From: Pseudomonadota bacterium
Lineage (GTDB): Bacteria; Pseudomonadota; Gammaproteobacteria; Burkholderiales; Burkholderiaceae_C
Assembly (NCBI GenBank): GCA_021848345.1
Contig: JAJZUV010000013.1
Coordinates: forward strand, 1 to 64,000
Length of the DNA: 64,000 nucleotides
Reading direction: 5' to 3'
Under the pieces are notes generated by a model. It did not search any database. It had not been told where the DNA came from and saw nothing but the letters and a program-made list of their open reading frames with translations. Position numbers and translations under genes: made by a program. This document shows, piece by piece, positions 1 through 64,000 of this stretch (positions within the stretch are counted from its first letter, which is position 1; every line of letters begins with the position of its first letter).

Positions 1-1725
1 GCGGGCGCCGACGGCGCCGGCGCGCTGGGCCTGGCGCTGCGCCCGGCGGGCGGCGGTGCGCGCGCCGCCGGGGCCGGCGCGGCCGACGAGGTGCTGCAGC
101 GCTGGCTGAGCGAGGGCCGCTTCGAACCCGAGCGCCTCGACGGACGTTTCGCCTATGTGCTGTGGCCGGCCGACCCGCAAGCCGCGGTGCAGGCCTGCAC
201 CGATGCCTTCCGCACCTGCCCCGTCTACCACGCCACCACCTCCGAGGGCCTGCTGCTGGCCAGCGACCTGCGCCTGATCCTGCGCAGCGGCCTGGTGCGC
301 CCGCGCGTGTCGACGGCGGCGATGTATCAGTACCTGAACTTCAGCTACGTGCCGGCGCCGCTGAGCGCGGTCGAGGACGTGTCCAAGCTGGAGGCGGGCA
401 CCCTGCTGAGCGCGCGCGGCGACAAGGTGCAGATGCGGCGCTACTGGGACGCCCGCTATCCCGAGGACCTGCGCGCGCCCGAGGCCGAGCGGGTGCGCCA
501 GTTGCGCGAGACCATCGTGGGCACGGTCGAGTCCTACCGCTGCGCCGAGCATGCGGGCTGGGGCACCTTTCTCAGCGGCGGCACCGACAGTTCGAGCATC
601 TCGGGCATCCTGGCGCGCGCCCACGACGCGCCGGTGCACAGCTTTTCCATCGGTTTCGCCGAGGAAGGCTACGACGAACTGCCCTACGCGCGCATCGCCG
701 CCCGGGCCTTCGGCCTGCAGTCGCACGAGTTCCGGGTGGGCGAGAGCGACGCCGTGAGCGCGCTGCTGCGCCTGCTGCAGGCCTACGACGAGCCCTTCGG
801 CAATTCCTCGAGCATCCCCACGCTGTTCTGCGCCGAGCTCGCGGCCTCCTCGGGGGTGGACCTGATGATCGCCGGCGACGGCGGGGACGAGATCTTCGGC
901 GGCAACGAGCGCTACCGCAAGGACCGGATTTTCAGCGCCTACCACGGCGCGCCGGCGCCGCTGCGCCTGCTGGGCTCGGCGCTGGCCGCCGGCGCCGGGT
1001 CGCTGCGCAGCCGCACCGCCAACCGGGTGCGCAATTTCGTCGAGCGCGCCAGCCTGCCCAACCCCGACCGCTTCTACAACGACGACGCCTTCGCGTCCAA
1101 GTACTTCACCCAGTTGCTCACGCCGCGCATGCGCGGCGCGGTGGGACCCGACGACGCGCTGGACGTACTGCGCCGCATCTACCGCCAGTGCGACGCTCCG
1201 TCGGAAATCCACCGCCTGATGTACCTGGACCTGCGCATGACCATCGCCGAGAACGACCTGGTGAAGGTCACGCGCGCGGCCAAGCTGGCGGGGGTGAACA
1301 CCCTGTTCCCCTACCTGGACCGCCGGCTGCTCGACTTCACCGGGCGGCTTCCCGGCAGCGACATGGTGCGCGGCCTGCACAAGCGCCACCTGTTCAAGCT
1401 GGCCACGCAGGACATCCTGCCCGAGGAGATCCGCACCAAGAAGAAGCAGGGCTTCGGCCTGCCCACCAGCGTGTGGCTGCGCCGCGGCGGACCCTACGCC
1501 GAGCTGGTGCTCGACACGGTGCTGTCGGCCCGCGCGCTGGAGCGGGGCCACTTCGAGCCGGCCTTCATCCGCGAACTGGTCGATCGCCACCGCAAGGGGC
1601 TGTGGGACCACGCGGCGGACCTGCACGTGCTGGCCATGCTCGAACTCTGGCAGCAGGCCCACGTGGACGCGCCCGCGCCGGCCGCCGAGGGCGCGCCGCA
1701 GGCGGCCACGCAGGACGGAGCCTGA
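1..1725 (+). CDS. Asparagine synthase-like amidotransferase, 5'-truncated by the window edge
   Basis: The frame is open from base 1 and ends at TGA 1723-1725, so the start and most of the N-terminal glutaminase domain lie outside the window. The ATP-dependent synthetase domain is intact: the PP-loop SGGTDSSS is encoded from 574 and the conserved GDGGDE follows near 870-890. Family members transfer glutamine-derived ammonia to a carboxylate, making asparagine or amidating sugars or peptides in polysaccharide loci. What remains of the glutaminase half is divergent: the usual RDRxGxKPLYY stretch reads DAFRTCPVYH (around 205-235). Whether the catalytic Cys1 exists cannot be seen. It lies 6 bases upstream of a second, complete homologue, so the two are probably co-transcribed. 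The acceptor substrate is unknown; a role in surface-polymer decoration is inference from the neighbours. Confidence 0.85.
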   Translation, partial: AGADGAGALGLALRPAGGGARAAGAGAADEVLQRWLSEGRFEPERLDGRFAYVLWPADPQAAVQACTDAFRTCPVYHATTSEGLLLASDLRLILRSGLVRPRVSTAAMYQYLNFSYVPAPLSAVEDVSKLEAGTLLSARGDKVQMRRYWDARYPEDLRAPEAERVRQLRETIVGTVESYRCAEHAGWGTFLSGGTDSSSISGILARAHDAPVHSFSIGFAEEGYDELPYARIAARAFGLQSHEFRVGESDAVSALLRLLQAYDEPFGNSSSIPTLFCAELAASSGVDLMIAGDGGDEIFGGNERYRKDRIFSAYHGAPAPLRLLGSALAAGAGSLRSRTANRVRNFVERASLPNPDRFYNDDAFASKYFTQLLTPRMRGAVGPDDALDVLRRIYRQCDAPSEIHRLMYLDLRMTIAENDLVKVTRAAKLAGVNTLFPYLDRRLLDFTGRLPGSDMVRGLHKRHLFKLATQDILPEEIRTKKKQGFGLPTSVWLRRGGPYAELVLDTVLSARALERGHFEPAFIRELVDRHRKGLWDHAADLHVLAMLELWQQAHVDAPAPAAEGAPQAATQDGA

Positions 1726-1731
1726 ACGACC

Positions 1732-3645
1732 ATGTGCGGAATCGCCGGACTCTTCGCGCTGGACGGGGCCCCCGAGCCCCGGGACGGCCTGGTGGAACAC
1801 ATGTGCGCGCAGATCGTGCACCGCGGCCCCGACGACCAGGGGGTGTTTCGCCATCCCATCGGCCACATCGGCATGCGCCGGTTGAGCATCATCGACCTGT
1901 CGACCGGTCACCAGCCGATCGCCAACGAGGACCGCTCGGTGTGGATCGTGTTCAACGGAGAGATCTACAACTACCGTGAACTGCGCCGCGAGCTCGAAGG
2001 CCACGGCCACGTCTTCGCCACCCACAGCGACACCGAGTGCATCGTGCACGGCTACGAGCAATGGGGCGACGCCGTGTTCTCCCGGCTGCGCGGCATGTTC
2101 GCCGTGGCCATCGTCGACCTGCCGCGGCGGCGCCTGCTGCTCGGGCGCGACCGCCTGGGCAAGAAGCCCCTGTACTACACCCGCCTGCGCGACGGCACCC
2201 TGGCCTTCGGCTCCGAGCTCAAGTGCCTGAGCGTGCTGCCGGGATTCGAGCCGCGCATCGACGCGCAGGCCACGCGCGACTACCTGGCGCTGGGCTACGT
2301 GCCGGCGCCCGCCAGCATCTACGAGGGCGTCTACAAGCTGCCGCCGGCGCACCTGCTGGTGGCCGAGGGCGGCGCGCTGCGCACCCAGTGCTACTGGAAG
2401 CCCGCCTTCGGCCCCAAGTGGGAGGACGACGAGACCACGCTGCGCGAACGCCTGCTGGCGCAGCTCGACGAGGCGGTGCGGGTTCGCCTGGTCAGCGACG
2501 TGCCCTTCGGGGCCTTTCTCAGCGGCGGACTCGACTCCAGCGTGGTGGCCGCGCTGATGGCGCGCAACATGTCGCGCCCGGTGCAGACCTTCTCCATCGG
2601 CTTTCGCGAGGACAGTTTCAACGAACTGCCCGCCGCGCGCGCGGTGGCCGCGCACATCGGCGCGCAGCACACCGAACTGGTGGTGGAGGCCGACGCCACC
2701 AGCGCGCTGGAGGACCTGGTCTGGTATTTCGACGAACCCTTCGGAGATTCCTCGGCCATCCCCACCTACCTGGTGTCGCGCCTGGCGGCGCGGGACGTGA
2801 AGATGGTGCTGTCGGGCGACGGGGGCGACGAACTGTTCGCCGGCTATGACCGCTACGCGCGCTACGCGCGCCTGCGTTCGCTGCGCGCGTCGACCGCCGG
2901 GCTGCTGGGCCCGCTGCTGCGCGCGGGCGGCGCGCTGCTGGGCGGCGGCCGGGGACGGCGCCTGCGGCGCATCGGCGAACGTGCCGGCCTGCCCTTCCCC
3001 GACGACTACATCTCCGGCGTGGCGCTGGCCAACGCCGACGACCTGGGGCGACTGCTGGCGCCCGGCATGCGGCGAGACGACCCTTACGCGAGCATCCGCG
3101 CGCAATTCCAGCGCGACGAGGTGTCCGACCCGATGGAGCGCATCCTCGACGGCGACCTGCGCACCTACCTGGCCGACGACATCCTGGTCAAGGTCGACCG
3201 CATGACCATGGCCAACTCCCTGGAGGCGCGCGCGCCTCTGCTGGACCACGAGTTGCTGGAGTTCGCAGCGCGCCTGCCCTTCGACATGAAAATGCGCGAC
3301 GGCCGCGGCAAGTATCTGTTCCGGCGCGTGGCCGAGCAGCTGCTGCCGGCCGACGTGCTGAACAAGCCCAAGCAGGGTTTCGCGATCCCCATCGCGCAAT
3401 GGCTGCGCGGCCCGCTGCGCGAGCGTATGCAGGACACCCTGGCCAGCGGCTCCTTCGCGGGGCGCGGGGTGTTCGATGTCGGCGAGGTCCAGCGGCGCAT
3501 GCGCATGCACCTGAACGGCGGCGAGGACCACGGCGAGATGCTCTGGCTGGTGCTCACCTACGAGACCTGGGCCCGACGTTTCGTCGACGCCAGGCCCGCG
3601 CCCGCGGCGCCGGCGTCCCAACCCCTGACGGCGATCTCCCGATGA
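1732..3645 (+). CDS. asnB: Asparagine synthase (glutamine-hydrolysing), AsnB family
   Basis: A complete 637-residue protein. It opens with MCGIAG, giving the Ntn-type catalytic Cys2 after Met removal. Glutaminase signatures follow: HRGPDDQG, FNGEIYNY, THSDTE and RDRLGKKPLYY. The synthetase domain has the PP-loop SGGLDSS at about residue 264 and GDGGDEL at about residue 362. The length fits AsnB and the related amidotransferases of exosortase/exopolysaccharide loci. It follows the upstream paralogue by 6 bases and its TGA overlaps the ATG of the O-antigen-ligase-like gene (ATGA), indicating one operon. Known reaction: aspartate + glutamine + ATP to asparagine. In a polysaccharide locus the physiological acceptor may be a sugar acid or other carboxylate, which is inference. 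The symbol is by family, not by proven substrate. Confidence 0.88.
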   Translation: MCGIAGLFALDGAPEPRDGLVEHMCAQIVHRGPDDQGVFRHPIGHIGMRRLSIIDLSTGHQPIANEDRSVWIVFNGEIYNYRELRRELEGHGHVFATHSDTECIVHGYEQWGDAVFSRLRGMFAVAIVDLPRRRLLLGRDRLGKKPLYYTRLRDGTLAFGSELKCLSVLPGFEPRIDAQATRDYLALGYVPAPASIYEGVYKLPPAHLLVAEGGALRTQCYWKPAFGPKWEDDETTLRERLLAQLDEAVRVRLVSDVPFGAFLSGGLDSSVVAALMARNMSRPVQTFSIGFREDSFNELPAARAVAAHIGAQHTELVVEADATSALEDLVWYFDEPFGDSSAIPTYLVSRLAARDVKMVLSGDGGDELFAGYDRYARYARLRSLRASTAGLLGPLLRAGGALLGGGRGRRLRRIGERAGLPFPDDYISGVALANADDLGRLLAPGMRRDDPYASIRAQFQRDEVSDPMERILDGDLRTYLADDILVKVDRMTMANSLEARAPLLDHELLEFAARLPFDMKMRDGRGKYLFRRVAEQLLPADVLNKPKQGFAIPIAQWLRGPLRERMQDTLASGSFAGRGVFDVGEVQRRMRMHLNGGEDHGEMLWLVLTYETWARRFVDARPAPAAPASQPLTAISR

Positions 3646-4985
3646 AGCCCTCCACGCGCGTCGGCGTCCCGGCCGAACAGCCCACGCCGGCCGCCCTGAA
3701 GTACCTGCTGGTCGCGACGGTGTTCTACATCCCGAACCAGCGCATGTTCCCCGACTTCTCGCTGACCGGGCTCAACATCACCAACCTGTTGTTCCTGGCG
3801 CTGCTGGTGCTGATCCTGCGGCGGCGCGACGTGGCGCCCCCCAGCCCGCCGCTGAAAAAGCAGTTCATCGCGTATTTCCTGGTGCTGGTCTGGGGCTTCC
3901 TGATCGGGCAGCTCTACGACGGCTCGAAGATGTTCGCCGACCTGCAGGTGCTGAAGAACGCGGTGCTGTACATGCTGCTGTACTTCCTCGCGTATTACGG
4001 CGCCTGCGATCGCAAGACCATGCGCCTGCTGTTCTACGTGATGCTGTTCACGGTGTTCTTCGACACCTACCTGGGCCTGCGCCAGGTGATGGACTACGGC
4101 ATGGGCTACAACGAGACGCGTCGCGTGGCGGCCCCCTTCAGCTGGAATTCCACCGACGCCAACCGCTCGTCGGCCTACTACACGCTGTACCTGGTGCCGA
4201 TGGCGGTGACCGCGCTGTACCTGCCGCGGCGCCTGCTGCGCTGGTTCGCCTTCGCCTGCGTGGGTTTTGTCATATTCGTCAACTTCTTCACCTACTCGCG
4301 CCAGTCCTACGGGATCATCGTGGTGGTGCTGTTGCTGCTGGCCGTGCGTCGCAGCCCGGTGCTGGTGCTGGTGCTGGCCATCGCGCTGGTGAACTATCAC
4401 CTCTGGCTGCCGGACTCGGTGGTGCAGCGCATCGACATGACGGTGAAGACCAAGGACGTGGTGCCCGGCGAGGCGGAGCCGCTGAACAAGGAACTGGACA
4501 CCAGCACCGAGTCCCGGTTCATCATCTGGGGCGGAGCCGCGCAACTGTTCATCCGCAACCCTTGGGGCATCGGGCTGGACAACTTCCACCGACGCATCGG
4601 CGAGTACGCGCCCGACTACGCGGGCTACGACGCGCACGACTATTTCGTGCTGACCACCACCGAGAACGGCTTCGTGGCCCCGATCGCGCTGCTCGCGCTG
4701 CTGCTCGGCCTGTTCCGCCTGGGCAGGCGCGTGGAGAAGGAAGGCCGCGAGCCCGAATCCAGGTTGTACGGCTTGTCGATATGGCTGGGCACGCTGGCCG
4801 TGGCGATGATCAACCTGTACGGCAGCCGTTTCGTGGACGGCAACCTGATGTCGAATTTCTGGATCCTCGCCGGCATGACCGCGCGCTACCTGCAGATCGT
4901 GCAGGGCACGCCCGAGGCCGCGCCGAAGCCGGCCCGGAGCCGACCGCGAAGCCCGCTGGCCGGGGCGCGCACCCCGAGCGCCTGA
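3642..4985 (+). CDS. O-antigen ligase/polymerase-like integral membrane protein (Wzy/WaaL type)
   Basis: 447 residues from the ATG that overlaps the previous stop codon. The same frame is open upstream to 3399, but that stretch lies inside asnB and is a shadow. The protein has about ten hydrophobic segments, with a large periplasmic-type loop between about residues 250 and 330 containing ESRFIIWGGAAQLF and GIGLDNFHRR. The loop ends in HDYFVLTTTENG, which resembles the conserved HNxxL...E.G region of Wzy_C proteins. Such proteins polymerise or ligate lipid-linked glycans in the inner membrane. Translational coupling to two amidotransferases suggests export or assembly of an amidated surface glycan. 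Sequence alone cannot distinguish ligase from polymerase. Confidence 0.8.
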   Translation: MKPSTRVGVPAEQPTPAALKYLLVATVFYIPNQRMFPDFSLTGLNITNLLFLALLVLILRRRDVAPPSPPLKKQFIAYFLVLVWGFLIGQLYDGSKMFADLQVLKNAVLYMLLYFLAYYGACDRKTMRLLFYVMLFTVFFDTYLGLRQVMDYGMGYNETRRVAAPFSWNSTDANRSSAYYTLYLVPMAVTALYLPRRLLRWFAFACVGFVIFVNFFTYSRQSYGIIVVVLLLLAVRRSPVLVLVLAIALVNYHLWLPDSVVQRIDMTVKTKDVVPGEAEPLNKELDTSTESRFIIWGGAAQLFIRNPWGIGLDNFHRRIGEYAPDYAGYDAHDYFVLTTTENGFVAPIALLALLLGLFRLGRRVEKEGREPESRLYGLSIWLGTLAVAMINLYGSRFVDGNLMSNFWILAGMTARYLQIVQGTPEAAPKPARSRPRSPLAGARTPSA

Positions 4986-5003
4986 AGGCTCGGGGTCGGC
5001 ACG

Positions 5004-5025
5004 GACGCGGGACATCTCCCGCGTC
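5004..5025. terminator. Inverted repeat between convergent genes, candidate bidirectional terminator
   Basis: A perfect 9-bp stem (5004-5012 pairing with 5017-5025) closes a 4-base CATC loop. It lies in the 61-base gap between the stop of the O-antigen-ligase-like gene (4985) and the stop of the convergent beta-helix gene (5047). There is no T-tract on either side, so intrinsic termination is plausible but not certain. Confidence 0.5.
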
Positions 5026-5046
5026 GACCCTGCCGGTCCCCGCGCG

Positions 5047-7020
5047 TCAGAACGCTCCCGCGTTCCAGCCGCTGCTGTTGACGAAGGCGGTGCCCTCGAG
5101 GTTGGTGGTGTAGCTCTGCGACGCCCCCACGCCGATCGCCGGCGAGGTCGAAGCGGGGATCGCGTTGCGATAGTCGTAGGCCGACAGCCCGGTGTCGTAG
5201 TAGACGCTGGGCGCCGACTGGAACTGGCCCACGCCGAAAAGCTGGGGATCGGCGAAGCCGGCATCGGAACTGCCGTTCAGGGAACTGATGTCCGAATTCC
5301 AGGTGCTGAAGCTCAGGTAGGTCCCGCTGCCCGAGGCCGAATTCACGTAGAACGGGCTGACCCACCGCGGGTTGTAGTACAGGTTCTTGCTCCAGGTCAC
5401 GCCGCTGTAGTGGCTGAGTGGCCCGTCGAGCTGCACCACCGGCTCGGTGTTGTCGAAGCCGTAGACCAGGTTGTTCGCGATCACCGTGCCGGAGTCGGCG
5501 GTGCCGGTGTTGTCCAGCAAGTGGATCCCCGCGGTGAAGGTGCCGCTCGGCGTGGTCGGCGGCAGGATGATCGTATTGTTCGCGATCAGGGTGTTCTTCA
5601 GGCTGTGCTGGCTCTGGGTCGGATTCCCCTCGGCGTACTCGTTGATGCCGATGCGGCAGCCGGCCATCAGGTTGTCGTAGACCTGGGTGTTGGCCAGGTT
5701 GGCGCTGCCGCCGGAGGAGTTGTACTCGTCGGCCAGCATCAGGCACACCGTGTACTTCTGCGGCGGGCCCGAACTCCAGTTGGAGGAACTGGACGGGTAG
5801 AACAGCTGCGATTCCTGGATCGGGTGGTCGAACAGGATGTTCTGGCGCGCGGTGTCGTTGGGCTGGTTGTCGAAATACATGTTGACCGACCAGTTGTCGA
5901 AGGCCACGTTCTGCTCGAACAGGGTTCCGCCGGTCGCCGCGCCTGAGGAATTGCTGCCGTAGGAGATGATGCCCTCGCCGCCGTTGTCGAACACGACGTT
6001 GCCCCGCGCCGTGCCGTTCAGGCTGTAGCTGAAGGCCAGTCCGCCGCTCCAGCCGCCGCCGTCCTGGGCGAACTGGTTGTTGCCCCGGGGCCAGTTCAGC
6101 AACACGTTCTGGTAGACGAAGTTGTACAGCGCCTGGTTGTCTGTATTGGCGTTCTGGGCGTTGGCCATGAAGTTCAGCCCGGCCTTGGCGTTGAATTCCA
6201 GCAGGCAGTTCTGCACCGTGATGTGGCTGCCGTAGCCCCAGATCCCCGCCGCGCCGCTGCCGCGCACCGTCAGGCCGTTGAACACCAGGTAGTCGTTGTT
6301 GTAGAAAAAGACCACCTGTTGCGAGCCGTCGTTGCTGGGCACCACGATGTCCGACTGGCTGGGGCTGGAATTGCCGAAATCGGCGGTGATGGTGTTGCCC
6401 GACAGGTACCAGGCGTTGGAACCCGGGGTCACCGCGGAGGCCGAGCCGACCTGGCTCAGTGGCACCTGGTTCACCACCACCGCCACCGGGGTGAAACTGG
6501 CGGTGGCCTGCCACACCGAGCCGTTGACCTGGGTCCAGCCGTTCACCGGGGTGGAGCCGTCGATGATCACCGGGCCGCTGCCGTCGCTGCCGAAGGTGAT
6601 GGGCTTGCCGGCGGTTCCGCTGGCATAGTTGGTCATCTTGATGGTGCTGTGGTACGTGCCGGCGGCGATCAGCACCGTGTCGCCGGCCTGCACCACGCTG
6701 GCGGCCTTCTGGGGCGTGGCGAAAGCGGTCTGCGGGCTCAGCCCGTTGTTGCTGTCGCTGCCCGTCGTGCTGACGTAGTAGGTCGTGCCGGTGGTGGACG
6801 GCGGGGTCGTCGGGGTTCCCGGCTCCCAGGTATGCCAGGGCAGCTGAATGTTCTGGAAGCTCGACGCCGGCAGGCCGCCGGAACCGAGGCCGTTCTCGGA
6901 GCCGGCGGAAGAACCGCCGCCACCGCCGCAGGAGGAAAGCGCCAGGCAGGCGCCCAGGGCCGGCACAAGAGCCCGGCGCGCCCAGGCGCGGGAGCGGGAA
7001 ACCATGATTCGTGAACGCAT
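5047..7020 (-). CDS. Secreted right-handed parallel beta-helix lipoprotein
   Basis: 657 residues from the ATG at 7020. This start is preferred because AGG sits about 6 bases upstream and because it begins a compact signal sequence (MRSRIMVSRSRAW) ending in lipobox LSSC followed by a Gly/Ser linker. Alternative starts are 7086 and 7005. After the linker comes YYVSTTGSDSNNGLSPQTAF, the typical entry of DUF1565/pectate-lyase-like parallel beta-helix domains. Many Asn-rich turns (NNTI, NNLVYG, YDNLMAG) follow, consistent with stacked coils. Such folds occur in polysaccharide lyases, epimerases and passive surface proteins; I see no catalytic signature that decides between them. It is convergent with the amidotransferase/ligase operon, so processing or binding of that polymer is a reasonable inference. 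Confidence 0.82.
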   Translation of the reverse strand: MRSRIMVSRSRAWARRALVPALGACLALSSCGGGGGSSAGSENGLGSGGLPASSFQNIQLPWHTWEPGTPTTPPSTTGTTYYVSTTGSDSNNGLSPQTAFATPQKAASVVQAGDTVLIAAGTYHSTIKMTNYASGTAGKPITFGSDGSGPVIIDGSTPVNGWTQVNGSVWQATASFTPVAVVVNQVPLSQVGSASAVTPGSNAWYLSGNTITADFGNSSPSQSDIVVPSNDGSQQVVFFYNNDYLVFNGLTVRGSGAAGIWGYGSHITVQNCLLEFNAKAGLNFMANAQNANTDNQALYNFVYQNVLLNWPRGNNQFAQDGGGWSGGLAFSYSLNGTARGNVVFDNGGEGIISYGSNSSGAATGGTLFEQNVAFDNWSVNMYFDNQPNDTARQNILFDHPIQESQLFYPSSSSNWSSGPPQKYTVCLMLADEYNSSGGSANLANTQVYDNLMAGCRIGINEYAEGNPTQSQHSLKNTLIANNTIILPPTTPSGTFTAGIHLLDNTGTADSGTVIANNLVYGFDNTEPVVQLDGPLSHYSGVTWSKNLYYNPRWVSPFYVNSASGSGTYLSFSTWNSDISSLNGSSDAGFADPQLFGVGQFQSAPSVYYDTGLSAYDYRNAIPASTSPAIGVGASQSYTTNLEGTAFVNSSGWNAGAF

Positions 7021-7101
7021 GCGATACCTACGGAAAAGGGACAAACTCCCATCGGACCCCGGGTTGCGCGCTCGCGCCTCGCGCACGAGGCGACACGCGC
7101 G

Positions 7102-7117
7102 GCATCGGATCCGATGC
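7102..7117. promoter_or_regulatory. 16-bp perfect palindrome upstream of the beta-helix lipoprotein gene
   Basis: GCATCGGATCCGATGC is self-complementary over all 16 bases and lies 82-97 bases upstream of the lipoprotein ATG at 7020. The surrounding non-coding stretch (7021-7293) becomes noticeably A+T-rich between about 7160 and 7290, as expected for a promoter. Placement and symmetry suit a dimeric repressor or activator site. I do not recognise the motif. Confidence 0.4.
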
Positions 7118-7293
7118 GCACAGCCCCCTGACCGGCCCTTGCGGCCGGCTCGTTTTCGTTATGGCCCCGCGCAAATTCACGATTCCCGGCAATTCTTGGA
7201 AAAGTATGCCAAGGATTCGTGAAAAATTTGTTTCCCCGGGAGTGTACTTGGTCGCGAGCCGAGGGTTCCAACAATTTGTCACATTTGGCCTTT

Positions 7294-8223
7294 TCAGGCC
7301 GCCCTGCGCGCCAGGTAGATCCCCGCCAGCGCCACCGCGCCGCCGGCCATCTGCAGCGGGCCCATCGCCTGGCCCAGGATCAGCCAGGCGTACACCGCGG
7401 CGGCGGCAGGCTGCATCAGCAGCCCCACCGAGGCCAGGCCCGGGTGCAGGTGCTTGATGGCGTGCGCCACCACCACCTGGCCTCCGATCTGCACCACCAG
7501 CGCCAGTCCGAGCAGCCACAGCCAGCCGATGGGCGCGGTGGGCAGCATATGGCCCTGCGCCAACGCGAAGGGCAGCAGCGCCAGCGTGGCCCCCGAGCTC
7601 ACCCAGGCCATCAGCGGCAGGGTGCGCAGGCGCTGGCGGGCCTGCTGCACGCCGAGCTGGTAGGCGGCGTAGAACAGGGCCGAGCTCAGGCCGCAGATGT
7701 CTCCCAGCAGCGCGGTGCCGTGGTTCAGGTGGGCACCGATCATCAGCATGGCGCCGGCCAGCGCCACGCCCATGCCGAGCAGGAAGCCGCCGCTGGGGGC
7801 GATGCCGGTCATCGCCCACAGCGCGACTGCGATGACCACCGGCGCCAGGTTGGACTCCAGCGTGGCGTTGGCCACCGTGGTCCAGAACAGGCCCAGGTGG
7901 TAGAGGATCAGGTCGCCGGCGAACATGGTGCCGGCCAGCGCGATCAGCGCGGTGCGCGACCAGCCGCGGAACCACACGGGCACGACGGGAGCGGGCTGTT
8001 CCAGCGCCGGCTCCAGCTCGGCGTCGGCGGACGCCGGTGCCGCGGCCGCACGCGTGCGGCGCCATCGTTCGGCCAGGGCCCAGCTCACCAGTACCACGGA
8101 GGCCAGCGCCATGCGCCAGAAGGCGCTGCCGAAGGGGCCCACGCCCACGTTGCCCGCCAGGCGCACCAGCACGCCGCCCAGGCCCATCATCGCGCCGCCG
8201 AAAAGCAGGATCAGGAATTCCAT
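7294..8223 (-). CDS. EamA/DMT-superfamily transporter
   Basis: 309 residues from ATG 8223 (MEFLILLFGGAMMGLGG); a GTG 24 bases upstream would add eight polar residues and is less likely. About ten transmembrane helices are visible, in two five-helix repeats typical of RhaT/EamA drug/metabolite exporters. A charged insertion (about residues 60-85, WRRTRAAAAPASADAELEP) separates helices 2 and 3. The second repeat contains the conserved GLSSALFYAAYQLG and the ending LGQAMGPLQMAGGAVALAGIYLA. Substrates of this superfamily range from amino acids to nucleotides and cannot be predicted here. The gene ends 273 bases upstream of the beta-helix lipoprotein on the same strand, too far to suggest coupling. 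Confidence 0.85.
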   Translation of the reverse strand: MEFLILLFGGAMMGLGGVLVRLAGNVGVGPFGSAFWRMALASVVLVSWALAERWRRTRAAAAPASADAELEPALEQPAPVVPVWFRGWSRTALIALAGTMFAGDLILYHLGLFWTTVANATLESNLAPVVIAVALWAMTGIAPSGGFLLGMGVALAGAMLMIGAHLNHGTALLGDICGLSSALFYAAYQLGVQQARQRLRTLPLMAWVSSGATLALLPFALAQGHMLPTAPIGWLWLLGLALVVQIGGQVVVAHAIKHLHPGLASVGLLMQPAAAAVYAWLILGQAMGPLQMAGGAVALAGIYLARRAA

Positions 8224-8296
8224 CCCGCCATTGTTGCCGACCCGCACGTCCCGCGCGCAACGCTGCGCGGCGGTGACCGCCGCGCGAGCCGCCGGC

Positions 8297-9457
8297 TCAG
8301 AACAGGCTGGGCTGCAGCAGCGCGCGCGGCGCCACGAACTGGGTGCTGTCCAGCGCCTGCACCCGCTGCGCCAGCCCGGCGCGCCGCGCCGCGCGCGCCA
8401 CGCGCTGGCTCAGCAGTTGCGCCCAGGGACCCTGGCCGCGGAAGCGCTGGCCGAAGGTGGCGGCGTAGTCGCGCGGGGCGCGGGTTTCGTCGCCCTCGCG
8501 CGATGCCGGATCGATGCCGTGCAGGTCCTGCACCCGCGCCATGACCCGCGCCGCGCGCTCGGGGAAATGGGTCTGCAGCCAGTGCCGGAACAGCGGCGCC
8601 ACCTCCCAGGGCAGGCGCAGCACGATGTGGAACACGGCCTGCGCGCCGGCGTCGGCGGCCGCCTGCACGATGGCTTCGATGTCCCCGTCGTTCACGAAGG
8701 GAATGACCGGCGCGATGCCCACCGTCACCGGCACGCCGGCCTCTGCCAGCCTGCGCACCGCCTGCAGCCGGCGCTGCGGGGAGGCGGCGCGCGGCTCCAG
8801 GATGCGCGCCAGGGCGGGGTCCAGCGTGGTGATGCTCAGCGCGGCGTGCGCGCGACGCGCCGCCGCGGCCTCGGCCAGCAGGTCGATGTCGCGCTCGATG
8901 CCGGCCGACTTGGTGATCACCGTGTAGGGGTGGCGCGTGCGCCCGAACAGCTCCAGCACGTCACGGGTGATGCGCAACCGGCGCTCCACCGGCTGGTAGG
9001 CGTCGGTGACGCTGCCCACGGCGATGGGGCTGGGCCGGTAGCCGCGCGCGCCCAGTTCGCGCTCCAGCACTTCCACCGCATTGCGCTTGGCCACCAGCCG
9101 GGTCTCGAAGTCCAGCCCGGGCGACAGGTCGAGGTAGGCGTGGGTCGGGCGCGCGTAGCAGTAGATGCAGCCGTGCTCGCAGCCGCGGTAAGGGTTGACC
9201 GCGACCTCGAAGGGAATGTCGGGGGATTCGTTGCGGCTGAGCATCTGGCGCACCTGCTGCTCGCGCACCTCGGTGCGCGGCGCCGCGCTCGCGTCCTCCG
9301 GTTCGTCGGGAATCTCGTCCCAGCCGTCGGATTCGGCGTCGCGCCCGCATCGCTCGAAGCGGTGCGCGATGGCGACCACGGTGCCCCGCCCCTTGGCGGC
9401 CTGCGCCGTGGCGTCGGGCAGGCCGCTGGCCGGCAGGATGGGGATGGAGCGTCGCAT
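8297..9457 (-). CDS. PA0069-family radical SAM protein (SplB-like)
   Basis: 386 residues. The radical SAM cluster motif CEHGCIYC provides Cys93, Cys97 and Cys100 within NPYRGCEHGCIYCYARPTHA, a signature of the PA0069/Rv2578c group related to spore photoproduct lyase. Family proteins bind a [4Fe-4S] cluster and S-adenosylmethionine; the substrate is not established, but the similarity to SplB suggests nucleic-acid repair. A perfect LexA box lies 20-35 bases upstream of the ATG, so DNA-damage induction is likely. From memory, P. aeruginosa PA0069 was also reported LexA-regulated. The kefB-like gene ends 47 bases upstream on the same strand, and the operator lies in that gap, so this gene probably has its own promoter. 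Confidence 0.88.
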   Translation of the reverse strand: MRRSIPILPASGLPDATAQAAKGRGTVVAIAHRFERCGRDAESDGWDEIPDEPEDASAAPRTEVREQQVRQMLSRNESPDIPFEVAVNPYRGCEHGCIYCYARPTHAYLDLSPGLDFETRLVAKRNAVEVLERELGARGYRPSPIAVGSVTDAYQPVERRLRITRDVLELFGRTRHPYTVITKSAGIERDIDLLAEAAAARRAHAALSITTLDPALARILEPRAASPQRRLQAVRRLAEAGVPVTVGIAPVIPFVNDGDIEAIVQAAADAGAQAVFHIVLRLPWEVAPLFRHWLQTHFPERAARVMARVQDLHGIDPASREGDETRAPRDYAATFGQRFRGQGPWAQLLSQRVARAARRAGLAQRVQALDSTQFVAPRALLQPSLF

Positions 9458-9476
9458 CGCGTGTCTCCGCCTGAAA

Positions 9477-9492
9477 CTGTATGGAAGTACAG
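9477..9492 (-). promoter_or_regulatory. LexA-binding SOS box
   Basis: CTGTATGGAAGTACAG matches CTGT-N8-ACAG exactly, and the flanking bases extend the dyad (A before, T after). Read on the minus strand it lies 20-35 bases before the ATG of the radical SAM gene. The minus-strand sequence TATACT at its edge could be the -10 element, so LexA would occlude RNA polymerase. The -35 region, inside the end of the upstream antiporter gene, is weak. Confidence 0.75.
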
Positions 9493-9504
9493 TATACGCG
9501 GAGA

Positions 9505-11499
9505 TCAGCTTCCCCCCAGCAGTTCATCCTCCGCCAGCGCCAGTTGCTGCTGGGATCCCGACAGCACCACCGCGTCGCCCTCGCCCAGCAGCAGCGCGCC
9601 GTCGGGCTCGAGCACGCGGCCGTCGGCGCGGCGCACCTGCAGCGCCAGCGCGCCGTGCAGTTCGAGTTCCTGCAGCACCCGGCCCACGGCGCGGGCGCCG
9701 GTGGGCAGCGTGACGGTGCGCAGCCGGGGCTGCTCGGCCTGCTCCAGGCTGCCGGCGGGATCATCGAAGCCGTGGAAAAAATCCCGCAGCAGGCCGTAGC
9801 GCTCGGCCCGCGCGTCGCGCAGGCGCGCCACCACGCGCGGCAGCGGCACGCCCACCATGGCCAGGGTCTGCGAGGCCAGCATCAGCGCGCCTTCCAGCAC
9901 CTCGGGCACGACCTCGGCGGCGCCGGCGGCGCGCAGCTCGTCCAGGCTGGAGTCGTCGTGGGTGCGCACCAGCACCGGCACGCGCGGCGCATGCCGGTGC
10001 ACCAGGTCGAGCACGCGCAGCGCCGAGCGCTTGTCGACGTAGCTGATCACCACGCAACTGGCGCGCGCCAGTCCGGCGGCCTGCAGGCTGTGCAGGCGCG
10101 TGGCGTCGCCGTAGACCACGTTGCGTCCGCCGGCGGCGCTGCGCGCCACGCGCTCGGGATCCAGGTCCAGCGCGACGTAGACCACGTCCTCGTCCTGCAG
10201 CAGCCGGGCCAGGTTCTGGCCGCTGCGCCCGAAGCCGCAGATCAGCACGTGGTTCTGGGTGCGGATGGTCTTGCGCGCGATGTCGGTGAGCTGCAGCGAG
10301 GCGCGCATCCACTCGCTGGCCACCAGCTTGAGCACCAGGGCGTCGATGTGCTGGGCCAGGAAGGGCGCGGCCAGCATGGACAGCACCAGCGCGGCCAGCA
10401 GCGGGCTGAGCAGCTCCGGGGGCAGCAACTTGTAGGCGGCCGCCAGGTTCAGCAGCACGATGCCGAACTCGCCGGCCGGGCCCAGCCACAGCGCGGTGCG
10501 CAGCGCCACGCCCGGCGGCGTGCCGCGCAGCATCTCGATGCCGGCCACCAGCAGCACCTTGAGCACCAGCACGCCCAGCGCCAGCGCCAGCACCAGCCAC
10601 CAGCTGTGCAGCACGTAGCGCCAGTCGAGCATCATGCCGATGGTGATGAAGAACAGGCCCAGCAGCACGTCGCGGAAGGGCCGGATGTCGGCCTCCACCT
10701 GGTGCCGGAACTCGGTCTCGGCGATCAGCATGCCGGCCAGGAAGGCGCCCAGGGTCAGCGACAGGCCGGCCAGCTCGGTCAGCCAGGCCAGGCCCAGGGT
10801 GATGAGCAGCATGTTGAGCATGAACAGCTCGTCCGAGCGTCGGCGCACCACCAGGCGCAGCCACGGGCGCAGCAGGCGCCCGCCGGCGAGCAGGATCACC
10901 GCCAGCGCCACCACCGCCTTCAGCGCGGCCAGGGCCAGCGTGCGCCCCAGCGAGGTGCCGGGCGTGGCCAGAGCGGGGATCAGCACCAGCAGCGGCACCA
11001 CCGCCAGGTCCTGGAACAGCAGCACGCCGAGGATGTGCCGCCCGTGCTCGCTTTCCAGCTCCAGGCGGTCGGACAGCAGCTTCATGACGATGGCCGTGGA
11101 GGACATCGCCAGGATGCCGCCGGCGGCCACGCCGAAAGCCATCGGGCGCGCCCAGCGGCCCGGCACCAGCCAGCCCGCGAGCAGGCTCGCCCCCAGCACG
11201 ACCAGCATGACGGCGCCCACCTGCGCCGCCCCCAGCCCGAACACCAGCTTGCGCATGGCGCGGATCTTGGCCAGGCTGAACTCCAGCCCGATGGAGAACA
11301 TCAGGAACACCACGCCGAACTCGGCCAGGTGTTGCGCGGTGGCGGGGTCCTGCGACAGCGCGATGCCCAGCGCGTTGGGGCCGATCAGCGCGCCCGCGGC
11401 CAGGTAGCCGAGCATGGCCGGCAGTTGCAGCAGGCGAAACACCACCACGCCGGCGACCGCGGCGACCAGCAGCAGGAGGGTGACTTGAAGACCGTGCAT
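9505..11499 (-). CDS. KefB/KefC-type monovalent cation:proton antiporter
   Basis: 664 residues from ATG 11499 (MHGLQVTLLLLVAAVAG). The frame is open further upstream, but that part lies within the antisense frame of the MFS gene. Residues about 1-390 form a CPA2 exchanger domain with a dozen hydrophobic helices (GYLAAGALIGPNALG, LAEFGVVFLMFSIGLE). From about residue 415 there is an RCK/TrkA-N Rossmann domain (HVLICGFGRSGQNLARLL) whose GxGxxG binds nucleotide. The last about 90 residues (GARAVGRVLQELELHG...GDAVVLSG) look like a TrkA-C domain. Family members exchange K+ for H+ and protect against electrophiles or pH stress. A glutathione-binding control is known for E. coli KefB/C but not shown here. 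It lies 77 bases downstream of the MFS gene. Confidence 0.9.
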   Translation of the reverse strand: MHGLQVTLLLLVAAVAGVVVFRLLQLPAMLGYLAAGALIGPNALGIALSQDPATAQHLAEFGVVFLMFSIGLEFSLAKIRAMRKLVFGLGAAQVGAVMLVVLGASLLAGWLVPGRWARPMAFGVAAGGILAMSSTAIVMKLLSDRLELESEHGRHILGVLLFQDLAVVPLLVLIPALATPGTSLGRTLALAALKAVVALAVILLAGGRLLRPWLRLVVRRRSDELFMLNMLLITLGLAWLTELAGLSLTLGAFLAGMLIAETEFRHQVEADIRPFRDVLLGLFFITIGMMLDWRYVLHSWWLVLALALGVLVLKVLLVAGIEMLRGTPPGVALRTALWLGPAGEFGIVLLNLAAAYKLLPPELLSPLLAALVLSMLAAPFLAQHIDALVLKLVASEWMRASLQLTDIARKTIRTQNHVLICGFGRSGQNLARLLQDEDVVYVALDLDPERVARSAAGGRNVVYGDATRLHSLQAAGLARASCVVISYVDKRSALRVLDLVHRHAPRVPVLVRTHDDSSLDELRAAGAAEVVPEVLEGALMLASQTLAMVGVPLPRVVARLRDARAERYGLLRDFFHGFDDPAGSLEQAEQPRLRTVTLPTGARAVGRVLQELELHGALALQVRRADGRVLEPDGALLLGEGDAVVLSGSQQQLALAEDELLGGS

Positions 11500-11504
11500 G
11501 CGCG

Positions 11505-11527
11505 GGGCGGGAGAACGCGCTCCGCCC
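11505..11527 (-). terminator. GC-rich hairpin between the MFS and antiporter genes
   Basis: An 8-bp stem with a one-base bulge (11505-11513 with 11520-11527) and a 6-base loop sits in the 77-base gap downstream of the MFS stop at 11577 and just before the antiporter ATG. There is no T-tract. It may be a terminator, or a structure affecting translation of the antiporter, which lacks an obvious Shine-Dalgarno sequence. Confidence 0.3.
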
Positions 11528-11576
11528 GCGAAGGCAGCGGAGCCGCCCGACACAGCATAAGCGAAGGGCCCGACGC

Positions 11577-12854
11577 TCAGGGCCGCGCGTCTTCTATTCC
11601 ACCAAAAAAGCCCCGGTATGCGAGCAGGTAGGCCCCCTGGAACACCCCCGCCACGAGGAAGGGCGCGACCAGCCAGCCGCGCGCCAGCATGAGTCCGGAC
11701 AGCGCCGGGCCGATCGCCCGCGGCACCATCACCGACACGTTGTTCACGGTGGCGGCCAGGCCGCGCCGGCCTTCGTCGGTCAGGCCCACGACCAGCGCCT
11801 GGCGCACGCCGATGGTGCCGCGGTTGAAGGCCGAGCGCACGGCCCAGCCCACCGCCGCCAGGCCGAACCACGGACTCAGCGGCGTGAGCAGCAGCAGCGC
11901 CAGCCCCACCGCGCGCATGTACACGACGGTGTCCACCAGCCCGAGGCGCCTGGACAGGTGGCGCGCCAGCTGCGCCCCGAGCGCGGCGCACACAAAACCC
12001 GCGGCCAGCGCCGGTCCGATGCTGGCCGGGCCATGGTCGAAGCGCAATGCGAACCAGTAGGCCATCCAGGGTGCCACCATGCCGATGCCCAGGCCGTTGA
12101 AACCGTTGGCCACCGCCAGGCGCAGCAGCATGCGGTTCTGCTCGCGGCGGGCCGATCCCGTGGCTTGCGTGGCTTGCGCCGCTCGGGTGGATGGCGCGAC
12201 GGCCGCGGCCTCGGGCTGCGCGGGCGTCGGCGCCGCGCGCGCGGAACGCTCGGCATGGTCGGGCGCCTTCCACACCAGCCACATGCCGATCATCGAGCCC
12301 AGCAGGGGCAGCACGAACAGCGGACGGAAGGCCAGCGCCCCGGGCAACTCGCGCTGCCACAACGCGGGCAGCGCCGCCAGCAGCGCGCCCACGGCCATGC
12401 CCCAGAAGCCCAGCGCGGCGTTCAGGCTGAACACCCGCGGGCGGTCCGCGGGGGTCAGGTCCTGCGCCAGCCAGGCCTGCTCCAGCGGCCCGAAGGGGCC
12501 CGCGGCGCCGTTGGCACCCCGCCCGAAACCGCCGAGCAGCGCGCCCAGGCCCAGCACCCAGGGCTGGGAGCTGCACAGCGCGAGCAAGGCGCTGAGCAGC
12601 GCCACGGCCTCATAGGCCAGCAGGAAGTGGCGACGTCCGAAACGGTCGCTGGCCGGGCCCACCAGCAGGGTCAGCGCCACCGCGACGAACAGCGCCGCCG
12701 AAAGCACCGCGCCGATGCTGGTCGCTCCCCAGCCCAGCGCGTGCAGGTACAGCGTGAAGCCCACCACCAGCGCACCCTGGCCCACGGCGCGGGCGAACCG
12801 CGCCCCCATCAACAGGGGCACCGCGCGCGGCAGCCGGCCTTCGGGTCTGACCAT
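11577..12854 (-). CDS. Major facilitator superfamily permease
   Basis: 425 residues with about twelve transmembrane segments in two halves, split by a polar Ala/Pro/Gln-rich central loop (around residues 205-240). The loop between helices 2 and 3 carries the MFS signature as GPASDRFGRRHFLL (about residues 66-79). Helix-rich blocks RFARAVGQGALVVGFTLYL and NGLGIGMVAPWMAYWFA fit a DHA-type exporter. No substrate-specific motif is recognisable. It starts 15 bases downstream of the tlpA-like stop codon, so the two may be co-transcribed. Confidence 0.87.
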   Translation of the reverse strand: MVRPEGRLPRAVPLLMGARFARAVGQGALVVGFTLYLHALGWGATSIGAVLSAALFVAVALTLLVGPASDRFGRRHFLLAYEAVALLSALLALCSSQPWVLGLGALLGGFGRGANGAAGPFGPLEQAWLAQDLTPADRPRVFSLNAALGFWGMAVGALLAALPALWQRELPGALAFRPLFVLPLLGSMIGMWLVWKAPDHAERSARAAPTPAQPEAAAVAPSTRAAQATQATGSARREQNRMLLRLAVANGFNGLGIGMVAPWMAYWFALRFDHGPASIGPALAAGFVCAALGAQLARHLSRRLGLVDTVVYMRAVGLALLLLTPLSPWFGLAAVGWAVRSAFNRGTIGVRQALVVGLTDEGRRGLAATVNNVSVMVPRAIGPALSGLMLARGWLVAPFLVAGVFQGAYLLAYRGFFGGIEDARP

Positions 12855-12869
12855 CGGACGACCCGGACC

Positions 12870-13466
12870 TCAACCGTGCCCGGCCACCCGCATCGCGCCC
12901 GCGACGGCGGGGGCGGGCTGGGCCATGTAGTGGCGCAGCTGGGCGATCACGCTGGGCTGGTCCCAGTCCTGCGGGCCGAGGGTGCGCGAGATCTCGCGGC
13001 CCTGCTTGTCGATCAGGATGGTGGTCGGCGTGCCCAGGATGTTCAGCCCGTCGAGCACCTTGGTCGTCGGGTCGACGTACACGGGCAGGTGGTCGATGAA
13101 ATTGTCCTGGTAGAAGCTCTGCACGGCGAACACCCCGCCCTTGTCCACCGACAGCGGCAGCACCGCGAAGTCCTTGCCGCCGAGCAATTCCTGCAGCTTG
13201 TTCAGCGTGGGCATTTCCTTCACGCAGGGCGGGCACCAGGTGGCCCACACGTTGAGCAGCACCACCTTGCCGCGGAAGGCCGCCAGGCTGGTGGGCTTGC
13301 CCTGCGCGTTCAGGAAGGACAGCGCCGGCAAGGGGCGCGGCTGCGGATAGGGGGTGAAGCGAAAGCCGTTGGCGGCCTGCGCCGCCGACGCGCCGAGGGC
13401 TGCGCTCAACGACAGACCCAGCGCCGCGACCAGGCGTCGGCGCCGGCTGGAAAAACTGCTGGACAT
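12870..13466 (-). CDS. TlpA-family periplasmic thiol-disulfide oxidoreductase
   Basis: 198 residues from ATG 13466, chosen because GGGAG lies 7 bases upstream. An upstream start at 13496 would put a polar tail before the signal. Residues 1-32 form a signal peptide with an Arg-rich n-region and AQA cleavage site. The thioredoxin fold follows, with active site WCPPC (Cys78, Cys81) and the cis-Pro segment GTPTTILIDKQG. TlpA/ResA proteins keep periplasmic thiols reduced, for example in cytochrome c or oxidase assembly. No cytochrome genes are nearby, so the partner is unknown. Confidence 0.9.
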   Translation of the reverse strand: MSSSFSSRRRRLVAALGLSLSAALGASAAQAANGFRFTPYPQPRPLPALSFLNAQGKPTSLAAFRGKVVLLNVWATWCPPCVKEMPTLNKLQELLGGKDFAVLPLSVDKGGVFAVQSFYQDNFIDHLPVYVDPTTKVLDGLNILGTPTTILIDKQGREISRTLGPQDWDQPSVIAQLRHYMAQPAPAVAGAMRVAGHG

Positions 13467-13562
13467 GCACGATCTCCCGCGAAAGGATCCCGGCACGCGC
13501 GGCTCGTTGCGGCTCGCGGCGGACCGGTATCCGGGGAGTTTATTAGGCTTTGCGAATATTCG

Positions 13563-13583
13563 CCCGCCCCTGCGCGGGGCGGG
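13563..13583 (-). terminator. Hairpin directly after the penicillin-binding protein stop codon
   Basis: CCCGCCCC (13563-13570) pairs with GGGGCGGG (13576-13583) around a TGCGC loop, ending one base from the minus-strand stop codon at 13584-13586. On the minus strand the stem is followed by A/T-rich sequence (GAATATTCGCAAAG) but not a run of T. It is placed to terminate the penicillin-binding protein transcript before tlpA. Confidence 0.5.
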
Positions 13584-16130
13584 TCAATGCTGGGGCGCGC
13601 CGGTCGAGGGCAGCACCACGTAGGGCGCGTTGCCGGCGACGCCCGGATGGGGCGTCTGCGGCGCCGTGGGTGTCGCGGGCGCCGGCGCCGGATGCCCGAA
13701 CAGGCCGCCGAGGAAGCCCCCCGACGACGGCGGGGGCGCGCCGCCCGCCGGGTCCAGCGGAGGATATTGCTGCAGGAAGTAGCCCTGCACCGCGTTGGGC
13801 ACCGCGAAACTGCCCACCGAGGCGAATCCGGTGGCCGGGTTCACCGGCACCTGCACCACGTCCGGCGGGGCCACCCAGGGCTGGTCCGGATCGGCCGCCG
13901 CCGCCACGCGCATGTAGGACATCCAGATGGGCAGCGACACGGCCGCCCCCTGCTGGCCGCGCCCCAGGCTGCGCGGGGTGTTGTAGCCCACCCAGGCGAC
14001 CGCCACGCGGTCGTGGTCGAAGCCGTCGAACCAGGCGTCGCGGAAATCCGAGGTGGTGCCGGTCTTGCCCGCCAGGTCCGAGCGGCCCAGCGCGCGCGCC
14101 GCCGCGCCGGTGCCCTTGGCGATGACCTGCTGCATCATGCGCGTGAGCAGGAAGGCGTTGCCGGGGCTGATGATGCGAGGCGAATCGGCGTCGCCCAGGA
14201 CCACCTTGGGCTCCTGGTAGATCACCGCGCCGTGGGCATCGACGATCTTCTCGATCAGGCGCGGCTGCACCAGGTAGCCGCCGTTGGCGAACACCGAATA
14301 GGCGCGCGTCATCTGCAACGGCGTGAAGCTGCCGGCGCCCAGCACCATGGTCGGGTACGGCGGGATCTGGTCCAGCGGCAACCCGAACTGCGAGGCATGG
14401 AAACGCGCGTAGGGCACGCCCACGGCCAGCACCACGCGCACCGCGGCGATGTTGTCCGAGCGCGCCAGCGCCTCGGCCGCCGGCATCGGGCCGATGGATT
14501 CCTTCTCGTAATTGTGCGGCTGCCACAGGGGCTGGTTGGGCCCCGGGTTGATGGAGATCGGCGAGTCGTCGATGATGGTCGTCGGCGCCAGGCCCTCGGC
14601 CACCGCGGCCGAATAGATGAAGGGCTTGAAGCTCGAACCCGGCTGGCGGTAGGCCTGGTTGACGTGGTCGAACTTGTCGTGGGTGAAGTCGAAGCCGCCC
14701 ACCCAGGCCTGCACCGCCCCGGTCTGCGGCTGCATGGACACCAGCGCCGACTGCGCCAGCGGGATCTGCGCCACCTGCGGCCCCTGCGGGGTCTGCATCA
14801 GGCGCAGCACCGAGCCGACCTCGATGCGCTTGGCCTGCGGCGCGCGCGGCTCCAGCCCGGGGCGGCAGAAGGCCAGCGCGGCCCCGCTCAGGGTCTGCAC
14901 CGAGCCGTCGCGCCGCAGCACTTCGACGCCGTGCGGCGAGACCTGCAGCACCACCGCCGGCGCCAGGCCGCCCACGTCGTGCATGCGGCGCAGCGCCTTG
15001 GCGGCGGCCTCGCGCGCGCCGTCGGCCGGCAGCGTCACGTGGCCTTCCGGCCCGCGCCAGCCCATGCGATGGTCATAGGCCAGCAGGCCGGCGCGCAAGG
15101 CAGCATTGGCCGCCGTCTGGTCCTTGTCCACCAGGGTGGTGGTGACCTTGTAGCCGTCGGTGTAGGCGGCCTCGCCGAAGCGCGCGACCATGATCTGGCG
15201 CACCAGCTCGGCCGCGTAGTCCGCGTCCACGCTGTAATGCAGCGCGCCCTGGCCCGACACCACGTCCAGCGGCGCGGCCAGCGCCTGCTCGTACTGCTCG
15301 CGCGTGATGTCGTGCAAGGCCAGCATGCGGCCCAGCACGTAATGCTGGCGCCACACGGCCAGCTTCAGGTTGCTCTGCGGGTTGTAGGCCGACGGCGCCT
15401 GGGGCAGCCCGGCCAGCACGGCCATCTGCGCCAGGCTGAGCTGCTGCAGCGGCTTGCCGTAGTACACCTGCGCGGCGGCGGCGAAACCGTAGGCGCGCTG
15501 GCCCAGGTAGACCTGGTTGATGTAGCGGTCGAGGATCTGGTCCTTGCTGAGGGTGTTCTCGATCTTGTAGGCGAGCAGGGTCTCGACCAGCTTGCGCAGC
15601 GGGGTCTTCTCCGGCGACAGGTAGAAGTCCCGCGCCACCTGCATGGTGATGGTCGATGCGCCCTGCACCGCGCCGCCGGCGCCGAAGTCGGCCAGCGCGG
15701 CGCGCACCACGCCGGCGAAGTCGATCGCGCCGTGCTCGAAGAAGCGCGAGTCCTCGGCCGCCAGCACCGCCTGCTTGAGCAACGGGGGCACCTGGTCGTA
15801 GGCGATCACGGCGCGGCGTTGCACGCCGAACTCGCCGATCAGCGTGCCGTTGGCGCTGTACACGCGCAGCGGCAGGTCGGGGCGGTAGTCGGTGACCTCG
15901 GTCAGGTCGGGCAGGCGCGGCCACAACAGGATCACCGCCAGGCCCAGGTACAGGGTACCGGCCACGCCGAGCAGCACCAGGCCGAGCAGCAGGAGTTGCC
16001 AGCGCGGCCTGCGCCGCGGCGGCGCGGAGCGGCCGCCGCCGGAGCCGGAGGAATTCTTGCGCGGCGGGGGCGCGCGGCGGGACGCGTCGCCCCGCGGCGC
16101 CCGATGCGCGTCGAAAGTGGGTTCCGTCAT
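13584..16130 (-). CDS. Class A penicillin-binding protein (PBP1a-type transglycosylase/transpeptidase)
   Basis: 848 residues from ATG 16130 (MTEPTFDAHR); the open frame upstream lacks sense as protein. A basic Ser/Gly/Pro-rich cytoplasmic tail (residues 1-44) precedes one transmembrane helix at about 45-70. The GT51 glycosyltransferase domain has its catalytic Glu in AAEDSRFFEHGAIDF (about residue 126) and GASTITMQVARDFYL. The transpeptidase domain has SxxK in PGSSFKPF (about residue 498), the SxN-type SDN in ARSDNIAAVR, and KTGTTSDFRDAWF near residue 700. A Pro/Gly-rich tail ends the protein. It polymerises and cross-links peptidoglycan at the inner membrane. A hairpin follows the stop codon, suggesting a single-gene transcript. 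Confidence 0.95.
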   Translation of the reverse strand: MTEPTFDAHRAPRGDASRRAPPPRKNSSGSGGGRSAPPRRRPRWQLLLLGLVLLGVAGTLYLGLAVILLWPRLPDLTEVTDYRPDLPLRVYSANGTLIGEFGVQRRAVIAYDQVPPLLKQAVLAAEDSRFFEHGAIDFAGVVRAALADFGAGGAVQGASTITMQVARDFYLSPEKTPLRKLVETLLAYKIENTLSKDQILDRYINQVYLGQRAYGFAAAAQVYYGKPLQQLSLAQMAVLAGLPQAPSAYNPQSNLKLAVWRQHYVLGRMLALHDITREQYEQALAAPLDVVSGQGALHYSVDADYAAELVRQIMVARFGEAAYTDGYKVTTTLVDKDQTAANAALRAGLLAYDHRMGWRGPEGHVTLPADGAREAAAKALRRMHDVGGLAPAVVLQVSPHGVEVLRRDGSVQTLSGAALAFCRPGLEPRAPQAKRIEVGSVLRLMQTPQGPQVAQIPLAQSALVSMQPQTGAVQAWVGGFDFTHDKFDHVNQAYRQPGSSFKPFIYSAAVAEGLAPTTIIDDSPISINPGPNQPLWQPHNYEKESIGPMPAAEALARSDNIAAVRVVLAVGVPYARFHASQFGLPLDQIPPYPTMVLGAGSFTPLQMTRAYSVFANGGYLVQPRLIEKIVDAHGAVIYQEPKVVLGDADSPRIISPGNAFLLTRMMQQVIAKGTGAAARALGRSDLAGKTGTTSDFRDAWFDGFDHDRVAVAWVGYNTPRSLGRGQQGAAVSLPIWMSYMRVAAAADPDQPWVAPPDVVQVPVNPATGFASVGSFAVPNAVQGYFLQQYPPLDPAGGAPPPSSGGFLGGLFGHPAPAPATPTAPQTPHPGVAGNAPYVVLPSTGAPQH

Positions 16131-16253
16131 GACAGCGGCGCATGATAGCCGCCAGCGTGCGGGCGCTGGTGGACTACGCCCTTGCGCCGTCTCGCGGCGC
16201 GCACGCGTGGCCGGGGCGCGAAGCCCCCCGCCCACGCGATGCCCGGGCCCGGA

Positions 16254-16775
16254 TCAGCGCGACTGGTAGTACCCGGGAGGAGGCGGCGGCGGATTGCCGG
16301 CCGGCGGAGGCGGCGCGTACGACGGCGCCGGCTCGTAGCGCGGAGCGCGGTAGCCGGGCACCTGCGCGCCCTTGGTGTACATGCACTGCTCGTAGGCGTG
16401 GTTGTAGGCCTGCTGCGCGGTCATCTGCTGGCCGCTGTAGCTGCCCGCGCCGCCGGCCGAACCGGCCAGCAGGCCGACGCCCGCGCCGACCGCCGCGCCG
16501 TTGTGGTTGCCGCCGATCAGCGCGCCGGCCGCGGCGCCCAGCAGCGCGCCCGCGGCTCCGGAGACCACGCCCGACTGGGTCGCGCTGCTCTGGTAGGCGG
16601 CAGACTGCTGCTGCGCGAAGGAGCGACAGGTGGCGTCGATGGCCTGGAATTGCTCCAGGGGCATGCCGGGAGCCGGCATCACGTTCACGGTCGGGCCCAT
16701 CGGGGCGCTGGCGCAGCCGCCGAGCAGCCAAGCCGAGCCCAGCATCGCGGGCAGGAGGAGTTTGCGCAGTTTCAT
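16254..16775 (-). CDS. Small glycine-zipper lipoprotein
   Basis: 173 residues from ATG 16775. A signal peptide ends in lipobox LGGC (Cys about 21). A single glycine-zipper hairpin follows (SGAAGALLGAAAGALIGG, then GAAVGAGVGLLAGSAGG; about residues 70-105), of the kind that packs helices in or across the outer membrane. The C-terminal third is Tyr/Pro/Gly-rich (APPPPAGNPPPPPPGYY). Four bases separate it from the next minus-strand gene upstream, so the two are probably one transcript. Glycine-zipper lipoproteins are common envelope-stress proteins; a specific function is not known. Confidence 0.8.
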   Translation of the reverse strand: MKLRKLLLPAMLGSAWLLGGCASAPMGPTVNVMPAPGMPLEQFQAIDATCRSFAQQQSAAYQSSATQSGVVSGAAGALLGAAAGALIGGNHNGAAVGAGVGLLAGSAGGAGSYSGQQMTAQQAYNHAYEQCMYTKGAQVPGYRAPRYEPAPSYAPPPPAGNPPPPPPGYYQSR

Positions 16776-16779
16776 GATG

Positions 16780-17199
16780 TCAATGGGATGTAGGCGCCGG
16801 AGCGACGCGCGCCGGAACCGGTGTCCAGCCCCCCGGGCAATTCGGCACGCTCGGATAGTAGCCCGCCGGGTTCTGGCAGTAGTACCAGAAGGACTCCGGC
16901 GGCGGCCCCAGCGGGCGCGGGGCCTCGTAGACCACCGGCGGGGGCTGGTAGGCCGGCACCACGACGGTGGGCGGGGCGTAGTAGTACGAGGGCCCCGGCC
17001 ACCAGCCGGGCCCCCAGTACCCGGGACCCCAATAGCCCGGGCCGCCCCAGTAGCCGGGCGCCCCGATGCCGATGCCCACCGACCAGTGCACGTGCGCCGA
17101 AGCCGGCGCCGCCGCGCCCAGCGCGAGGGTCGCCCCCAGCGTCGCCAGCGCGAGCAGGCGCCGCGCACCGCGCCGCGGGGCTCGCTTGTCATGATTCAT
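16780..17199 (-). CDS. Small secreted Gly/Pro/Tyr/Trp-rich protein with a YC...GYYP...C motif
   Basis: 139 residues from ATG 17199, with GGAG five bases upstream. A signal peptide ends near ASAHVHW (cleavage about residue 36). Then comes a short tandem array of GYWGPG-like units (about residues 46-66: GYWGGP, GYWGPG, GYWGPG). The C-terminal motif WYYCQNPAGYYPSVPNC (about 105-121) has two cysteines that could form a disulfide. The motif recurs in uncharacterised envelope proteins of Burkholderiales, from my recollection of the group. Function unknown. It is coupled to the downstream glycine-zipper lipoprotein (4-base gap). Confidence 0.75.
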   Translation of the reverse strand: MNHDKRAPRRGARRLLALATLGATLALGAAAPASAHVHWSVGIGIGAPGYWGGPGYWGPGYWGPGWWPGPSYYYAPPTVVVPAYQPPPVVYEAPRPLGPPPESFWYYCQNPAGYYPSVPNCPGGWTPVPARVAPAPTSH

Positions 17200-17270
17200 G
17201 GTTCACTCCAGCAGGAGCGTTTATAACGCGCCGGCCGCCGGTTCTGCCGACAGCCGGCGTGAGTCGGACG

Positions 17271-17843
17271 TCAATGTCCCCGGTCGGGGCCCCGATCGTC
17301 GCCGCGGTCCGGGCCGTGCCCGCGACCGTGGTCCCCCCGATCCGGGCCGCGGCCGTGGTCGAAGCCGGGGCCGCCGGGGCGGCGATCGGGTCCGCGTTCG
17401 GGTCCGCGCGGCGGTCCGGGATGGAATTCGCGCCAGTCGCGGCGGTCGTGGTACTCGTGCGCCATGCGCTGGTAGCGCCCCCAGTCCGGATCGCGGAAGC
17501 GCCGCAGCGCACCGGGTGGCGGGCCGGGACGCCACGGACCGCCATAGCCGGGGCCGGTGTACCAGCCGCCGCGGTAGCGGTAGTAGTACACGCCGCCGAC
17601 GTAGAAGATCGGCTGCTGCAGGCCCAGCGCGACGTAGGCGCCGATTTCCGGCAGCCAGACCATCGCCTGCGGGGCCACCGTGACCGGCGGCGGCGCATAC
17701 ACCGGCGCGGGCGCGTACACCGGCGGCGGGTTGCCCACGGTGATGGAAAAACTCACCGGCGGACCGTCGGCCCGCGCCGGAGCCGCGGCGAAGCTGCCGA
17801 GCGCCAGTGCGGCGGCGGCGGGAATCAGGATGTTTCGTTTCAT
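17271..17843 (-). CDS. Small secreted protein with a charged repetitive C-terminus
   Basis: 190 residues from ATG 17843, supported by AAGGA nine bases upstream; ATG 17864 lacks a ribosome-binding site. A signal peptide ends near APARADG (about residue 25). A Val/Pro/Tyr-rich stretch (VYAPAPVYAPPP) and an aromatic block (FYVGGVYYYRYRGGWYTG) follow. The last about 40 residues are a degenerate repeat of GPDRG/HGRG units, unlike a folded enzyme and suggestive of a metal- or polyanion-binding tail. It lies 71 bases upstream of the next small secreted protein on the same strand. Family and function are not recognised. Confidence 0.7.
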   Translation of the reverse strand: MKRNILIPAAAALALGSFAAAPARADGPPVSFSITVGNPPPVYAPAPVYAPPPVTVAPQAMVWLPEIGAYVALGLQQPIFYVGGVYYYRYRGGWYTGPGYGGPWRPGPPPGALRRFRDPDWGRYQRMAHEYHDRRDWREFHPGPPRGPERGPDRRPGGPGFDHGRGPDRGDHGRGHGPDRGDDRGPDRGH

Positions 17844-17936
17844 GGCGGCGATTCCTTGCGACATATCGGGGCGTCCGGCGCAATCGGCAACGACTGTTGC
17901 AGTTTCCCGGCTTGCGAACCCCCGGCTTGTGGCGGA

Positions 17937-17945
17937 TTATCCACA
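17937..17945 (+). promoter_or_regulatory. Consensus DnaA box (isolated)
   Basis: TTATCCACA is a perfect 9-base DnaA recognition sequence, in the 239-base divergent gap between the small secreted protein (start 17843) and the beta-propeller gene (start 18083). Its last five bases also form the right arm of a TGTGG...CCACA dyad. A single box can regulate a promoter, but a 9-mer also occurs by chance. Confidence 0.3.
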
Positions 17946-18082
17946 GTACCATTGCTGCTTTATTGCCGCATCGCGCGGCGTACCGGCCTGTGCTGTCAAC
18001 GGCCCGCCCGAGCGCCGCGTTGACGCACAAGCCCCCTCCGATCCGTGCCGCCTGCGCGCGGGCGTCCCATCCCGATTCCTCC

Positions 18083-19123
18083 ATGCGTCGTCAATTCCTG
18101 CGTCAAGCCGCCTCGCTGGCGCTGACCCCTCTGTTCGGGCGCGCCGCGCTGGCCGCCGGCGACGATCCCAACCGGGTGGTGGTGCTCGACTCGGCCGACG
18201 CCAGCATCACGCTGGTGGACCAGAGCACGCGTCGCGTGCTGCAGACCTTCGCGGCCGGCAAGGAGCCGCACCATCTGATGGTCACGCCCGACAACAAGTT
18301 GTTGATCGTGGCCGATGCCATCAGCGGCAACCTGTTGTTCCTGAACCCGGTCAGCGGCCAGCCCGAAGGCTGGCTCGCCGGCATCGAGGACCCCTATCAG
18401 ATCGGCTTCTCGCCGGACCGCAACTGGTTCGTCGCCAACTGCCTGCGCCTGAACCGCGTCGACCTGTACCGCTACGGCGGCGGACGCGCGCTGCAACTGG
18501 TCAAGCGCATGCCGCTGGAGGCCATTCCGAGCCACATGGCCTTCACCGCCGACAGCCAGATCGTGTTCGTCAGCCTGCAGCAGACGGGCGAGGTGGCGGC
18601 GATCCACCTGCCCACGCAGAGCCTGCTGTGGACCATGAAGGTGGGCGACACCCCCGCCGGCGTGTGGCTGACGCCGCAGGACCGGGTGCTGCTGGTGGGC
18701 CTGACCGGCTCCAACGCGGTCGTCGCGGTGGACTGGCGCAGGCGCCAGGTGGTGGCGCGCATCGTCACCGGCGAGGCGGCGCACAATTTCCGCTCCTGCG
18801 CCGACGGGCGCCACGTGTTCGTGAGCAACCGCATTTCCGACTCCATCAGCATCCTCGACATGCAGGCGCTGCGCAAGGTGGGCGACATCACCGGGCTGCG
18901 CCCCGGGCCGGACGACATGGAACTGTCGGCCGACCGCCGCTGGCTGTGGACCACCTTCCGCTTCGACCGCACCATCGGGGTCATCGACCTGCAAAGCCTC
19001 AAGCTGGCCGACGTGATCGGCGTGGGCAAGTCGCCGCACGGCATCTACTTCCGCGACCGCGCGCCCTTCTACGACAACCTGCCGCCGCTGTCGCCGCCGG
19101 TGGCCGCGCCGCTGGCGACCTGA
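18083..19123 (+). CDS. Tat-exported YncE-like beta-propeller protein
   Basis: 346 residues from ATG 18083. The N-terminus MRRQFLRQAASLALTP is a twin-arginine (RRxFLR) signal, with cleavage near AALAAG. The rest is a run of about seven 40-residue blades of the YVTN/cytochrome-d1-like type: VVVLDSADASITLVD, HHLMVTPDNKLLIVADA, and SNRISDSISILDMQALR repeat the pattern. Such propellers act as periplasmic scaffolds or binding proteins; none of the known heme-d1 or quinoprotein ligands is evident. The Tat signal suggests folding, perhaps with a cofactor, before export. The sterol-desaturase-like gene begins 19 bases downstream, likely in one operon. Confidence 0.85.
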   Translation: MRRQFLRQAASLALTPLFGRAALAAGDDPNRVVVLDSADASITLVDQSTRRVLQTFAAGKEPHHLMVTPDNKLLIVADAISGNLLFLNPVSGQPEGWLAGIEDPYQIGFSPDRNWFVANCLRLNRVDLYRYGGGRALQLVKRMPLEAIPSHMAFTADSQIVFVSLQQTGEVAAIHLPTQSLLWTMKVGDTPAGVWLTPQDRVLLVGLTGSNAVVAVDWRRRQVVARIVTGEAAHNFRSCADGRHVFVSNRISDSISILDMQALRKVGDITGLRPGPDDMELSADRRWLWTTFRFDRTIGVIDLQSLKLADVIGVGKSPHGIYFRDRAPFYDNLPPLSPPVAAPLAT

Positions 19124-19142
19124 GCGGGCACGCGCATCCGCC

Positions 19143-20195
19143 ATGCACTCCGTCGCCACCCTGCTGGGCGCCGTCCCGCAACTCTTCGGGCAAGTCACCG
19201 GGCTCGCGCAGACCTGGCTGTTCGTGACCATCGTGCAGCCGCTGCTATGGCACCTGCACATGATGGACCTGGACGACATGGCCTACGACGGCCTGCTGTG
19301 GGTGGTCTACGGCGCGCTGCAGGTGCTGCTGGTGTACGCGGTGCTGCGCCCGCTGGAATGGCTGGCGCCGCTGGAGCGCTGGGAGAACCGCCGCGGCATC
19401 GGCCCCGACGTGATCTACACCCTGCTCAACCGCCTGGGCCTGCTGCCCCTGGTGTTCTTTCTCACCCTGCAGCCGTTGTTCGACCTGGCGCTGGCGTGGC
19501 TGCACCTGCACGGGCTGGACAACCTGAACCTGGACGCGCTGTGGCCCGGCATGTCCCTGCATCCGCTGGCGGGGTTCCTGATCTACCTCGTGGTGCTGGA
19601 CTTCGCCGGCTACTGGTACCACCGCTGGCAGCACCAGATCGGCTGGTGGTGGGAGCTGCACGCGGTGCACCACAGCCAGCGCAAGCTGTCGCTGTGGGCC
19701 GACGATCGCAACCACTTCCTGGACGACACGCTGCAGGCCGCCTTCTTCGCCGCGCTGGCCCTGTGCATCGGCGTGCCGCCGTCGCAGTTCGTCGCGCTGA
19801 CCCTGGTGGGCGGCGCGCTGCAGAGCGTGCAGCACGCCAACATGCGCTTCGACTTCGGGCGCATCGGCGAGCGCCTGCTGGTCGGGCCGCGCTTCCACCG
19901 CCTGCACCACGCGGTGGGCTTCGGCCACGAGCTCGGCCATGGCAACCGCGCGCGCCTGTACGGCTGCAACTTCGGCGTGCTGCTGCCGTGGTGGGACATG
20001 CTGTTCGGCTCGGCCGACTTCGGCACCCCGCTGCAGCCCACCGGCGTGCGTGCCCAGCTGCCGGGCCCCGAGGGGGCCGGCGAGAACTACGGCGAAGGCC
20101 TGTGGGCGCAGCAGGCGCTGGCCTTCGTGCGCATCGGCGCTCGCGTCGCGCGCGCGCTGCGCGGCGCGACGGCCGGGGCGCGGGCCACCCCCTGA
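19143..20195 (+). CDS. Sterol desaturase/fatty acid hydroxylase superfamily membrane protein
   Basis: 350 residues with about six hydrophobic segments. The three histidine clusters of this non-heme diiron family are present: HRWQH (160-164), HAVHH (173-177) and HRLHH (252-256), with a further His at GHELGHG. Family enzymes use O2 to hydroxylate or desaturate lipids at the inner membrane. Bacterial substrates include carotenoids, hopanoids and fatty acids, and the sequence does not say which applies here. It lies 19 bases downstream of the Tat-exported propeller gene. Confidence 0.88.
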
Positions 20196-20346
20196 GTCGG
20201 GCGCCCGGGTCGCGACGCGCCCGGCCCTGGCGCCGGCATGGTCCAGCGTCTGCGTCGCCGCGTCCGGCGGCCTACACTGCAAGGTCCGGCGCGCACGGCC
20301 CCCGCGCGCGCCGTTACTCCCTGCAACAACGCCCGTGCCAAGCCCC

Positions 20347-20958
20347 ATGTCGAGCCCCGAGCCATCCTCCGAGCAGGTCACCGAGCAGCAAGCCGAACAG
20401 GCCATCCGCACGCTGCTGCGCTGGGCCGGCGACGATCCCTCGCGCGAGGGCCTGCGCGACACCCCGCGGCGCGTGGCGCGCGCCTGGCGCGAATGGTGCG
20501 CCGGCTACGCGCAGGACCCCACCGCCTACCTGGCGCGCACCTTCGAGGAGGTCGCCGGCTACGACGAGATCATCGTGCTGCGCGACATCGATTTCGAGAG
20601 CCACTGCGAGCACCACATGGCGCCGATCATCGGGCGCGTGCACGTGGGCTACCTGCCGCGCAACCGCGTGGTGGGCATCAGCAAGCTGGCGCGCGTGGTC
20701 GACGCCTACGCCAAGCGCCTGCAGGTGCAGGAAAAGCTCACCGCGCAGATCGCGCAATGCATCCAGGACACGCTGCAGCCCCACGGCGTGGGGGTGATCG
20801 TCGAGGCCTCGCACGAATGCATGACCACGCGCGGCGTGCACAAGCGCGGCGTCAGCATGGTCACCAGCACCCTGCTCGGCAGTTTCCGCAGCGACCCCAG
20901 CACGCGCCAGGAGTTCATGCGCCTGGTGCGCGGGGCGGGGGCCTTCGGCCCGCGCTGA
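20347..20958 (+). CDS. folE: GTP cyclohydrolase I
   Basis: 203 residues from ATG 20347, the usual family length. Zinc ligands are Cys87 and His90 in SHCEHHMAP and Cys158 in HECMTTRGV, and the catalytic region [12 protein letters not shown] is intact. The enzyme converts GTP to 7,8-dihydroneopterin triphosphate, the first step of folate (and possibly pterin cofactor) synthesis in the cytoplasm. It stands apart, 151 bases from the upstream gene, and ends convergent to metW. Its stop codon lies inside a 10-base tandem repeat. Confidence 0.96.
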
Positions 20959-20990
20959 TCCGCGCTATCCCGCGCTAGCCCGCGCTGAAC
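20951..20990. repeat. Four tandem copies of a 10-base unit spanning two convergent stop codons
   Basis: Four consecutive decamers, CGCGCTGATC, CGCGCTATCC, CGCGCTAGCC and CGCGCTGAAC, share CGCGCT and a final C. The first contains the folE TGA (20956-20958) and the third contains the metW stop (TAG on the minus strand, 20975-20977). Confidence 0.8.
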
Positions 20991-21553
20991 ACGAACATCG
21001 CCTCGGAGGCGAGCAGGTTGGGCAGGGTATGCACCTCGCGCCCGGCCTGGATGCCCAGCGCCTGGCGCACGCGCAGCCCGCACTTGGCGGCCAGCACGGA
21101 GAAGTCCGCGTAGGTGGTCACGCGCAGGTTCGGCGTGTCGTACCACTCGTAGGGCAGTTCCTCGGTCACCGGCAGGCGCCCCGAGGCCACGCGCAGGCGG
21201 ATGCGCCAGTGCGCGAAGTTGGCGAAGGTGGCGATGCCCTGGCGACCCACCCGCGAGGCCTCGCGCAGCGCGCGCTCGGTGTTGCGCAGGTTGGGCAGCG
21301 AGTCGATCATCAGCACCACGTCGAAGCTGTCGTCGGCGAACATCGCCAGGCCCTGCTCGAGGTCCAGTTGCAGCACGTCGACCCCGCGCCTGGCGCAGGC
21401 CACCACCTTGTCGGGGTCGATCTCCACCCCCTGCACCGAGCAGCCGCGGCGCTCGCGCAGGTGCGCCAGCAGCGCGCCGTTGCCGCACCCCAGGTCGAGC
21501 ACCCGGCTGCCCTGGGGCACGCGCGCCGCGATGATGTCGAAACGCGGGTTCAT
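20975..21553 (-). CDS. metW: Methionine biosynthesis protein MetW (methyltransferase fold)
   Basis: 192 residues from ATG 21553, which overlaps the metX stop codon (ATGA), so the two are translationally coupled. The SAM-binding motif [15 protein letters not shown] (about residues 18-32) and the acidic end of strand 2 (GVEID) give a Rossmann methyltransferase fold. MetW accompanies MetX in proteobacteria that use it for homoserine acylation and is needed for its full activity, although its own methyltransferase activity is doubtful. The stop falls in a decamer repeat shared with the end of folE. Confidence 0.94.
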
Positions 21554-22707
21554 TCCTGCACCTCCTGCGCCAGGCCGAGCTGCTCGGCGATGCGCCCGAA
21601 GTAGGCGCGCACCACGTCGTGGTAGTGGGGCTCGTCCATCAGGAAGGCGTCGTGCCCGTGCGGGGAGTCGATCTCGGCGTAGCTGACCTCGCGCCGATTG
21701 GCCAGCAGCGCGCGCACGATCTCGCGCGAACGCTCGGGCGAGAAGCGCCAGTCGGTGGTGAAGCTGGTGAGCAGGAAGCGCGCGCGCGCCGGCGCCAGCG
21801 CCGCCGCCAGGTTGCCGTCGTGCTCGCCGGCGGGGTCGAAGTAGTCCAGCGCGCGGGTCAGCAGCAGGTAGGTGTTGGCGTCGAAGTATCCGCTGAACTT
21901 CTCGCCCTGGTGGCGCAGGTAGCTCTCGATCTGGAATTCCACGTCGAAGCCGTAGTTCAGCGCCCCCGAACGCAGGCTGCGCCCGAACTTGCGGGCCATC
22001 GCGTCGTCGCTGAGGTAGGTGATGTGGCCGATCATGCGCGCCACGCTCAAGCCCTGGCGCGGCACCACGCCGTGCGCGTAGTAGTCGCCGCCGTGGAACT
22101 CGGGGTCGGTGATGATGGCGCGCCGCGCCACTTCGTTGAAGGCGATGTTCTGCGCCGAAAGACTGGGCGCGGTGGCACTGGCCACGCAATGCGCCACACG
22201 CTCGGGGTGGCGCACCGCCCAGGCCAGCGCCTGCATGCCGCCCAGGCTGCCGCCCATCACCGCGGCCAGACGTTCGATGCCCAGGCGGTCGAGCACGCGC
22301 GCCTGCGCGTCCACCCAGTCCTCCACGGTGACCACCGGAAAGCGGCTGCCCCAGGGCTTGCCGGTGGCTTCGTCGATGCTCATCGGGCCGGTGGAGCCGA
22401 AGCACGAGCCCAGGTTGTTCACGCCGATGACGAAAAACCGCCGCGTGTCCACCGGGCGCCCGGGCCCCACCATGTTGTCCCACCAGCCGCGCGTCTTCTC
22501 GTCGCCGCCGTAGCGCCCGGCGACGTGGTGGCTGGCGTTGAGCGCGTGGCACACCAGCACCGCGTTGCTGCGCTCGGCGTTCAGCCTGCCGTAGGTCTCG
22601 ACCATGAGGTCGTAGGGGGGCATCACCGCGCCGCTCTTGAGCGGCAGCGGCGTGTCGAAGTGCATGCGCTCGGGCCTCGGCTCGGGCGCTTCCGGGATCG
22701 GTGCCAT
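21550..22707 (-). CDS. metX: Homoserine O-acyltransferase MetX
   Basis: 385 residues from ATG 22707. Alpha/beta-hydrolase fold with the nucleophile Ser154 in [10 protein letters not shown] and a C-terminal catalytic Asp/His in [11 protein letters not shown]. The N-terminal block [15 protein letters not shown] and [12 protein letters not shown] are typical of MetX. It activates homoserine as O-acetyl- or O-succinyl-homoserine for methionine synthesis. Proteobacterial MetX paired with MetW is often the succinyl-using form, and the specificity cannot be fixed by eye. It is divergent from the LOG-family gene across only 69 bases, leaving no room for a SAM riboswitch of known size plus a promoter. 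Confidence 0.94.
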
Positions 22708-22776
22708 GGGTCGGGAAGGAAGGCGGCAGCGCTGCCCGCCGCGACGGCCAGTATAGGGTTCGCGTACAGTGGCGGC

Positions 22777-23664
22777 ATGTCCAGGAAACCCAAGAGCTCG
22801 CTGCACGCGCGCAACTTCCCGAGCGCGCGCGAGGAAGCCGCCGCGCACCGCCTGCCCTCGCGCTACTCGGGCCCCGAGAGCAGTTACCGGCTGGCCTTCA
22901 CCGACACCGCCTTCCTGCTGCAGGAGGACCTGCGCCCGGTGCGCATGCAGCTCGAGCTGCTCAAGCCCGAGATGGTGCAGCGCGAGCGCGGCATCGACGC
23001 CACCGTGGTGGTGTTCGGCAGCGCGCGCATCAAGCCGCCGGATCTGGCGCAGCAGCTGCTGGAACAGGCGCAGGCCGACGGCGACGCGCAGGCCGTGGCG
23101 CGCGCGCGCCAGGCGCTCAAGCTGTCGCGCCACTACGTGGAGGCGCGGCGCTTCGCCGAACTGGTGACCCGCGCCAGCCACGAGCTGGCGCAGCCGCTGG
23201 CCGTGGTCACGGGCGGCGGGCCGGGCATCATGGAAGCCGGCAACCGCGGCGCGCTCGACGCCGGCGGGCCCAGCGTGGGGCTCAACATCGTGCTGCCCCA
23301 CGAGGAGGAGCCCAACCCCTACATCACCCCCGAGTTGTGCTTCCGCTTCCACTATTTCGCGATGCGCAAGATGCACTTCCTGATGCGCGCGGTCGCGCTG
23401 GTGTGCTTTCCCGGGGGCTTCGGCACGCTGGACGAGTTGTTCGAGGTGCTCACGCTGACCCAGACCCGCAAGGTGCACAAGCGCCCCATCCTGCTGTTCG
23501 ACCGCGAGTTCTGGACCTCGCTGATCGATTTCGAGCACCTCGTGCACACCGGCATGATCGGCGCCCAGGATCTGCAGCTGTTCCATTACGTGGAAACGGC
23601 CGAGGAGGCCTGGGAACTGCTGCAACGCGAACTCGGCATCGACGCCGAGACCGGCGCCGCCTGA
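22777..23664 (+). CDS. LOG-family protein (TIGR00730-type Rossmann fold)
   Basis: 295 residues from ATG 22777. The lysine-decarboxylase-like signatures [14 protein letters not shown] (about residues 147-160) and [13 protein letters not shown] (about 211-223) are both present. Plant and bacterial LOG proteins release cytokinin bases from their ribotides; many bacterial homologues act as nucleotide 5'-monophosphate phosphoribohydrolases. This one has a longer N-terminus (about 80 residues) than the shortest LOGs. The upstream gap to metX is 69 bases and contains TATAGG on the plus strand and TATACT on the minus strand, so overlapping divergent promoters are plausible. Confidence 0.85.
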
Positions 23665-23686
23665 GCCGTCGGGACGCGCTCGCGCC

Positions 23687-24124
23687 ATGGCCTTCGGACG
23701 CTTCGAACGCACGCAGGGCGAGGCGCCCCTGTCGGACATCAACATGACCCCGCTGATCGACGTCATGCTGGTGCTGCTGGTGATCCTGCTTCTCACCGCG
23801 CCGCTGCTGGACGGGCGCATCGCGCTGAACCTGCCGCGGGTGAGCGCCTCGCCGGCGCCGGCCGCGCCGGGCGCGCTGGTGCTCGACCTGCGGCGCGACG
23901 GCAGCATGGTGCTGGGCGGGCAGCCGGTGAGCCAGGCCGCGCTGCCCGCTCTGCTGCGTGCACGCGCGGCCACCGACGCCCACGCCGAGCTGCGCATCCG
24001 CGCCGACAGCGCGGTTCCCTACGGCGACGTGGCGCGGGTCATGGCCGCCGCGCAGGCGGCCGGCCTGAGCCGCGTGGGCCTGCTCACGCAGCCGCCGGGC
24101 GCCGCGCCGCCCCCCGGGCGCTGA
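23687..24124 (+). CDS. ExbD/TolR-family biopolymer transport protein
   Basis: 145 residues with one transmembrane helix near residues 21-40, carrying the conserved proton-path Asp in [17 protein letters not shown] periplasmic domain follows (about 65-130, [19 protein letters not shown]). ExbD/TolR work with ExbB/TolQ to transmit proton motive force to TonB- or Pal-type systems. No ExbB/TolQ partner is next to it in this window. It lies 22 bases after the LOG gene and 140 before leuS, where an exbB-exbD pair is common in related genomes as I recall. Confidence 0.88.
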
Positions 24125-24264
24125 AGCCGCGGGGAGCCTCGCCGCACGCGCCCCGCGCGACCCGCCGGACCCCGGGCGCGCGCGGTATTCGGCGGCCCAA
24201 CTAACATGCGGGTTTGCGCCCTGCCGCGCGCGGCGGGGCGAAGGACCCCTTCCCACCAGCCGAC

Positions 24265-26940
24265 ATGAATTCCAAGTACGACGCCGCCGCGGTCGAACGC
24301 GCCGCGCAACAGCACTGGCAGGCCACCGACGCCTATCGCGTGCGCGAGGAGGCCCCGGGCCGGAAGTTCTACGCCTGCTCCATGCTGCCCTACCCCAGCG
24401 GCAAGCTGCACATGGGACACGTGCGCAACTACACCATCAACGACATGTTGACCCGGTACCTGCGCATGAACGGCCACAACGTGCTCATGCCCATGGGCTG
24501 GGACGCCTTCGGGCTGCCGGCGGAGAACGCGGCCATGAAGAACCGCGTGCCGCCTGCCCGCTGGACCTACGACAACATCGCCACCATGAAGCGGCAGATG
24601 CAGTCGATGGGCCTGGCCATCGACTGGAGCCGGGAAGTGGCGACCTGCTCGCCGGAGTACTACCGCTGGAACCAGTGGCTGTTCCTGAAGATGCTGGAAA
24701 AGGGCATCGCCGAGCGCCGCACCCAGGTGGTCAACTGGGACCCGGTGGACCAGACCGTGCTGGCCAACGAGCAGGTCATCGACGGGCGCGGCTGGCGCAG
24801 CGGCGCGCTGGTGGAACGGCGCGAGATTCCCGGCTACTACCTGCGCATCACCGACTACGCCGAGGAACTGCTGGCGGCGGTGTCGGACCCCTCCGACCCC
24901 AACTTCCTGTCCGGCTGGCCCGAGCGGGTGCGCCTGATGCAGGAGAACTGGATCGGGCGCAGCGAGGGCGTGCGCTTCGCCTTCGAGCACGACATCCGGG
25001 ATGCCTCCGGGCGGCCGATCCAGGACGGGCGCATGTACGTGTTCACCACGCGCGCCGACACCATCCTGGGCGTGACCTTCTGCGCGGTGGCGCCCGAGCA
25101 CCCGCTGGCCGCCCACGCGGCAGGCTCCAACCCCGGACTGGCCGCTTTCATCGAGCGCTGCGCGCAGGGCGGCACCACCGAGGCGGAGCTGGCGCTGAAG
25201 GACAAGGAAGGCATGCCCACCGGGCTGCACGTGCGCCATCCGCTGACCGGGGAGAACGTGCCGGTGTGGGTGGGCAACTACGTGCTGATGAGCTACGGAG
25301 ACGGCGCCGTGATGGGCGTGCCCGCGCACGACGAGCGGGATTTCGCCTTCGCGCGCAAGTACGGTCTGCCCATCCGCCAGGTCGTGGAGGTGCCGGGCGA
25401 GAGCTTCAGCGACACGGCCTGGGCCGAGTGGTACGGCGACAAGCTGCGCTGCCAGTGCGTGAACTCCGGGGCCGGCTTCGAGTTCCTCGACGGCCTGGGC
25501 TATCGCGAGGCCGTGGACCGCGTGGCCTCGCTGCTGGCCGAGCGCGGCCTGGGGGAAAAGCGCACCACCTGGCGCCTGCGCGACTGGGGCATCTCGCGCC
25601 AGCGCTACTGGGGCACGCCGATCCCGATGATCCACTGCGAGCACTGCGGCACGGTGCCGGTGCCCGAGCGCGACCTGCCGGTGATGCTGCCCGAGGACCT
25701 GATCCCCGACGGCAGCGGCAACCCGCTGGCGCGCTGCGAGTCCTTCCTGAAGGTCGACTGTCCGAGCTGCGGGCGCCCCGCGCGGCGCGAGACCGACACC
25801 ATGGACACCTTCGTCGACTCGTCCTGGTACTACATGCGCTACACCTGCGCGGACAACCACCAGGCCATGGTCGACGCGCGCGCCGACCAGTGGCTGCCGA
25901 TGGACCAGTACATCGGCGGCATCGAGCACGCGATCCTGCACCTGCTGTACGCGCGCTTCTGGACCAAGGTGATGCGCGACTGCGGGCTGGTGAAGGCCGA
26001 CGAGCCCTTCAAGCGCCTGCTCACCCAGGGCATGGTGCTCAACCACATCTACTCGCGTCGCGCCGCCTCAGGGGGCATCGAGTACTTCTGGCCCCACGAG
26101 GTCGACAACGTGCTCGACGCGCAGGGCCACATCGTGGGGGCCAGGCTCAAGGCCGACGGCAGCGCCGTGAACTACGACGGCATCGGCACCATGAGCAAGA
26201 GCAAGAACAACGGGGTCGACCCGCAGGAACTGATCGACCGCTACGGCGCCGATACCGCGCGTCTGTTCACCATGTTCGCGGCGCCGCCCGAAGCGACGCT
26301 GGAGTGGAACGACGCCGCGGTGGAGGGCGCGCAGCGCTTCCTGCGCCGCGTGTGGGACGGCGCGCAGGCGGCCGCCGCGGCCGGCGCCGCGCCGGCCGGC
26401 GCCTGGTCGGAACTGCCGCGCGAGGCCGCTGGCCTGGCCGACGCCCGGCGCGAGATCCACCTCGCGCTGCGTCAAGTCACCCACGACTACGAGCGCATGC
26501 AGTACAACACGGTCGTGTCCGGCTGCATGAAAATGCTCAACCAGATCGAACAGGCGGCGTCGCTGCAGGCCGCGCCGCAGGCGTGGCGCGGAGCCCTGCT
26601 CGACGAGTCGTGGGGCATCCTGCTGCGCGCGCTGTATCCGGCCACACCGCACATCTGCCATGTGCTGTGGCGGCAACTGGGCTTCGAGGCGCGCCTGGGC
26701 TCGCTGCTCGACGCCCCCTGGCCCCAGGTGGATCCGGAGGCCTTGCGCCAGGACGAACTCGACCTGGTGCTGCAGATCAACGGCAAGCTGCGCGGCAGCC
26801 TGCGCGTGCCGGCCGCGGCCGACCGCGCGGCCATCGAGGCGGCCGCGCTGGCAAGCCCGGAGTTCGCGCGCCACGCCGAGGGACGCAGCGCGAAAAAGGT
26901 GATCGTCGTGCCGCAGAGGTTGGTCAATGTGGTGGTCTGA
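24265..26940 (+). CDS. leuS: Leucyl-tRNA synthetase
   Basis: 891 residues from ATG 24265, close to the family norm. Class I signatures are the HIGH-type HMGH (about residues 50-53 in [11 protein letters not shown]) and MSKSK (643-647 in [13 protein letters not shown]). The CP1 editing domain ([19 protein letters not shown] and [17 protein letters not shown]-type block) lies near residues 260-360. It charges tRNA-Leu in the cytoplasm. The 140-base upstream gap shows no T-box-like leader. lptE begins inside its last codons. Confidence 0.97.
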
Positions 26941-27475
26941 GCCCCGCGCCCGCGCGGCGCGCCGCGCCTGCCTGCACGTGGCGGGCGTCGCCGTGCTGGC
27001 CGCCGCGCTGGGCGGCTGCGGCTTCCAGCTGCGCCAGTCCACCAACCTGGAGTTCGACACCATCGCGCTGCGCGGCCAGGGCGGCCCGCTGATGGATCTG
27101 CTGCGCCGGCGCATCCTGACCACCACGGCCACGCGCATCGTCGACGATCCGAAACAGGCGCAGGCGGTGTTCACGCTGTTGTCCGACGGCACCGCGCAGA
27201 CCCCCACCGCCTACAACTCGGACGGCACGGTGGCGCAATACGCCCTCACCGAGACGGCGCGCTTCGAACTCACCGCGCCCGACGGCCACCCCTACATCGC
27301 GTCGACCACGATCACCCGCACCAGCATGATGAGCTACAACACCTCGACCGTGCTCGCCAAGGCGAACGAGGCGGATCTGCTGTATGCGGGCATGCGCCGC
27401 GACCTGGTCGACCGCATCCTGTTCCAGGTCGGCGCGCTGCACGCGCCGCTGCCGGCGCCGGCGGCGTCGCGATGA
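26927..27475 (+). CDS. lptE: LPS-assembly lipoprotein LptE
   Basis: 182 residues from an ATG inside the end of leuS (14-base overlap). Signal peptide with lipobox LGGC (Cys about 31), followed directly by GFQLRQ, the typical start of mature LptE. Later parts ([52 protein letters not shown]) match the family. LptE plugs LptD in the outer membrane and helps insert LPS. The order leuS-lptE-holA is a standard proteobacterial arrangement. Confidence 0.93.
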
Positions 27476-27491
27476 GCCGGGGCGATCCACG

Positions 27492-28577
27492 ATGCCGCTG
27501 ATCCGCCACGACCAGCTCGCCTCCGCGCTGCGTGCGGGGCTGCGCGGGCCGTACACGGTGTTCGGCGACGAACTGCTGCTGGTGATGGAAAGCGTCGACG
27601 CGATCCGCGCCGCGGCCACCCAGGCCGGCTACGGCGGGCGCGAACTGCATCAGGTGGAGCGGGGTTTCGACTGGCAGGTGCTGCTGGCGCAGACCCGCGA
27701 GCGCAGCCTGTTCGGCGAACGCAAGCTGGTCGAGTTGCGCATCCCGGGCGGCAAGCCCGGGCGCGACGGCGCGGCCGCGCTGTCCGAGCTGGCGCGCGAG
27801 ACCGACGGCGACGCGCTGGTGCTGGTGCTGCTGCCGCGCCTGGACGCCGCCGCCCAGAAGAGCGAGTGGTTCTCCAGCCTGTCGGGCCAGGGTACCGCCG
27901 TGCGCGTGGACAGCGTCGAGCCGGCGCAACTCGGCGCCTGGATGCGCCAGCGCCTGCAGCAGCGCGGCCTGCAGCTGCCTGCCGGCGCCGCCGGCCAGGC
28001 CTGCCTGGAACTGCTGGTCGCGCGCACCGAGGGCAACCTGCTGGCCGCGCACCAGGAAGTGGAAAAGCTGGCGCTGCTGGTCGAGCCCGGCGAACTCGAC
28101 CCCGAACAGGTGGAGCAGCTGGTGCAGGGGGCCGCGCGCTACAACGTGTTCCGGCTCGGCGAGACGGTGCTGGCGGCCGACAGCGCGCGCCTGCTGCGCA
28201 TGCTCGAGGGCCTGCAGGGCGAGGGCGTGGCGCCGGTGCTGGCGCACTGGAGCCTGGCCGAGGAGCTTCGCGCCTGGCTGCGCGTGCGCCAGGGCCTGGA
28301 CGCGGGCGAATCCTTCGCCAGCCTGGCGCGCGCCAACCGCATCTGGGGGCCGAAGGAAAAGCTGCTGGCCCGCGTGCTGCCCAACCTGGGGCAGCCGCTG
28401 CTGGAAGGCCTGCTGCTGCGCGCGGCGGCCTGCGACCGCGCCATCAAGGGCCAGCGACCCGCGGCGCTGCCGCACGAACCCTGGGAGGCCGTGCGCCAGC
28501 TGGCGCTGGCGATGGCGCAGGCGGTGGCGCCGATGCGCGGCGTCGGCGCGCTGGGGCCGCGGCTGGTGCTGATCTGA
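27492..28577 (+). CDS. holA: DNA polymerase III delta subunit
   Basis: 361 residues from ATG 27492, 16 bases after lptE. It begins with the family pattern LRGPYTVFGDELLLVMESVDAIRAAA and has the central LLVARTEGNLLAAHQEVEKLALL and RYNVFRLGETVLAADSARLLRMLEGL segments. Delta opens the beta clamp during clamp loading. The length is normal. The gene ends 25 bases before the end of a convergent glycosyltransferase gene; the gap shows no convincing hairpin. Confidence 0.95.
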   Translation: MPLIRHDQLASALRAGLRGPYTVFGDELLLVMESVDAIRAAATQAGYGGRELHQVERGFDWQVLLAQTRERSLFGERKLVELRIPGGKPGRDGAAALSELARETDGDALVLVLLPRLDAAAQKSEWFSSLSGQGTAVRVDSVEPAQLGAWMRQRLQQRGLQLPAGAAGQACLELLVARTEGNLLAAHQEVEKLALLVEPGELDPEQVEQLVQGAARYNVFRLGETVLAADSARLLRMLEGLQGEGVAPVLAHWSLAEELRAWLRVRQGLDAGESFASLARANRIWGPKEKLLARVLPNLGQPLLEGLLLRAAACDRAIKGQRPAALPHEPWEAVRQLALAMAQAVAPMRGVGALGPRLVLI

Positions 28578-28602
28578 GAAGACGCTCCAGCGCGGCAGGG
28601 CC

Positions 28603-29595
28603 TCAGGCGCGGGACAGACCCGTCCTGGATCCGCGCGACCACGCCTGCAGGCCAAGCAGCAGGGTGAACACCCCCCATTTGGCCGTCGGCCGCCAGGCCC
28701 CGGCAACGCGCGCCCATCGGTGGGCCGCGGCGTAGCTCCCCGCGGCCCGGCACGACAAGGCCAGGTCTCGACATACCTCGCCCGCCAGTCGCGCGGCGTA
28801 GCCGCGAGCTTCCGGGGTCTGGCAATGCAGCCACAAATGACCGGTGATCCCGTGCACGATCAGCCAGCGGTCCTCCGGGCTCAGGCGGCTCGACGAATTG
28901 TGGGTGCGACTTCGATCGGGGATGTTGTGCACCGCCACGGTGAGATCGAGATACAAGGCCCGCCGCATGCGGTCGACGAAGCGTACGTACAGATCCATGT
29001 CCTGCGCATACAGAACGTCGCGGCGGAATCCGCCGAGCTCTTCCACCAGCGCCCTTCGAAACACGCAGGTGTTGAGATGCGCGAACGTGCCCGGGCTCAC
29101 CAGCAATTCGTCCCGGCTCACGGAGATGCATTCGCCCTGGGCTCCGCGTCGGCCCGCGAGGGCCGCGAGCAGCACGGGTTGCCAGACTTCATAGGCCGGC
29201 ACGCCGTCGCGCAGGGCGCGCTGGTTGGCGAGCACGAGGTCGAGATCCGGGTGCAGCGCGTAGGCGGCGTCGACACGTGCCAGAAAATCTGGTTCGCACC
29301 AGAAATCGTCGTCGTCGCAGAACGCGATCAAGGTTCCAGTGGCCCTCTGAAGACCCGCGTTGCGCACGATCGACGGCCCGCTGCCGTGGCGATCGCCCCC
29401 CTCGAGATAGACATAGCTGGCACCGTCGCGGGCGGCGCGGGTCAATTCCTCGTTGCGCGACGCCTCCTGCGGAGTCGATCCGTCGTCGACAACGATCAAT
29501 TCGAGATCGGCGTGGCCTTGATCGTGGATGCCTGCCAGCGCCTGCGCCAGCAGCTGCGAGCGGTTGCGCGTCGGAACGACCACGGAGATCTTCAA
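28603..29595 (-). CDS. Family 2 glycosyltransferase with a TTG start, at the end of the cbb operon
   Basis: 330 residues if translation starts at TTG 29595. That start is preferred because GAGGAG lies 7 bases upstream and the GT-A fold begins at once (KISVVVPTRNRSQLLAQAL). A GTG at 29679 would place 28 polar residues before it and overlap cbbY. Domain features: VVDDGSTP (about residue 37), the nucleotide-sugar DDDDFW motif near residue 96, and a QDMDLYVRF acceptor-side block near residue 200. Such enzymes transfer sugars onto cell-surface glycans at the cytoplasmic face of the membrane. It follows cbbY by 11 bases, so it is likely transcribed with the Calvin genes, an odd partner. Its codon use is less extreme in places than that of its neighbours, so later arrival is possible. 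Confidence 0.85.
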   Translation of the reverse strand: MKISVVVPTRNRSQLLAQALAGIHDQGHADLELIVVDDGSTPQEASRNEELTRAARDGASYVYLEGGDRHGSGPSIVRNAGLQRATGTLIAFCDDDDFWCEPDFLARVDAAYALHPDLDLVLANQRALRDGVPAYEVWQPVLLAALAGRRGAQGECISVSRDELLVSPGTFAHLNTCVFRRALVEELGGFRRDVLYAQDMDLYVRFVDRMRRALYLDLTVAVHNIPDRSRTHNSSSRLSPEDRWLIVHGITGHLWLHCQTPEARGYAARLAGEVCRDLALSCRAAGSYAAAHRWARVAGAWRPTAKWGVFTLLLGLQAWSRGSRTGLSRA

Positions 29596-29606
29596 GGGCG
29601 GACTCC

Positions 29607-30404
29607 TCAGCCGGGTGCTGCGCTCGTCGCTGGCTTCGACCACCTCTGCAGCGTATCCGCGTCGACCATGCCGGTCCACGGCTGGCCGGCCACGCGCCCG
29701 CGTGCAGCTCGCTCCGGCTCACCCAGGCTGTCGAGCAGCGCCCAGGCTTCGTCGAAAGCCTGCGCGGCAGTATAGACGCCGGGCGTCACCACGGTGCGCA
29801 AACCGGCTGCCCGCGCGGCGCGCAGTCCGGCCGGGGAATCCTCGAAGGCCAGGCACTCGGAGGCCGGCAGGCTCATCTGCTCGAGCACCCACAGGTAGAT
29901 GCCGGGGTCGGGCTTCTTGCGCGGCACGATGTCGCCGGCGCCGATGCACTCGAACAGGCCCTCGGACGCCTCGCCCAGCGCGGCGCGCAGCAGCGCGTGC
30001 ACGTTGTCCGGCGTGGTGGTGGTGGCCACCGCCAGGCGCAGCCCGGCTTCACGCGCCTGCTGCAGCAGGCGACGCACGCCGGGACGCAGCGCCACCGCGC
30101 CGGCCTCGACCAGATCCACGTAATGCCGGGTCTTGCGCCGGTGCAGTTCCGCCACCAGCGCGCCGGCATCGGGGGCACGGGCCGCCGCCGGGTCGATGCC
30201 GCGCCAGTAGTGCAGCATGCGCTCCTTGCCGCCGGTGACCTCGAGCAGGCGCCCGTACAGCGCCTCGTCCCAGTTCCAGTCCAGGCCCAGTTCGGCGAAG
30301 GCCCGGTTGAAGGCCACGCGGTGGCCGTCGCGCTCGGTCTCCGCCAGGGTGCCGTCGACGTCGAAGATCAGCGCGCGCAGCGGCGCATCGGGATACGCCG
30401 CCAT
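29607..30404 (-). CDS. cbbY: CbbY, xylulose-1,5-bisphosphate phosphatase (HAD family)
   Basis: 265 residues. The HAD nucleophile motif is LIFDVDGTLAETERDGHRVAFNRAF with Asp15 and Asp17. The ERDGHR cap segment and LLEVTGGKERMLHY are hallmarks of CbbY. Motif II (AVATTTTPDN) and motif III/IV (PRKKPDPGIY, AFEDSPAGLRAA) are intact. CbbY hydrolyses xylulose-1,5-bisphosphate, a misfire product that inhibits RuBisCO. It lies 10 bases downstream of the aldolase gene in the cbb operon and implies an active RuBisCO elsewhere in the genome. A C-terminal tail of about 30 residues (GRVAGQPWTGMVDADTL) is longer than usual. Confidence 0.93.
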   Translation of the reverse strand: MAAYPDAPLRALIFDVDGTLAETERDGHRVAFNRAFAELGLDWNWDEALYGRLLEVTGGKERMLHYWRGIDPAAARAPDAGALVAELHRRKTRHYVDLVEAGAVALRPGVRRLLQQAREAGLRLAVATTTTPDNVHALLRAALGEASEGLFECIGAGDIVPRKKPDPGIYLWVLEQMSLPASECLAFEDSPAGLRAARAAGLRTVVTPGVYTAAQAFDEAWALLDSLGEPERAARGRVAGQPWTGMVDADTLQRWSKPATSAAPG

Positions 30405-30414
30405 CGCAGGCCTC

Positions 30415-31479
30415 TTACCTGACCTTGGCCGCCAGTTCGCCCTTCTCGTAGCGCTGGAACATGGTTTCCAGGCTCAGCGGGCGGATCTTCGAGGCCTTGC
30501 CTGCCGTGCCGAAGGCCTCGTAGCGATCCTTGCAGATCTGCTTCATGGCCTTGGTCGACGCGGCCAGGAACTTGCGCGGGTCGAACTCCTTCGGGTGCTC
30601 GGCCAGGAACTTGCGCGTGGCGCCGGTCGAGGCCATGCGCAGGTCCGTGTCGATGTTGACCTTGCGCACGCCGTGCTTGATGCCCTCGACGATCTCCTCC
30701 ACCGGCACGCCGTAGGTCTCGCCCATGTCGCCGCCGAACTCGTTGATGATCTTCAGCCACTCCTGGGGCACCGAGGAGGAGCCGTGCATCACCAGGTGGG
30801 TGTTCGGGATGCGCGCGTGGATTTCCTTGATGCGTCCGATGGCCAGGATGTCCCCGGTCGGCGGGCGGGTGAACTTGTAGGCTCCGTGGCTGGTGCCGAT
30901 GGCGATGGCCAGCGCGTCCACGCCGGTCTTTTGCACGAAATCGGCCGCTTCCTCGGGGTCGGTCAGCAACTGGCTGTGGTCCAGCTTGCCCTCGGCGCCG
31001 ATGCCGTCCTCCTCGCCCGCGGTGCCGGTCTCCAGCGAGCCCAGGCAACCCAGTTCGCCTTCCACCGACACGCCGCAGGCGTGCGCCATCTCCACCGTGC
31101 GCCGGGTGACGTCCACGTTGTACTCGTAGCTGGTGGGCGTCTTGCCGTCGGTGCCCAGCGAGCCGTCCATCATGACCGAGGAGAAGCCGAGCTGGATGGA
31201 GCGCTGGCACACCGCCGGGCTGGTGCCGTGGTCCTGGTGCATGCACACCGGGATGTCGGGGAACTCCTCGATCGCGGCCAGGATCAGATGCCGCAGGAAC
31301 GGCGCGCCGGCGTACTTGCGCGCGCCGGCCGAGGCCTGCACGATCACCGGGGAGTCGGTCTCGGCGGCCGCCTCCATGATGGCGCGCATCTGCTCCAGGT
31401 TGTTGACGTTGAAGGCGGGGACGCCGTAGGCGTGCTCGGCCGCGTGGTCGAGCAGTTGCCGCAGGGAAATCAGGGCCAT
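30415..31479 (-). CDS. cbbA: Class II fructose-bisphosphate aldolase
   Basis: 354 residues of the class IIB type. Zinc-ligand and active-site segments are recognisable: [26 protein letters not shown] with its Glu, [25 protein letters not shown] and [13 protein letters not shown]. It condenses dihydroxyacetone phosphate with glyceraldehyde-3-phosphate or erythrose-4-phosphate in the Calvin cycle and also serves glycolysis. It is 42 bases after cbbK and 10 before cbbY. No pyruvate kinase gene lies between cbbK and cbbA, unlike some related clusters. Confidence 0.96.
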
Positions 31480-31521
31480 GATGGGGCTCCGGGTGGTTTC
31501 AAAAAACGATCGCGGCGCGGG

Positions 31522-32733
31522 TCAGCCCGTGCCGCCCTCCTCGCGGGAGCGCCGCTCCAGGATCTCGAAGGCCGGCAGGGTCTTGCCCTCCAGCACCTCG
31601 AGGAAGGCGCCGCCCCCCGTGGAGATGTATCCGATGCGGTCGGCCAGGCCGTACTTGGCGATGGCCGCCAGCGTGTCGCCGCCGCCGGCGATGGAAAAGC
31701 CCTGGCTGTCGGCGATGGCGCGCGCCAGGGTCTCGGTGCCGTGGGAGAAGGCGTCGAACTCGAACACCCCCACGGGGCCGTTCCAGACGATGGTGCCGGC
31801 GGCCTTCAGGCGCGCGCCCAGGCGCGCCGCGGTGCGCGGCCCGATGTCCAGGATCAGATCGTCGGCGGCCACCTCGGAGGCGGGCTTGACCACGGCCTCG
31901 GCGCTGGCGCTGAACTCTCGCGCCACCACCACGTCCTCGGGAATCGGCACCTCGGCGCCGCGCGCCTTCATCTTCTCGATCACCCGGCGCGCGTCCTCCA
32001 CCAGATCGGGCTCGGCCAGGCTCTTGCCGATGGGCAGGCCGGCGGCCAGCATGAAGGTGTTGGCGATGCCGCCGCCGACGATCAGCCCGTCGACCTTGTC
32101 CGACAGGCTTTGCAGGATGGTCAGCTTGGTCGACACCTTGGAGCCGGCGACGATGGCCAGCAGCGGGCGCGCCGGCTGCGCCAGCGCGCGGTGGATGGCG
32201 TCGATCTCGGCCGCCAGCAGCGGGCCGGCGCAGGCCACCGGGGCGTACTGCGCGATGCCGTAGGTGGTGGCTTCGGCGCGGTGCGCGGTGCCGAAGGCAT
32301 CGTTGACGTAGATATCGCAAAGCGATGCCATCTTGCGCGAAAGTTCGGCATCATTCTTCTTCTCGCCCTTGTTCAGGCGGCAGTTCTCAAGCAGCACGAC
32401 CTCGCCCGGGTGCAGCTCGAAGCCTCCGTCGACCCAGTCGGCGACCAGTCGCACCGGGCGACCCAGCAGGTCGCCCAGGCGCTGCGCCACCGGCGCCAGG
32501 CTGTCGGAGGGCTTGAACTCGCCCTCGGTGGGCCGGCCCAGGTGGGAGGTCAGCATCACCGCGGCGCCGGCGTCCAGCGCCATGCGCACGGCCGGCACCG
32601 AGGCACGCACCCGCGTGTCCTCGGTGATGCGCCCCTGATCGTCCAGCGGGACGTTGAGATCGGCGCGGATGAACACGCGCTTGCCGCGCGCCTGCCCGCG
32701 TTGACAGACCTGCTCGAAGCTCAGGATGTGCAT
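31522..32733 (-). CDS. cbbK: Phosphoglycerate kinase
   Basis: 403 residues. Signature [23 protein letters not shown] opens the N-domain, followed by [11 protein letters not shown]. Nucleotide-side motifs [27 protein letters not shown] and the final [10 protein letters not shown]...[11 protein letters not shown] are all present. It phosphorylates 3-phosphoglycerate in the reductive pentose phosphate cycle. It starts 16 bases after cbbG. The length and motifs show nothing unusual. Confidence 0.97.
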
Positions 32734-32749
32734 GGCGTGGCTCTCCGGC

Positions 32750-33808
<1,059 letters not shown>

Positions 33809-34495
33809 CTAGGCGACCCCGGCCGTGCAGCCGGCCTCGCTCAGCGCGGCCATGGTCGCGATGAGGCGGTCGGGGTGGCTGTCGGTGATCGGCTGCCCCA
33901 TGTTGTAGCCGTAGGGCACCGCCCACACCTCCACCCCGGCCGCGCGCGCGGCCTGCACGTCGAGCTGGGAATCCCCGACGAACAGCGCGCGCTCCCGGCG
34001 CACCTGGAACCTGTCCAGGCAATGTTGTAGCGGAAGCGGGTCCGGCTTTTTCGCCGACAGGGTGTCCCCCGCCACGATGAGGTCAAAGAAGGCCCGGATG
34101 TTCTGGGCGATCAGGATGGGCGTGACGTAGCGCCCCTCCTTGTTCGTGACCACCGCCAGGCGCACCTTGCGCGCGCGCAGCGAGCGCAGCGCGTCCAGCA
34201 CGTCGGGGTAGAGCCGGCTGCGGGTTCCGCAGCGGCGTTCGTAATAGGGCACGAAGCGCGGCATCAGCTTGTCCATGGTGCCGGCGCGGCGCACCGACTC
34301 CACCTCGATCTGCGCCGCATGCGCATAGGCGTGGGTCATCAGCTCGCGCGTGCCGTGGCCGATCCAGGTCTTCACCAGGTCCTCGCCGACGGTGGGCAGG
34401 CCCAGTTCGTGCAGCAGATCGTTGACGGCGTCGGCGATCTCGGGGGCGGTCTCGACCAGCGTGCCGTCGAGGTCGAACATGACCAGGTCGTGCAT
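33809..34495 (-). CDS. cbbZ: Phosphoglycolate phosphatase
   Basis: 228 residues, HAD family. The nucleophile motif is VMFDLDGTLVETAPEIADAVN; motif II is AVVTNKEGRYV and motif III is SAKKPDPLPLQHCL, then VGDSQLDVQAARAAG. Gph/CbbZ removes 2-phosphoglycolate made by the oxygenase reaction of RuBisCO. It is 12 bases downstream of the transketolase gene, in the classic F-P-T-Z-G-K-A order of autotrophic betaproteobacteria. Confidence 0.94.
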   Translation of the reverse strand: MHDLVMFDLDGTLVETAPEIADAVNDLLHELGLPTVGEDLVKTWIGHGTRELMTHAYAHAAQIEVESVRRAGTMDKLMPRFVPYYERRCGTRSRLYPDVLDALRSLRARKVRLAVVTNKEGRYVTPILIAQNIRAFFDLIVAGDTLSAKKPDPLPLQHCLDRFQVRRERALFVGDSQLDVQAARAAGVEVWAVPYGYNMGQPITDSHPDRLIATMAALSEAGCTAGVA

Positions 34496-34507
34496 CGTCG
34501 CGTCCCC

Positions 34508-36562
34508 TCAGGCCGGCGCGCCGCCGGCGCGCGCGAGCACCTCGCGCGCCAGCTCCGCGGTGCGCTCGGGGGTGATGCCGAAATGCCGGTACAGCTCGCC
34601 GGCCGGCGCCGACTCGCCGAAGCTGGCGATGCCCACCACCGCGCCGTTCAGGCCCACGTACTTGTGCCACAGGTCCGGCTGCGCGGCCTCCACGGCCACG
34701 CGCGGCACGCCTTGCGGCAGCACCTTCGCGCGCCAGGCGGCGTCCTGGCGGTCGAACACGCTGGTGCAGGGCATCGACACCACGCGCGCGGCCACCCCGC
34801 CGGCGCCCAGCAGGTCGCGCGCCTTCAGCGCGATCTCCACCTCGGAGCCGGTGGCGATGATCACCACCTGCGGCTTGCCCTCGGCGTCGGCAAGCACGTA
34901 GCCGCCGCGCTCGATGGCCGCCTCGGCGCCGTCGGCGTGCGCCGGCACCGCCAGGTTCTGGCGCGACAGCAGCAGCGCGCTCGGACCGTCGGCGCGCTCC
35001 ACCGCGTGCTTCCAGGCCACCGCCGTCTCCAGCACGTCGGCCGGACGCCACACGTCCAGGTTGGGGATCAGGCGCAGGCTGGGGGTCTGCTCCACCGCCT
35101 GGTGGGTCGGACCGTCCTCGCCCAGGCCGATGGAGTCGTGGGAGAACACGTGCACCACGCGCTGTTTCATCAGCGCGCTCATGCGCACCGCGTTGCGCGC
35201 GTAGTCGGAGAACATCAGGAAGGTGCCGCCGTAGGGCAGGAAGGCCCCGTGCAGCGCCATGCCGTTCATCATCGCGGCCATGCCGAACTCGCGCACGCCG
35301 TAGGACAGGTAGTTGACCGGCTGCCCGTCCTGCGCCGCCTCCCACGAGCGCGAGGCCTTCACCGCGGTGAGGTTCGAGCCGGTGAGGTCGGCCGAACCGC
35401 CGAACATCTCGGGCAGCGCCGGCACCAGGGTCTCCAGCGCGATCTGCGAGGCCTTGCGCGTGGCGGTGGCCGCGCCCACGGCGCGCGCCTTGGCGTACAG
35501 CTGCTGCACGGTGTCCGCCCAGTCCGCGGGCAACTCCCCGCTCAGGCGTCGGCGCAGCGCCGCGGCCAGCTCGGGGTGGGCCTTCGCGTAGGCGTCGAAA
35601 CGCTGGTTCCAGGCCTGCTCCAGCTTGGCGCCGCGTTCGCGGCCGTCCCAGGCCTGGTAGATGTCCTGGGGAATCTCGAAGGGTCCGTATTCCCAGCCCA
35701 GCGCCTGGCGCGTGGCCTGCGCCTCGGCGGCGCCCAGCGCGGCACCGTGCACGTCGTGGCCGCCGGCCTTGTTCGGCGAACCCCAGCCGATGGTGGTGGT
35801 GCAGATGATCAGCGTGGGGCGGTCGCTGGTCTTGGCCTCGGCCGTGGCCTGCTCGACCGCCTGCGCGTCGTGCCCGTCGACCGGCCCGATCACGTTCCAG
35901 CCGTAGGCCGCGAAACGCTTGGCCGTGTCGTCGGCGAACCAGTGCTCGACATGGCCGTCGATGGAAATGCCGTTGTCGTCGTAGTAGGCGATGAGCTTGT
36001 TCAGGCGCAGCGTGCCGGCCAGGGAGCAGACCTCGTGGCTGATGCCCTCCATCAGGCAGCCGTCGCCCAGGAACACGTAGGTGTGGTGGTCCACGATCTC
36101 GTGCCCGGGGCGGTTGAACTCGCGCGCCAGCAAGGTCTCGGCCAGCGCCATGCCCACCGCGTTGGCCAGGCCCTGGCCCAGCGGGCCGGTGGTGGTCTCC
36201 ACCCCGGGCGTGTAGCCCACCTCGGGGTGGCCCGGGGTCTTGCTGTGCAACTGGCGAAAGCGCTTGATCTCCTCCAGCGGCAGCGCGTAGCCGCTCAGGT
36301 GCAGCAGCGCGTACAGCAGCATCGAGGCATGCCCGTTGGACAGCACGAAGCGATCCCGGTTGGCCCAGTGCGGGTTGGCCGGGTTGTGGTGCAGATGCCC
36401 GCGCCACAGCACCTCGGCGATGTCGGCCATGCCCATCGGCGCGCCGGGGTGCCCGCTCTTGGCCGCCTCGACGGCATCGATGGCCAGGAACCGGATGGCG
36501 TTGGCCAGGCGACGACGCTGCAGCGGGTCGATGACGGGAAAGAGTTGGGAGTGCGCGTTCAT
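34508..36562 (-). CDS. cbbT: Transketolase
   Basis: 684 residues, slightly above the usual 660-670. Thiamine-diphosphate binding is shown by [16 protein letters not shown] through [10 protein letters not shown], and the N-terminal substrate region by [17 protein letters not shown]. The pyrimidine domain contains [17 protein letters not shown], and the last domain [15 protein letters not shown]. It transfers two-carbon units in regeneration of ribulose-5-phosphate and in the pentose phosphate pathway. It lies 43 bases after cbbP and 12 before cbbZ. Confidence 0.97.
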
Positions 36563-36605
36563 GACGGGTCTCTAGCGGGATGGTGGTCGGTGGGACCCCT
36601 GCATT

Positions 36606-37481
36606 TCATCCGGCGCGGCGCTTGATGTCCATCAGCCGAAGGATCATGGGGGTGAAGATCAGTTGCATCGCCAGGCCCATCTTGCCCCCGGGGCAGACCA
36701 GGGTGTTGGGTCGGGTCATCCACGAATCGTGCAGCATGGACAGCAGGTACGGGAAATCGATGCCGTGCGGATCGGCGAACCGGATCACGACCATGCTTTC
36801 GTCGAGGCTGGGGATGTCCTTGGCGATGAAGGGGTTCGAGGTGTCGACCGTGGGCACGCGCTGGAAATTCACGTGGGTCCGCGAGAACTGCGGCGTGATG
36901 TGGTGCACGTAGTCGGGCATGCGGCGCAGGATCGTGTCCATCACCGCCTCCTGCGAGTAGCCGCGCTGCACCTGGTCGCGGTGCAGCTTCTGGATCCACT
37001 CCAGGTTGATGATAGGCACCACGCCCACCAGCAGGTCCACCTGGCTGGCCACGTCGATGCGCGCATCCGCGTAGCCGCCGTGCAGGCCCTCGTAGAACAG
37101 CAGGTCGGAGCCGCCGGGCATGTCCTTCCACTCGGTGAACTGCCCGGGCGGAACGCCGAACTGGGCGGCTTCCCCGTCGTCGTGGATGTACTTGCGCGCC
37201 TTGCCGACGCCGGTGGCGCCATAGGCCCGGAAAACCCCCTCCAGCTCTTCGAGAAGATTTGCCTCTGGGCCAAAATGGCTGAAATTCGCACTACCGGATT
37301 GTTCCCGACGCTTCATTTCCTCCCGCATTTCTGCGCGGTTGTAGCGATGGAACGAATCCCCCTCGATGATCTGGGCCTGGATCCGCTCGCGCCGGAAGAT
37401 GTGCTGGAAACTGCGCATCACGGTGGTCGTGCCGGCTCCCGAGGAGCCGGTGATCGCGATGATGGGGTGCTTGGCGGACAT
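36606..37481 (-). CDS. cbbP: Phosphoribulokinase
   Basis: 291 residues, the size of proteobacterial class I enzymes. The Walker A loop is GSSGAGTTT (residues 12-20), followed by IEGDSFHRYNRAEMREEM with catalytic acids. Substrate segments include LLFYEGLHGGY and VVPIINLEWIQKLHRD. It makes ribulose-1,5-bisphosphate, the acceptor for CO2, so its presence makes autotrophic capacity very likely. A strong GC hairpin lies in the 105-base gap between cbbF and this gene. Confidence 0.97.
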   Translation of the reverse strand: MSAKHPIIAITGSSGAGTTTVMRSFQHIFRRERIQAQIIEGDSFHRYNRAEMREEMKRREQSGSANFSHFGPEANLLEELEGVFRAYGATGVGKARKYIHDDGEAAQFGVPPGQFTEWKDMPGGSDLLFYEGLHGGYADARIDVASQVDLLVGVVPIINLEWIQKLHRDQVQRGYSQEAVMDTILRRMPDYVHHITPQFSRTHVNFQRVPTVDTSNPFIAKDIPSLDESMVVIRFADPHGIDFPYLLSMLHDSWMTRPNTLVCPGGKMGLAMQLIFTPMILRLMDIKRRAG

Positions 37482-37514
37482 GGCGGAACTCTTGACGAGG
37501 CGATGGACGAAGCC

Positions 37515-37545
37515 CGGGCCGCCGCCGCCTCGAGGCGGCGGCCCG
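37515..37545 (-). other. Strong intra-operon hairpin between cbbF and cbbP
   Basis: A 12-bp GC-only stem (37515-37526 with 37534-37545) with a 7-base loop lies in the 105-base gap between the cbbF stop (37587) and the cbbP start (37481). It ends 34 bases before cbbP. Without a T-tract it looks more like an mRNA stabiliser, processing site or attenuator than a full terminator. Confidence 0.55.
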
Positions 37546-37586
37546 TGCCAGGAAAGCGTGGGGCCGTGGAGGATGGGGCGCGGCGC

Positions 37587-38666
37587 TCAGGCGCGCACGC
37601 CGTCGCCGTACAGCGAACGATCCTTGAACAACGGGGAGGCGAAGGGCTTGTCCAAGCCGCTATCGTATTCCCGGTGGTAGCGCTCCAGGCGCTCGATCTC
37701 GTTCCTCGAGCCCAGCATCACCGGCACGCGCTGGTGCAGCGACTCGGGCTGCAGTTCCAGGATGCGCTGGCGCCCGGTGGAAGCCGCGCCCCCGGCCTGC
37801 TCGACGACCATGCCGATGGGGTTGGCCTCGTACAGCAGGCGCAGGCGTCCCGGGCGCGCCGGATCCTTGGTGTCGCGCGGGTACATGAAAATGCCCCCGC
37901 GCATCAGGATGCGGTGCACGTCGGCGACCATGGAGGCGATCCAGCGGGTGTTGAAGTCGCGCCCGCGGTCGCCGGTCTTGCCGGCCTTGCACTCGGTGAC
38001 GTAACGCTGCACCGGCGGTTCCCAGAAACGCTCGTTGCTGGCGTTGATGGCGAATTCGCTGGTGTCCTCCGGGATGCGCAGGTCCGGATGGGTGAGGATG
38101 AAGTTGCCGATCTCGCGGTCCAGCGTGAAGCCGTGGGTGCCCTTGCCGACCGTCAGCACGAGCATCGTGGCGGGGCCGTAGATCGCGTAGCCGGCGGCCA
38201 CCTGCTCCACGCCCGGGCGCAGGTAGTCGGCGGTCTGCGGCTCGCCCATGCGGGTCATGCGCAGCACCGAGAAGATCGTGCCCACCGAGACGTTGACGTC
38301 GATGTTCGACGATCCGTCCAGCGGATCGAACACCAGCAGGAAGGGCCCGCGCTCGAACTGCTGCGGCAGCGCGTAGGGCTGGTCCAGCTCCTCCGACGCC
38401 ATGCCGGCCACCAGGCCGCCCCATTCGCAGGACTGGATCATCGCGTCGTTGGACAGCACGTCGAGCTTCTTCTGGGTCTCGCCCTGCACGTTCTCCGTGC
38501 CCAGCGACCCCAGGAAGCCGCCCAGCGCCCCCTTGGCCGTCATCGCGGCGATGGCCTTGACGGCCGCCGTCACGTCCACCAGCAGCGCGGCCAGGTCGGC
38601 CTGGTCGTCCGTCCCGCGCAATTGCTCGATGAGGAACTTCGAAATGGTGGTGCGACCCTGCAGCAT
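37587..38666 (-). CDS. cbbF: Class 1 fructose-1,6-bisphosphatase
   Basis: 359 residues from ATG 38666, with GGGAG seven bases upstream; the frame stays open into the control region but without protein-like sequence. Metal-binding motif [24 protein letters not shown] and substrate residues [16 protein letters not shown] and [13 protein letters not shown] identify class 1. It hydrolyses fructose-1,6-bisphosphate (some bacterial enzymes of this operon also accept sedoheptulose-1,7-bisphosphate, although class 1 less commonly). It is the first gene of the cbb operon and faces cbbR. Confidence 0.96.
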
Positions 38667-38750
38667 GATGCGTCTCCCGAACGGATGGATTCCTCGGCGC
38701 GTGGACGCTATGGCCCCGGACCCACCGGCGGCCGCCTTCCCGACACCTGT

Positions 38751-38792
38751 CTTTTTCAAGGCCCCTGCGACGCCCCAGGAGACTTGAAAAAG
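38751..38792. promoter_or_regulatory. Long perfect inverted repeat in the cbbF-cbbR control region
   Basis: CTTTTTCAAG (38751-38760) is mirrored exactly by CTTGAAAAAG (38783-38792) around a 22-base spacer, which itself has a CCTG...CAGG inner dyad. It lies 85 bases upstream of cbbF and 208 upstream of cbbR. The arm spacing (32 bases start to start, three helical turns) would place both arms on one DNA face. It could be an operator for a dimeric or looping regulator, or an mRNA stem-loop in the cbbF leader. Confidence 0.5.
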
Positions 38793-38820
38793 CCCGCAGT
38801 CAGTAAACACGGAGACTCGC

Positions 38821-38958
38821 ATGAACGAAAACGCTATGCGACTGCGGAAAAAGCAGCCCGGAGGTCGCCCTCCCGGGCCCGTTCACAAGACTGCGTGGCG
38901 GGCCGCGAACCCGGCCGGCGCCACGCTTGCGGACAAATATAAGTGGCGACGGAATTAA
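38821..38958 (+). CDS. Possible 45-residue basic small protein or leader ORF upstream of cbbR
   Basis: ATG 38821 to TAA 38956-38958, preceded by GGAG at a spacing of about 6 bases, a better ribosome-binding site than many genes here. The 45-residue product is Arg/Lys-rich with a Pro/Gly centre and ends KYKWRRN. It has no signal, no transmembrane helix and no family I recognise. It ends 41 bases before the cbbR start, within the phased repeats. Codon use includes AAA and TAT, which are rare in the neighbours, so it may be control DNA that happens to be open. Confidence 0.3.
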
Positions 38959-38992
38959 GGTAAATTCAGGCTTTCTTGTCCGTGAATTCAGG
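38953..38992 (+). promoter_or_regulatory. Phased AATTCAGG repeats and CbbR-like site before cbbR
   Basis: AATTAAGG (38953-38960), AATTCAGG (38963-38970) and AATTCAGG (38985-38992) are direct repeats spaced 10 and 22 bases, about one and two helical turns. Within them TTA-N8-TCA (38955-38968) fits the TNA-N7/8-TNA pattern described for CbbR. The tract is A+T-rich against a GC-rich background and ends 8 bases before the cbbR ATG, overlapping its ribosome-binding site. Autoregulation by CbbR and divergent activation of cbbF are plausible. Confidence 0.5.
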
Positions 38993-38999
38993 AAAGCTG

Positions 39000-40076
39000 A
39001 TGAAGAACGTCACCCTGCGCCAGCTCCGGGTCTTCGTCGCGGCGGCCCGCCACATGCATTTCGGCAAGGCCGCGCAGGAGCTGCACCTGACGCCGCCGGC
39101 CGTGTCCATGCACATCCGCGAGCTCGAGCAGCAGGTGGGACTGCCGCTGTTCGAGCGCCACGGCAAGTCGGTCAGCCTGACCCTGACCGCCGAGTACCTG
39201 CTGGTCTACGCGCGGCGCGTGCTGTCCACGCTGAAGGACGCGGAGGACGCGCTGGCGCGCTTTCGCGGCCTGCAGTCCGGGCGCCTGACCATCGGCATGG
39301 TCAGTTCGGCCAAGTACTTCATGCCGCGCCTGCTGGCCATGTTCCGCGAGGAACATCCCCACATCGAGCTGCGCCTGGTGGTGGCCAACCGCGAACAGCT
39401 CGCCGAGCAGCTGCAGGGCAGCGAGCTGGACCTGGCCATCATGGGCCGCCCGCCGCGCGAGCTGGCCACGCGCGGCGAACCCTTCGCCGCGCACCCGCTG
39501 GGCGTGGTGTGCGCGCCCGACCACCCGCTGATGCGCGGCGAGCGCAAGCCGGCGTCGGCGCTGGCGCAGTTCGGCTTCGTCATCCGCGAGGCCGGCTCCG
39601 GCACCCGCAGCGCGATGGAGGAGTACCTGCGCGAATGGCGCGTGGACCCGCGCATCGACCAGGAACTGGCCAGCAACGAGACCATCAAGCAGATGGTGAT
39701 GTCGGGCATGGGGGTGAGCTTCCTGTCGCTGCACGGCATCGGCCTGGAGCTGCGCAACGGCCTGATCGGCGTGCCCGACATCGAGGGCCTGCCGCTGGTG
39801 CGCAGCTGGCAGGTGGTGCACACCTCCAGCAAGGTGCTGTCGCCGTCGGCCGAGGCGCTGCGCTATTTCGTGCTGGAAAACGGCGAGGCCTACCTGGCAC
39901 GCGAATTCGGCGGCCTGCACCCCATGCCGGCCGAGCCCGTCAGCAGCTCGTCGGCGCAGGCCGCGGCCGCCGAGCGCCTCAGGCGGGCGGCGCGTCAGAC
40001 TCCGCCAGCCCCGCCAGTGCGGCCAGCAAAGCCAGCGGCGCCGTCTCGGCGCGCAGGGTCCGCGACCCGAGGCTGA
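39000..40076 (+). CDS. cbbR: CbbR, LysR-type regulator of the Calvin cycle operon
   Basis: 358 residues from ATG 39000, supported by AGGA about 6 bases upstream; a TTG 24 bases earlier is an alternative. The N-terminal winged HTH (about residues 4-62: LRQLRVFVAAARHMHFGKAAQELHLTPPAVSMHIRELE) and periplasmic-binding-like effector domain (about 90-300) are typical. It is divergent from cbbF, the usual position. CbbR activates cbb transcription and responds to metabolites such as ribulose bisphosphate, phosphoenolpyruvate or NADPH in other species. The last about 45 residues are an Ala/Pro/Arg-rich tail not seen in most CbbRs, and its final 98 bases overlap the end of the convergent rsmE gene. 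Confidence 0.94.
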   Translation: MKNVTLRQLRVFVAAARHMHFGKAAQELHLTPPAVSMHIRELEQQVGLPLFERHGKSVSLTLTAEYLLVYARRVLSTLKDAEDALARFRGLQSGRLTIGMVSSAKYFMPRLLAMFREEHPHIELRLVVANREQLAEQLQGSELDLAIMGRPPRELATRGEPFAAHPLGVVCAPDHPLMRGERKPASALAQFGFVIREAGSGTRSAMEEYLREWRVDPRIDQELASNETIKQMVMSGMGVSFLSLHGIGLELRNGLIGVPDIEGLPLVRSWQVVHTSSKVLSPSAEALRYFVLENGEAYLAREFGGLHPMPAEPVSSSSAQAAAAERLRRAARQTPPAPPVRPAKPAAPSRRAGSATRG

Positions 40077-40728
40077 CGGGCTCGAATCCGGCGCGCAGCG
40101 CGGCGTCGATCTCGGCCTCGTCCAGGCCGCCCTCCGGGCCGCTCAACGCCAGCACCGGCTGCCCCGGGCGCAGCGCGGCGGCCCAGCGCGCCACGGGCCG
40201 CGCCGCCGCGGCGTCGCCGCGCGGAGCCGCCAGCAGGCAGCGCGCCTGGCCCGCCGGCGCCGGCAGCGCGCGCAGCCAGGCCTGCAGGCCGGCCACCTCG
40301 CGCAGCTCCGGCACGCGGTTGCGTCCGCACTGCTCGCAGGCGGCGATGGCCACGCCGCGCCAGTGCGCCAGGCGGCGCTGGGCGCGCTCGCCCTCCAGAC
40401 GCAGCACGCCGCGCGCGCACATCAGCGGCGCCACCGCGCGCGCCCCCAGTTCGGTGGCCTTCTCCACCAGCCAGTCCATGCGTTCATTGGCCGGCATGCC
40501 CACGGCCAGCTCGACCTGGCGCCCGAGCTCGCGCTCCACCGGGTCGAAGTCCAGCAGTTCCAGGCGATCCCCCGGCAGCAGACGCGCGCGCCACTGGCCG
40601 CCCTCGCCGTCGAAGGCGGCCACCTCGTCGCCTTCGCGCAGACGCAGCGCGCGCACGTGGCGGCAGGCCTGCGCGCTCAGGTCCACGCTGGCGCCCGACA
40701 GCGGCGCCGGCAGGAACAGCCGATGCAT
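39979..40728 (-). CDS. rsmE: 16S rRNA m3U1498 methyltransferase RsmE
   Basis: 249 residues from ATG 40728, with GGGAG seven bases upstream. The N-terminal PUA-like part (MHRLFLPAPL...DLSAQACRHVRALRLREGDEVAAFDGEGG) and the SPOUT C-terminal knot (LSGPEGGLDEAEIDAALRAGFEPVSLGSRTLRAETAPL) are clear, as is the ACEQCGRNRVPEL segment. It methylates U1498 of 16S rRNA in assembled 30S subunits. Its 3' end overlaps cbbR by 98 bases on the opposite strand. Transaldolase lies 23 bases upstream. Confidence 0.94.
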   Translation of the reverse strand: MHRLFLPAPLSGASVDLSAQACRHVRALRLREGDEVAAFDGEGGQWRARLLPGDRLELLDFDPVERELGRQVELAVGMPANERMDWLVEKATELGARAVAPLMCARGVLRLEGERAQRRLAHWRGVAIAACEQCGRNRVPELREVAGLQAWLRALPAPAGQARCLLAAPRGDAAAARPVARWAAALRPGQPVLALSGPEGGLDEAEIDAALRAGFEPVSLGSRTLRAETAPLALLAALAGLAESDAPPA

Positions 40729-40751
40729 GAGCGGACTCCCGCGAGCGCGCC

Positions 40752-41696
40752 TCAGGCGCGCAGCAGATCGAGCAGCGCGTGGGTATCGGCGCTGAACGCG
40801 GCGATGCCCTCGTCCAGCTTGGCGCGCCAGAGGTCGTCGGCGGCCAGCGCGCTGGCGAATTCGGCGCGCCCCACGGCGAGCTCGGCCTGGTCCTCCGCCG
40901 ACCCGGCCTGGGCCGGATCGAGACGCCGCGGCAGCGCCTGCGAGGACGCGGCCAGCTCGCCCAGCAGCGCCGGCGAGATGGTCAGCAGGTCGCAGCCGCA
41001 CAGCGCGGCGATCTGCGAGGTCTGGCGAAAGCTCGCGCCCATCACTTCGGTGGCCACGCCGCGCGCCTTGTAGAAGCGCCAGATGCGCAACAGCGCGCGC
41101 ACTCCGGGGTCGGCGTCGCCCTCGTGCGCCGCCGCGTCCCAGGCGTCGCCGGCCTGCTGGCGCGCCCAGTCGGTGATGCGTCCGACGAAGGGCGAGATCA
41201 GTTGCACCCCGGCCGCCGCGCAGGCGCGCGCCTGCATGAAACTGAACAGCAGGGTCATGTTGCAGGCGATGCCGTCGTCGCGCAGGCGCCGCGCCGCCTC
41301 GATGCCCTCCCAGGTCGTGGCCAGCTTGATCAGCACGCGCTGGCGCGGCACGCCGGCGGCCTCGTACAGCGCGATCACCTCGCGCGCGCGGTGCAGGCTG
41401 GCGTCGGTGTCGTGGGACAGCCGGGCATCGATCTCGGTGGACACGCGTCCCGGCACGCGCTCGAGGATCTCGCGTCCGAAACGCACCAGCAGCCGGTCCA
41501 TCGCCTGCTCGGGCGCGCGCGCCGCGCGCACCTCGGGATCGCGCAGCAAGGGCGCGTACTCCGGCAGGCGCACCGCGCGCAGCACCAGGCTCGGGTTGGT
41601 GGTGGCCTCCGCCGCGCCCAGCTCGGGCAGACGAAGGTACTCGGCGGTATCGGCCACCACGCGGGTGTGGCGCATCAGATCGTGCAGGGAACTCAT
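40752..41696 (-). CDS. tal: Transaldolase
   Basis: 314 residues from ATG 41696 (MSSLHDLMRHTRVVADTAEY). The Schiff-base lysine is Lys124 in RVLIKLATTWEGIEAA. The N-terminal ATTNPSLVL and the metal-free active-site block CNMTLLFSFMQARACAAAGVQLISPFVGRITDW fit the TalB subfamily. It exchanges dihydroxyacetone units between sedoheptulose-7-phosphate and glyceraldehyde-3-phosphate. Placement next to the cbb region may be meaningful, but it is transcribed separately and followed by rsmE. Some start-site uncertainty remains as no strong ribosome-binding site is seen. Confidence 0.94.
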   Translation of the reverse strand: MSSLHDLMRHTRVVADTAEYLRLPELGAAEATTNPSLVLRAVRLPEYAPLLRDPEVRAARAPEQAMDRLLVRFGREILERVPGRVSTEIDARLSHDTDASLHRAREVIALYEAAGVPRQRVLIKLATTWEGIEAARRLRDDGIACNMTLLFSFMQARACAAAGVQLISPFVGRITDWARQQAGDAWDAAAHEGDADPGVRALLRIWRFYKARGVATEVMGASFRQTSQIAALCGCDLLTISPALLGELAASSQALPRRLDPAQAGSAEDQAELAVGRAEFASALAADDLWRAKLDEGIAAFSADTHALLDLLRA

Positions 41697-41744
41697 GCCG
41701 CCATGGTACTCACGCAAGCCGCCAGGTGGCGCATCCCGCACGCA

Positions 41745-44465
41745 TCACAGCCCGGCGGCCCGTGGCGCGCTCTCGTCGCGCCCGAACACCGCGCGGGTCA
41801 GCGCCTGCACCGCCGCGCGCTCGCGCGCCACGCGCGCCGGCTCCACCAGCGCGGCCTGTTCGGCGCCGCGCAGGCGCTCGGCATGCTGCAGCCGGCGCAG
41901 CCGCCGGTAGGCCACCGCCGCCAGGCGCCCCACGCGCTGCGGCAGCAGACCGAGCTGCTCGGCCAGGCGCAGCAATGCGATGTTGCCCACGTTGGCCACC
42001 AGCTGCGGGAAGGCGCAGGCATGCTCCAGCACCAGCGCCTGCACCGCGAACTCCACGTCGACCATGCCGCCGGGATCGTGCTTCAGATCGAACAGCACAC
42101 CCCGGTTGGGATGTCCCTCGGCCACGCGCCGGCGCATCGCCGCCACCTCCGCGCGCAGCGCGGCGCCGTCGCGCGGCGTGCCCAGTACCTGGGCCCGGAT
42201 GGCCTCGAAACGCGCCCCGAGCCGCGCGTCGCCGGCGCAAAAGCGCGCCCGGGTCAGCGCCTGGTGCTCCCAGGTCCACGCCGTGTTGCCGCCGCGCCCG
42301 AGCTGGTACTCCTCGAAGGCATCGAGCGACGTGACCAGCAGCCCGGCGTTGCCGTTCGGGCGCAGCCGGGTGTCGATGTCGAACAGGCCGCCGGCCGGGG
42401 TGGACGCGGTCAGCCACCACACCAGCTTGCGCGCCAGCGCCCCGTAGCGCTCGGGGGCCTCGGGCGCCTCGTCGTCGTACAGGAACACCACGTCCAGATC
42501 GGCGCCGTAGCCCAGTTCCTTGCCGCCCAGCTTGCCGTAGGCGACGACCGCGAAGGCCGGCTGCTCGCGGTGCCTGCGCGGCAGGTCGTCCCAGGCCCAG
42601 GCCAGCGCGCGGTCGATCACCGCATCGGCAAGCTCGGACAGCTCGTCGGCGACCTGCTCGACGTGCAGGCGTCCGCCCAGGTCGCGCACCAGGATGCGGA
42701 ACAGCTCGGCGTGGAAGGCGCGGCGCAGCACGTCCAGGCCCTCGCCCGCGTCCCAGCTGCCGCGCTGCAGCGCGCGTGCGCGCTGGCGTTCGCATTCGTC
42801 GCGGCAGGTCCGGGCGGAAAATCGCTCGATGGCCGGCACGATCAGCTCGTCCACCACCATGGGATTGCGCTTGACGTAGTCGGCAGCCCAGCTGGAAGCG
42901 CCCAGCAGGCCCACCAGGCGCGCCAGTGCCTGCGCCTGTTCGGCGAAAAAGGCCAGGTAGGTCTCGCGTCGGCAGATCGCCTCCAGCACGTCCACCAGGC
43001 GCGCCAGCACGAGATCGGGCTGCGCCTGCTGCGAGGCGATGCCGATGCCCCGCTCGATCACCCGCAGCATGCGCGTGCGCCCCACGTCGCTGAGCGCGGC
43101 GTAGCGTGCCGACTGCGCCAGCGCGCGCAGGCGCCCGGCGGACTGGCCGCCGTCGATGCCGGCGGCCGTCAGCAGGTGCTGCAGCGCCTCGATGCTGTCG
43201 GCCGGTTTGCGGCAGCCCACGCAACGCGGCTGCGAGGAGTGCAGCAGCGCGTCGAACTCGCCCGCCACGTATTCGCGCACGGCATCGAGCTCGCGCAACA
43301 GGGAACACACCGGACGCGTCGAGGCCCGCAGCATGCGGCAGGCCTGGGCGATGCGCTCCAGGTCGCCGTCCTCGGCCGGCAGGCAGTGGGTCTGGGCGTC
43401 GTCCAGGTACTGGATGCGGTGCTCCAGGCGGCGCAGGAATTCGTAGCTCTGCGCCAGGCGCTGCGCCTGCTCGGGCTGCAGCAACCCGGCCTCGGCCAGG
43501 CGCTCCAGCGAGCGCAGGGTGTTGCGGTCGCGGATCTGCGGCATGCGCCCGCCGCGCACGATCTGCAACAGTTGCACGATGAACTCGATCTCGCGGATGC
43601 CCCCGCGTCCGAGCTTGAGGTCGTTGGCGCGCTCCGGGCGCGCGCTGGCGCGCCGCGCCGCTTCCTGGCGGATCTGGCGATGCACGCCGCGCAGCGCTTC
43701 GAGCATGGCGAAGTCCAGGTAGCGGCGCCACACGAAGGGCTCCACCACCGCGTCCAGCGCCGCCTGCTGGGTCTGCGCCGCGTCCTGCGCCGACACGACG
43801 CGGCTCTTCAGCCAGGCGAAGCGCTCCCATTCGCGCCCCTGCACCTGGAAGTATTCCTCCAGCATGGCCAGGCTGACCACCGGCGGGCCGCTGTCGCCGT
43901 TGGGGCGCAGCCGCGTGTCGACGCGGAACACGAAACCGTCGGCGGTGAGGTCGGACAGCAGCGGCACCATGCGCCGCACCACCTGCGCGAAATAATCGAA
44001 ATTCGACAGCGGATGCGCGCCGTCGGTATGCCCGTCCTGGTCGAACACGAACACCAGGTCGATGTCCGACGACACGTTGAGCTCGTCGCCGCCGAGCTTG
44101 CCCATGCCCGCCACCATGAGCTGCGCGGCGCTGCCGTCGCCGGCCCGGGGCACTCCGTGGCGCTCGCGCAGCTCGGCCTCGGCATGCTCCAGCGCCGCCG
44201 CGATGGCGCTCTCGGCCATGCAGCCGATGCCATGGCACACCTGGGTCAGCGGCGCCTCGTGCAGCACGTCGCATTCCATCAGGCGCAGCATCAGCGCATT
44301 GCGCACCCGTCGCAACGCGCAGGCCAGGCCGGACGCGGCCTGCACCTGTTGCACCGCGGCATCGATGGCGTTCCGGTCGGGGATGCCGACGCCCCACAGG
44401 GCGTGGATATCGTCGAACCGTCCGGCGTGCCGGCGGTAGTAGCGGGAAAACGCGTCGAGTTGCAT
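41745..44465 (-). CDS. glnE: Glutamine synthetase adenylyltransferase/deadenylase GlnE
   Basis: 906 residues, about 30-40 shorter at the N-terminus than E. coli GlnE, with the extreme N-terminal helix reduced. Two nucleotidyltransferase domains are seen: the deadenylylating half with GMGKLGGDELNVSSDIDLVFVF (about residues 107-130), and the adenylylating half with YGKLGGKELGYGADLDVVFLYD (about 638-660). LGRGGIREIEFIVQLLQ and DPGGMVDVEFAVQALVL are the linked conserved blocks. GlnE tunes glutamine synthetase activity under PII control. It is divergent from yhdP across 211 bases, in which I see no confident promoter. Confidence 0.95.
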   Translation of the reverse strand: MQLDAFSRYYRRHAGRFDDIHALWGVGIPDRNAIDAAVQQVQAASGLACALRRVRNALMLRLMECDVLHEAPLTQVCHGIGCMAESAIAAALEHAEAELRERHGVPRAGDGSAAQLMVAGMGKLGGDELNVSSDIDLVFVFDQDGHTDGAHPLSNFDYFAQVVRRMVPLLSDLTADGFVFRVDTRLRPNGDSGPPVVSLAMLEEYFQVQGREWERFAWLKSRVVSAQDAAQTQQAALDAVVEPFVWRRYLDFAMLEALRGVHRQIRQEAARRASARPERANDLKLGRGGIREIEFIVQLLQIVRGGRMPQIRDRNTLRSLERLAEAGLLQPEQAQRLAQSYEFLRRLEHRIQYLDDAQTHCLPAEDGDLERIAQACRMLRASTRPVCSLLRELDAVREYVAGEFDALLHSSQPRCVGCRKPADSIEALQHLLTAAGIDGGQSAGRLRALAQSARYAALSDVGRTRMLRVIERGIGIASQQAQPDLVLARLVDVLEAICRRETYLAFFAEQAQALARLVGLLGASSWAADYVKRNPMVVDELIVPAIERFSARTCRDECERQRARALQRGSWDAGEGLDVLRRAFHAELFRILVRDLGGRLHVEQVADELSELADAVIDRALAWAWDDLPRRHREQPAFAVVAYGKLGGKELGYGADLDVVFLYDDEAPEAPERYGALARKLVWWLTASTPAGGLFDIDTRLRPNGNAGLLVTSLDAFEEYQLGRGGNTAWTWEHQALTRARFCAGDARLGARFEAIRAQVLGTPRDGAALRAEVAAMRRRVAEGHPNRGVLFDLKHDPGGMVDVEFAVQALVLEHACAFPQLVANVGNIALLRLAEQLGLLPQRVGRLAAVAYRRLRRLQHAERLRGAEQAALVEPARVARERAAVQALTRAVFGRDESAPRAAGL

Positions 44466-44676
44466 GCGCTGCGGGTTCCGGACAAGGCCCGGGGAAGCCT
44501 GGGTGTTTCAACGCGCAGCATATTGCAGGCCGGCTTTGCTTGCAGCAGGGCTTCAGGGGATCATCGGGACAAGGCTCCTTGGCTACCATCACGGGAGGGT
44601 CGTGGCACCGCGGCTGCTCGCATCCGCCGCGTAGCGCATCCACGCCCTCGAGACCTCACGCCACCCTGCCTGCTTC

Positions 44677-47600
44677 GTGTCCGCGCTGCACGTCACCGTC
44701 AAATTCGCCACCCGGCTGCTCGAAGCGGCGATCGGGCTGGTCGTCGTGCTCTACCTGCTGCTCGGCGCCTCGCTGCTGACCCTGCGCTACGCGGTGCTGC
44801 CCAACGCGCAGCGCTTCGTCCCCTGGCTGGAGCAGGAGTCCAGCCAGGCCCTGGGCCTGCCCGTCCACATCGGCTCGGTGCGCAGCCGCTGGCAGGGGCT
44901 GCTGCCCACGCTGACCATGCGCGACCTGGTGATCGACGATGCCCACGGACACCCCGCGCTGCGTCTGGCCTCGGTGCAGGCTCTGCCCTCCTGGAAAAGC
45001 CTGCCGCGCCTGCAATTGAGTTTCGAGCAACTGGCGATCCGCGGCGCCGACCTGCGCATCACCCGCGAGGACGCCGACCACCTGGACATCGGCGGCATCC
45101 CCATCGACCTGCGCGCCAGCGCCGGCAGCGGTCAGCGCTTCGCCGACTGGCTGTTCTCGCAGGACCAGATCCTGGTGCAGGACAGCACCATCACATGGGT
45201 CGACAAGACGCGCGACGCCCCGCCGCTTCCATTGCGCGACGTACAGCTGGAATTGCGCAATAGCCTGCTGCATCACCGGGCCGCGCTGCAAGCGGTACCA
45301 CCTATCGAACTCGGCGACCGCCTGCAATTGCGCGCCGACATGCGCCAGCCCCTGTTCGACCGCCACCCCGGCAACCTGGCCGCCTGGCAAGGCACGCTGT
45401 GGGCCGACCTGCCGCGCGTGGACCTGGATGCGCTGGGCCGCTGGGTCGCGCTGCCGGCCCAGCTGTCGGGGGGCGACGGCGCGCTGCGCGCCTGGCTGCA
45501 GGTCGGGCGCGACTACCAGCCGCAGTCCTTCACCGTGGCGGCGGCCCTGGGGTCGATCCACGCCCAGCTCGACCCGGCGCTGCCGCCGCTGCTGTTGCGC
45601 GATCTGTCGGGGCGCCTGAGCTGGCGCCGCCTGTCCCACGGCAGCCAGATCGAGGTCGCCGGCCTGCGCCTGCGCGACGTCGACGGCAACCTGCTGGCGC
45701 CCACGCTGCTGCAATGGCGCCAGCAAAAGCCGCCGGGCGCGCCGGCCCAGGGCAGCCTGAGCGTGGGGGCGCTCGATCTCGGCGAACTCGAGTCGCTGGC
45801 GCAGCGCCTGCCGCTACCGGCCGACTGGCGCGAACGTCTGCTGCAGCTTCGCCCGCGGGGGCGCATCGACAGCGCGAGTCTGAGCTGGAGCGGCGACTGG
45901 AACGCGGCGCGCGCCTTGCCGCAACGCTATGCCCTCCAGGCCAGCTTCAGCCACCTGGGCTGGAACAGCCCGGCCGCGCCGGCCAGCGAGGCGGCGGCCG
46001 GGCCGGGCAAGCCCGCCGCCCAGGCCCCGACGGCCAGCGCGGCGGCGCCCGGCGACGCCGCGGGCGCTGCCCCGCCGCTGCCCGAGCAGCTTCCCGGAAT
46101 CCAGGGCCTGGACGGCAGCGTCGACGCCAACCAGGACGGCGGCAACGCCAGGCTGCGCATGCGCGACGGGGCGGTCGCGCTGCCCACGGTGTTCGAGGCG
46201 CCCAGCCTGCCCGTCAGCAGCCTGGACGCGCGCCTGAGCTGGAGTCGAGGCGGCGACGGCCAATGGGACCTGCAGGGCTCGCAGATACGCCTGGTCACGC
46301 CCGACGCGGCCGGCAGCGTCAACCTGCGCTACACCACGCAGGCGTCCGGGCCCGGACTGCTGGACCTGAGCGCGCGCCTGAACCGCGCGCAGCTGCGCGC
46401 CGTACCCCACTACCTTCCGCTGGGCATCGCAGCGGGCACGCGCGACTACCTGCGCAGCGCCATCGCCGGCGGCAGCGCCGACGACGTGCGCTTCCAGGTG
46501 CAGGGGCCGCTGGCGGATTTCCCCTTCGACAAGCCCGGCAGCGGGCTGTTCCGCATCGACGCGCGCATCCATGGGGGCGTGTTCAGCCCGGCGCCGCGGC
46601 GCCTGCTGCCCAAGGGCCGGCAGGCCGGGCCCGCCGACGTGGCCGCCAACGCGGTCTGGCCGGAATTCCGCGACATCGACGGCAGCTTCAGCTTCACCTC
46701 GCGCGGCATGTCCGCGCGCGGCGTCAGCGCCCGCATCGGCAAGGCCGTGTTGCAGGGGCTGGAGCTGCAACTTCCCAGCTACGAGCACGGCGTGCTGCAG
46801 GCGCAGGCCCAGGTGCAGTCACCGGCCGCCGAGGCGCTGCGCTACGTGCGCAACTCGCCGCTGGACGCGGCGCTCGGCCACGCGCTCAGCGACGCCACGG
46901 CAAGCGGCCCGCTGCGCCTGCAACTCTCGCTCAGCGTCCCGCTGGATCACCCCGATGCGGCCCGCGTGAAGGGGCATCTGCAGCTGCTCGGCGACCAGGT
47001 GCGCTACCTGCCCGAGCTGCCCGCGGTGAACGGCGTGCGCGGCCAGGTGGACTTCAGCGAAGGCGGCTTCAGCATGCAGTTGCAGGGGGCGGATTTCGCC
47101 GGCGGCGCGTTGCGGGTGCACGGCGGACAGTCCCCGGGCGGAGCGCTGCGCATCGACGCCGAGGGGCGGGTCGACGCGGCCGCGCTGCGCGCCGCGCCGG
47201 AGTTGCGCGCCTGGGCGCCGTTGCTGCGCCATCTGCGCGGCAGCACGCCCTTCTCGTTGCGCGTGGACGCGGCTCCCGGCCAGGCCACGCCGCGCCTGCA
47301 ACTGAGCAGTTCCCTGGCGGGCATGGCCATCGACCTGCCGCCGCCGCTGGGCAAGCCGGCGCAGACCGAGCAGGCGCTGCGCGTGGTGCGCGCCGGCGGC
47401 AACGGCGACGGCGCGCAGCAGTGGTCGCTGGACCTCGACGGCGACCTGCGCGCGAGCGGCCTGCTGCAGCCCGCCGGCGCCGGCGCGCCGGCGAGCTGGC
47501 GCGGGCTCAGCGTGGCGGTGGGGCCGGCGGCGTTGCCTTCGCCGGGCGTGGGCATGCACGCCAACGTGGACCTTCCGGTCCTCGACGTCGACGCCTGGTC

Positions 47601-48834
47601 GCGCGCGCTCGCCAGCGGCACGTCGGCGGACTCCCCGGCGAGCGCGAGCGCGGGCACGGCCGCCGGCACGTCGCGCAAGTCGGGCGCGGCGACGTCGGTC
47701 CCGAATTCGTGGATGCCCACCGCGTTGGCGATGCGCGTGTCCCGGCTCACCCTGGACGGGCGCGTGTTCGACGACGTGGTGCTGGGCGCCACCCGCAGCG
47801 GTTCGCTGTGGCAGGCCAATCTGCGCAGCAACCAGCTCGACGGCGCGGTGAACTGGCGCATGGGCGCCGGCGACTCGCCGGGCAGCGTGAGCGCGCGCCT
47901 GACCCACCTGCACCTGCCCAAGAGCTCCGACACCGACGTCGAGCACCTGCTCGACGATCGCCCGCGCAGCCTGCCCGCGATCGACCTGCAGGCCAGCGAC
48001 GTCGACATCCACGGCCACCACTTCGACTCCCTGCGCCTGCAGGCCGTCAACCGGGGGCGCGGAAACGCTCGCCAGTGGCTGCTCAACGACGTGCGCCTGA
48101 GCTCCCCCGACGCCGTGCTCACGGCCAGCGGCGACTGGGTCCCGACCACGCGCGCCGCCGGCGCCCCGCATCGCATGTCCCTGGGCTTCCGGCTCGACGT
48201 GCTGGATGCCGGCTCGCTGCTCGCTCGCCTGGACAAGCCCGGACTCCTCAAGGGCGGCAAGGGCACGCTGCAGGGTACGCTGAGCTGGCTGGGCTCGCCG
48301 CTGTCGCTGGACTACCCCAGCCTATCCGGACAATTCAGCCTGGCGCTGGGCCAGGGGCAGTTCCTGAAGGCCGACCAGGGCATCTCCAAGCTGCTCGGGG
48401 TGCTCAGCCTGCAGAGCCTGCCGCGGCGCCTGACGCTGAACTTCAGCGACCTGTTCTCCAGCGGCTTCGCCTTCGACAAGGTCACCGCCGACGTGCAATT
48501 GCTCGACGGCGTCGCCACCACGAAGGATTTCAAGATGAGCGGGCTGACCGCCACCGTGTTCATCGACGGTTCGGCCGATCTGGCGCACGAAACCCAGGAT
48601 CTGTACGTGGTCGTGGTCCCGGACATCAATGCAGGATCGGCTTCGCTGGCCTATGCTTTGATCAACCCGGCCATCGGGCTGGGCACGTTCATCGCGCAGC
48701 TGATCGCGCGCGAGCCGCTGATGAAGGCCTTGACCTACGGCTACCGCATCACCGGAACCTGGGCGAAGCCCGAGGTGACCCCGCAGCGGGACTCGCATCC
48801 GCCCGCCGCGGGCGCGTCGTCGCCGCGCGACTGA
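44677..48834 (+). CDS. yhdP: YhdP-family giant envelope protein (AsmA-like, TIGR02099)
   Basis: 1385 residues from GTG 44677. One N-terminal transmembrane helix at about 13-37 anchors the protein; the rest is periplasmic and beta-rich. The start (ALGLPVHIGSVRSRWQGLLPTLTMRDLVI) and end (GVLSLQSLPRRLTLNFSDLFSSGFAFDKVTADVQLLDGVATTKDF) are the DUF3971 and AsmA-like parts of YhdP. YhdP, TamB and YdbH are bridge-like proteins implicated in phospholipid transport to the outer membrane. An Ala/Pro/Gly-rich insert around residues 428-465 and another near 985-1010 look like flexible linkers. It precedes the Nit-type hydrolase by 41 bases, an order common in Burkholderiales as I recall. Confidence 0.92.
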   Translation: MSALHVTVKFATRLLEAAIGLVVVLYLLLGASLLTLRYAVLPNAQRFVPWLEQESSQALGLPVHIGSVRSRWQGLLPTLTMRDLVIDDAHGHPALRLASVQALPSWKSLPRLQLSFEQLAIRGADLRITREDADHLDIGGIPIDLRASAGSGQRFADWLFSQDQILVQDSTITWVDKTRDAPPLPLRDVQLELRNSLLHHRAALQAVPPIELGDRLQLRADMRQPLFDRHPGNLAAWQGTLWADLPRVDLDALGRWVALPAQLSGGDGALRAWLQVGRDYQPQSFTVAAALGSIHAQLDPALPPLLLRDLSGRLSWRRLSHGSQIEVAGLRLRDVDGNLLAPTLLQWRQQKPPGAPAQGSLSVGALDLGELESLAQRLPLPADWRERLLQLRPRGRIDSASLSWSGDWNAARALPQRYALQASFSHLGWNSPAAPASEAAAGPGKPAAQAPTASAAAPGDAAGAAPPLPEQLPGIQGLDGSVDANQDGGNARLRMRDGAVALPTVFEAPSLPVSSLDARLSWSRGGDGQWDLQGSQIRLVTPDAAGSVNLRYTTQASGPGLLDLSARLNRAQLRAVPHYLPLGIAAGTRDYLRSAIAGGSADDVRFQVQGPLADFPFDKPGSGLFRIDARIHGGVFSPAPRRLLPKGRQAGPADVAANAVWPEFRDIDGSFSFTSRGMSARGVSARIGKAVLQGLELQLPSYEHGVLQAQAQVQSPAAEALRYVRNSPLDAALGHALSDATASGPLRLQLSLSVPLDHPDAARVKGHLQLLGDQVRYLPELPAVNGVRGQVDFSEGGFSMQLQGADFAGGALRVHGGQSPGGALRIDAEGRVDAAALRAAPELRAWAPLLRHLRGSTPFSLRVDAAPGQATPRLQLSSSLAGMAIDLPPPLGKPAQTEQALRVVRAGGNGDGAQQWSLDLDGDLRASGLLQPAGAGAPASWRGLSVAVGPAALPSPGVGMHANVDLPVLDVDAWSRALASGTSADSPASASAGTAAGTSRKSGAATSVPNSWMPTALAMRVSRLTLDGRVFDDVVLGATRSGSLWQANLRSNQLDGAVNWRMGAGDSPGSVSARLTHLHLPKSSDTDVEHLLDDRPRSLPAIDLQASDVDIHGHHFDSLRLQAVNRGRGNARQWLLNDVRLSSPDAVLTASGDWVPTTRAAGAPHRMSLGFRLDVLDAGSLLARLDKPGLLKGGKGTLQGTLSWLGSPLSLDYPSLSGQFSLALGQGQFLKADQGISKLLGVLSLQSLPRRLTLNFSDLFSSGFAFDKVTADVQLLDGVATTKDFKMSGLTATVFIDGSADLAHETQDLYVVVVPDINAGSASLAYALINPAIGLGTFIAQLIAREPLMKALTYGYRITGTWAKPEVTPQRDSHPPAAGASSPRD

Positions 48835-48875
48835 ACGATTCCCGCCCGCGAACCGCCCCCTCCTGGAGTTTGTCC

Positions 48876-49682
<807 letters not shown>

Positions 49683-49691
49683 GACGCGCCA

Positions 49692-49710
49692 CGGGGCCGG
49701 CCAGGCCCCG
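49692..49710. terminator. Hairpin between convergent genes
   Basis: CGGGGCC (49692-49698) pairs with GGCCCCG (49704-49710) around a GGCCA loop, 10 bases after the hydrolase stop and 16 before the end of the convergent OmpA-like lipoprotein gene. No T-tract. A bidirectional terminator is likely from its position. Confidence 0.45.
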
Positions 49711-49726
49711 CGCGGCGCCTGGCGAT

Positions 49727-50386
49727 TCAACGCGCGGGCTGGGCCACGTAGATTTCCACGCGCCGGTTCATCGCCCGCCCCTCGGCGGTGGCGTTGCTGG
49801 CCACCGGCTGGGTCGGCCCGAGGCCCTGCACTGCGATGCGCTGCGCCGGCACCCCGCGCGAGACCAGGAAATTCTTCACCGTCTGCGCGCGATTGGTCGA
49901 CAGCGGATAGTTGATGGCGTCCGAGCCGGTGCTGTCGGTGAAGCCCAGCACCTGCACGGTCTCGCCCGGGTTGGCCACGAGCCCCTGCGCCAACTGCTCC
50001 AGCACCGGGTACATGCGCGGGTTCAGCGTGGCGCTGCCGGTGGAGAAGCCGGCGTCGGCGGGCACGCCGATCTTCAGGCGGTTGTCGGCCGTCTGCGATA
50101 CCTGCACTCCGGTGCCGGCGCTGGCCTGCTGCATCTGCTGCTTCTGCTGCTCCAGGTGCCGGTTCCACAGATAGCCCCCGGCGGCCCCCACCGCGGCACC
50201 CAGCGCGGCGCCCTGCATGGCGCTGCCGCCGGTGTCGCCGCCGGCGGTCAGGGCCCCGATCACCGCGCCCGCGGCGGCGCCGATGCCGGCGCCCTGCGCG
50301 GTGGCGGTCTGCGACTGGCTCATGTTGGCGCAACCGCCGAGCACCAGGGACAAGGCAGCCGCGGCCGCAAGACTTCGTTGCAACAT
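49727..50386 (-). CDS. OmpA-family lipoprotein with glycine zipper
   Basis: 219 residues from ATG 50386, chosen because AAGGAGG sits six bases upstream; the ATG at 50392 directly abuts that sequence. Signal peptide with lipobox LGGC (Cys about 19), a glycine-zipper hairpin (GAGIGAAAGAVIGALTAGG...GAALGAAVGAAGGYLWNRHLEQQ, about 32-77), then an OmpA-C peptidoglycan-binding domain (about 105-215). That domain contains VLGFTDSTGSDAINYPLSTNRAQTVKNFL and the NRRVEIYV ending. It would tether the outer membrane to peptidoglycan, like YiaD/Pal-type proteins. Confidence 0.92.
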   Translation of the reverse strand: MLQRSLAAAAALSLVLGGCANMSQSQTATAQGAGIGAAAGAVIGALTAGGDTGGSAMQGAALGAAVGAAGGYLWNRHLEQQKQQMQQASAGTGVQVSQTADNRLKIGVPADAGFSTGSATLNPRMYPVLEQLAQGLVANPGETVQVLGFTDSTGSDAINYPLSTNRAQTVKNFLVSRGVPAQRIAVQGLGPTQPVASNATAEGRAMNRRVEIYVAQPAR

Positions 50387-50397
50387 GGTCATCCTCC

Positions 50398-50428
50398 TTG
50401 AGCGATGATTGGGGCATGGGCCCATAAT
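50398..50428 (+). promoter_or_regulatory. Weak sigma-70-like promoter for the ferritin-like gene
   Basis: TTGAGC (50398-50403) and CATAAT (50423-50428) are spaced 19 bases, slightly long. The palindrome ATGGGCCCAT (50416-50425) overlaps the -10 element and could bind a regulator. The region also must hold the promoter of the divergent OmpA-like lipoprotein gene; the CATTAT on that strand is a candidate. Confidence 0.3.
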
Positions 50429-50587
50429 GGTCCCAAGAAGTTTAAGAGAAGCGCACGACGGCGAAATGCACGCCGCAAAGCCCGCCATACGAGGGGAGAC
50501 GCGGGGGGGACGGCCCGCGGCGATGCAACGGCCTTGCGCCGCGGCCCGATTTGCGACATCCATCGAGGATTCCTGGACCGGACCACC

Positions 50588-51421
50588 ATGAACGCACCTC
50601 TCGACCACCCGACCGACACCTTGCGCTGGCACCTGGACGACATCGACCTGCAGGCGATCGACCGCGCCGCCGTCGCGCCGCGCGACGACATCTTCCTGCT
50701 CGTGTGCAGTGCCTCCTTCATCGAAAGCGGCACCGACCTGTACACGCGCAACCTGCTCGAATACTTCGCAGGCGACCCCGGATTCGAATCCTGGCTGCGC
50801 GATCGCTGGGAACCCGAGGAACTGCAGCACGGGCGCGCGCTGCGCGCCTACGTGGAGCATGTGTGGCCCGAGTTCGACTGGGAAGGGGCCTTCGCCGACT
50901 TTTTCGACGAATACTCGGCCCTGTGCACGCTGGACGAACTCGAACCCTCGCGCGGGCGCGAACTGGTGGCGCGCTGCATTGTCGAGATGGGCACCACCAC
51001 CTACTACCAGGCGCTCAACGGGATCTGCGAGGAGCCTGTGCTGCGCGACCTGACCTGGCGCATCCGCACCGACGAGGTGCAGCATTACAAGCACTTCTAC
51101 CACCGCTTCCTCAGCTACCGGCGCAGCGAGGGCCTGGGGCGAAGCCAGGTGATCGCGGCGCTGTGGCGCCGCGTGGCCGAACTGCGCCGCAGCGACGCCG
51201 ACGTCGCGCTGCGCCATGCCAGCGCCTGGCGCTGGCGCGACAGCGCCGAGCCGCCCGCGCTGGTCGACGTGCGCCAGCGCCTGTTCGACCGCATGCGCAA
51301 CGAATACCCGATCGAGCTCGCGGTGCGCATGATCATCAAGCCGCTGCAACTCGGCCCGCGGCTGCAGCGCTGGGCCGAGCGTCCGCTCAGCGCACTGGCT
51401 CGGCGCGTGCTGCTGAACTGA
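50588..51421 (+). CDS. Ferritin-like diiron protein (acyl-ACP desaturase-like)
   Basis: 277 residues from ATG 50588. A complete diiron ligand set is visible: Glu46, Glu78-x-x-His81 (EELQHG), Glu133, and Glu163-x-x-His166 (DEVQHY). The spacing and the EELQHG/DEVQHY form resemble soluble acyl-ACP desaturases and related R2-like oxidases. No signal peptide. An O2-dependent oxidation or hydroxylation of a fatty acyl or similar substrate is plausible, but the substrate is unknown. It is convergent with an MGDG-synthase-like gene and the two 3' ends overlap by 35 bases. Confidence 0.8.
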   Translation: MNAPLDHPTDTLRWHLDDIDLQAIDRAAVAPRDDIFLLVCSASFIESGTDLYTRNLLEYFAGDPGFESWLRDRWEPEELQHGRALRAYVEHVWPEFDWEGAFADFFDEYSALCTLDELEPSRGRELVARCIVEMGTTTYYQALNGICEEPVLRDLTWRIRTDEVQHYKHFYHRFLSYRRSEGLGRSQVIAALWRRVAELRRSDADVALRHASAWRWRDSAEPPALVDVRQRLFDRMRNEYPIELAVRMIIKPLQLGPRLQRWAERPLSALARRVLLN

Positions 51422-52565
51422 TCCCGCCCGGCACGCGCTGCGCGTCGCGCAGGATGCGATCGAGCAGCCCGGGAAGCTCGAACACCGCCCGATTGCGCAG
51501 CCCGGCCACGCGCTCGCGGTAGCCGGGCAGCTCGTCCAGCAGCCGGCGCACGGCCGGCGCCACCTGGCGGAACGACGGCAGCACCAGTCCGAGGCCCTGC
51601 TCGCGCACCCACTGCGTGTTGTAGCGCTCCTGCGGCATGGTCCACGCGTTGCGCGTGACCACCACCGGCAGCCCCAGGTGCAGCGCCTCGCTGAGGCTTC
51701 CCGGCCCCGGCTTGCCGACGAAAAAGTCGCCCATGCGCATCACCTCCGCCACGGCGGGAGTGAAGCCCAGCACCAGGCGCGGCGCGCGCGCCGGCTGCGC
51801 GCGCAGGCGCTCGGCCAGTCGCTGGTTGTGGCCGCACAGCAGGATCAGCTGCACGTCGCTCAGGCGCTCGGCGATGCCCAGCATGGAGCGCGCGCCGTGG
51901 CCGCCGAACATGACCACGCCGGTGGGGCGTCGCGGGTCCAGCCCCTGCGCGGCGCGCGCCGCGGCCCGGTCGAAATGCGGGTCGAGGCGGTAGAAATCGG
52001 GGCGGATGATCATGCCCGAGCTCGCGTGCACGCGCTCTGGCGGGTGCCCGGCCTCCAGCGCCTGGCGCACCGCGTGCGCGCTGCCGCAGACGAAGTGCTG
52101 GCGCTGCCCCGGCTCGATCCAGAAATGCGGAGGGTGGTCGGCCAGGTCGGTGAGCACCGTCACGTAGGGCACGCCGGGCAGCGTGCCGGCCAGGCTCTGG
52201 TACAGCGCACGGTTGAAGTTCGGGATCAGCGAGACCACGAGATCGGGTTCGCTGCGCGCCCAGTGCTGCTGCAGCGCGCGCACCAGGCTGGGGTGCAGCA
52301 GGTGGATCAGCGCCTGCAGCACGCGCAGCTCGGTGCGCAGGCCCAGCGTGAGGCCGTGCGCCAGGCGAGCGTTGTAGTAGTCCTCGGGCGAGAAGGTGCG
52401 CCTACGCAGCGCGCCCCCCGGATCGAGCAGCTCGGTGAGGTTGACCAGGCGCACCTCCCAGCCCAGCCCGGCCTCCGCCAGCGCCTGCTGCAGCGCCTGC
52501 GCGGAGGCCCGGTGGCCGCCGCCGGCGTTGAAGTACACCAGGTCGACGCGCGTGGGCGTGCTCAC
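51387..52565 (-). CDS. Glycosyltransferase of the MGDG synthase/MurG-like (GT28) type
   Basis: 392 residues from GTG 52565, which overlaps the stop of the ATPase gene (GTGA); no better start exists nearby. The N-terminus DLVYFNAGGGHRASAQALQQAL is the Gly-rich loop of the galactosyldiacylglycerol synthase family. The C-terminal half has VVMFGGHGARSMLGIAERL, GFTPAVAEVMRMGDFFVGKPGPGSLSEAL and the nucleotide-sugar-binding Glu in that stretch. Family members move galactose or glucose from UDP-sugar onto diacylglycerol, making non-phosphorus membrane lipids. Translational coupling to an ABC transporter is unusual. The last 12 codons overlap the convergent diiron gene. Confidence 0.85.
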   Translation of the reverse strand: MSTPTRVDLVYFNAGGGHRASAQALQQALAEAGLGWEVRLVNLTELLDPGGALRRRTFSPEDYYNARLAHGLTLGLRTELRVLQALIHLLHPSLVRALQQHWARSEPDLVVSLIPNFNRALYQSLAGTLPGVPYVTVLTDLADHPPHFWIEPGQRQHFVCGSAHAVRQALEAGHPPERVHASSGMIIRPDFYRLDPHFDRAAARAAQGLDPRRPTGVVMFGGHGARSMLGIAERLSDVQLILLCGHNQRLAERLRAQPARAPRLVLGFTPAVAEVMRMGDFFVGKPGPGSLSEALHLGLPVVVTRNAWTMPQERYNTQWVREQGLGLVLPSFRQVAPAVRRLLDELPGYRERVAGLRNRAVFELPGLLDRILRDAQRVPGGISSAARAEPVR

Positions 52566-53920
52566 TCGCCGGTCCCCTCGTCCGGCTCCTCGCCGGGGTT
52601 GTCCAGGCTGAACACGTCGGCGTTGTCGTCGTAGGCGTAGACCTCGGCGTAGCGACCCCAGTCGATCGCCGTGTCGAGCACGCGCTCGGCCTCCTCCTCG
52701 CTGAGCAGATCCTCCAGTTCGGTGCGAAAGCGCGTGCCGGGGGCGCGGTGGTTGTGGCGCTCGTCGAGCACCGCGCGCACCCGCGCGGCCAGCGGCACGC
52801 GCGCGATCAGGTGTCGCGCGAACAGCTCCTTGCGCTCCTGCACGTCGGCGTCCACGAACAGGCGCCCGGCGGCGGTCAGCTCGATGTCGCCGTCCGCCAC
52901 CTGCGCGAAGCCCAGCAGTTCCACGGCTTCGATCAGCGGGAACAGGTCGTCGACCGAGAAATGCATGTCCTCGGCCAGCTCGGGCAGGCTGATGCGGCTG
53001 TTGCCCGAGCCCTGTTCCAGCGCGTTGAGCTCCTCCAGCAGGCCGGCGAGCTGGTTCACCGACACCGGCGGCAGGCGGTGGCCGATGCTCAGCGCGCCGC
53101 GCTGGGCCACGTTCACCGCGGCCGCCGGGCGCGAGGTCATGATGCCGTAGATGTGCTCCACCAGATCGCGGAACTCCTGCGATTCGCGGTCGCGCGGCTG
53201 CGCCAGATCCACCGGGATCTCCGCGCGAACCCGTCCCGGGTTGGAGCCCAGGATGAGGATGCGGTCGGCCATCAGCGCCGCCTCCTCGATGTTGTGCGAG
53301 ACCAGCAAGATGCCGCGGGTGGGAATCTTGCGCTCGGCCCACAGGTCGAGCAGGTCGGTCCGCATGGTCTCGGCGGTCAGCACGTCCAGCGCCGAGAAGG
53401 GCTCGTCCATCAACAGCACGTCGGGGTTGATGACCAGCGCGCGCGCGAAGCCCACGCGCTGGCGCATGCCTCCGGAGAGCTCGCGCGGGTAGGCGGACTC
53501 GAAACCGTCCAGGCCGATCAGGTCGATCGCAGCCAGCGCGCGCTGGCGGCGCTCGGCCTGCGGCACTTTCAGCGCCTCCAGGCCCAGCTCCACGTTCTGC
53601 AGCACGGTCAGCCACGGGAACAGCGCGAAACTCTGGAACACCATGGCCAGCCCCGGCACCGGCCCCTCGATCGGGCGCCCGCGATGCAGCAGCGTGCCGG
53701 CGCTGGGCTCCGACAGCCCCGCCAGCATGCGCAGCAGCGTGGACTTGCCTGAACCCGAGCGCCCCAGCAGCACCAGGATCTCGTGCTCGCGCAGGCGAAG
53801 GTTGACGTCGTCGAGGATCAGCAGCTCGGTACCGTCGGGCGCCTTGAAGGCCTTGCGCACGTGCTCGGCACGGAACAGGTCGGGCGCCTCGGTGTTCGGG
53901 GATTCGGGTTGGGCGGACAT
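52562..53920 (-). CDS. ABC transporter ATPase, nitrate/sulfonate type, with C-terminal AAA-associated domain
   Basis: 452 residues. Walker A GRSGSGKST (residues 53-61), Q-loop Gln96, signature LSGGMRQ (148-154), Walker B LLMDEP (169-174) and the H-loop VSHN are intact. This is the SsuB/NrtD/TauB class. After residue about 265 a second domain of about 180 residues (SVNQLAGLLEELNALEQG... DTAIDWGRYAEVYAYDD) matches the AAA-associated C-terminal domain found in some of these ATPases and probably regulatory. It is 43 bases after the fused permease and overlaps the glycosyltransferase start by 4 bases. Substrate unknown; no binding protein is adjacent. Confidence 0.92.
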   Translation of the reverse strand: MSAQPESPNTEAPDLFRAEHVRKAFKAPDGTELLILDDVNLRLREHEILVLLGRSGSGKSTLLRMLAGLSEPSAGTLLHRGRPIEGPVPGLAMVFQSFALFPWLTVLQNVELGLEALKVPQAERRQRALAAIDLIGLDGFESAYPRELSGGMRQRVGFARALVINPDVLLMDEPFSALDVLTAETMRTDLLDLWAERKIPTRGILLVSHNIEEAALMADRILILGSNPGRVRAEIPVDLAQPRDRESQEFRDLVEHIYGIMTSRPAAAVNVAQRGALSIGHRLPPVSVNQLAGLLEELNALEQGSGNSRISLPELAEDMHFSVDDLFPLIEAVELLGFAQVADGDIELTAAGRLFVDADVQERKELFARHLIARVPLAARVRAVLDERHNHRAPGTRFRTELEDLLSEEEAERVLDTAIDWGRYAEVYAYDDNADVFSLDNPGEEPDEGTGE

Positions 53921-53963
53921 GCCGTTCGGACTCGCTCGGTTGCGGGAATGCGCGACGGACCCT

Positions 53964-55676
53964 TCAGTCCAGTCGCACGCGGCGGGCGGCCAGCTGGTAC
54001 AGGCGATGCCAGATCAGCCGGTTGACCAGGATCACGTACAGGGACATCACGCCGACCCCCAGCGCGATGTCGGCCCCCCTGCCCTGCGCGGTGGCCTCGC
54101 TGATGAACGAGCCCAGCCCGGTGGCCACCAGGGTCTTGTCGCCCCAGCTCACCACCTCGGCGACGATGCTGGCGTTCCACGCGCCGCCCGACGCGGTGAT
54201 GGCGCCGGTGATGAAACCGGGGAACACCCCCGGCAGGTACAGGCGTTTCCACAGCAGCCAGCCACGCAGGCCCAGATTCTGCGCCGCCTCGCGCATGTCG
54301 TTGGGAATCGCCGAGGCCGAGCCGACCACCGAGAACAGCACGTACCACATGCTGCCCAGGATCATCAGCGGCGCCGTCCACACGTCCACGTTCAGGTGCC
54401 AGTGCACGATGATCACCACGAACAGCGGGAACAGCAGGTTGGCGGGGAAGGCGGCCAGGAACTGCGCCAGCGGCTGCACGGCGGCGGCCAGGCGCGGGCG
54501 CAGCCCCACCCACACGCCTACCGGCACCCATACCAGCGCCGACAGGCCCACCAGCACGAACACCTTGAAACCGGTGAGCAGGCCCAGCCACAGCACGTGA
54601 CCCACCAGCGGCCAGCCGAAGTCGCGCGGCAGCACCTCGCCCAGGCGCACCACGGACCAGATGGCGAACACCACCACGGCGGCGTAGAAGACCGTGTCGC
54701 CGCGGCGCCAGCTCCGCGCCTGGGCCGCGGGGCGGTTCTGCACCCGCGGCATCAGACGCACGCTGAGCTGCCACAGGGCCTGGGGCAGCGCGGCGAACTG
54801 CCGCAGCAGATGGGTACGCCGCAGGAAATCCAGCACCCACGAGCGCGGCGCGTCGCCCGAGGCGGTCATCTCCAGCTTGAACTTGTCGGCCCAGGCGACG
54901 ATGGGACGGAACAGCAGGGTGTCGTACAGCACGATGATCACGATCATCGCGCCGATGGCCAGCCCGATCGCACCCAGGTCGCGGCTGGCGATGGCCTGCG
55001 CGATGTAGGAGCCGATGCCCGGCACCTTGACCTCGTGGCCGGACACCGTGATGGCCTCGGACGCCACGACGAAGAACCAGCCGCCGGACATGGACATCAT
55101 GGTGTTCCACAGCAGCCCCGGCATCGCGAAGGGCAGCTCCAGCTTCCAGAAGCGCTGCCATGCGTTGAGCCGGTACAGCGTGGCGGCCTCCTGCAGGTCG
55201 CGCGGCACGGTCTTGAGCGACTGGTACAGGCTGAAGGTCATGTTCCAGGCCTGCGAGGTGAACACCGCGAAGATCACCGCCAACTGCACCCCGACCAGGC
55301 TGCCGGGGAACAACGCCATGAAGCCGGTGACGGTGATCGACAGGTACCCCAGAATCGGAACCGACTGCAGCACGTCCAGCACCGGTACCAGCACGCGCTC
55401 GGCGTAGCGGTTGTGCGCGGCCAGCCACGCGTAGATCAAGGTGAACACCAGCGAAATCACCAGCGCCGCCAGCATGCGCAGCACCGTGTACAGCCCGTCG
55501 GCCGGCAGGGCCCAAGGCGACAGGGAGATGGGCAGGGACTGGCCGAGCTGGTAGGGCACGGCCATCTGGCGCCCCGCGTGACTGACGATGAAGAACAGCG
55601 CCAGCACCAGCGGCAGCGCGACCAGATCGCGCCGATTGGGCACGGGCAGGGGCAGGCGGCGCAGGGCTTGGGACAT
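53964..55676 (-). CDS. ABC transporter permease with two fused membrane domains
   Basis: 570 residues from ATG 55676 (MSQALRRLPLPVPNRRDL). Two binding-protein-dependent permease domains lie in one chain. The first has the EAA loop EAATLYRLNAWQRFWKLELPFAMPG (about residue 195) and the second EAAQNLGLRGWLLWKRLYLPGVFPG (about residue 470), separated by a soluble linker near 320-350. Most SsuC/TauC relatives are single-domain homodimers, so the fusion supplies a full translocation pathway. With the adjacent ATPase it forms an importer of the nitrate/sulfonate/taurine class, but no solute-binding protein gene is next to it. Confidence 0.9.
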   Translation of the reverse strand: MSQALRRLPLPVPNRRDLVALPLVLALFFIVSHAGRQMAVPYQLGQSLPISLSPWALPADGLYTVLRMLAALVISLVFTLIYAWLAAHNRYAERVLVPVLDVLQSVPILGYLSITVTGFMALFPGSLVGVQLAVIFAVFTSQAWNMTFSLYQSLKTVPRDLQEAATLYRLNAWQRFWKLELPFAMPGLLWNTMMSMSGGWFFVVASEAITVSGHEVKVPGIGSYIAQAIASRDLGAIGLAIGAMIVIIVLYDTLLFRPIVAWADKFKLEMTASGDAPRSWVLDFLRRTHLLRQFAALPQALWQLSVRLMPRVQNRPAAQARSWRRGDTVFYAAVVVFAIWSVVRLGEVLPRDFGWPLVGHVLWLGLLTGFKVFVLVGLSALVWVPVGVWVGLRPRLAAAVQPLAQFLAAFPANLLFPLFVVIIVHWHLNVDVWTAPLMILGSMWYVLFSVVGSASAIPNDMREAAQNLGLRGWLLWKRLYLPGVFPGFITGAITASGGAWNASIVAEVVSWGDKTLVATGLGSFISEATAQGRGADIALGVGVMSLYVILVNRLIWHRLYQLAARRVRLD

Positions 55677-56059
55677 CGCGGAGTTTGGCGGGGACTGGCA
55701 CGTCGACGCGTGCGCGACGGCTCGAAACGACAGGAAGCACGGCAGGAGCCGCGGAGAACAGGCAGCGACCGACCACGAGAAACCGGCTCCGGCGCCGCGA
55801 ACGGAATGCGCCGGACGGGGACCCCGGCACGCCAGCCCGCGGCGCGCAAAGAGGCCCGCCGCGCCGATGTCGCGACGAAGCACCTCCGCCGTTAGTCTAA
55901 AGGCTCCATTTTGACATTAGTGTGACCTCGCGAATTCAGCCATAAACGGTCCGCCCGCCCGGAGCCGCGGGGCGGGGCGACCCTGCGAGCCTCGGCCGCG
56001 GCAGCGACCAGGGCATGGGTCGGGGCACAATCGGGACCTCGATCCACCGCCCGCGCTCC
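55677..56059. other. 383-base divergent intergenic region between ABC permease and CDF genes
   Basis: No credible gene. A short A+T-richer core (about 55890-55946) contains a perfect -35 hexamer TTGACA (55911-55916) on the plus strand. The -10 region after a 16-18 base spacer (AATTCA/ATTCAG) is weak. On the minus strand TAGACT could serve as -10 for the permease gene. The flanks on both sides are GC-rich and unremarkable. Confidence 0.4.
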
Positions 56060-56953
56060 ATGCGTCGCTACCTCTACGTCTCGCTCGCCGCCGCCTTCGT
56101 GGTCATCGCGCTCAAGCTGGGGGCATGGCACCTGACGGGTTCCGTGGGCTTCCTGTCGGACGCGCTGGAATCCCTGGTCAACGTGGTGGCCGCCGGCTTC
56201 GCGCTGCTGATGGTGGCCATTGCCGGGCGCCCGCCGGACACCGACCACCCCTACGGGCACACCAAGGCGGAGTACTTCTCCAGCGCGCTGGAGGGGCTGC
56301 TGATCGGCGTGGCCGCGCTGGCCATCGCCGCCGAGGCGGTGCGCCGCCTGCTGGCGCCGCAGCCGGTGCACATGGTGTCAGTGGGCGCCGTGCTGAACGT
56401 CGCGGCCACCCTGATCAACCTGGCGGTGGCACGCTGGATGCTGGGAGGAGCGCGCCGCCTGCGCTCCATCGTGCTCGAAGCCGACGCGCGCCACCTGCTG
56501 GCCGACGTCTGGACCAGCGCCGGCGTGGTGGTCGGGGTGCTGCTGGTACCGCTCACCGGCTGGCTGTGGCTGGACCCGGTGGTGGGCATCGTCGTCGCCG
56601 GGCACATCGTCGGCGAGGCCTGGCGACTGGTCGCGCGCTCGGTGGACGGCCTGATGGACCGCTCCCTGCCCGACAGCGACCTGGCCGAGGTCGAGCAGGT
56701 GCTGGGACGCTTCCGCAGCGAGGACCTGCGCTTCGACCACGTGCGCACCCGCCGGGCCGGCACGCGGCGTTTCGTCGGCATGCACATGCACATGCCGGCG
56801 CACTGGAGCCTGGGGCGCGCGGCCGCCTGCCGACTCCAGGTCGAGCGCGCGCTCACGCAGCACGTGGCCGGACTGGTGGTAACCATCGAAATGCTGCCAC
56901 AGGGCCAGGAGAGCCTGCAGGACGGCGGCCCGGACGGCGGCCCGACGGGTTGA
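56060..56953 (+). CDS. Cation diffusion facilitator family transporter
   Basis: 297 residues from ATG 56060; an ATG at 56015 would add 15 residues. Six transmembrane helices, with the CDF signatures VGFLSDALESLVNVVAAG in helix 2, HPYGHTKAEYFSSALEG, and DARHLLADVWTSAGVVVG in helix 5. The Asp/His residues of these form the metal site. A C-terminal cytoplasmic domain (about 205-285) contains the RTRRAGTRRFVGMHMHMP block. CDF proteins export Zn2+, Fe2+, Co2+ or Mn2+ by proton exchange; specificity is not evident. The Ser-Asp pair in helix 2 resembles iron/zinc-type members. Confidence 0.92.
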   Translation: MRRYLYVSLAAAFVVIALKLGAWHLTGSVGFLSDALESLVNVVAAGFALLMVAIAGRPPDTDHPYGHTKAEYFSSALEGLLIGVAALAIAAEAVRRLLAPQPVHMVSVGAVLNVAATLINLAVARWMLGGARRLRSIVLEADARHLLADVWTSAGVVVGVLLVPLTGWLWLDPVVGIVVAGHIVGEAWRLVARSVDGLMDRSLPDSDLAEVEQVLGRFRSEDLRFDHVRTRRAGTRRFVGMHMHMPAHWSLGRAAACRLQVERALTQHVAGLVVTIEMLPQGQESLQDGGPDGGPTG

Positions 56954-57061
56954 GTCCCCCCCGGGGCCGGGCATGCGCCCGGCTCGTCCGGCGGACTACC
57001 ATGGAGCCATGGCCGCGGCGCCGCTCGCCCGCGGCCGCCACCGTCCGGCCAGGAGATTCCC

Positions 57062-57694
57062 ATGCGTCTGCGCAGCGATTCGATCCAGGATCAGCATGTC
57101 ATCGCCTCCGACTTCGCGTTCTGCAAACCCGCCGCGGTGGGCCACGTCGCGTTGTCCGACAACCGCAACCCCCATCTGGCGTGGGACCAGGTGCCCGAGG
57201 GCACGCGCAGTTTCGTGCTGATCTGCCACGACCCGGACGTGCCCAGTTCGGCCGAGGACGTGAACCGGGAGGGCCGCACCGTGTCCGCTTCGCTGCCGCG
57301 CGTGGACTTTTTCCACTGGGTGCTGGTGGACCTGCCGCCCACGCTGCGCGAGATCGCCGCCGGCTCGATGAGTGCCGGCGTGACCCCGCGGGGCAAGGCG
57401 CCGCTTCCCGGGCCCGCGCCGCGCCATGGCATCAACGACTACACGGCCTGGTTCCGCGGGGATCAGGACATGCAGGGCAACTACTTCGGCTACGACGGCC
57501 CCTGCCCGCCGTGGAACGACGCGCTGCCCCACCGCTACGTGTTCACGCTGTACGCGCTCGACGTCGAGCGCTGCGCGGTGGACGGCGAATTCACGGGCCA
57601 GCAGGTACGCGATGCCATCGCCGGGCACATCCTGGCGCACGCCAGCATCACCGGCACCTACACCCTCAACCCCACGCTGGCCAGCCTGGCCTGA
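57062..57694 (+). CDS. YbhB/YbcL-type PEBP family protein
   Basis: 210 residues from ATG 57062, with AGGAG about 6 bases upstream. The PEBP core is visible: HLAWDQVPEGTRSFVLICHDPDVP, VDFFHWVLVDLPPTLREI, and the late GYDGPCPPWNDALPHRYVFTLYALD. The last corresponds to the ligand-pocket motif GPxPPxGxxHRYxFxxYAL. No signal peptide, so it is cytoplasmic. Bacterial members bind phospholipid-like or nucleotide ligands; their role is poorly defined. Compared with E. coli YbhB (about 160 residues) it is extended by about 50 residues, mainly in the loop around ASLPRVDFFHW and after it. Confidence 0.9.
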   Translation: MRLRSDSIQDQHVIASDFAFCKPAAVGHVALSDNRNPHLAWDQVPEGTRSFVLICHDPDVPSSAEDVNREGRTVSASLPRVDFFHWVLVDLPPTLREIAAGSMSAGVTPRGKAPLPGPAPRHGINDYTAWFRGDQDMQGNYFGYDGPCPPWNDALPHRYVFTLYALDVERCAVDGEFTGQQVRDAIAGHILAHASITGTYTLNPTLASLA

Positions 57695-57817
57695 GAGGGC
57701 GGACCCGCGCCCGCGCCTCCCCGGGCGGCGCGTTACACTGCGCGCCGCCCGCGCTCCACCTGCGCCCCACCCGCCCCGTCACCTCCGACCTCCGCGCGCG
57801 AAGCGCCCCTGCCGGCC

Positions 57818-58078
57818 ATGCCCCGTTCCAAGACCCCGCGCAAACCCATGAACCCCCATCTGCAGGGCCTGCTCGGGGTGCTGCTCGGCGTGCTGGTCGT
57901 CGCCGTGGTGCTGGGCCTGCTGCGCTGGCGCCGCGACGGCGTCGCGGTGGATCCGCAGGAGCTCATGCTGGCCAGCAGCAACACCTGCATCACGCAGGCG
58001 ATCCAGCAGGCCACCGCGGGCGGGCACAGCATCACCTACGGCAAGCTGGACCGCCTGGAGAAGCGCTGCGGGTCATGA
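57818..58078 (+). CDS. Small single-pass membrane protein of unknown function
   Basis: 86 residues from ATG 57818; ATG 57848 is an alternative that removes a basic tail. One hydrophobic helix (LGVLLGVLVVAVVLGLL, about residues 19-35) is followed by basic residues (RWRRD) and a soluble tail with two cysteines (about residues 57 and 84). The stop codon overlaps the ATG of ugpQ (ATGA), so it is translated with the glycerophosphodiesterase. No family recognised. The coding character and coupling support a real gene. Confidence 0.65.
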   Translation: MPRSKTPRKPMNPHLQGLLGVLLGVLVVAVVLGLLRWRRDGVAVDPQELMLASSNTCITQAIQQATAGGHSITYGKLDRLEKRCGS

Positions 58079-58833
58079 ACAGCGTCCCAGGCCCGCAGGC
58101 GATCCGCCCCGACGTCATCGCGCACCGCCTGGGCGCCGGTCTCGGCCCGGAGAATTCGCTGGCCGCCTGCCGCGCGTCGCTGGGCGCCGGGTTCCGCAGC
58201 TTCGAGTGCGACGTCAAGCTCAGCGCCGACGGCCAGGCCTTCCTGCTGCACGACGACGCGCTGCTGCGCACCCACGGCAGCATGCTGCGCGCCAGCGCCC
58301 AGTCGTGGCGGGCGCTGCGCGACCTGCCCGGCGAGGCCCTGCCCAGCCTGCGGGAGTTGCGCGACACCCTGCGCACATGCGCGCAACCGACCTGGGTGAA
58401 CCTGGAGATCAAGGTCGACGACGACGCGCCGGCGCCGCTGCAGCAAGCCTGGGGCCGGGCGATCGCCGGTCTCGTGGCGCAGCTGTGGGCCGACGCCGAG
58501 CCGCAGGTGCTGCTGTCGTCCTTTTCCATCCCTGCGCTGCAGGGTGCCATGGGCGTCGCGCCGCGGCTGCCGCGCGCCTGGCTGTGCGAGCGGCTGCCGC
58601 GATGCTGGCGCGGCGTGGCGCAGGCGCTGGCCCTGCGCGCGCTGCACCTGGACGCGCGCAACGTCGACGCCGGGCAGGTCGCGCAACTGGGCGCGTCCGG
58701 GCTGCAGTGGCGCGTCTATACCGTCGACGATCCCGCGCAGCTGCGGCGCTGGCTGGATCTGGGCGCCAGCGGCGTGTTCACCGACCGCGTGCCCGACGCG
58801 GCGCACCCGGCATCCCCCCTTCCCGCCGCCTGA
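58075..58833 (+). CDS. ugpQ: Glycerophosphodiester phosphodiesterase
   Basis: 252 residues from ATG 58075. GDPD signatures: AHRLGAGLGPENSLAA (His-Arg...Glu-Asn, about residues 16-31), FECDVKLSADGQAFLLHDD (metal Glu/Asp and catalytic His), NLEIKVDD, and the closing WRVYTVDD. It hydrolyses glycerophosphodiesters to glycerol-3-phosphate and an alcohol in the cytoplasm (no signal peptide). It overlaps the small membrane protein gene by 4 bases and is followed by mtnN after 17 bases. Confidence 0.93.
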   Translation: MNSVPGPQAIRPDVIAHRLGAGLGPENSLAACRASLGAGFRSFECDVKLSADGQAFLLHDDALLRTHGSMLRASAQSWRALRDLPGEALPSLRELRDTLRTCAQPTWVNLEIKVDDDAPAPLQQAWGRAIAGLVAQLWADAEPQVLLSSFSIPALQGAMGVAPRLPRAWLCERLPRCWRGVAQALALRALHLDARNVDAGQVAQLGASGLQWRVYTVDDPAQLRRWLDLGASGVFTDRVPDAAHPASPLPAA

Positions 58834-58850
58834 CCATCCCCCGACCCGTC

Positions 58851-59624
58851 ATGCCCGATCGACGCAATCCCCGCATCGGCGTGCTCAGCGCGCTGCAGGC
58901 CGAGCAGCAACTGCTGCTGCAGCACCTGCTGGCCGTGCGCCCGTTGCAGCTGCGCGGCCAGCGCGCCTTCCACCGGGGAAGGCTGTGGGGCTTCGACGCC
59001 GTGCTGGTGCTGTCGGGCGTGGGCAAGGTGGCGGCGGCCACCAGCGCCACCAGCCTGATCGCCGAGTTCGGCTGCGAAGCCCTCGTGTTCACCGGCACGG
59101 CCGGCGGCCTGGCCGAGGGCGTGGGCATCGGCGACGTGGTGGTGGCCGAGCAGTGCCTGCAGCACGACCTGGACGCTTCGCCGCTGTTCCCCCGCTTCGA
59201 GGTTCCGCTGACCGGGCGCAGCCGCTTCGCCGGCGACCCCGCCTGGACCGAGCGCCTGGCCGCGGGCGCGCAGCGCGCGCTGCAGGGCATGCTGGAGGAC
59301 GACGCCAGCGCGATTCGCCTGCAGGGCCTGGGCATCACGGCGCCGCGCCTGCATCGCGGCCTGCTGCTCAGCGGCGACCGCTTCATCAGCGGCCCCTCGC
59401 AGGCCGCCGAGCTGCGCGAGCTGCTGCCCGACGCGCTGGCCGTGGACATGGAGACCGCGGCGGTCGCGCAGGTCTGCGCGGACTACCGAGTGCCCTTCGC
59501 GGCCGTGCGCTGCATCTCCGACCGCGCGGACGCCACCGCGCACATCGATTTCGACCGTTTCACCACGCTGATCGCTCGCCACTACGGGGCCGCGGTGCTG
59601 CGCCTGGCGCTGCGCGGTTACTGA
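58851..59624 (+). CDS. mtnN: 5'-methylthioadenosine/S-adenosylhomocysteine nucleosidase
   Basis: 257 residues from ATG 58851. Family features include IGVLSALQAEQQLL at the N-terminus, VLVLSGVGKVAAATSATSLI, FTGTAGGLAEGVGIGDVVVAEQ, GDRFI, and the substrate-binding AVDMETAAVAQVC with its Glu. The catalytic Asp lies in CISDRADATAHIDF. It cleaves MTA and SAH, recycling by-products of SAM use. It is about 25 residues longer than E. coli MtnN. Its stop overlaps the convergent methyltransferase gene by 7 bases. Confidence 0.92.
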   Translation: MPDRRNPRIGVLSALQAEQQLLLQHLLAVRPLQLRGQRAFHRGRLWGFDAVLVLSGVGKVAAATSATSLIAEFGCEALVFTGTAGGLAEGVGIGDVVVAEQCLQHDLDASPLFPRFEVPLTGRSRFAGDPAWTERLAAGAQRALQGMLEDDASAIRLQGLGITAPRLHRGLLLSGDRFISGPSQAAELRELLPDALAVDMETAAVAQVCADYRVPFAAVRCISDRADATAHIDFDRFTTLIARHYGAAVLRLALRGY

Positions 59625-60844
59625 GCAAGCCCCGGGCCGGGCTGCGCCTCCCGAGGGTCCGCGCCGGGCTTGCGCTGGGGCCTCCCGGCGACCAGCGCGA
59701 AGGTGAACAGCCGGCATTCGATCGGGCCGTTGTACAGCACATGGCGCCGCGAGGCCTTCAGCCCCAGCGAACGCTCGGCACGCAGGTCGGCCAGCAGCAG
59801 CGCCGCGTTCCAGCCGACGAAGCGCTGCTTGAGCCGGTCGCCCAGCCGGGGCAGCAACTGCTCGGCCTGGGCTCCCTTGGCCTCGATACGCTCGGCATAG
59901 GGCGGGTTGCTCAGCACCCAGCCGGACTGCCCGGGCGCCAGTTCCAGCGGCGCGGCGCCCTCCAGCGCGTCGGCCTGGCGCAACTCGAGCGCTCCCTCCA
60001 CGCCGGCGCGGCGCGCGTTGTCCCGGGTCAACGCCACCATGCGGGGGTCGATGTCGGCGGCCACGATGGGCGCCGCGGGCTCGCGTCGCGCGGCCTGGGC
60101 GCGCGCGCGCAAATCGCGCCAGACGGCGGCATCGAAGCCGCGCAGGCGTTCGAAGCCGAAGCCGCGCTGCAGCCCGGGCGCGATGCCGCAGGCACGCTGG
60201 GCCGCCTCGATGACCAGGGTCCCGGCCCCGCAGAAGGGGTCGTACAGGGCCGCCCGCGGGGTCCATCCGGCCAGGCGCAGCAGCCCGGCGGCGAGGTTCT
60301 CCTTCAACGGCGCCTCGCCGTGCGCGCTGCGCCAGCCGCGCTTGAACAGCGCCTCGCCCGAGGTGTCCAGATACAGCGTGGCGCTGCCGGCGTCGAGGTG
60401 CAGGTGCACGCGCGCCTGCGGTTCGTCGCGCGCCACGCTGGGGCGGCGCCCGTCGCGCAAACGGAAGTGATCGCACACTCCGTCCTTCGCCCGCAGCAGC
60501 GCGAAATGCAGACTTTGCAGCGGGCTGCGCTCGGCGGTCACGTCCACGCGCAGCGTGCTGTCGGCATCGAACCACTGCTCCCAGGGCTGGCGCAGCGCCA
60601 GGCGATAGATGTCGTCGGCGTGCGCCACCGGGCCCTGCGCGACCCGCAGCAGCACCCGCGAGGCGATGCGCGTGTGAAGATTCAGCAACATCACGTCGCG
60701 CAGGCTCGCGCGCAGGCTCAGCCCGGCCGCGTGCTCGGCCTGCACCTGGGCGCCGCAGCCGTCGATCTCGGCGATTTCCTCGCGCAGCGCCTGCTCGAGC
60801 CCTCGCGGACAGGGCAGATACAGGCTGTACTGGTCGTCGGACAT
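59618..60844 (-). CDS. rlmL: THUMP-domain 23S rRNA (guanine-N2) methyltransferase, RlmL-type
   Basis: 408 residues from ATG 60844 (MSDDQYSLYLPCPRGLEQAL). The N-terminal ferredoxin-like/THUMP part (about 1-160) is followed by the RFM methyltransferase domain. Motif I is YDPFCGAGTLVIEAAQRA (about 205-222) and the catalytic motif IV is SNPPYAERI (about 305). E. coli RlmL fuses this to a second methyltransferase (RlmK); here only the RlmL half is present, the common form in Betaproteobacteria. It methylates N2 of G2445 in 23S rRNA in E. coli; the same site is inferred here. Confidence 0.9.
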   Translation of the reverse strand: MSDDQYSLYLPCPRGLEQALREEIAEIDGCGAQVQAEHAAGLSLRASLRDVMLLNLHTRIASRVLLRVAQGPVAHADDIYRLALRQPWEQWFDADSTLRVDVTAERSPLQSLHFALLRAKDGVCDHFRLRDGRRPSVARDEPQARVHLHLDAGSATLYLDTSGEALFKRGWRSAHGEAPLKENLAAGLLRLAGWTPRAALYDPFCGAGTLVIEAAQRACGIAPGLQRGFGFERLRGFDAAVWRDLRARAQAARREPAAPIVAADIDPRMVALTRDNARRAGVEGALELRQADALEGAAPLELAPGQSGWVLSNPPYAERIEAKGAQAEQLLPRLGDRLKQRFVGWNAALLLADLRAERSLGLKASRRHVLYNGPIECRLFTFALVAGRPQRKPGADPREAQPGPGLAQ

Positions 60845-60993
60845 GATGCTGGGCGCGCCGAGCGCGCGGTTCGGGAACGGGGGCCGACATCGTAGCCAAT
60901 ACGCGGGCGCCGGCGGCTCCAAGGTACACGGCGCGACGACACTCTGCTAGATTGGGTCGCCTGCCGCGCCGACGGCGCCCCCTGCCTCCGACC

Positions 60994-61926
60994 ATGCTCC
61001 TGTTCGCCACGCAGCGCCGCGCGCGCACCCACGCCCCCCTCTCCGGCCTGTGTCGAGCCGTCGCAGCGGTGCTGAGCTGCGCGGCGCTCGGGGCCGCCGC
61101 CCACGCGGCACCGGCGGCCGCGGGCGCCACGCAGCTGCTGCGGGTGCAGAACGGACTGGTGCAGGAAAACGAGGTCGCGGCGGCCAACGGCGCGCAGGCG
61201 CTGGCCGACGCCATCACCAAGGCCACCGGCAAGCGCACCTTGTGGATGGCCCACGACGCCATCGGCGCCACGCTGGCCGCGCAACCCGCCGAATACGCCT
61301 TCGTCAAGCCGCCCAGCGCCAGCGCCAAGCTGCTGGCCAAGGGCTGGCACCTGGTCGCGGTGGCGCAGGCGCCGCACGGTTTCGGGGTCGACTTCATCGC
61401 CCAGCCCTGCCCCGGGCACGCGGCCGGGGTGCTGCTCGGAGGCCCCACGCTGAGCACCCTGGGGGTGGCCACCGACGCCCCGGCGAAATGCGTGTCCCTG
61501 CGCGACGTCTGGACCGAGCCCGGCGCGGTGCTGCTGGCCCCGGCCAAGGGCAGCCTGGTGGACAAGGTGGCGGCCAAGCTGTGGCTGCAACATGCCAGCA
61601 AGCTGCCGCCCACCGTGCACGTGCAGTACCAGAACGCGGTCACCGACTTCATGCGGGTCACGCATGCCGCGGTGATCGGGGTGGTCACGCCGCTGGTGTC
61701 GGCGCAGTGGCGCGCCGCCGGGGGCGTCGTGCTGGCGCACCAGGAGATGCCCTTCTGGACCGTGCTCGCGGCCCCCTCGGTGGGCGCCGACCAGGTGGGC
61801 AAGGTGCGCGCCGCGCTGCTCTCGCCCGACGCGCGGCCGATGGACCGCGCGCTGCACGTGAGCGGCTGGGTGGCCGGCGACCCGCAGGTCTACGCCGACT
61901 TCATGCACTGGCTGGCGGCGCGCTGA
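60994..61926 (+). CDS. Periplasmic PhnD-like substrate-binding protein
   Basis: 310 residues from ATG 60994. Signal peptide to about residue 36 (ALGAAAHAAPAAAG). The remaining type II periplasmic-binding fold resembles PhnD/SsuA/transferrin-like proteins: NGAQALADAITKATGKRTLW at the first lobe and VQYQNAVTDFMRVTHAAVIGVVTP at the hinge. The usual phosphonate-pocket residues are not obvious. No ATPase or permease is adjacent. It could serve a distant transporter, or the binding-protein-less importer near 54 kb, but this is speculative. It is convergent with gshB across 29 bases. Confidence 0.68.
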   Translation: MLLFATQRRARTHAPLSGLCRAVAAVLSCAALGAAAHAAPAAAGATQLLRVQNGLVQENEVAAANGAQALADAITKATGKRTLWMAHDAIGATLAAQPAEYAFVKPPSASAKLLAKGWHLVAVAQAPHGFGVDFIAQPCPGHAAGVLLGGPTLSTLGVATDAPAKCVSLRDVWTEPGAVLLAPAKGSLVDKVAAKLWLQHASKLPPTVHVQYQNAVTDFMRVTHAAVIGVVTPLVSAQWRAAGGVVLAHQEMPFWTVLAAPSVGADQVGKVRAALLSPDARPMDRALHVSGWVAGDPQVYADFMHWLAAR

Positions 61927-61938
61927 CCCGCTTCAGGC

Positions 61939-61955
61939 CGCGCCGCGCGGGCGCG
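61939..61955. terminator. Short GC hairpin between convergent genes
   Basis: CGCGCC (61939-61944) pairs with GGCGCG (61950-61955) around a GCGCG loop, filling most of the 29-base gap between the stops of the PhnD-like gene and gshB. No T-tract and a short stem, so termination is uncertain. Confidence 0.35.
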
Positions 61956-62936
61956 TCAGGCCGCGCGCGCGACCGCCGCTTCCAGGGCGTCGATGAAACG
62001 CCCCGCCACGTCGAAGCCGGTCTGGTCGGTGATCTCGACGAAGCAGGTCGGGCTGGTGACGTTGATCTCGGTCAGGCGCGTGCCGATGATGTCCAGCCCC
62101 ACCAGCAGCAGCCCGCGTGCCGCCAGCGCCGGGCCCAGGGCCCGTGCGATCGCCAGGTCGCCTTCCTGCAGCGCCTGCGCCCGCCCCAGCCCGCCGGCGG
62201 CCAGGTTGCCCCGCGTCTCGCCGCCCTGCGGGATGCGCGCGAGCGCGTAGGGCACCGGCTCGCCGTCGATCAGCAGCACGCGCTTGTCGCCCTGCGCGAT
62301 CTCGGGCAGGTAGCCCTGCGCCATGATGGTGCGCCGGCCGTTGTCGGTCAGGGTCTCCAGCACCACCCCGAGGTTGGCGTCGGGCCCGCCGTCGGCGCCG
62401 TTGCGCAGGCGGAACACGCCGGTGCCGCCCATGCCGTCCAGCGGCTTGACGATGACGTCGCCGTGCTCGCGCGCGAAGGCACGCAGCGCCGCCGGATCGC
62501 GGCTGACCAGGGTATCGGGAATGTGCTCCGGCCACTCGAGGATGGCCAGCTTCTCCGGATGGTCGCGCAACGCGCGGGGGCGATTGAACACCCGGGCCCC
62601 CTCGCGCTCGGCCTGCTCCAGCAGGTGCGTGGCGTAGAAGAACTCGCTGTCGAAGGGCGGGTCCTTGCGCATGAGCACCGCGTCGAACTCGCGCAGCGCC
62701 AGGCCCACCACCTCGATGTCGGTGAACCAGGGACGCGCGGCGTCGAGCGGCTGGATGTGCCGGCAAGGCGCCTGCACCGCCTGCGCGCCGCGCGCGTCGC
62801 GCATCCAGCGCAGTTGTCGCGGCTCGCAGGCCCAGATCGCGTGGCCGCGCCGCGCCGCCTCGCGCATCATGGCCACGGTCGAGTCCTTCTTCGGGTTGAA
62901 GGCTTCCAGCGGATCGGCGACGAACAGCAGTTTCAT
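61956..62936 (-). CDS. gshB: Glutathione synthetase
   Basis: 326 residues from ATG 62936 (MKLLFVADPLEAFNPKKDSTVAMMREA), the typical family N-terminus. A GTG at 62972 overlapping the gshA stop is a weaker alternative with no ribosome-binding site. ATP-grasp features: VIVKPLDGMGGTGVFRL near residue 155, and GLDIIGTRLTEINVTSPTCFVEI near the C-terminus. It joins glycine to gamma-glutamylcysteine. It follows gshA by 32 bases, so the whole glutathione pathway is one unit. Confidence 0.96.
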   Translation of the reverse strand: MKLLFVADPLEAFNPKKDSTVAMMREAARRGHAIWACEPRQLRWMRDARGAQAVQAPCRHIQPLDAARPWFTDIEVVGLALREFDAVLMRKDPPFDSEFFYATHLLEQAEREGARVFNRPRALRDHPEKLAILEWPEHIPDTLVSRDPAALRAFAREHGDVIVKPLDGMGGTGVFRLRNGADGGPDANLGVVLETLTDNGRRTIMAQGYLPEIAQGDKRVLLIDGEPVPYALARIPQGGETRGNLAAGGLGRAQALQEGDLAIARALGPALAARGLLLVGLDIIGTRLTEINVTSPTCFVEITDQTGFDVAGRFIDALEAAVARAA

Positions 62937-62968
62937 GGCGGCTGGGCCCCCGCGCGCGGGGGCGGAGT

Positions 62969-64000
62969 TCACTCGGTTTCGGCTTCGGGGTCGGTGCGCT
63001 CGAGCTCGTAGCTCGCGGCCACCAGCGCCAGGCGCGCGATGACCCCGTACATGTGGAAGCGGTTGGGGCCGCTGGTGCCGGGCTTGGCGTCAGGATTGGT
63101 GACGTTGAACTGCTCGTCGAAGGCCAGCGGCACGAAGTGCATGCCCGGCGAGTTCAGGTTCTCGCTCGGACCGCGGTCGGCGTGCACGCGGTAGAAGCCG
63201 CCCACGACGTAGCGGTCCATCATGTACACCACCGGCTCGCACACCGCTTCCTGCAGGCGCTCGATGCTCGGAATGCCTTCCTGGATGATCACGTCGCGCA
63301 CCTGCATGCCTTCCTTGACCACGCTCATCTTGTTGCGGGTCTTGCGGTTGAGGTCGCGCACCTCGCTGGCGTCGTGCACCATCATCACGCCCATGCCGTA
63401 GGTGCCGGCGTCGGCCTTCACGGCCACGAAGGGCTTCTCGTGGATGCCGTATTCCTTGTACTTGCGGCGCACCTTGGCCAGCACGCCGTCGACCGCCTCG
63501 GCCAGCTCGTCCTCGCCCTGGCGCTCCTGGAAATCGATGCCTCCGCATTGCGCGAAATACGGATTGAGCATCCAGGGGTCCACGCCGATGAGCTTGGCGA
63601 AGCGCTTGACCACCGCGTCGTAGCTGCGGAAATGGGTGCTCTTGCGCCGCGTGGTCCAGCCGGCGTGCAGCGGCGGCAGCAGATACTGCTCGAACAGGTT
63701 CTGCAGGTCGGCCGGAACGCCCGAGGACAGGTCGTTGTTGAGCAGGATGGTGCAGGGATCGAAGTCCTTCGTGCCCAGGCGTCGCTTGTCGCGCACCAGC
63801 GGCTCCAGCAGCAGGCTGGCGCCGGTGGGAAGGGTCACGGTCTTCGGCTCGGTGATGGTCTCGTCGACCGTGCCCACGTGCACGTTCAGCCCCGCCTGGT
63901 GGAAGATCTGGGTCAGGCGCGCCAGGTTTTCCAGGTAGAAGGTGTTGCGCGTGTGCTTCTCGGGGATCAGCAGCAGGCCCTTGGCCTCGGGGCAGATCTT
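62969..64000 (-). CDS. gshA: Glutamate-cysteine ligase (betaproteobacterial GshA type), truncated by the window edge
   Basis: The frame stays open to the last base of the window; 343 codons before the stop are visible and the start lies beyond 64000. A GTG at 63883 is internal, since the upstream codons (IPEKHTRNTFYLENLARL) match the family. Recognisable blocks are CTILLNNDLSSGVP, WMLNPYFAQCGGIDFQERQGE, FVAVKADAGTYGMGVM and GPNRFHMYGVIARLALVAASYELE, typical of the TIGR02049 form found in Betaproteobacteria and some others. It makes gamma-glutamylcysteine, the first step of glutathione synthesis, and is followed by gshB. Confidence 0.94.
   Translation of the reverse strand, partial: KICPEAKGLLLIPEKHTRNTFYLENLARLTQIFHQAGLNVHVGTVDETITEPKTVTLPTGASLLLEPLVRDKRRLGTKDFDPCTILLNNDLSSGVPADLQNLFEQYLLPPLHAGWTTRRKSTHFRSYDAVVKRFAKLIGVDPWMLNPYFAQCGGIDFQERQGEDELAEAVDGVLAKVRRKYKEYGIHEKPFVAVKADAGTYGMGVMMVHDASEVRDLNRKTRNKMSVVKEGMQVRDVIIQEGIPSIERLQEAVCEPVVYMMDRYVVGGFYRVHADRGPSENLNSPGMHFVPLAFDEQFNVTNPDAKPGTSGPNRFHMYGVIARLALVAASYELERTDPEAETE

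Follow-up and report, generated by a model that had tools for sequence, protein, structure and literature searches.

The window analyzed here, that is, the whole 64-kb stretch of DNA, carries on its minus strand an ABC permease of 570 aa (53964-55676), an ABC ATPase of 452 aa (52562-53920) and a glycosyltransferase (GT) of the GT28 or MGDG-synthase-like type with 392 aa and a GTG start (51387-52565). The ATPase stop and the GT start are joined in a 4-nt GTGA overlap (52562-52565). In the permease a single chain unites two MetI-type membrane domains, which were recognized as two stretches of BPD_transp_1 (PF00528; 104.1 bits for the whole protein), and the ATPase combines ABC_tran with a C-terminal AAA_assoc_C domain (PF09821; 155.8 bits in the genome search and 152.3 bits in hmmscan). 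The three genes and their overlap were therefore confirmed where the initial annotation had placed them, and the double membrane domain of the permease and the additional C-terminal domain of the ATPase were found as it had described. The DNA upstream of the permease carries, likewise on the minus strand, a direct repeat resembling a Pho box, GTCA-N7-GTCA, with the putative -10 element TAGACT 12 nt further on (55894-55926).

The GT was assigned by profile and phmmer matches. It narrowly passed the cut-off of PF06925 (MGDG_synth; 26.1 bits, cut-off 25) and stayed under that of Glyco_tran_28_C (20.3 bits, cut-off 22), and phmmer aligned its residues 4-340, through the Glyco_tran_28_C part, with Arabidopsis MGD1 (4wyi; E 1.3e-24) and residues 105-346 with a processive diacylglycerol glucosyltransferase (9wde; E 2.3e-18). 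It is thus a probable diacylglycerol glycosyltransferase, a role well supported by the sequence. Homologs with more than 50% identity were present in 36 of 200 genomes of the family.

The permease and the ATPase are hereafter called the ABC pair. The permease is of the importer type; its nearest family models were those of transporters for nitrate, choline, glycine betaine and other substrates, and the best PDB sequence matches were CmpB and a nitrate permease. The scores of the pair fell far under the curated NCBIfam cut-offs for nitrate, sulfonate and taurine among the models listed (ntrB, 58 vs 209; ntrCD, 188 vs 292; taurine ATPase, 206 vs 357), which supports the earlier view that the pair does not serve ordinary nitrate uptake. 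PF09821 occurred in 27 of 143 genomes of the class and 42 of 200 of the family, and such pairs, importer-fold modules for which no binding protein is recognized, are widespread in Gammaproteobacteria. In the permease tree our lineage forms one clade, and the tree shows nothing beyond that. A sequence search yielded no convincing solved relative of the C-terminal domain of the ATPase, and its predicted fold had a pLDDT of 53.5, which is too low to use; the order of elements in that model resembles a winged helix, which should be taken as a hint only. In other lineages the neighbors of such pairs include Kdo hydroxylase, KdsD-LptCAB, TamA/TamB and MlaE, as noted post hoc and without a base rate, and an envelope or lipid role of the ABC pair is hinted at by these neighbors.

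The site upstream of the permease is the only GTCA-N7-GTCA on either strand of the window. The pattern GTCAYNNNNATGTCA, which was picked after the site had been seen, matched once, with a mean of 0.03 matches in shuffled sequences and a match in 3 of 100 shuffles. A stricter Pho-box pattern, which did not match anything in the own genome, gave way to patterns derived from plcP sites and from an alignment upstream of the permease, from which two loci (L181 and L195) were left out because the region was not on the contig. The spacing of seven nucleotides alone stood out, being present in 10 of 12 upstream regions, whereas spacings of 2-6 and 8-16 were seen in none or one. Among 28 genomes of the genus, the strict repeat with TAGACT was found once each in 20 and never in the reversed control, and in all 20 the permease gene, in the same orientation, began 43-247 nt beyond the site. 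It should be noted that the permease-upstream pattern was built from the sites it finds, so that what counts as evidence is that it is unique and that the control is empty, not the match itself. The other eight genomes lacked the strict repeat, and in G174 one half-site was left upstream. On the Thiomonas side, none of 7 loci had the repeat before the permease and none of 10 had it before the GT, despite the kept gene order. It was also absent from ABC genes of other lineages (0 of 33, or 0 of 36 with G174 and two Thiomonas genomes added; 7 of the 40 ABC loci, L095, L108, L111, L154, L155, L159 and L170, had no usable permease start and were left out), so that the repeat follows the GT and not the ABC genes. 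The half-sites in the window are imperfect, agreeing with the E. coli Pho consensus at 9 of 14 positions, a score reached by 46% of shuffles, and the plcP region of the same genome has 12 of 14, which none of 300 shuffles reached. The case for the window site as a putative Pho box is therefore one of conservation and exact spacing, the consensus score alone not being significant. Such a candidate promoter agrees with the phosphate-limitation idea of the initial annotation.

With overlapping registers counted separately, a form with three half-sites had 39 matches across the 28 genomes vs one in the control. Thirty of these loci were read: 13 stood before a gene for an OlsB-type (PF13444) acyltransferase, 7 (in five genomes) before plcP, 4 before a Trans_reg_C protein and 6 elsewhere. 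In the own genome, three half-sites precede a plcP-type gene (G000:C14:82010-82801), which is followed by genes for a GT4 and a diacylglycerol kinase. The product is a PF00149 metallophosphoesterase with 62% identity to the family protein searched, and it scored far under the cut-offs of the LpxH models (42 vs 134 and 31 vs 190). We take this gene and its relatives to encode a putative PlcP, a name that we assign from the family and from context, no PlcP-named model being among the matches. In 18 of 31 family genomes sampled outside our lineage, no more than 300 bp separated the GT from a PlcP-type gene, and among the 57 named loci from other genera (within the best 80 of 556 confirmed stretches) 23 had a PlcP-type phosphoesterase within 200 bp of the GT. 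Upstream of such PlcP-GT28 operons the repeat was present in 10 of 16 regions vs 0.07 expected from single-base shuffles, with 4 of the 10 being near-copies. The PlcP-type enzyme is presumed to supply diacylglycerol for lipid remodeling. The mere presence of PlcP was also tried as a correlate of the GT and proved uninformative, since 164 of 200 family genomes had a match with an E value of 0.001 or lower, counting weak matches too. As a further observation, the GT outside our lineage is often accompanied by a PlcP-type gene or a decarboxylase/GT4 cluster.

A gene-neighborhood search for the permease-ATPase-GT28 trio had been suggested at the outset, and the trio does recur. The ATPase was followed by the GT on the same strand in all 27 GT-bearing genomes of the genus (28 searched; for G350 the order was taken from one of two GT fragments), with a gap of about -4 to +96 nt that was -4 in 8 of the 27, as judged from extrapolated tblastn ends. 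Because order and strand are kept in 27 of 27, the adjacency is not a matter of chance, and the genes flanking the operon likewise show synteny across the genus, which accounts for part of it. In the wider Thiomonas lineage the GT-ABC link was present in 22 of 22 testable loci among the best 80 of 556 confirmed stretches (L195 was left out of the ATPase count, its contig ending before the ATPase); the named loci and the 28 genomes overlap, so these counts are not independent. Thiomonas itself keeps the ATPase-GT order with a mostly wider gap of 120-782 nt, which holds an opposite-strand gene in both genomes that were gene-called. By contrast, the ATPase was near the GT in none of 57 named loci of other genera from the same best 80 of 556 stretches, of which four are truncated less than 1.5 kb upstream of the GT and three on its downstream side. 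The pairing noted earlier is thus borne out within the lineage, whereas elsewhere the GT does without this transporter and the ABC pair is common without the GT; the lipid- or membrane-related transport system that had been read from the pairing is conjectural.

On the basis of these results, we consider it fairly probable that the genes form a phosphate-starvation (PhoB-type) operon for membrane-lipid replacement in which the GT makes a glycolipid; this estimate does not include the cargo of the transporter. When phosphate is scarce, PhoB would bind the repeat at 55894-55926, and permease, ATPase and GT would be transcribed together. Phospholipids would be cut to diacylglycerol by a PlcP-type enzyme whose gene lies elsewhere in the genome, preceded by a Pho box of its own, and the GT28 enzyme would add a sugar to give a phosphorus-free glycolipid, as homology and the neighbors of the GT in related bacteria suggest. 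The most likely task of the ABC pair, proposed with reserve, would be to assist this exchange of lipids, carrying either an envelope component or a small anionic solute through the inner membrane. That the cargo is a lipid or envelope component is a tentative proposal, and the more specific notion of an importer-fold ABC system that moves a lipid or lipid-linked glycan and was recruited to a phosphate-starvation glycolipid operon appears rather improbable. The best reading is that a lipid-remodeling operon took in a widespread ABC transporter without a recognized binding protein. If so, a transporter in Thiomonas-related bacteria may help to rebuild membranes when phosphate runs out; a widespread PF09821 transporter becomes tied to the making of glycolipids and to phosphate starvation, so that its function can be tested, and attention is drawn to a GT28 glycolipid enzyme adjoining a PlcP-type gene in many genomes outside the lineage. 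We did not recognize the arrangement among open-license papers found by full-text searches on the ABC pair, on proteobacterial GT28 enzymes and on a Pho-box/ABC/glycolipid operon, which does not prove its absence, and the Thiomonas lipid literature found, including PMC6182550, had no bearing on the operon.

A somewhat doubtful but serious alternative is that the ABC pair imports a nutrient (an organophosphate, phosphonate, sulfonate or other anion) within the phosphate response, with an unrecognized binding protein encoded at a distance, and shares its promoter with the GT only through phosphate regulation. The importer-type permease, with its nearest models and structures, and the Pho-box-like promoter before it are consistent with such a role. 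On the other hand, no binding-protein gene was recognized adjoining the operon, as the initial annotation had noted, and a genome search with NMT1 and NMT1_2 (assembly 93.7% complete) found no dedicated or spare NMT1-type protein: its six rows of matches fell in four places, each with other partners, namely a permease and ATPase of their own at both C2 and C31, an ANTAR protein at C19 (NasS-NasT-like by our reading) and a DctM transporter at C38. An inspection by eye of 40 ABC loci (L094-L113 and L154-L173, some cut short or poorly gene-called) revealed no binding protein beside the pair except at L096, a locus of another lineage, where a divergent TctC-type receptor gene adjoins, a point for the import reading; against it, receptors of the TctC class usually work with another kind of transporter. 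Also for the import reading, a protein that looks exported and belongs to no known family (60997-61926) was retained close to the operon in all 6 genus loci checked; against it, the protein was not found there in 2 of 2 Thiomonas loci. As a candidate for the missing binding protein it was dropped, with no credible match in family scans or among solved structures, by sequence alone or by profile.

It is also conceivable, but unlikely, that the GT landed behind the ABC pair and gained co-transcription, the pair being a bystander that shares no function with it. Both are common alone in the family (see the frequencies above), the repeat tracks the GT and PlcP rather than the ABC genes, and local synteny is generally kept. 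However, the repeat stands ahead of the permease and not directly ahead of the GT, the spacing is tight in all 27 GT-bearing genomes, and the ATPase-GT order survives both the intervening gene in Thiomonas (L116 and L117) and a five-gene difference on the other side of the GT (L115 and L116), a difference not confined to Thiomonas. Finally, an ordinary nitrate, sulfonate or bicarbonate importer beside an unrelated glycosyltransferase is very improbable, since the general family resemblance is outweighed by the sub-cut-off scores given above, the fused permease, the PF09821 domain and the lack of a recognized binding protein.

The preferred reading, a phosphate-starvation operon for lipid replacement, can be compared with several known systems. 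The window GT is homologous over most of its length to the GT28 diacylglycerol glycosyltransferases MGDG synthase and UgtP, but it is proteobacterial and PlcP-associated in related bacteria. The ABC pair shares MetI-type permease halves and an ABC ATPase with NitT/TauT-type importers of nitrate, taurine and sulfonate, and differs from them in the fused halves, PF09821, the scores below the curated cut-offs and the lack of a recognized binding protein. It also resembles anion ABC systems with a duplicated permease, presumably COG4986 and COG4754, which likewise have a fused permease and an ATPase-associated C-terminal domain; among the loci examined, only the lineage of the window had a GT28 gene following the pair and a Pho-box-like promoter preceding it. 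As for the pathway, PlcP-Agt is described as making glycolipids under phosphorus limitation, and in several type Ia methanotrophs a B. subtilis-type diacylglycerol glycosyltransferase is described as replacing Agt near plcP (PMC9239053). With the PlcP-Agt pathway of Agrobacterium, Pelagibacter, Pseudomonas aeruginosa and Methylosinus, for which Pho boxes have been reported in P. aeruginosa (PMC8528852, PMC4796936, PMC9239053), the window system would share Pho-box control, a presumed diacylglycerol-supplying PlcP and a dedicated diacylglycerol glycosyltransferase. Unlike Agt, which is GT4-type, the window enzyme is GT28-like, lies apart from plcP and has an ABC transporter in the same operon.

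Gene calls and a domain search upheld the initial annotation of three adjacent minus-strand genes, in which an ABC permease with two fused membrane domains (55676-53964) is followed by an ABC ATPase with a C-terminal PF09821 domain (53920-52562) and a GT28 or MGDG-synthase-like glycosyltransferase (GT, 52565-51387); the last two genes share a GTGA overlap. The GT passed its Pfam cut-off narrowly (26.1 bits, cut-off 25), but its phmmer homology to solved structures is clear: Arabidopsis MGD1 matched at E 1.3e-24, and E 2.3e-18 was obtained for a processive diacylglycerol glucosyltransferase. Among the models listed (for the ATPase, 25 of 186), those curated for nitrate, taurine and sulfonate have cut-offs far above the scores of both ABC proteins, in agreement with the earlier view that this is not ordinary nitrate uptake. 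Two neighbouring genes were also noticed. In Foldseek, the closest structures to the predicted fold (pLDDT 89) of the product of the convergent gene at 50588-51421 (plus strand), which has two ExxH-type motifs, were acyl-ACP desaturases and R2-like ligand-binding oxidases (14% identity and E 6.1e-4 for the best match). The gene at 60997-61926 (plus strand) encodes an exported-looking protein of no known family, which by eye resembles a periplasmic binding protein, without a supporting match; it was kept in place in 6/6 genus loci checked and not found at two Thiomonas loci.

The gene-neighbourhood search revealed that the trio is conserved yet lineage-bound. The GT was found in 27 of 28 genomes of the genus, each time with the ATPase gene immediately upstream on the same strand, at gaps of about -4 to +96 nt as estimated from extrapolated tblastn ends (-4 in eight genomes). 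In one genome (G350) the GT was split over two contig fragments, with the ATPase visible on one (gap 25) and not on the other. The best 80 loci of a GT-alignment scan of named genomes comprised 23 from Thiomonas and a related metagenome-genome group, followed by 57 from Hydrogenophaga, Variovorax, Rubrivivax, Malikia and others. After omission of L195, which ends too near the GT, 22/22 testable Thiomonas-group loci had a same-strand ATPase gene 0 to 782 nt upstream of the GT, and the gene corresponding to 50588-51421 was present in 17 of the 23. No ATPase was found near the GT in the stretches compared around the other 57, among which a contig break lay within 1.5 kb upstream of the GT in four and downstream in three. 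In two gene-called Thiomonas genomes (L116 and L117) a small opposite-strand gene sits inside the ATPase-GT gap, which makes a single transcript less likely there. Since the genes flanking the trio are also syntenic within the genus, part of the conserved order is explained by this. Across the class sample, GT matches occurred in 8 of 143 genomes and were strong in just two of them, the window's genome and another member of its family.

Outside this lineage, the surroundings of the GT pointed to lipid synthesis. Of 200 genomes sampled from the family, 36 had a close GT, with at least 51% identity, and 42 had PF09821. A metallophosphoesterase that we take, from context, to be PlcP lay within 300 bp of the GT in 18/31 cases outside the own lineage and within 2 kb in four more; among the 57 other-genera loci it was within 200 bp in 23, and phosphatidylserine decarboxylase, often with GT4, was present in 16. 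The models matched by the plcP-type products were metallophosphoesterases, with LpxH far below its cut-offs. Both settings are compatible with diacylglycerol-linked lipid synthesis. The window's genome itself carries a plcP-type gene at a separate place (C14), followed by GT4 and diacylglycerol kinase genes. A second GT28 neighbourhood (L121, L123, L124, L128 and L130) contained phosphatidylserine decarboxylase, GT4, and an aminotransferase-like gene and a small membrane protein, the last two named by eye. The lipid link made in the initial annotation agrees with the MGD1 homology and the PlcP-type neighbours, and the sequence supports this side of the interpretation well.

A link to phosphate, earlier put forward for testing, is now supported by a putative PhoB-type site. 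The lineage alignment upstream of the permease contained a conserved island, GTCA-N7-GTCA, 12 nt and TAGACT (55894-55926), and no second GTCA-N7-GTCA was present within the 64 kb. The repeat has the 11-bp period of the Pho box, and the 12 nt that separate it from TAGACT, a putative -10, resemble the spacing in PhoB promoters. When the window's copy by itself was compared with the E. coli consensus, its match was unremarkable (9 of 14). It was present in 10/12 lineage upstream regions (missing from L194 and L196), and other half-site spacings (2-6 and 8-16) occurred in 0 or 1 of the 12. The strict form, including TAGACT, had exactly one copy in each of 20/28 genus genomes and was found neither in the other eight nor in the reversed control. 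In all 20 a same-strand permease start followed the site at a distance of 43 to 247 nt, and in 18 the GT came roughly 3.1 to 3.4 kb after the site on that contig; of the two exceptions, G356 had no GT match and G363 had the GT on a different contig. Thiomonas-side loci had no repeat before the permease (0/7) or the GT (0/10), and the permease upstream regions of other lineages had none in 33 loci, or in 36 (0.15 expected) once G174 and two Thiomonas genomes were added. A conserved inverted repeat, TGACG ... CGTCA, unlike the Pho box, was observed in 7/10 loci on the Thiomonas side (L183-L185, L187, L189-L191), where 40-56 nt separate its end from the matched start of the GT downstream.

The identity of the window's repeat was independently supported by the genes that follow a three-half-site form with 11-bp period, which had 39 occurrences in the 28 genus genomes, including short tandem arrays that are possibly not Pho boxes, against one control match. 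In the 30 loci read, the site preceded plcP in seven (from five genomes, two counted in two registers), a PF13444 acyltransferase that we label OlsB-type in 13 and a Trans_reg_C protein in four, and lay elsewhere in six. These three gene types (for example, at L269 and L279) provide a starting list for a putative phosphate regulon. In other genera, the two-half-site repeat occurred upstream of PlcP>GT28 in 10/16 regions (0.07 expected from single-base shuffles), four of them near-copies about 200 nt upstream (L199, L200, L206 and L214), of GT28 alone in 6/24 (0.08 expected), of plcP convergent with GT28 in 2/3 (0.01) and of phosphatidylserine decarboxylase>GT28 in 1/14 (0.04); because these loci are related, the counts overstate independence.

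The role of the ABC pair, a bicistronic system whose PF09821 domain occurred in 27/143 class genomes, was considered from its neighbours, read by eye at 20 family and class loci and 20 further class loci, some of which were truncated or had poor gene calls. At one of the 40 loci (L096) a binding-protein gene, divergently oriented and of the TctC receptor type, was recognised beside the pair; none was recognised at the other 39. The next same-strand gene downstream was of envelope type in 6/26 class loci read: Kdo hydroxylase in two, a SIS-CBS protein called KdsD-like from its domains in two (followed by LptC-LptA-LptB in one) and TamA in two (followed by TamB in one). Two further class loci had a divergent MlaE or a convergent acyltransferase, respectively. 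The envelope and MlaE settings (L109, L112, L113, L160, L161, L172 and L170) belong to other Gammaproteobacteria and were noted post hoc, partly in related pairs and without a base rate. An envelope role is thinkable from these neighbours in other lineages; about as likely, the pair might be an anion importer within the phosphate response, or a bystander.

For the lipid side, published reports describe glycolipids formed under phosphate limitation as the product of PlcP and the glycosyltransferase Agt (PMC9239053, PMC8528852, PMC4796936), and one of them describes several type Ia methanotrophs in which Agt is replaced by a putative glycosyl-diacylglycerol glycosyltransferase of the B. subtilis kind (PMC9239053).
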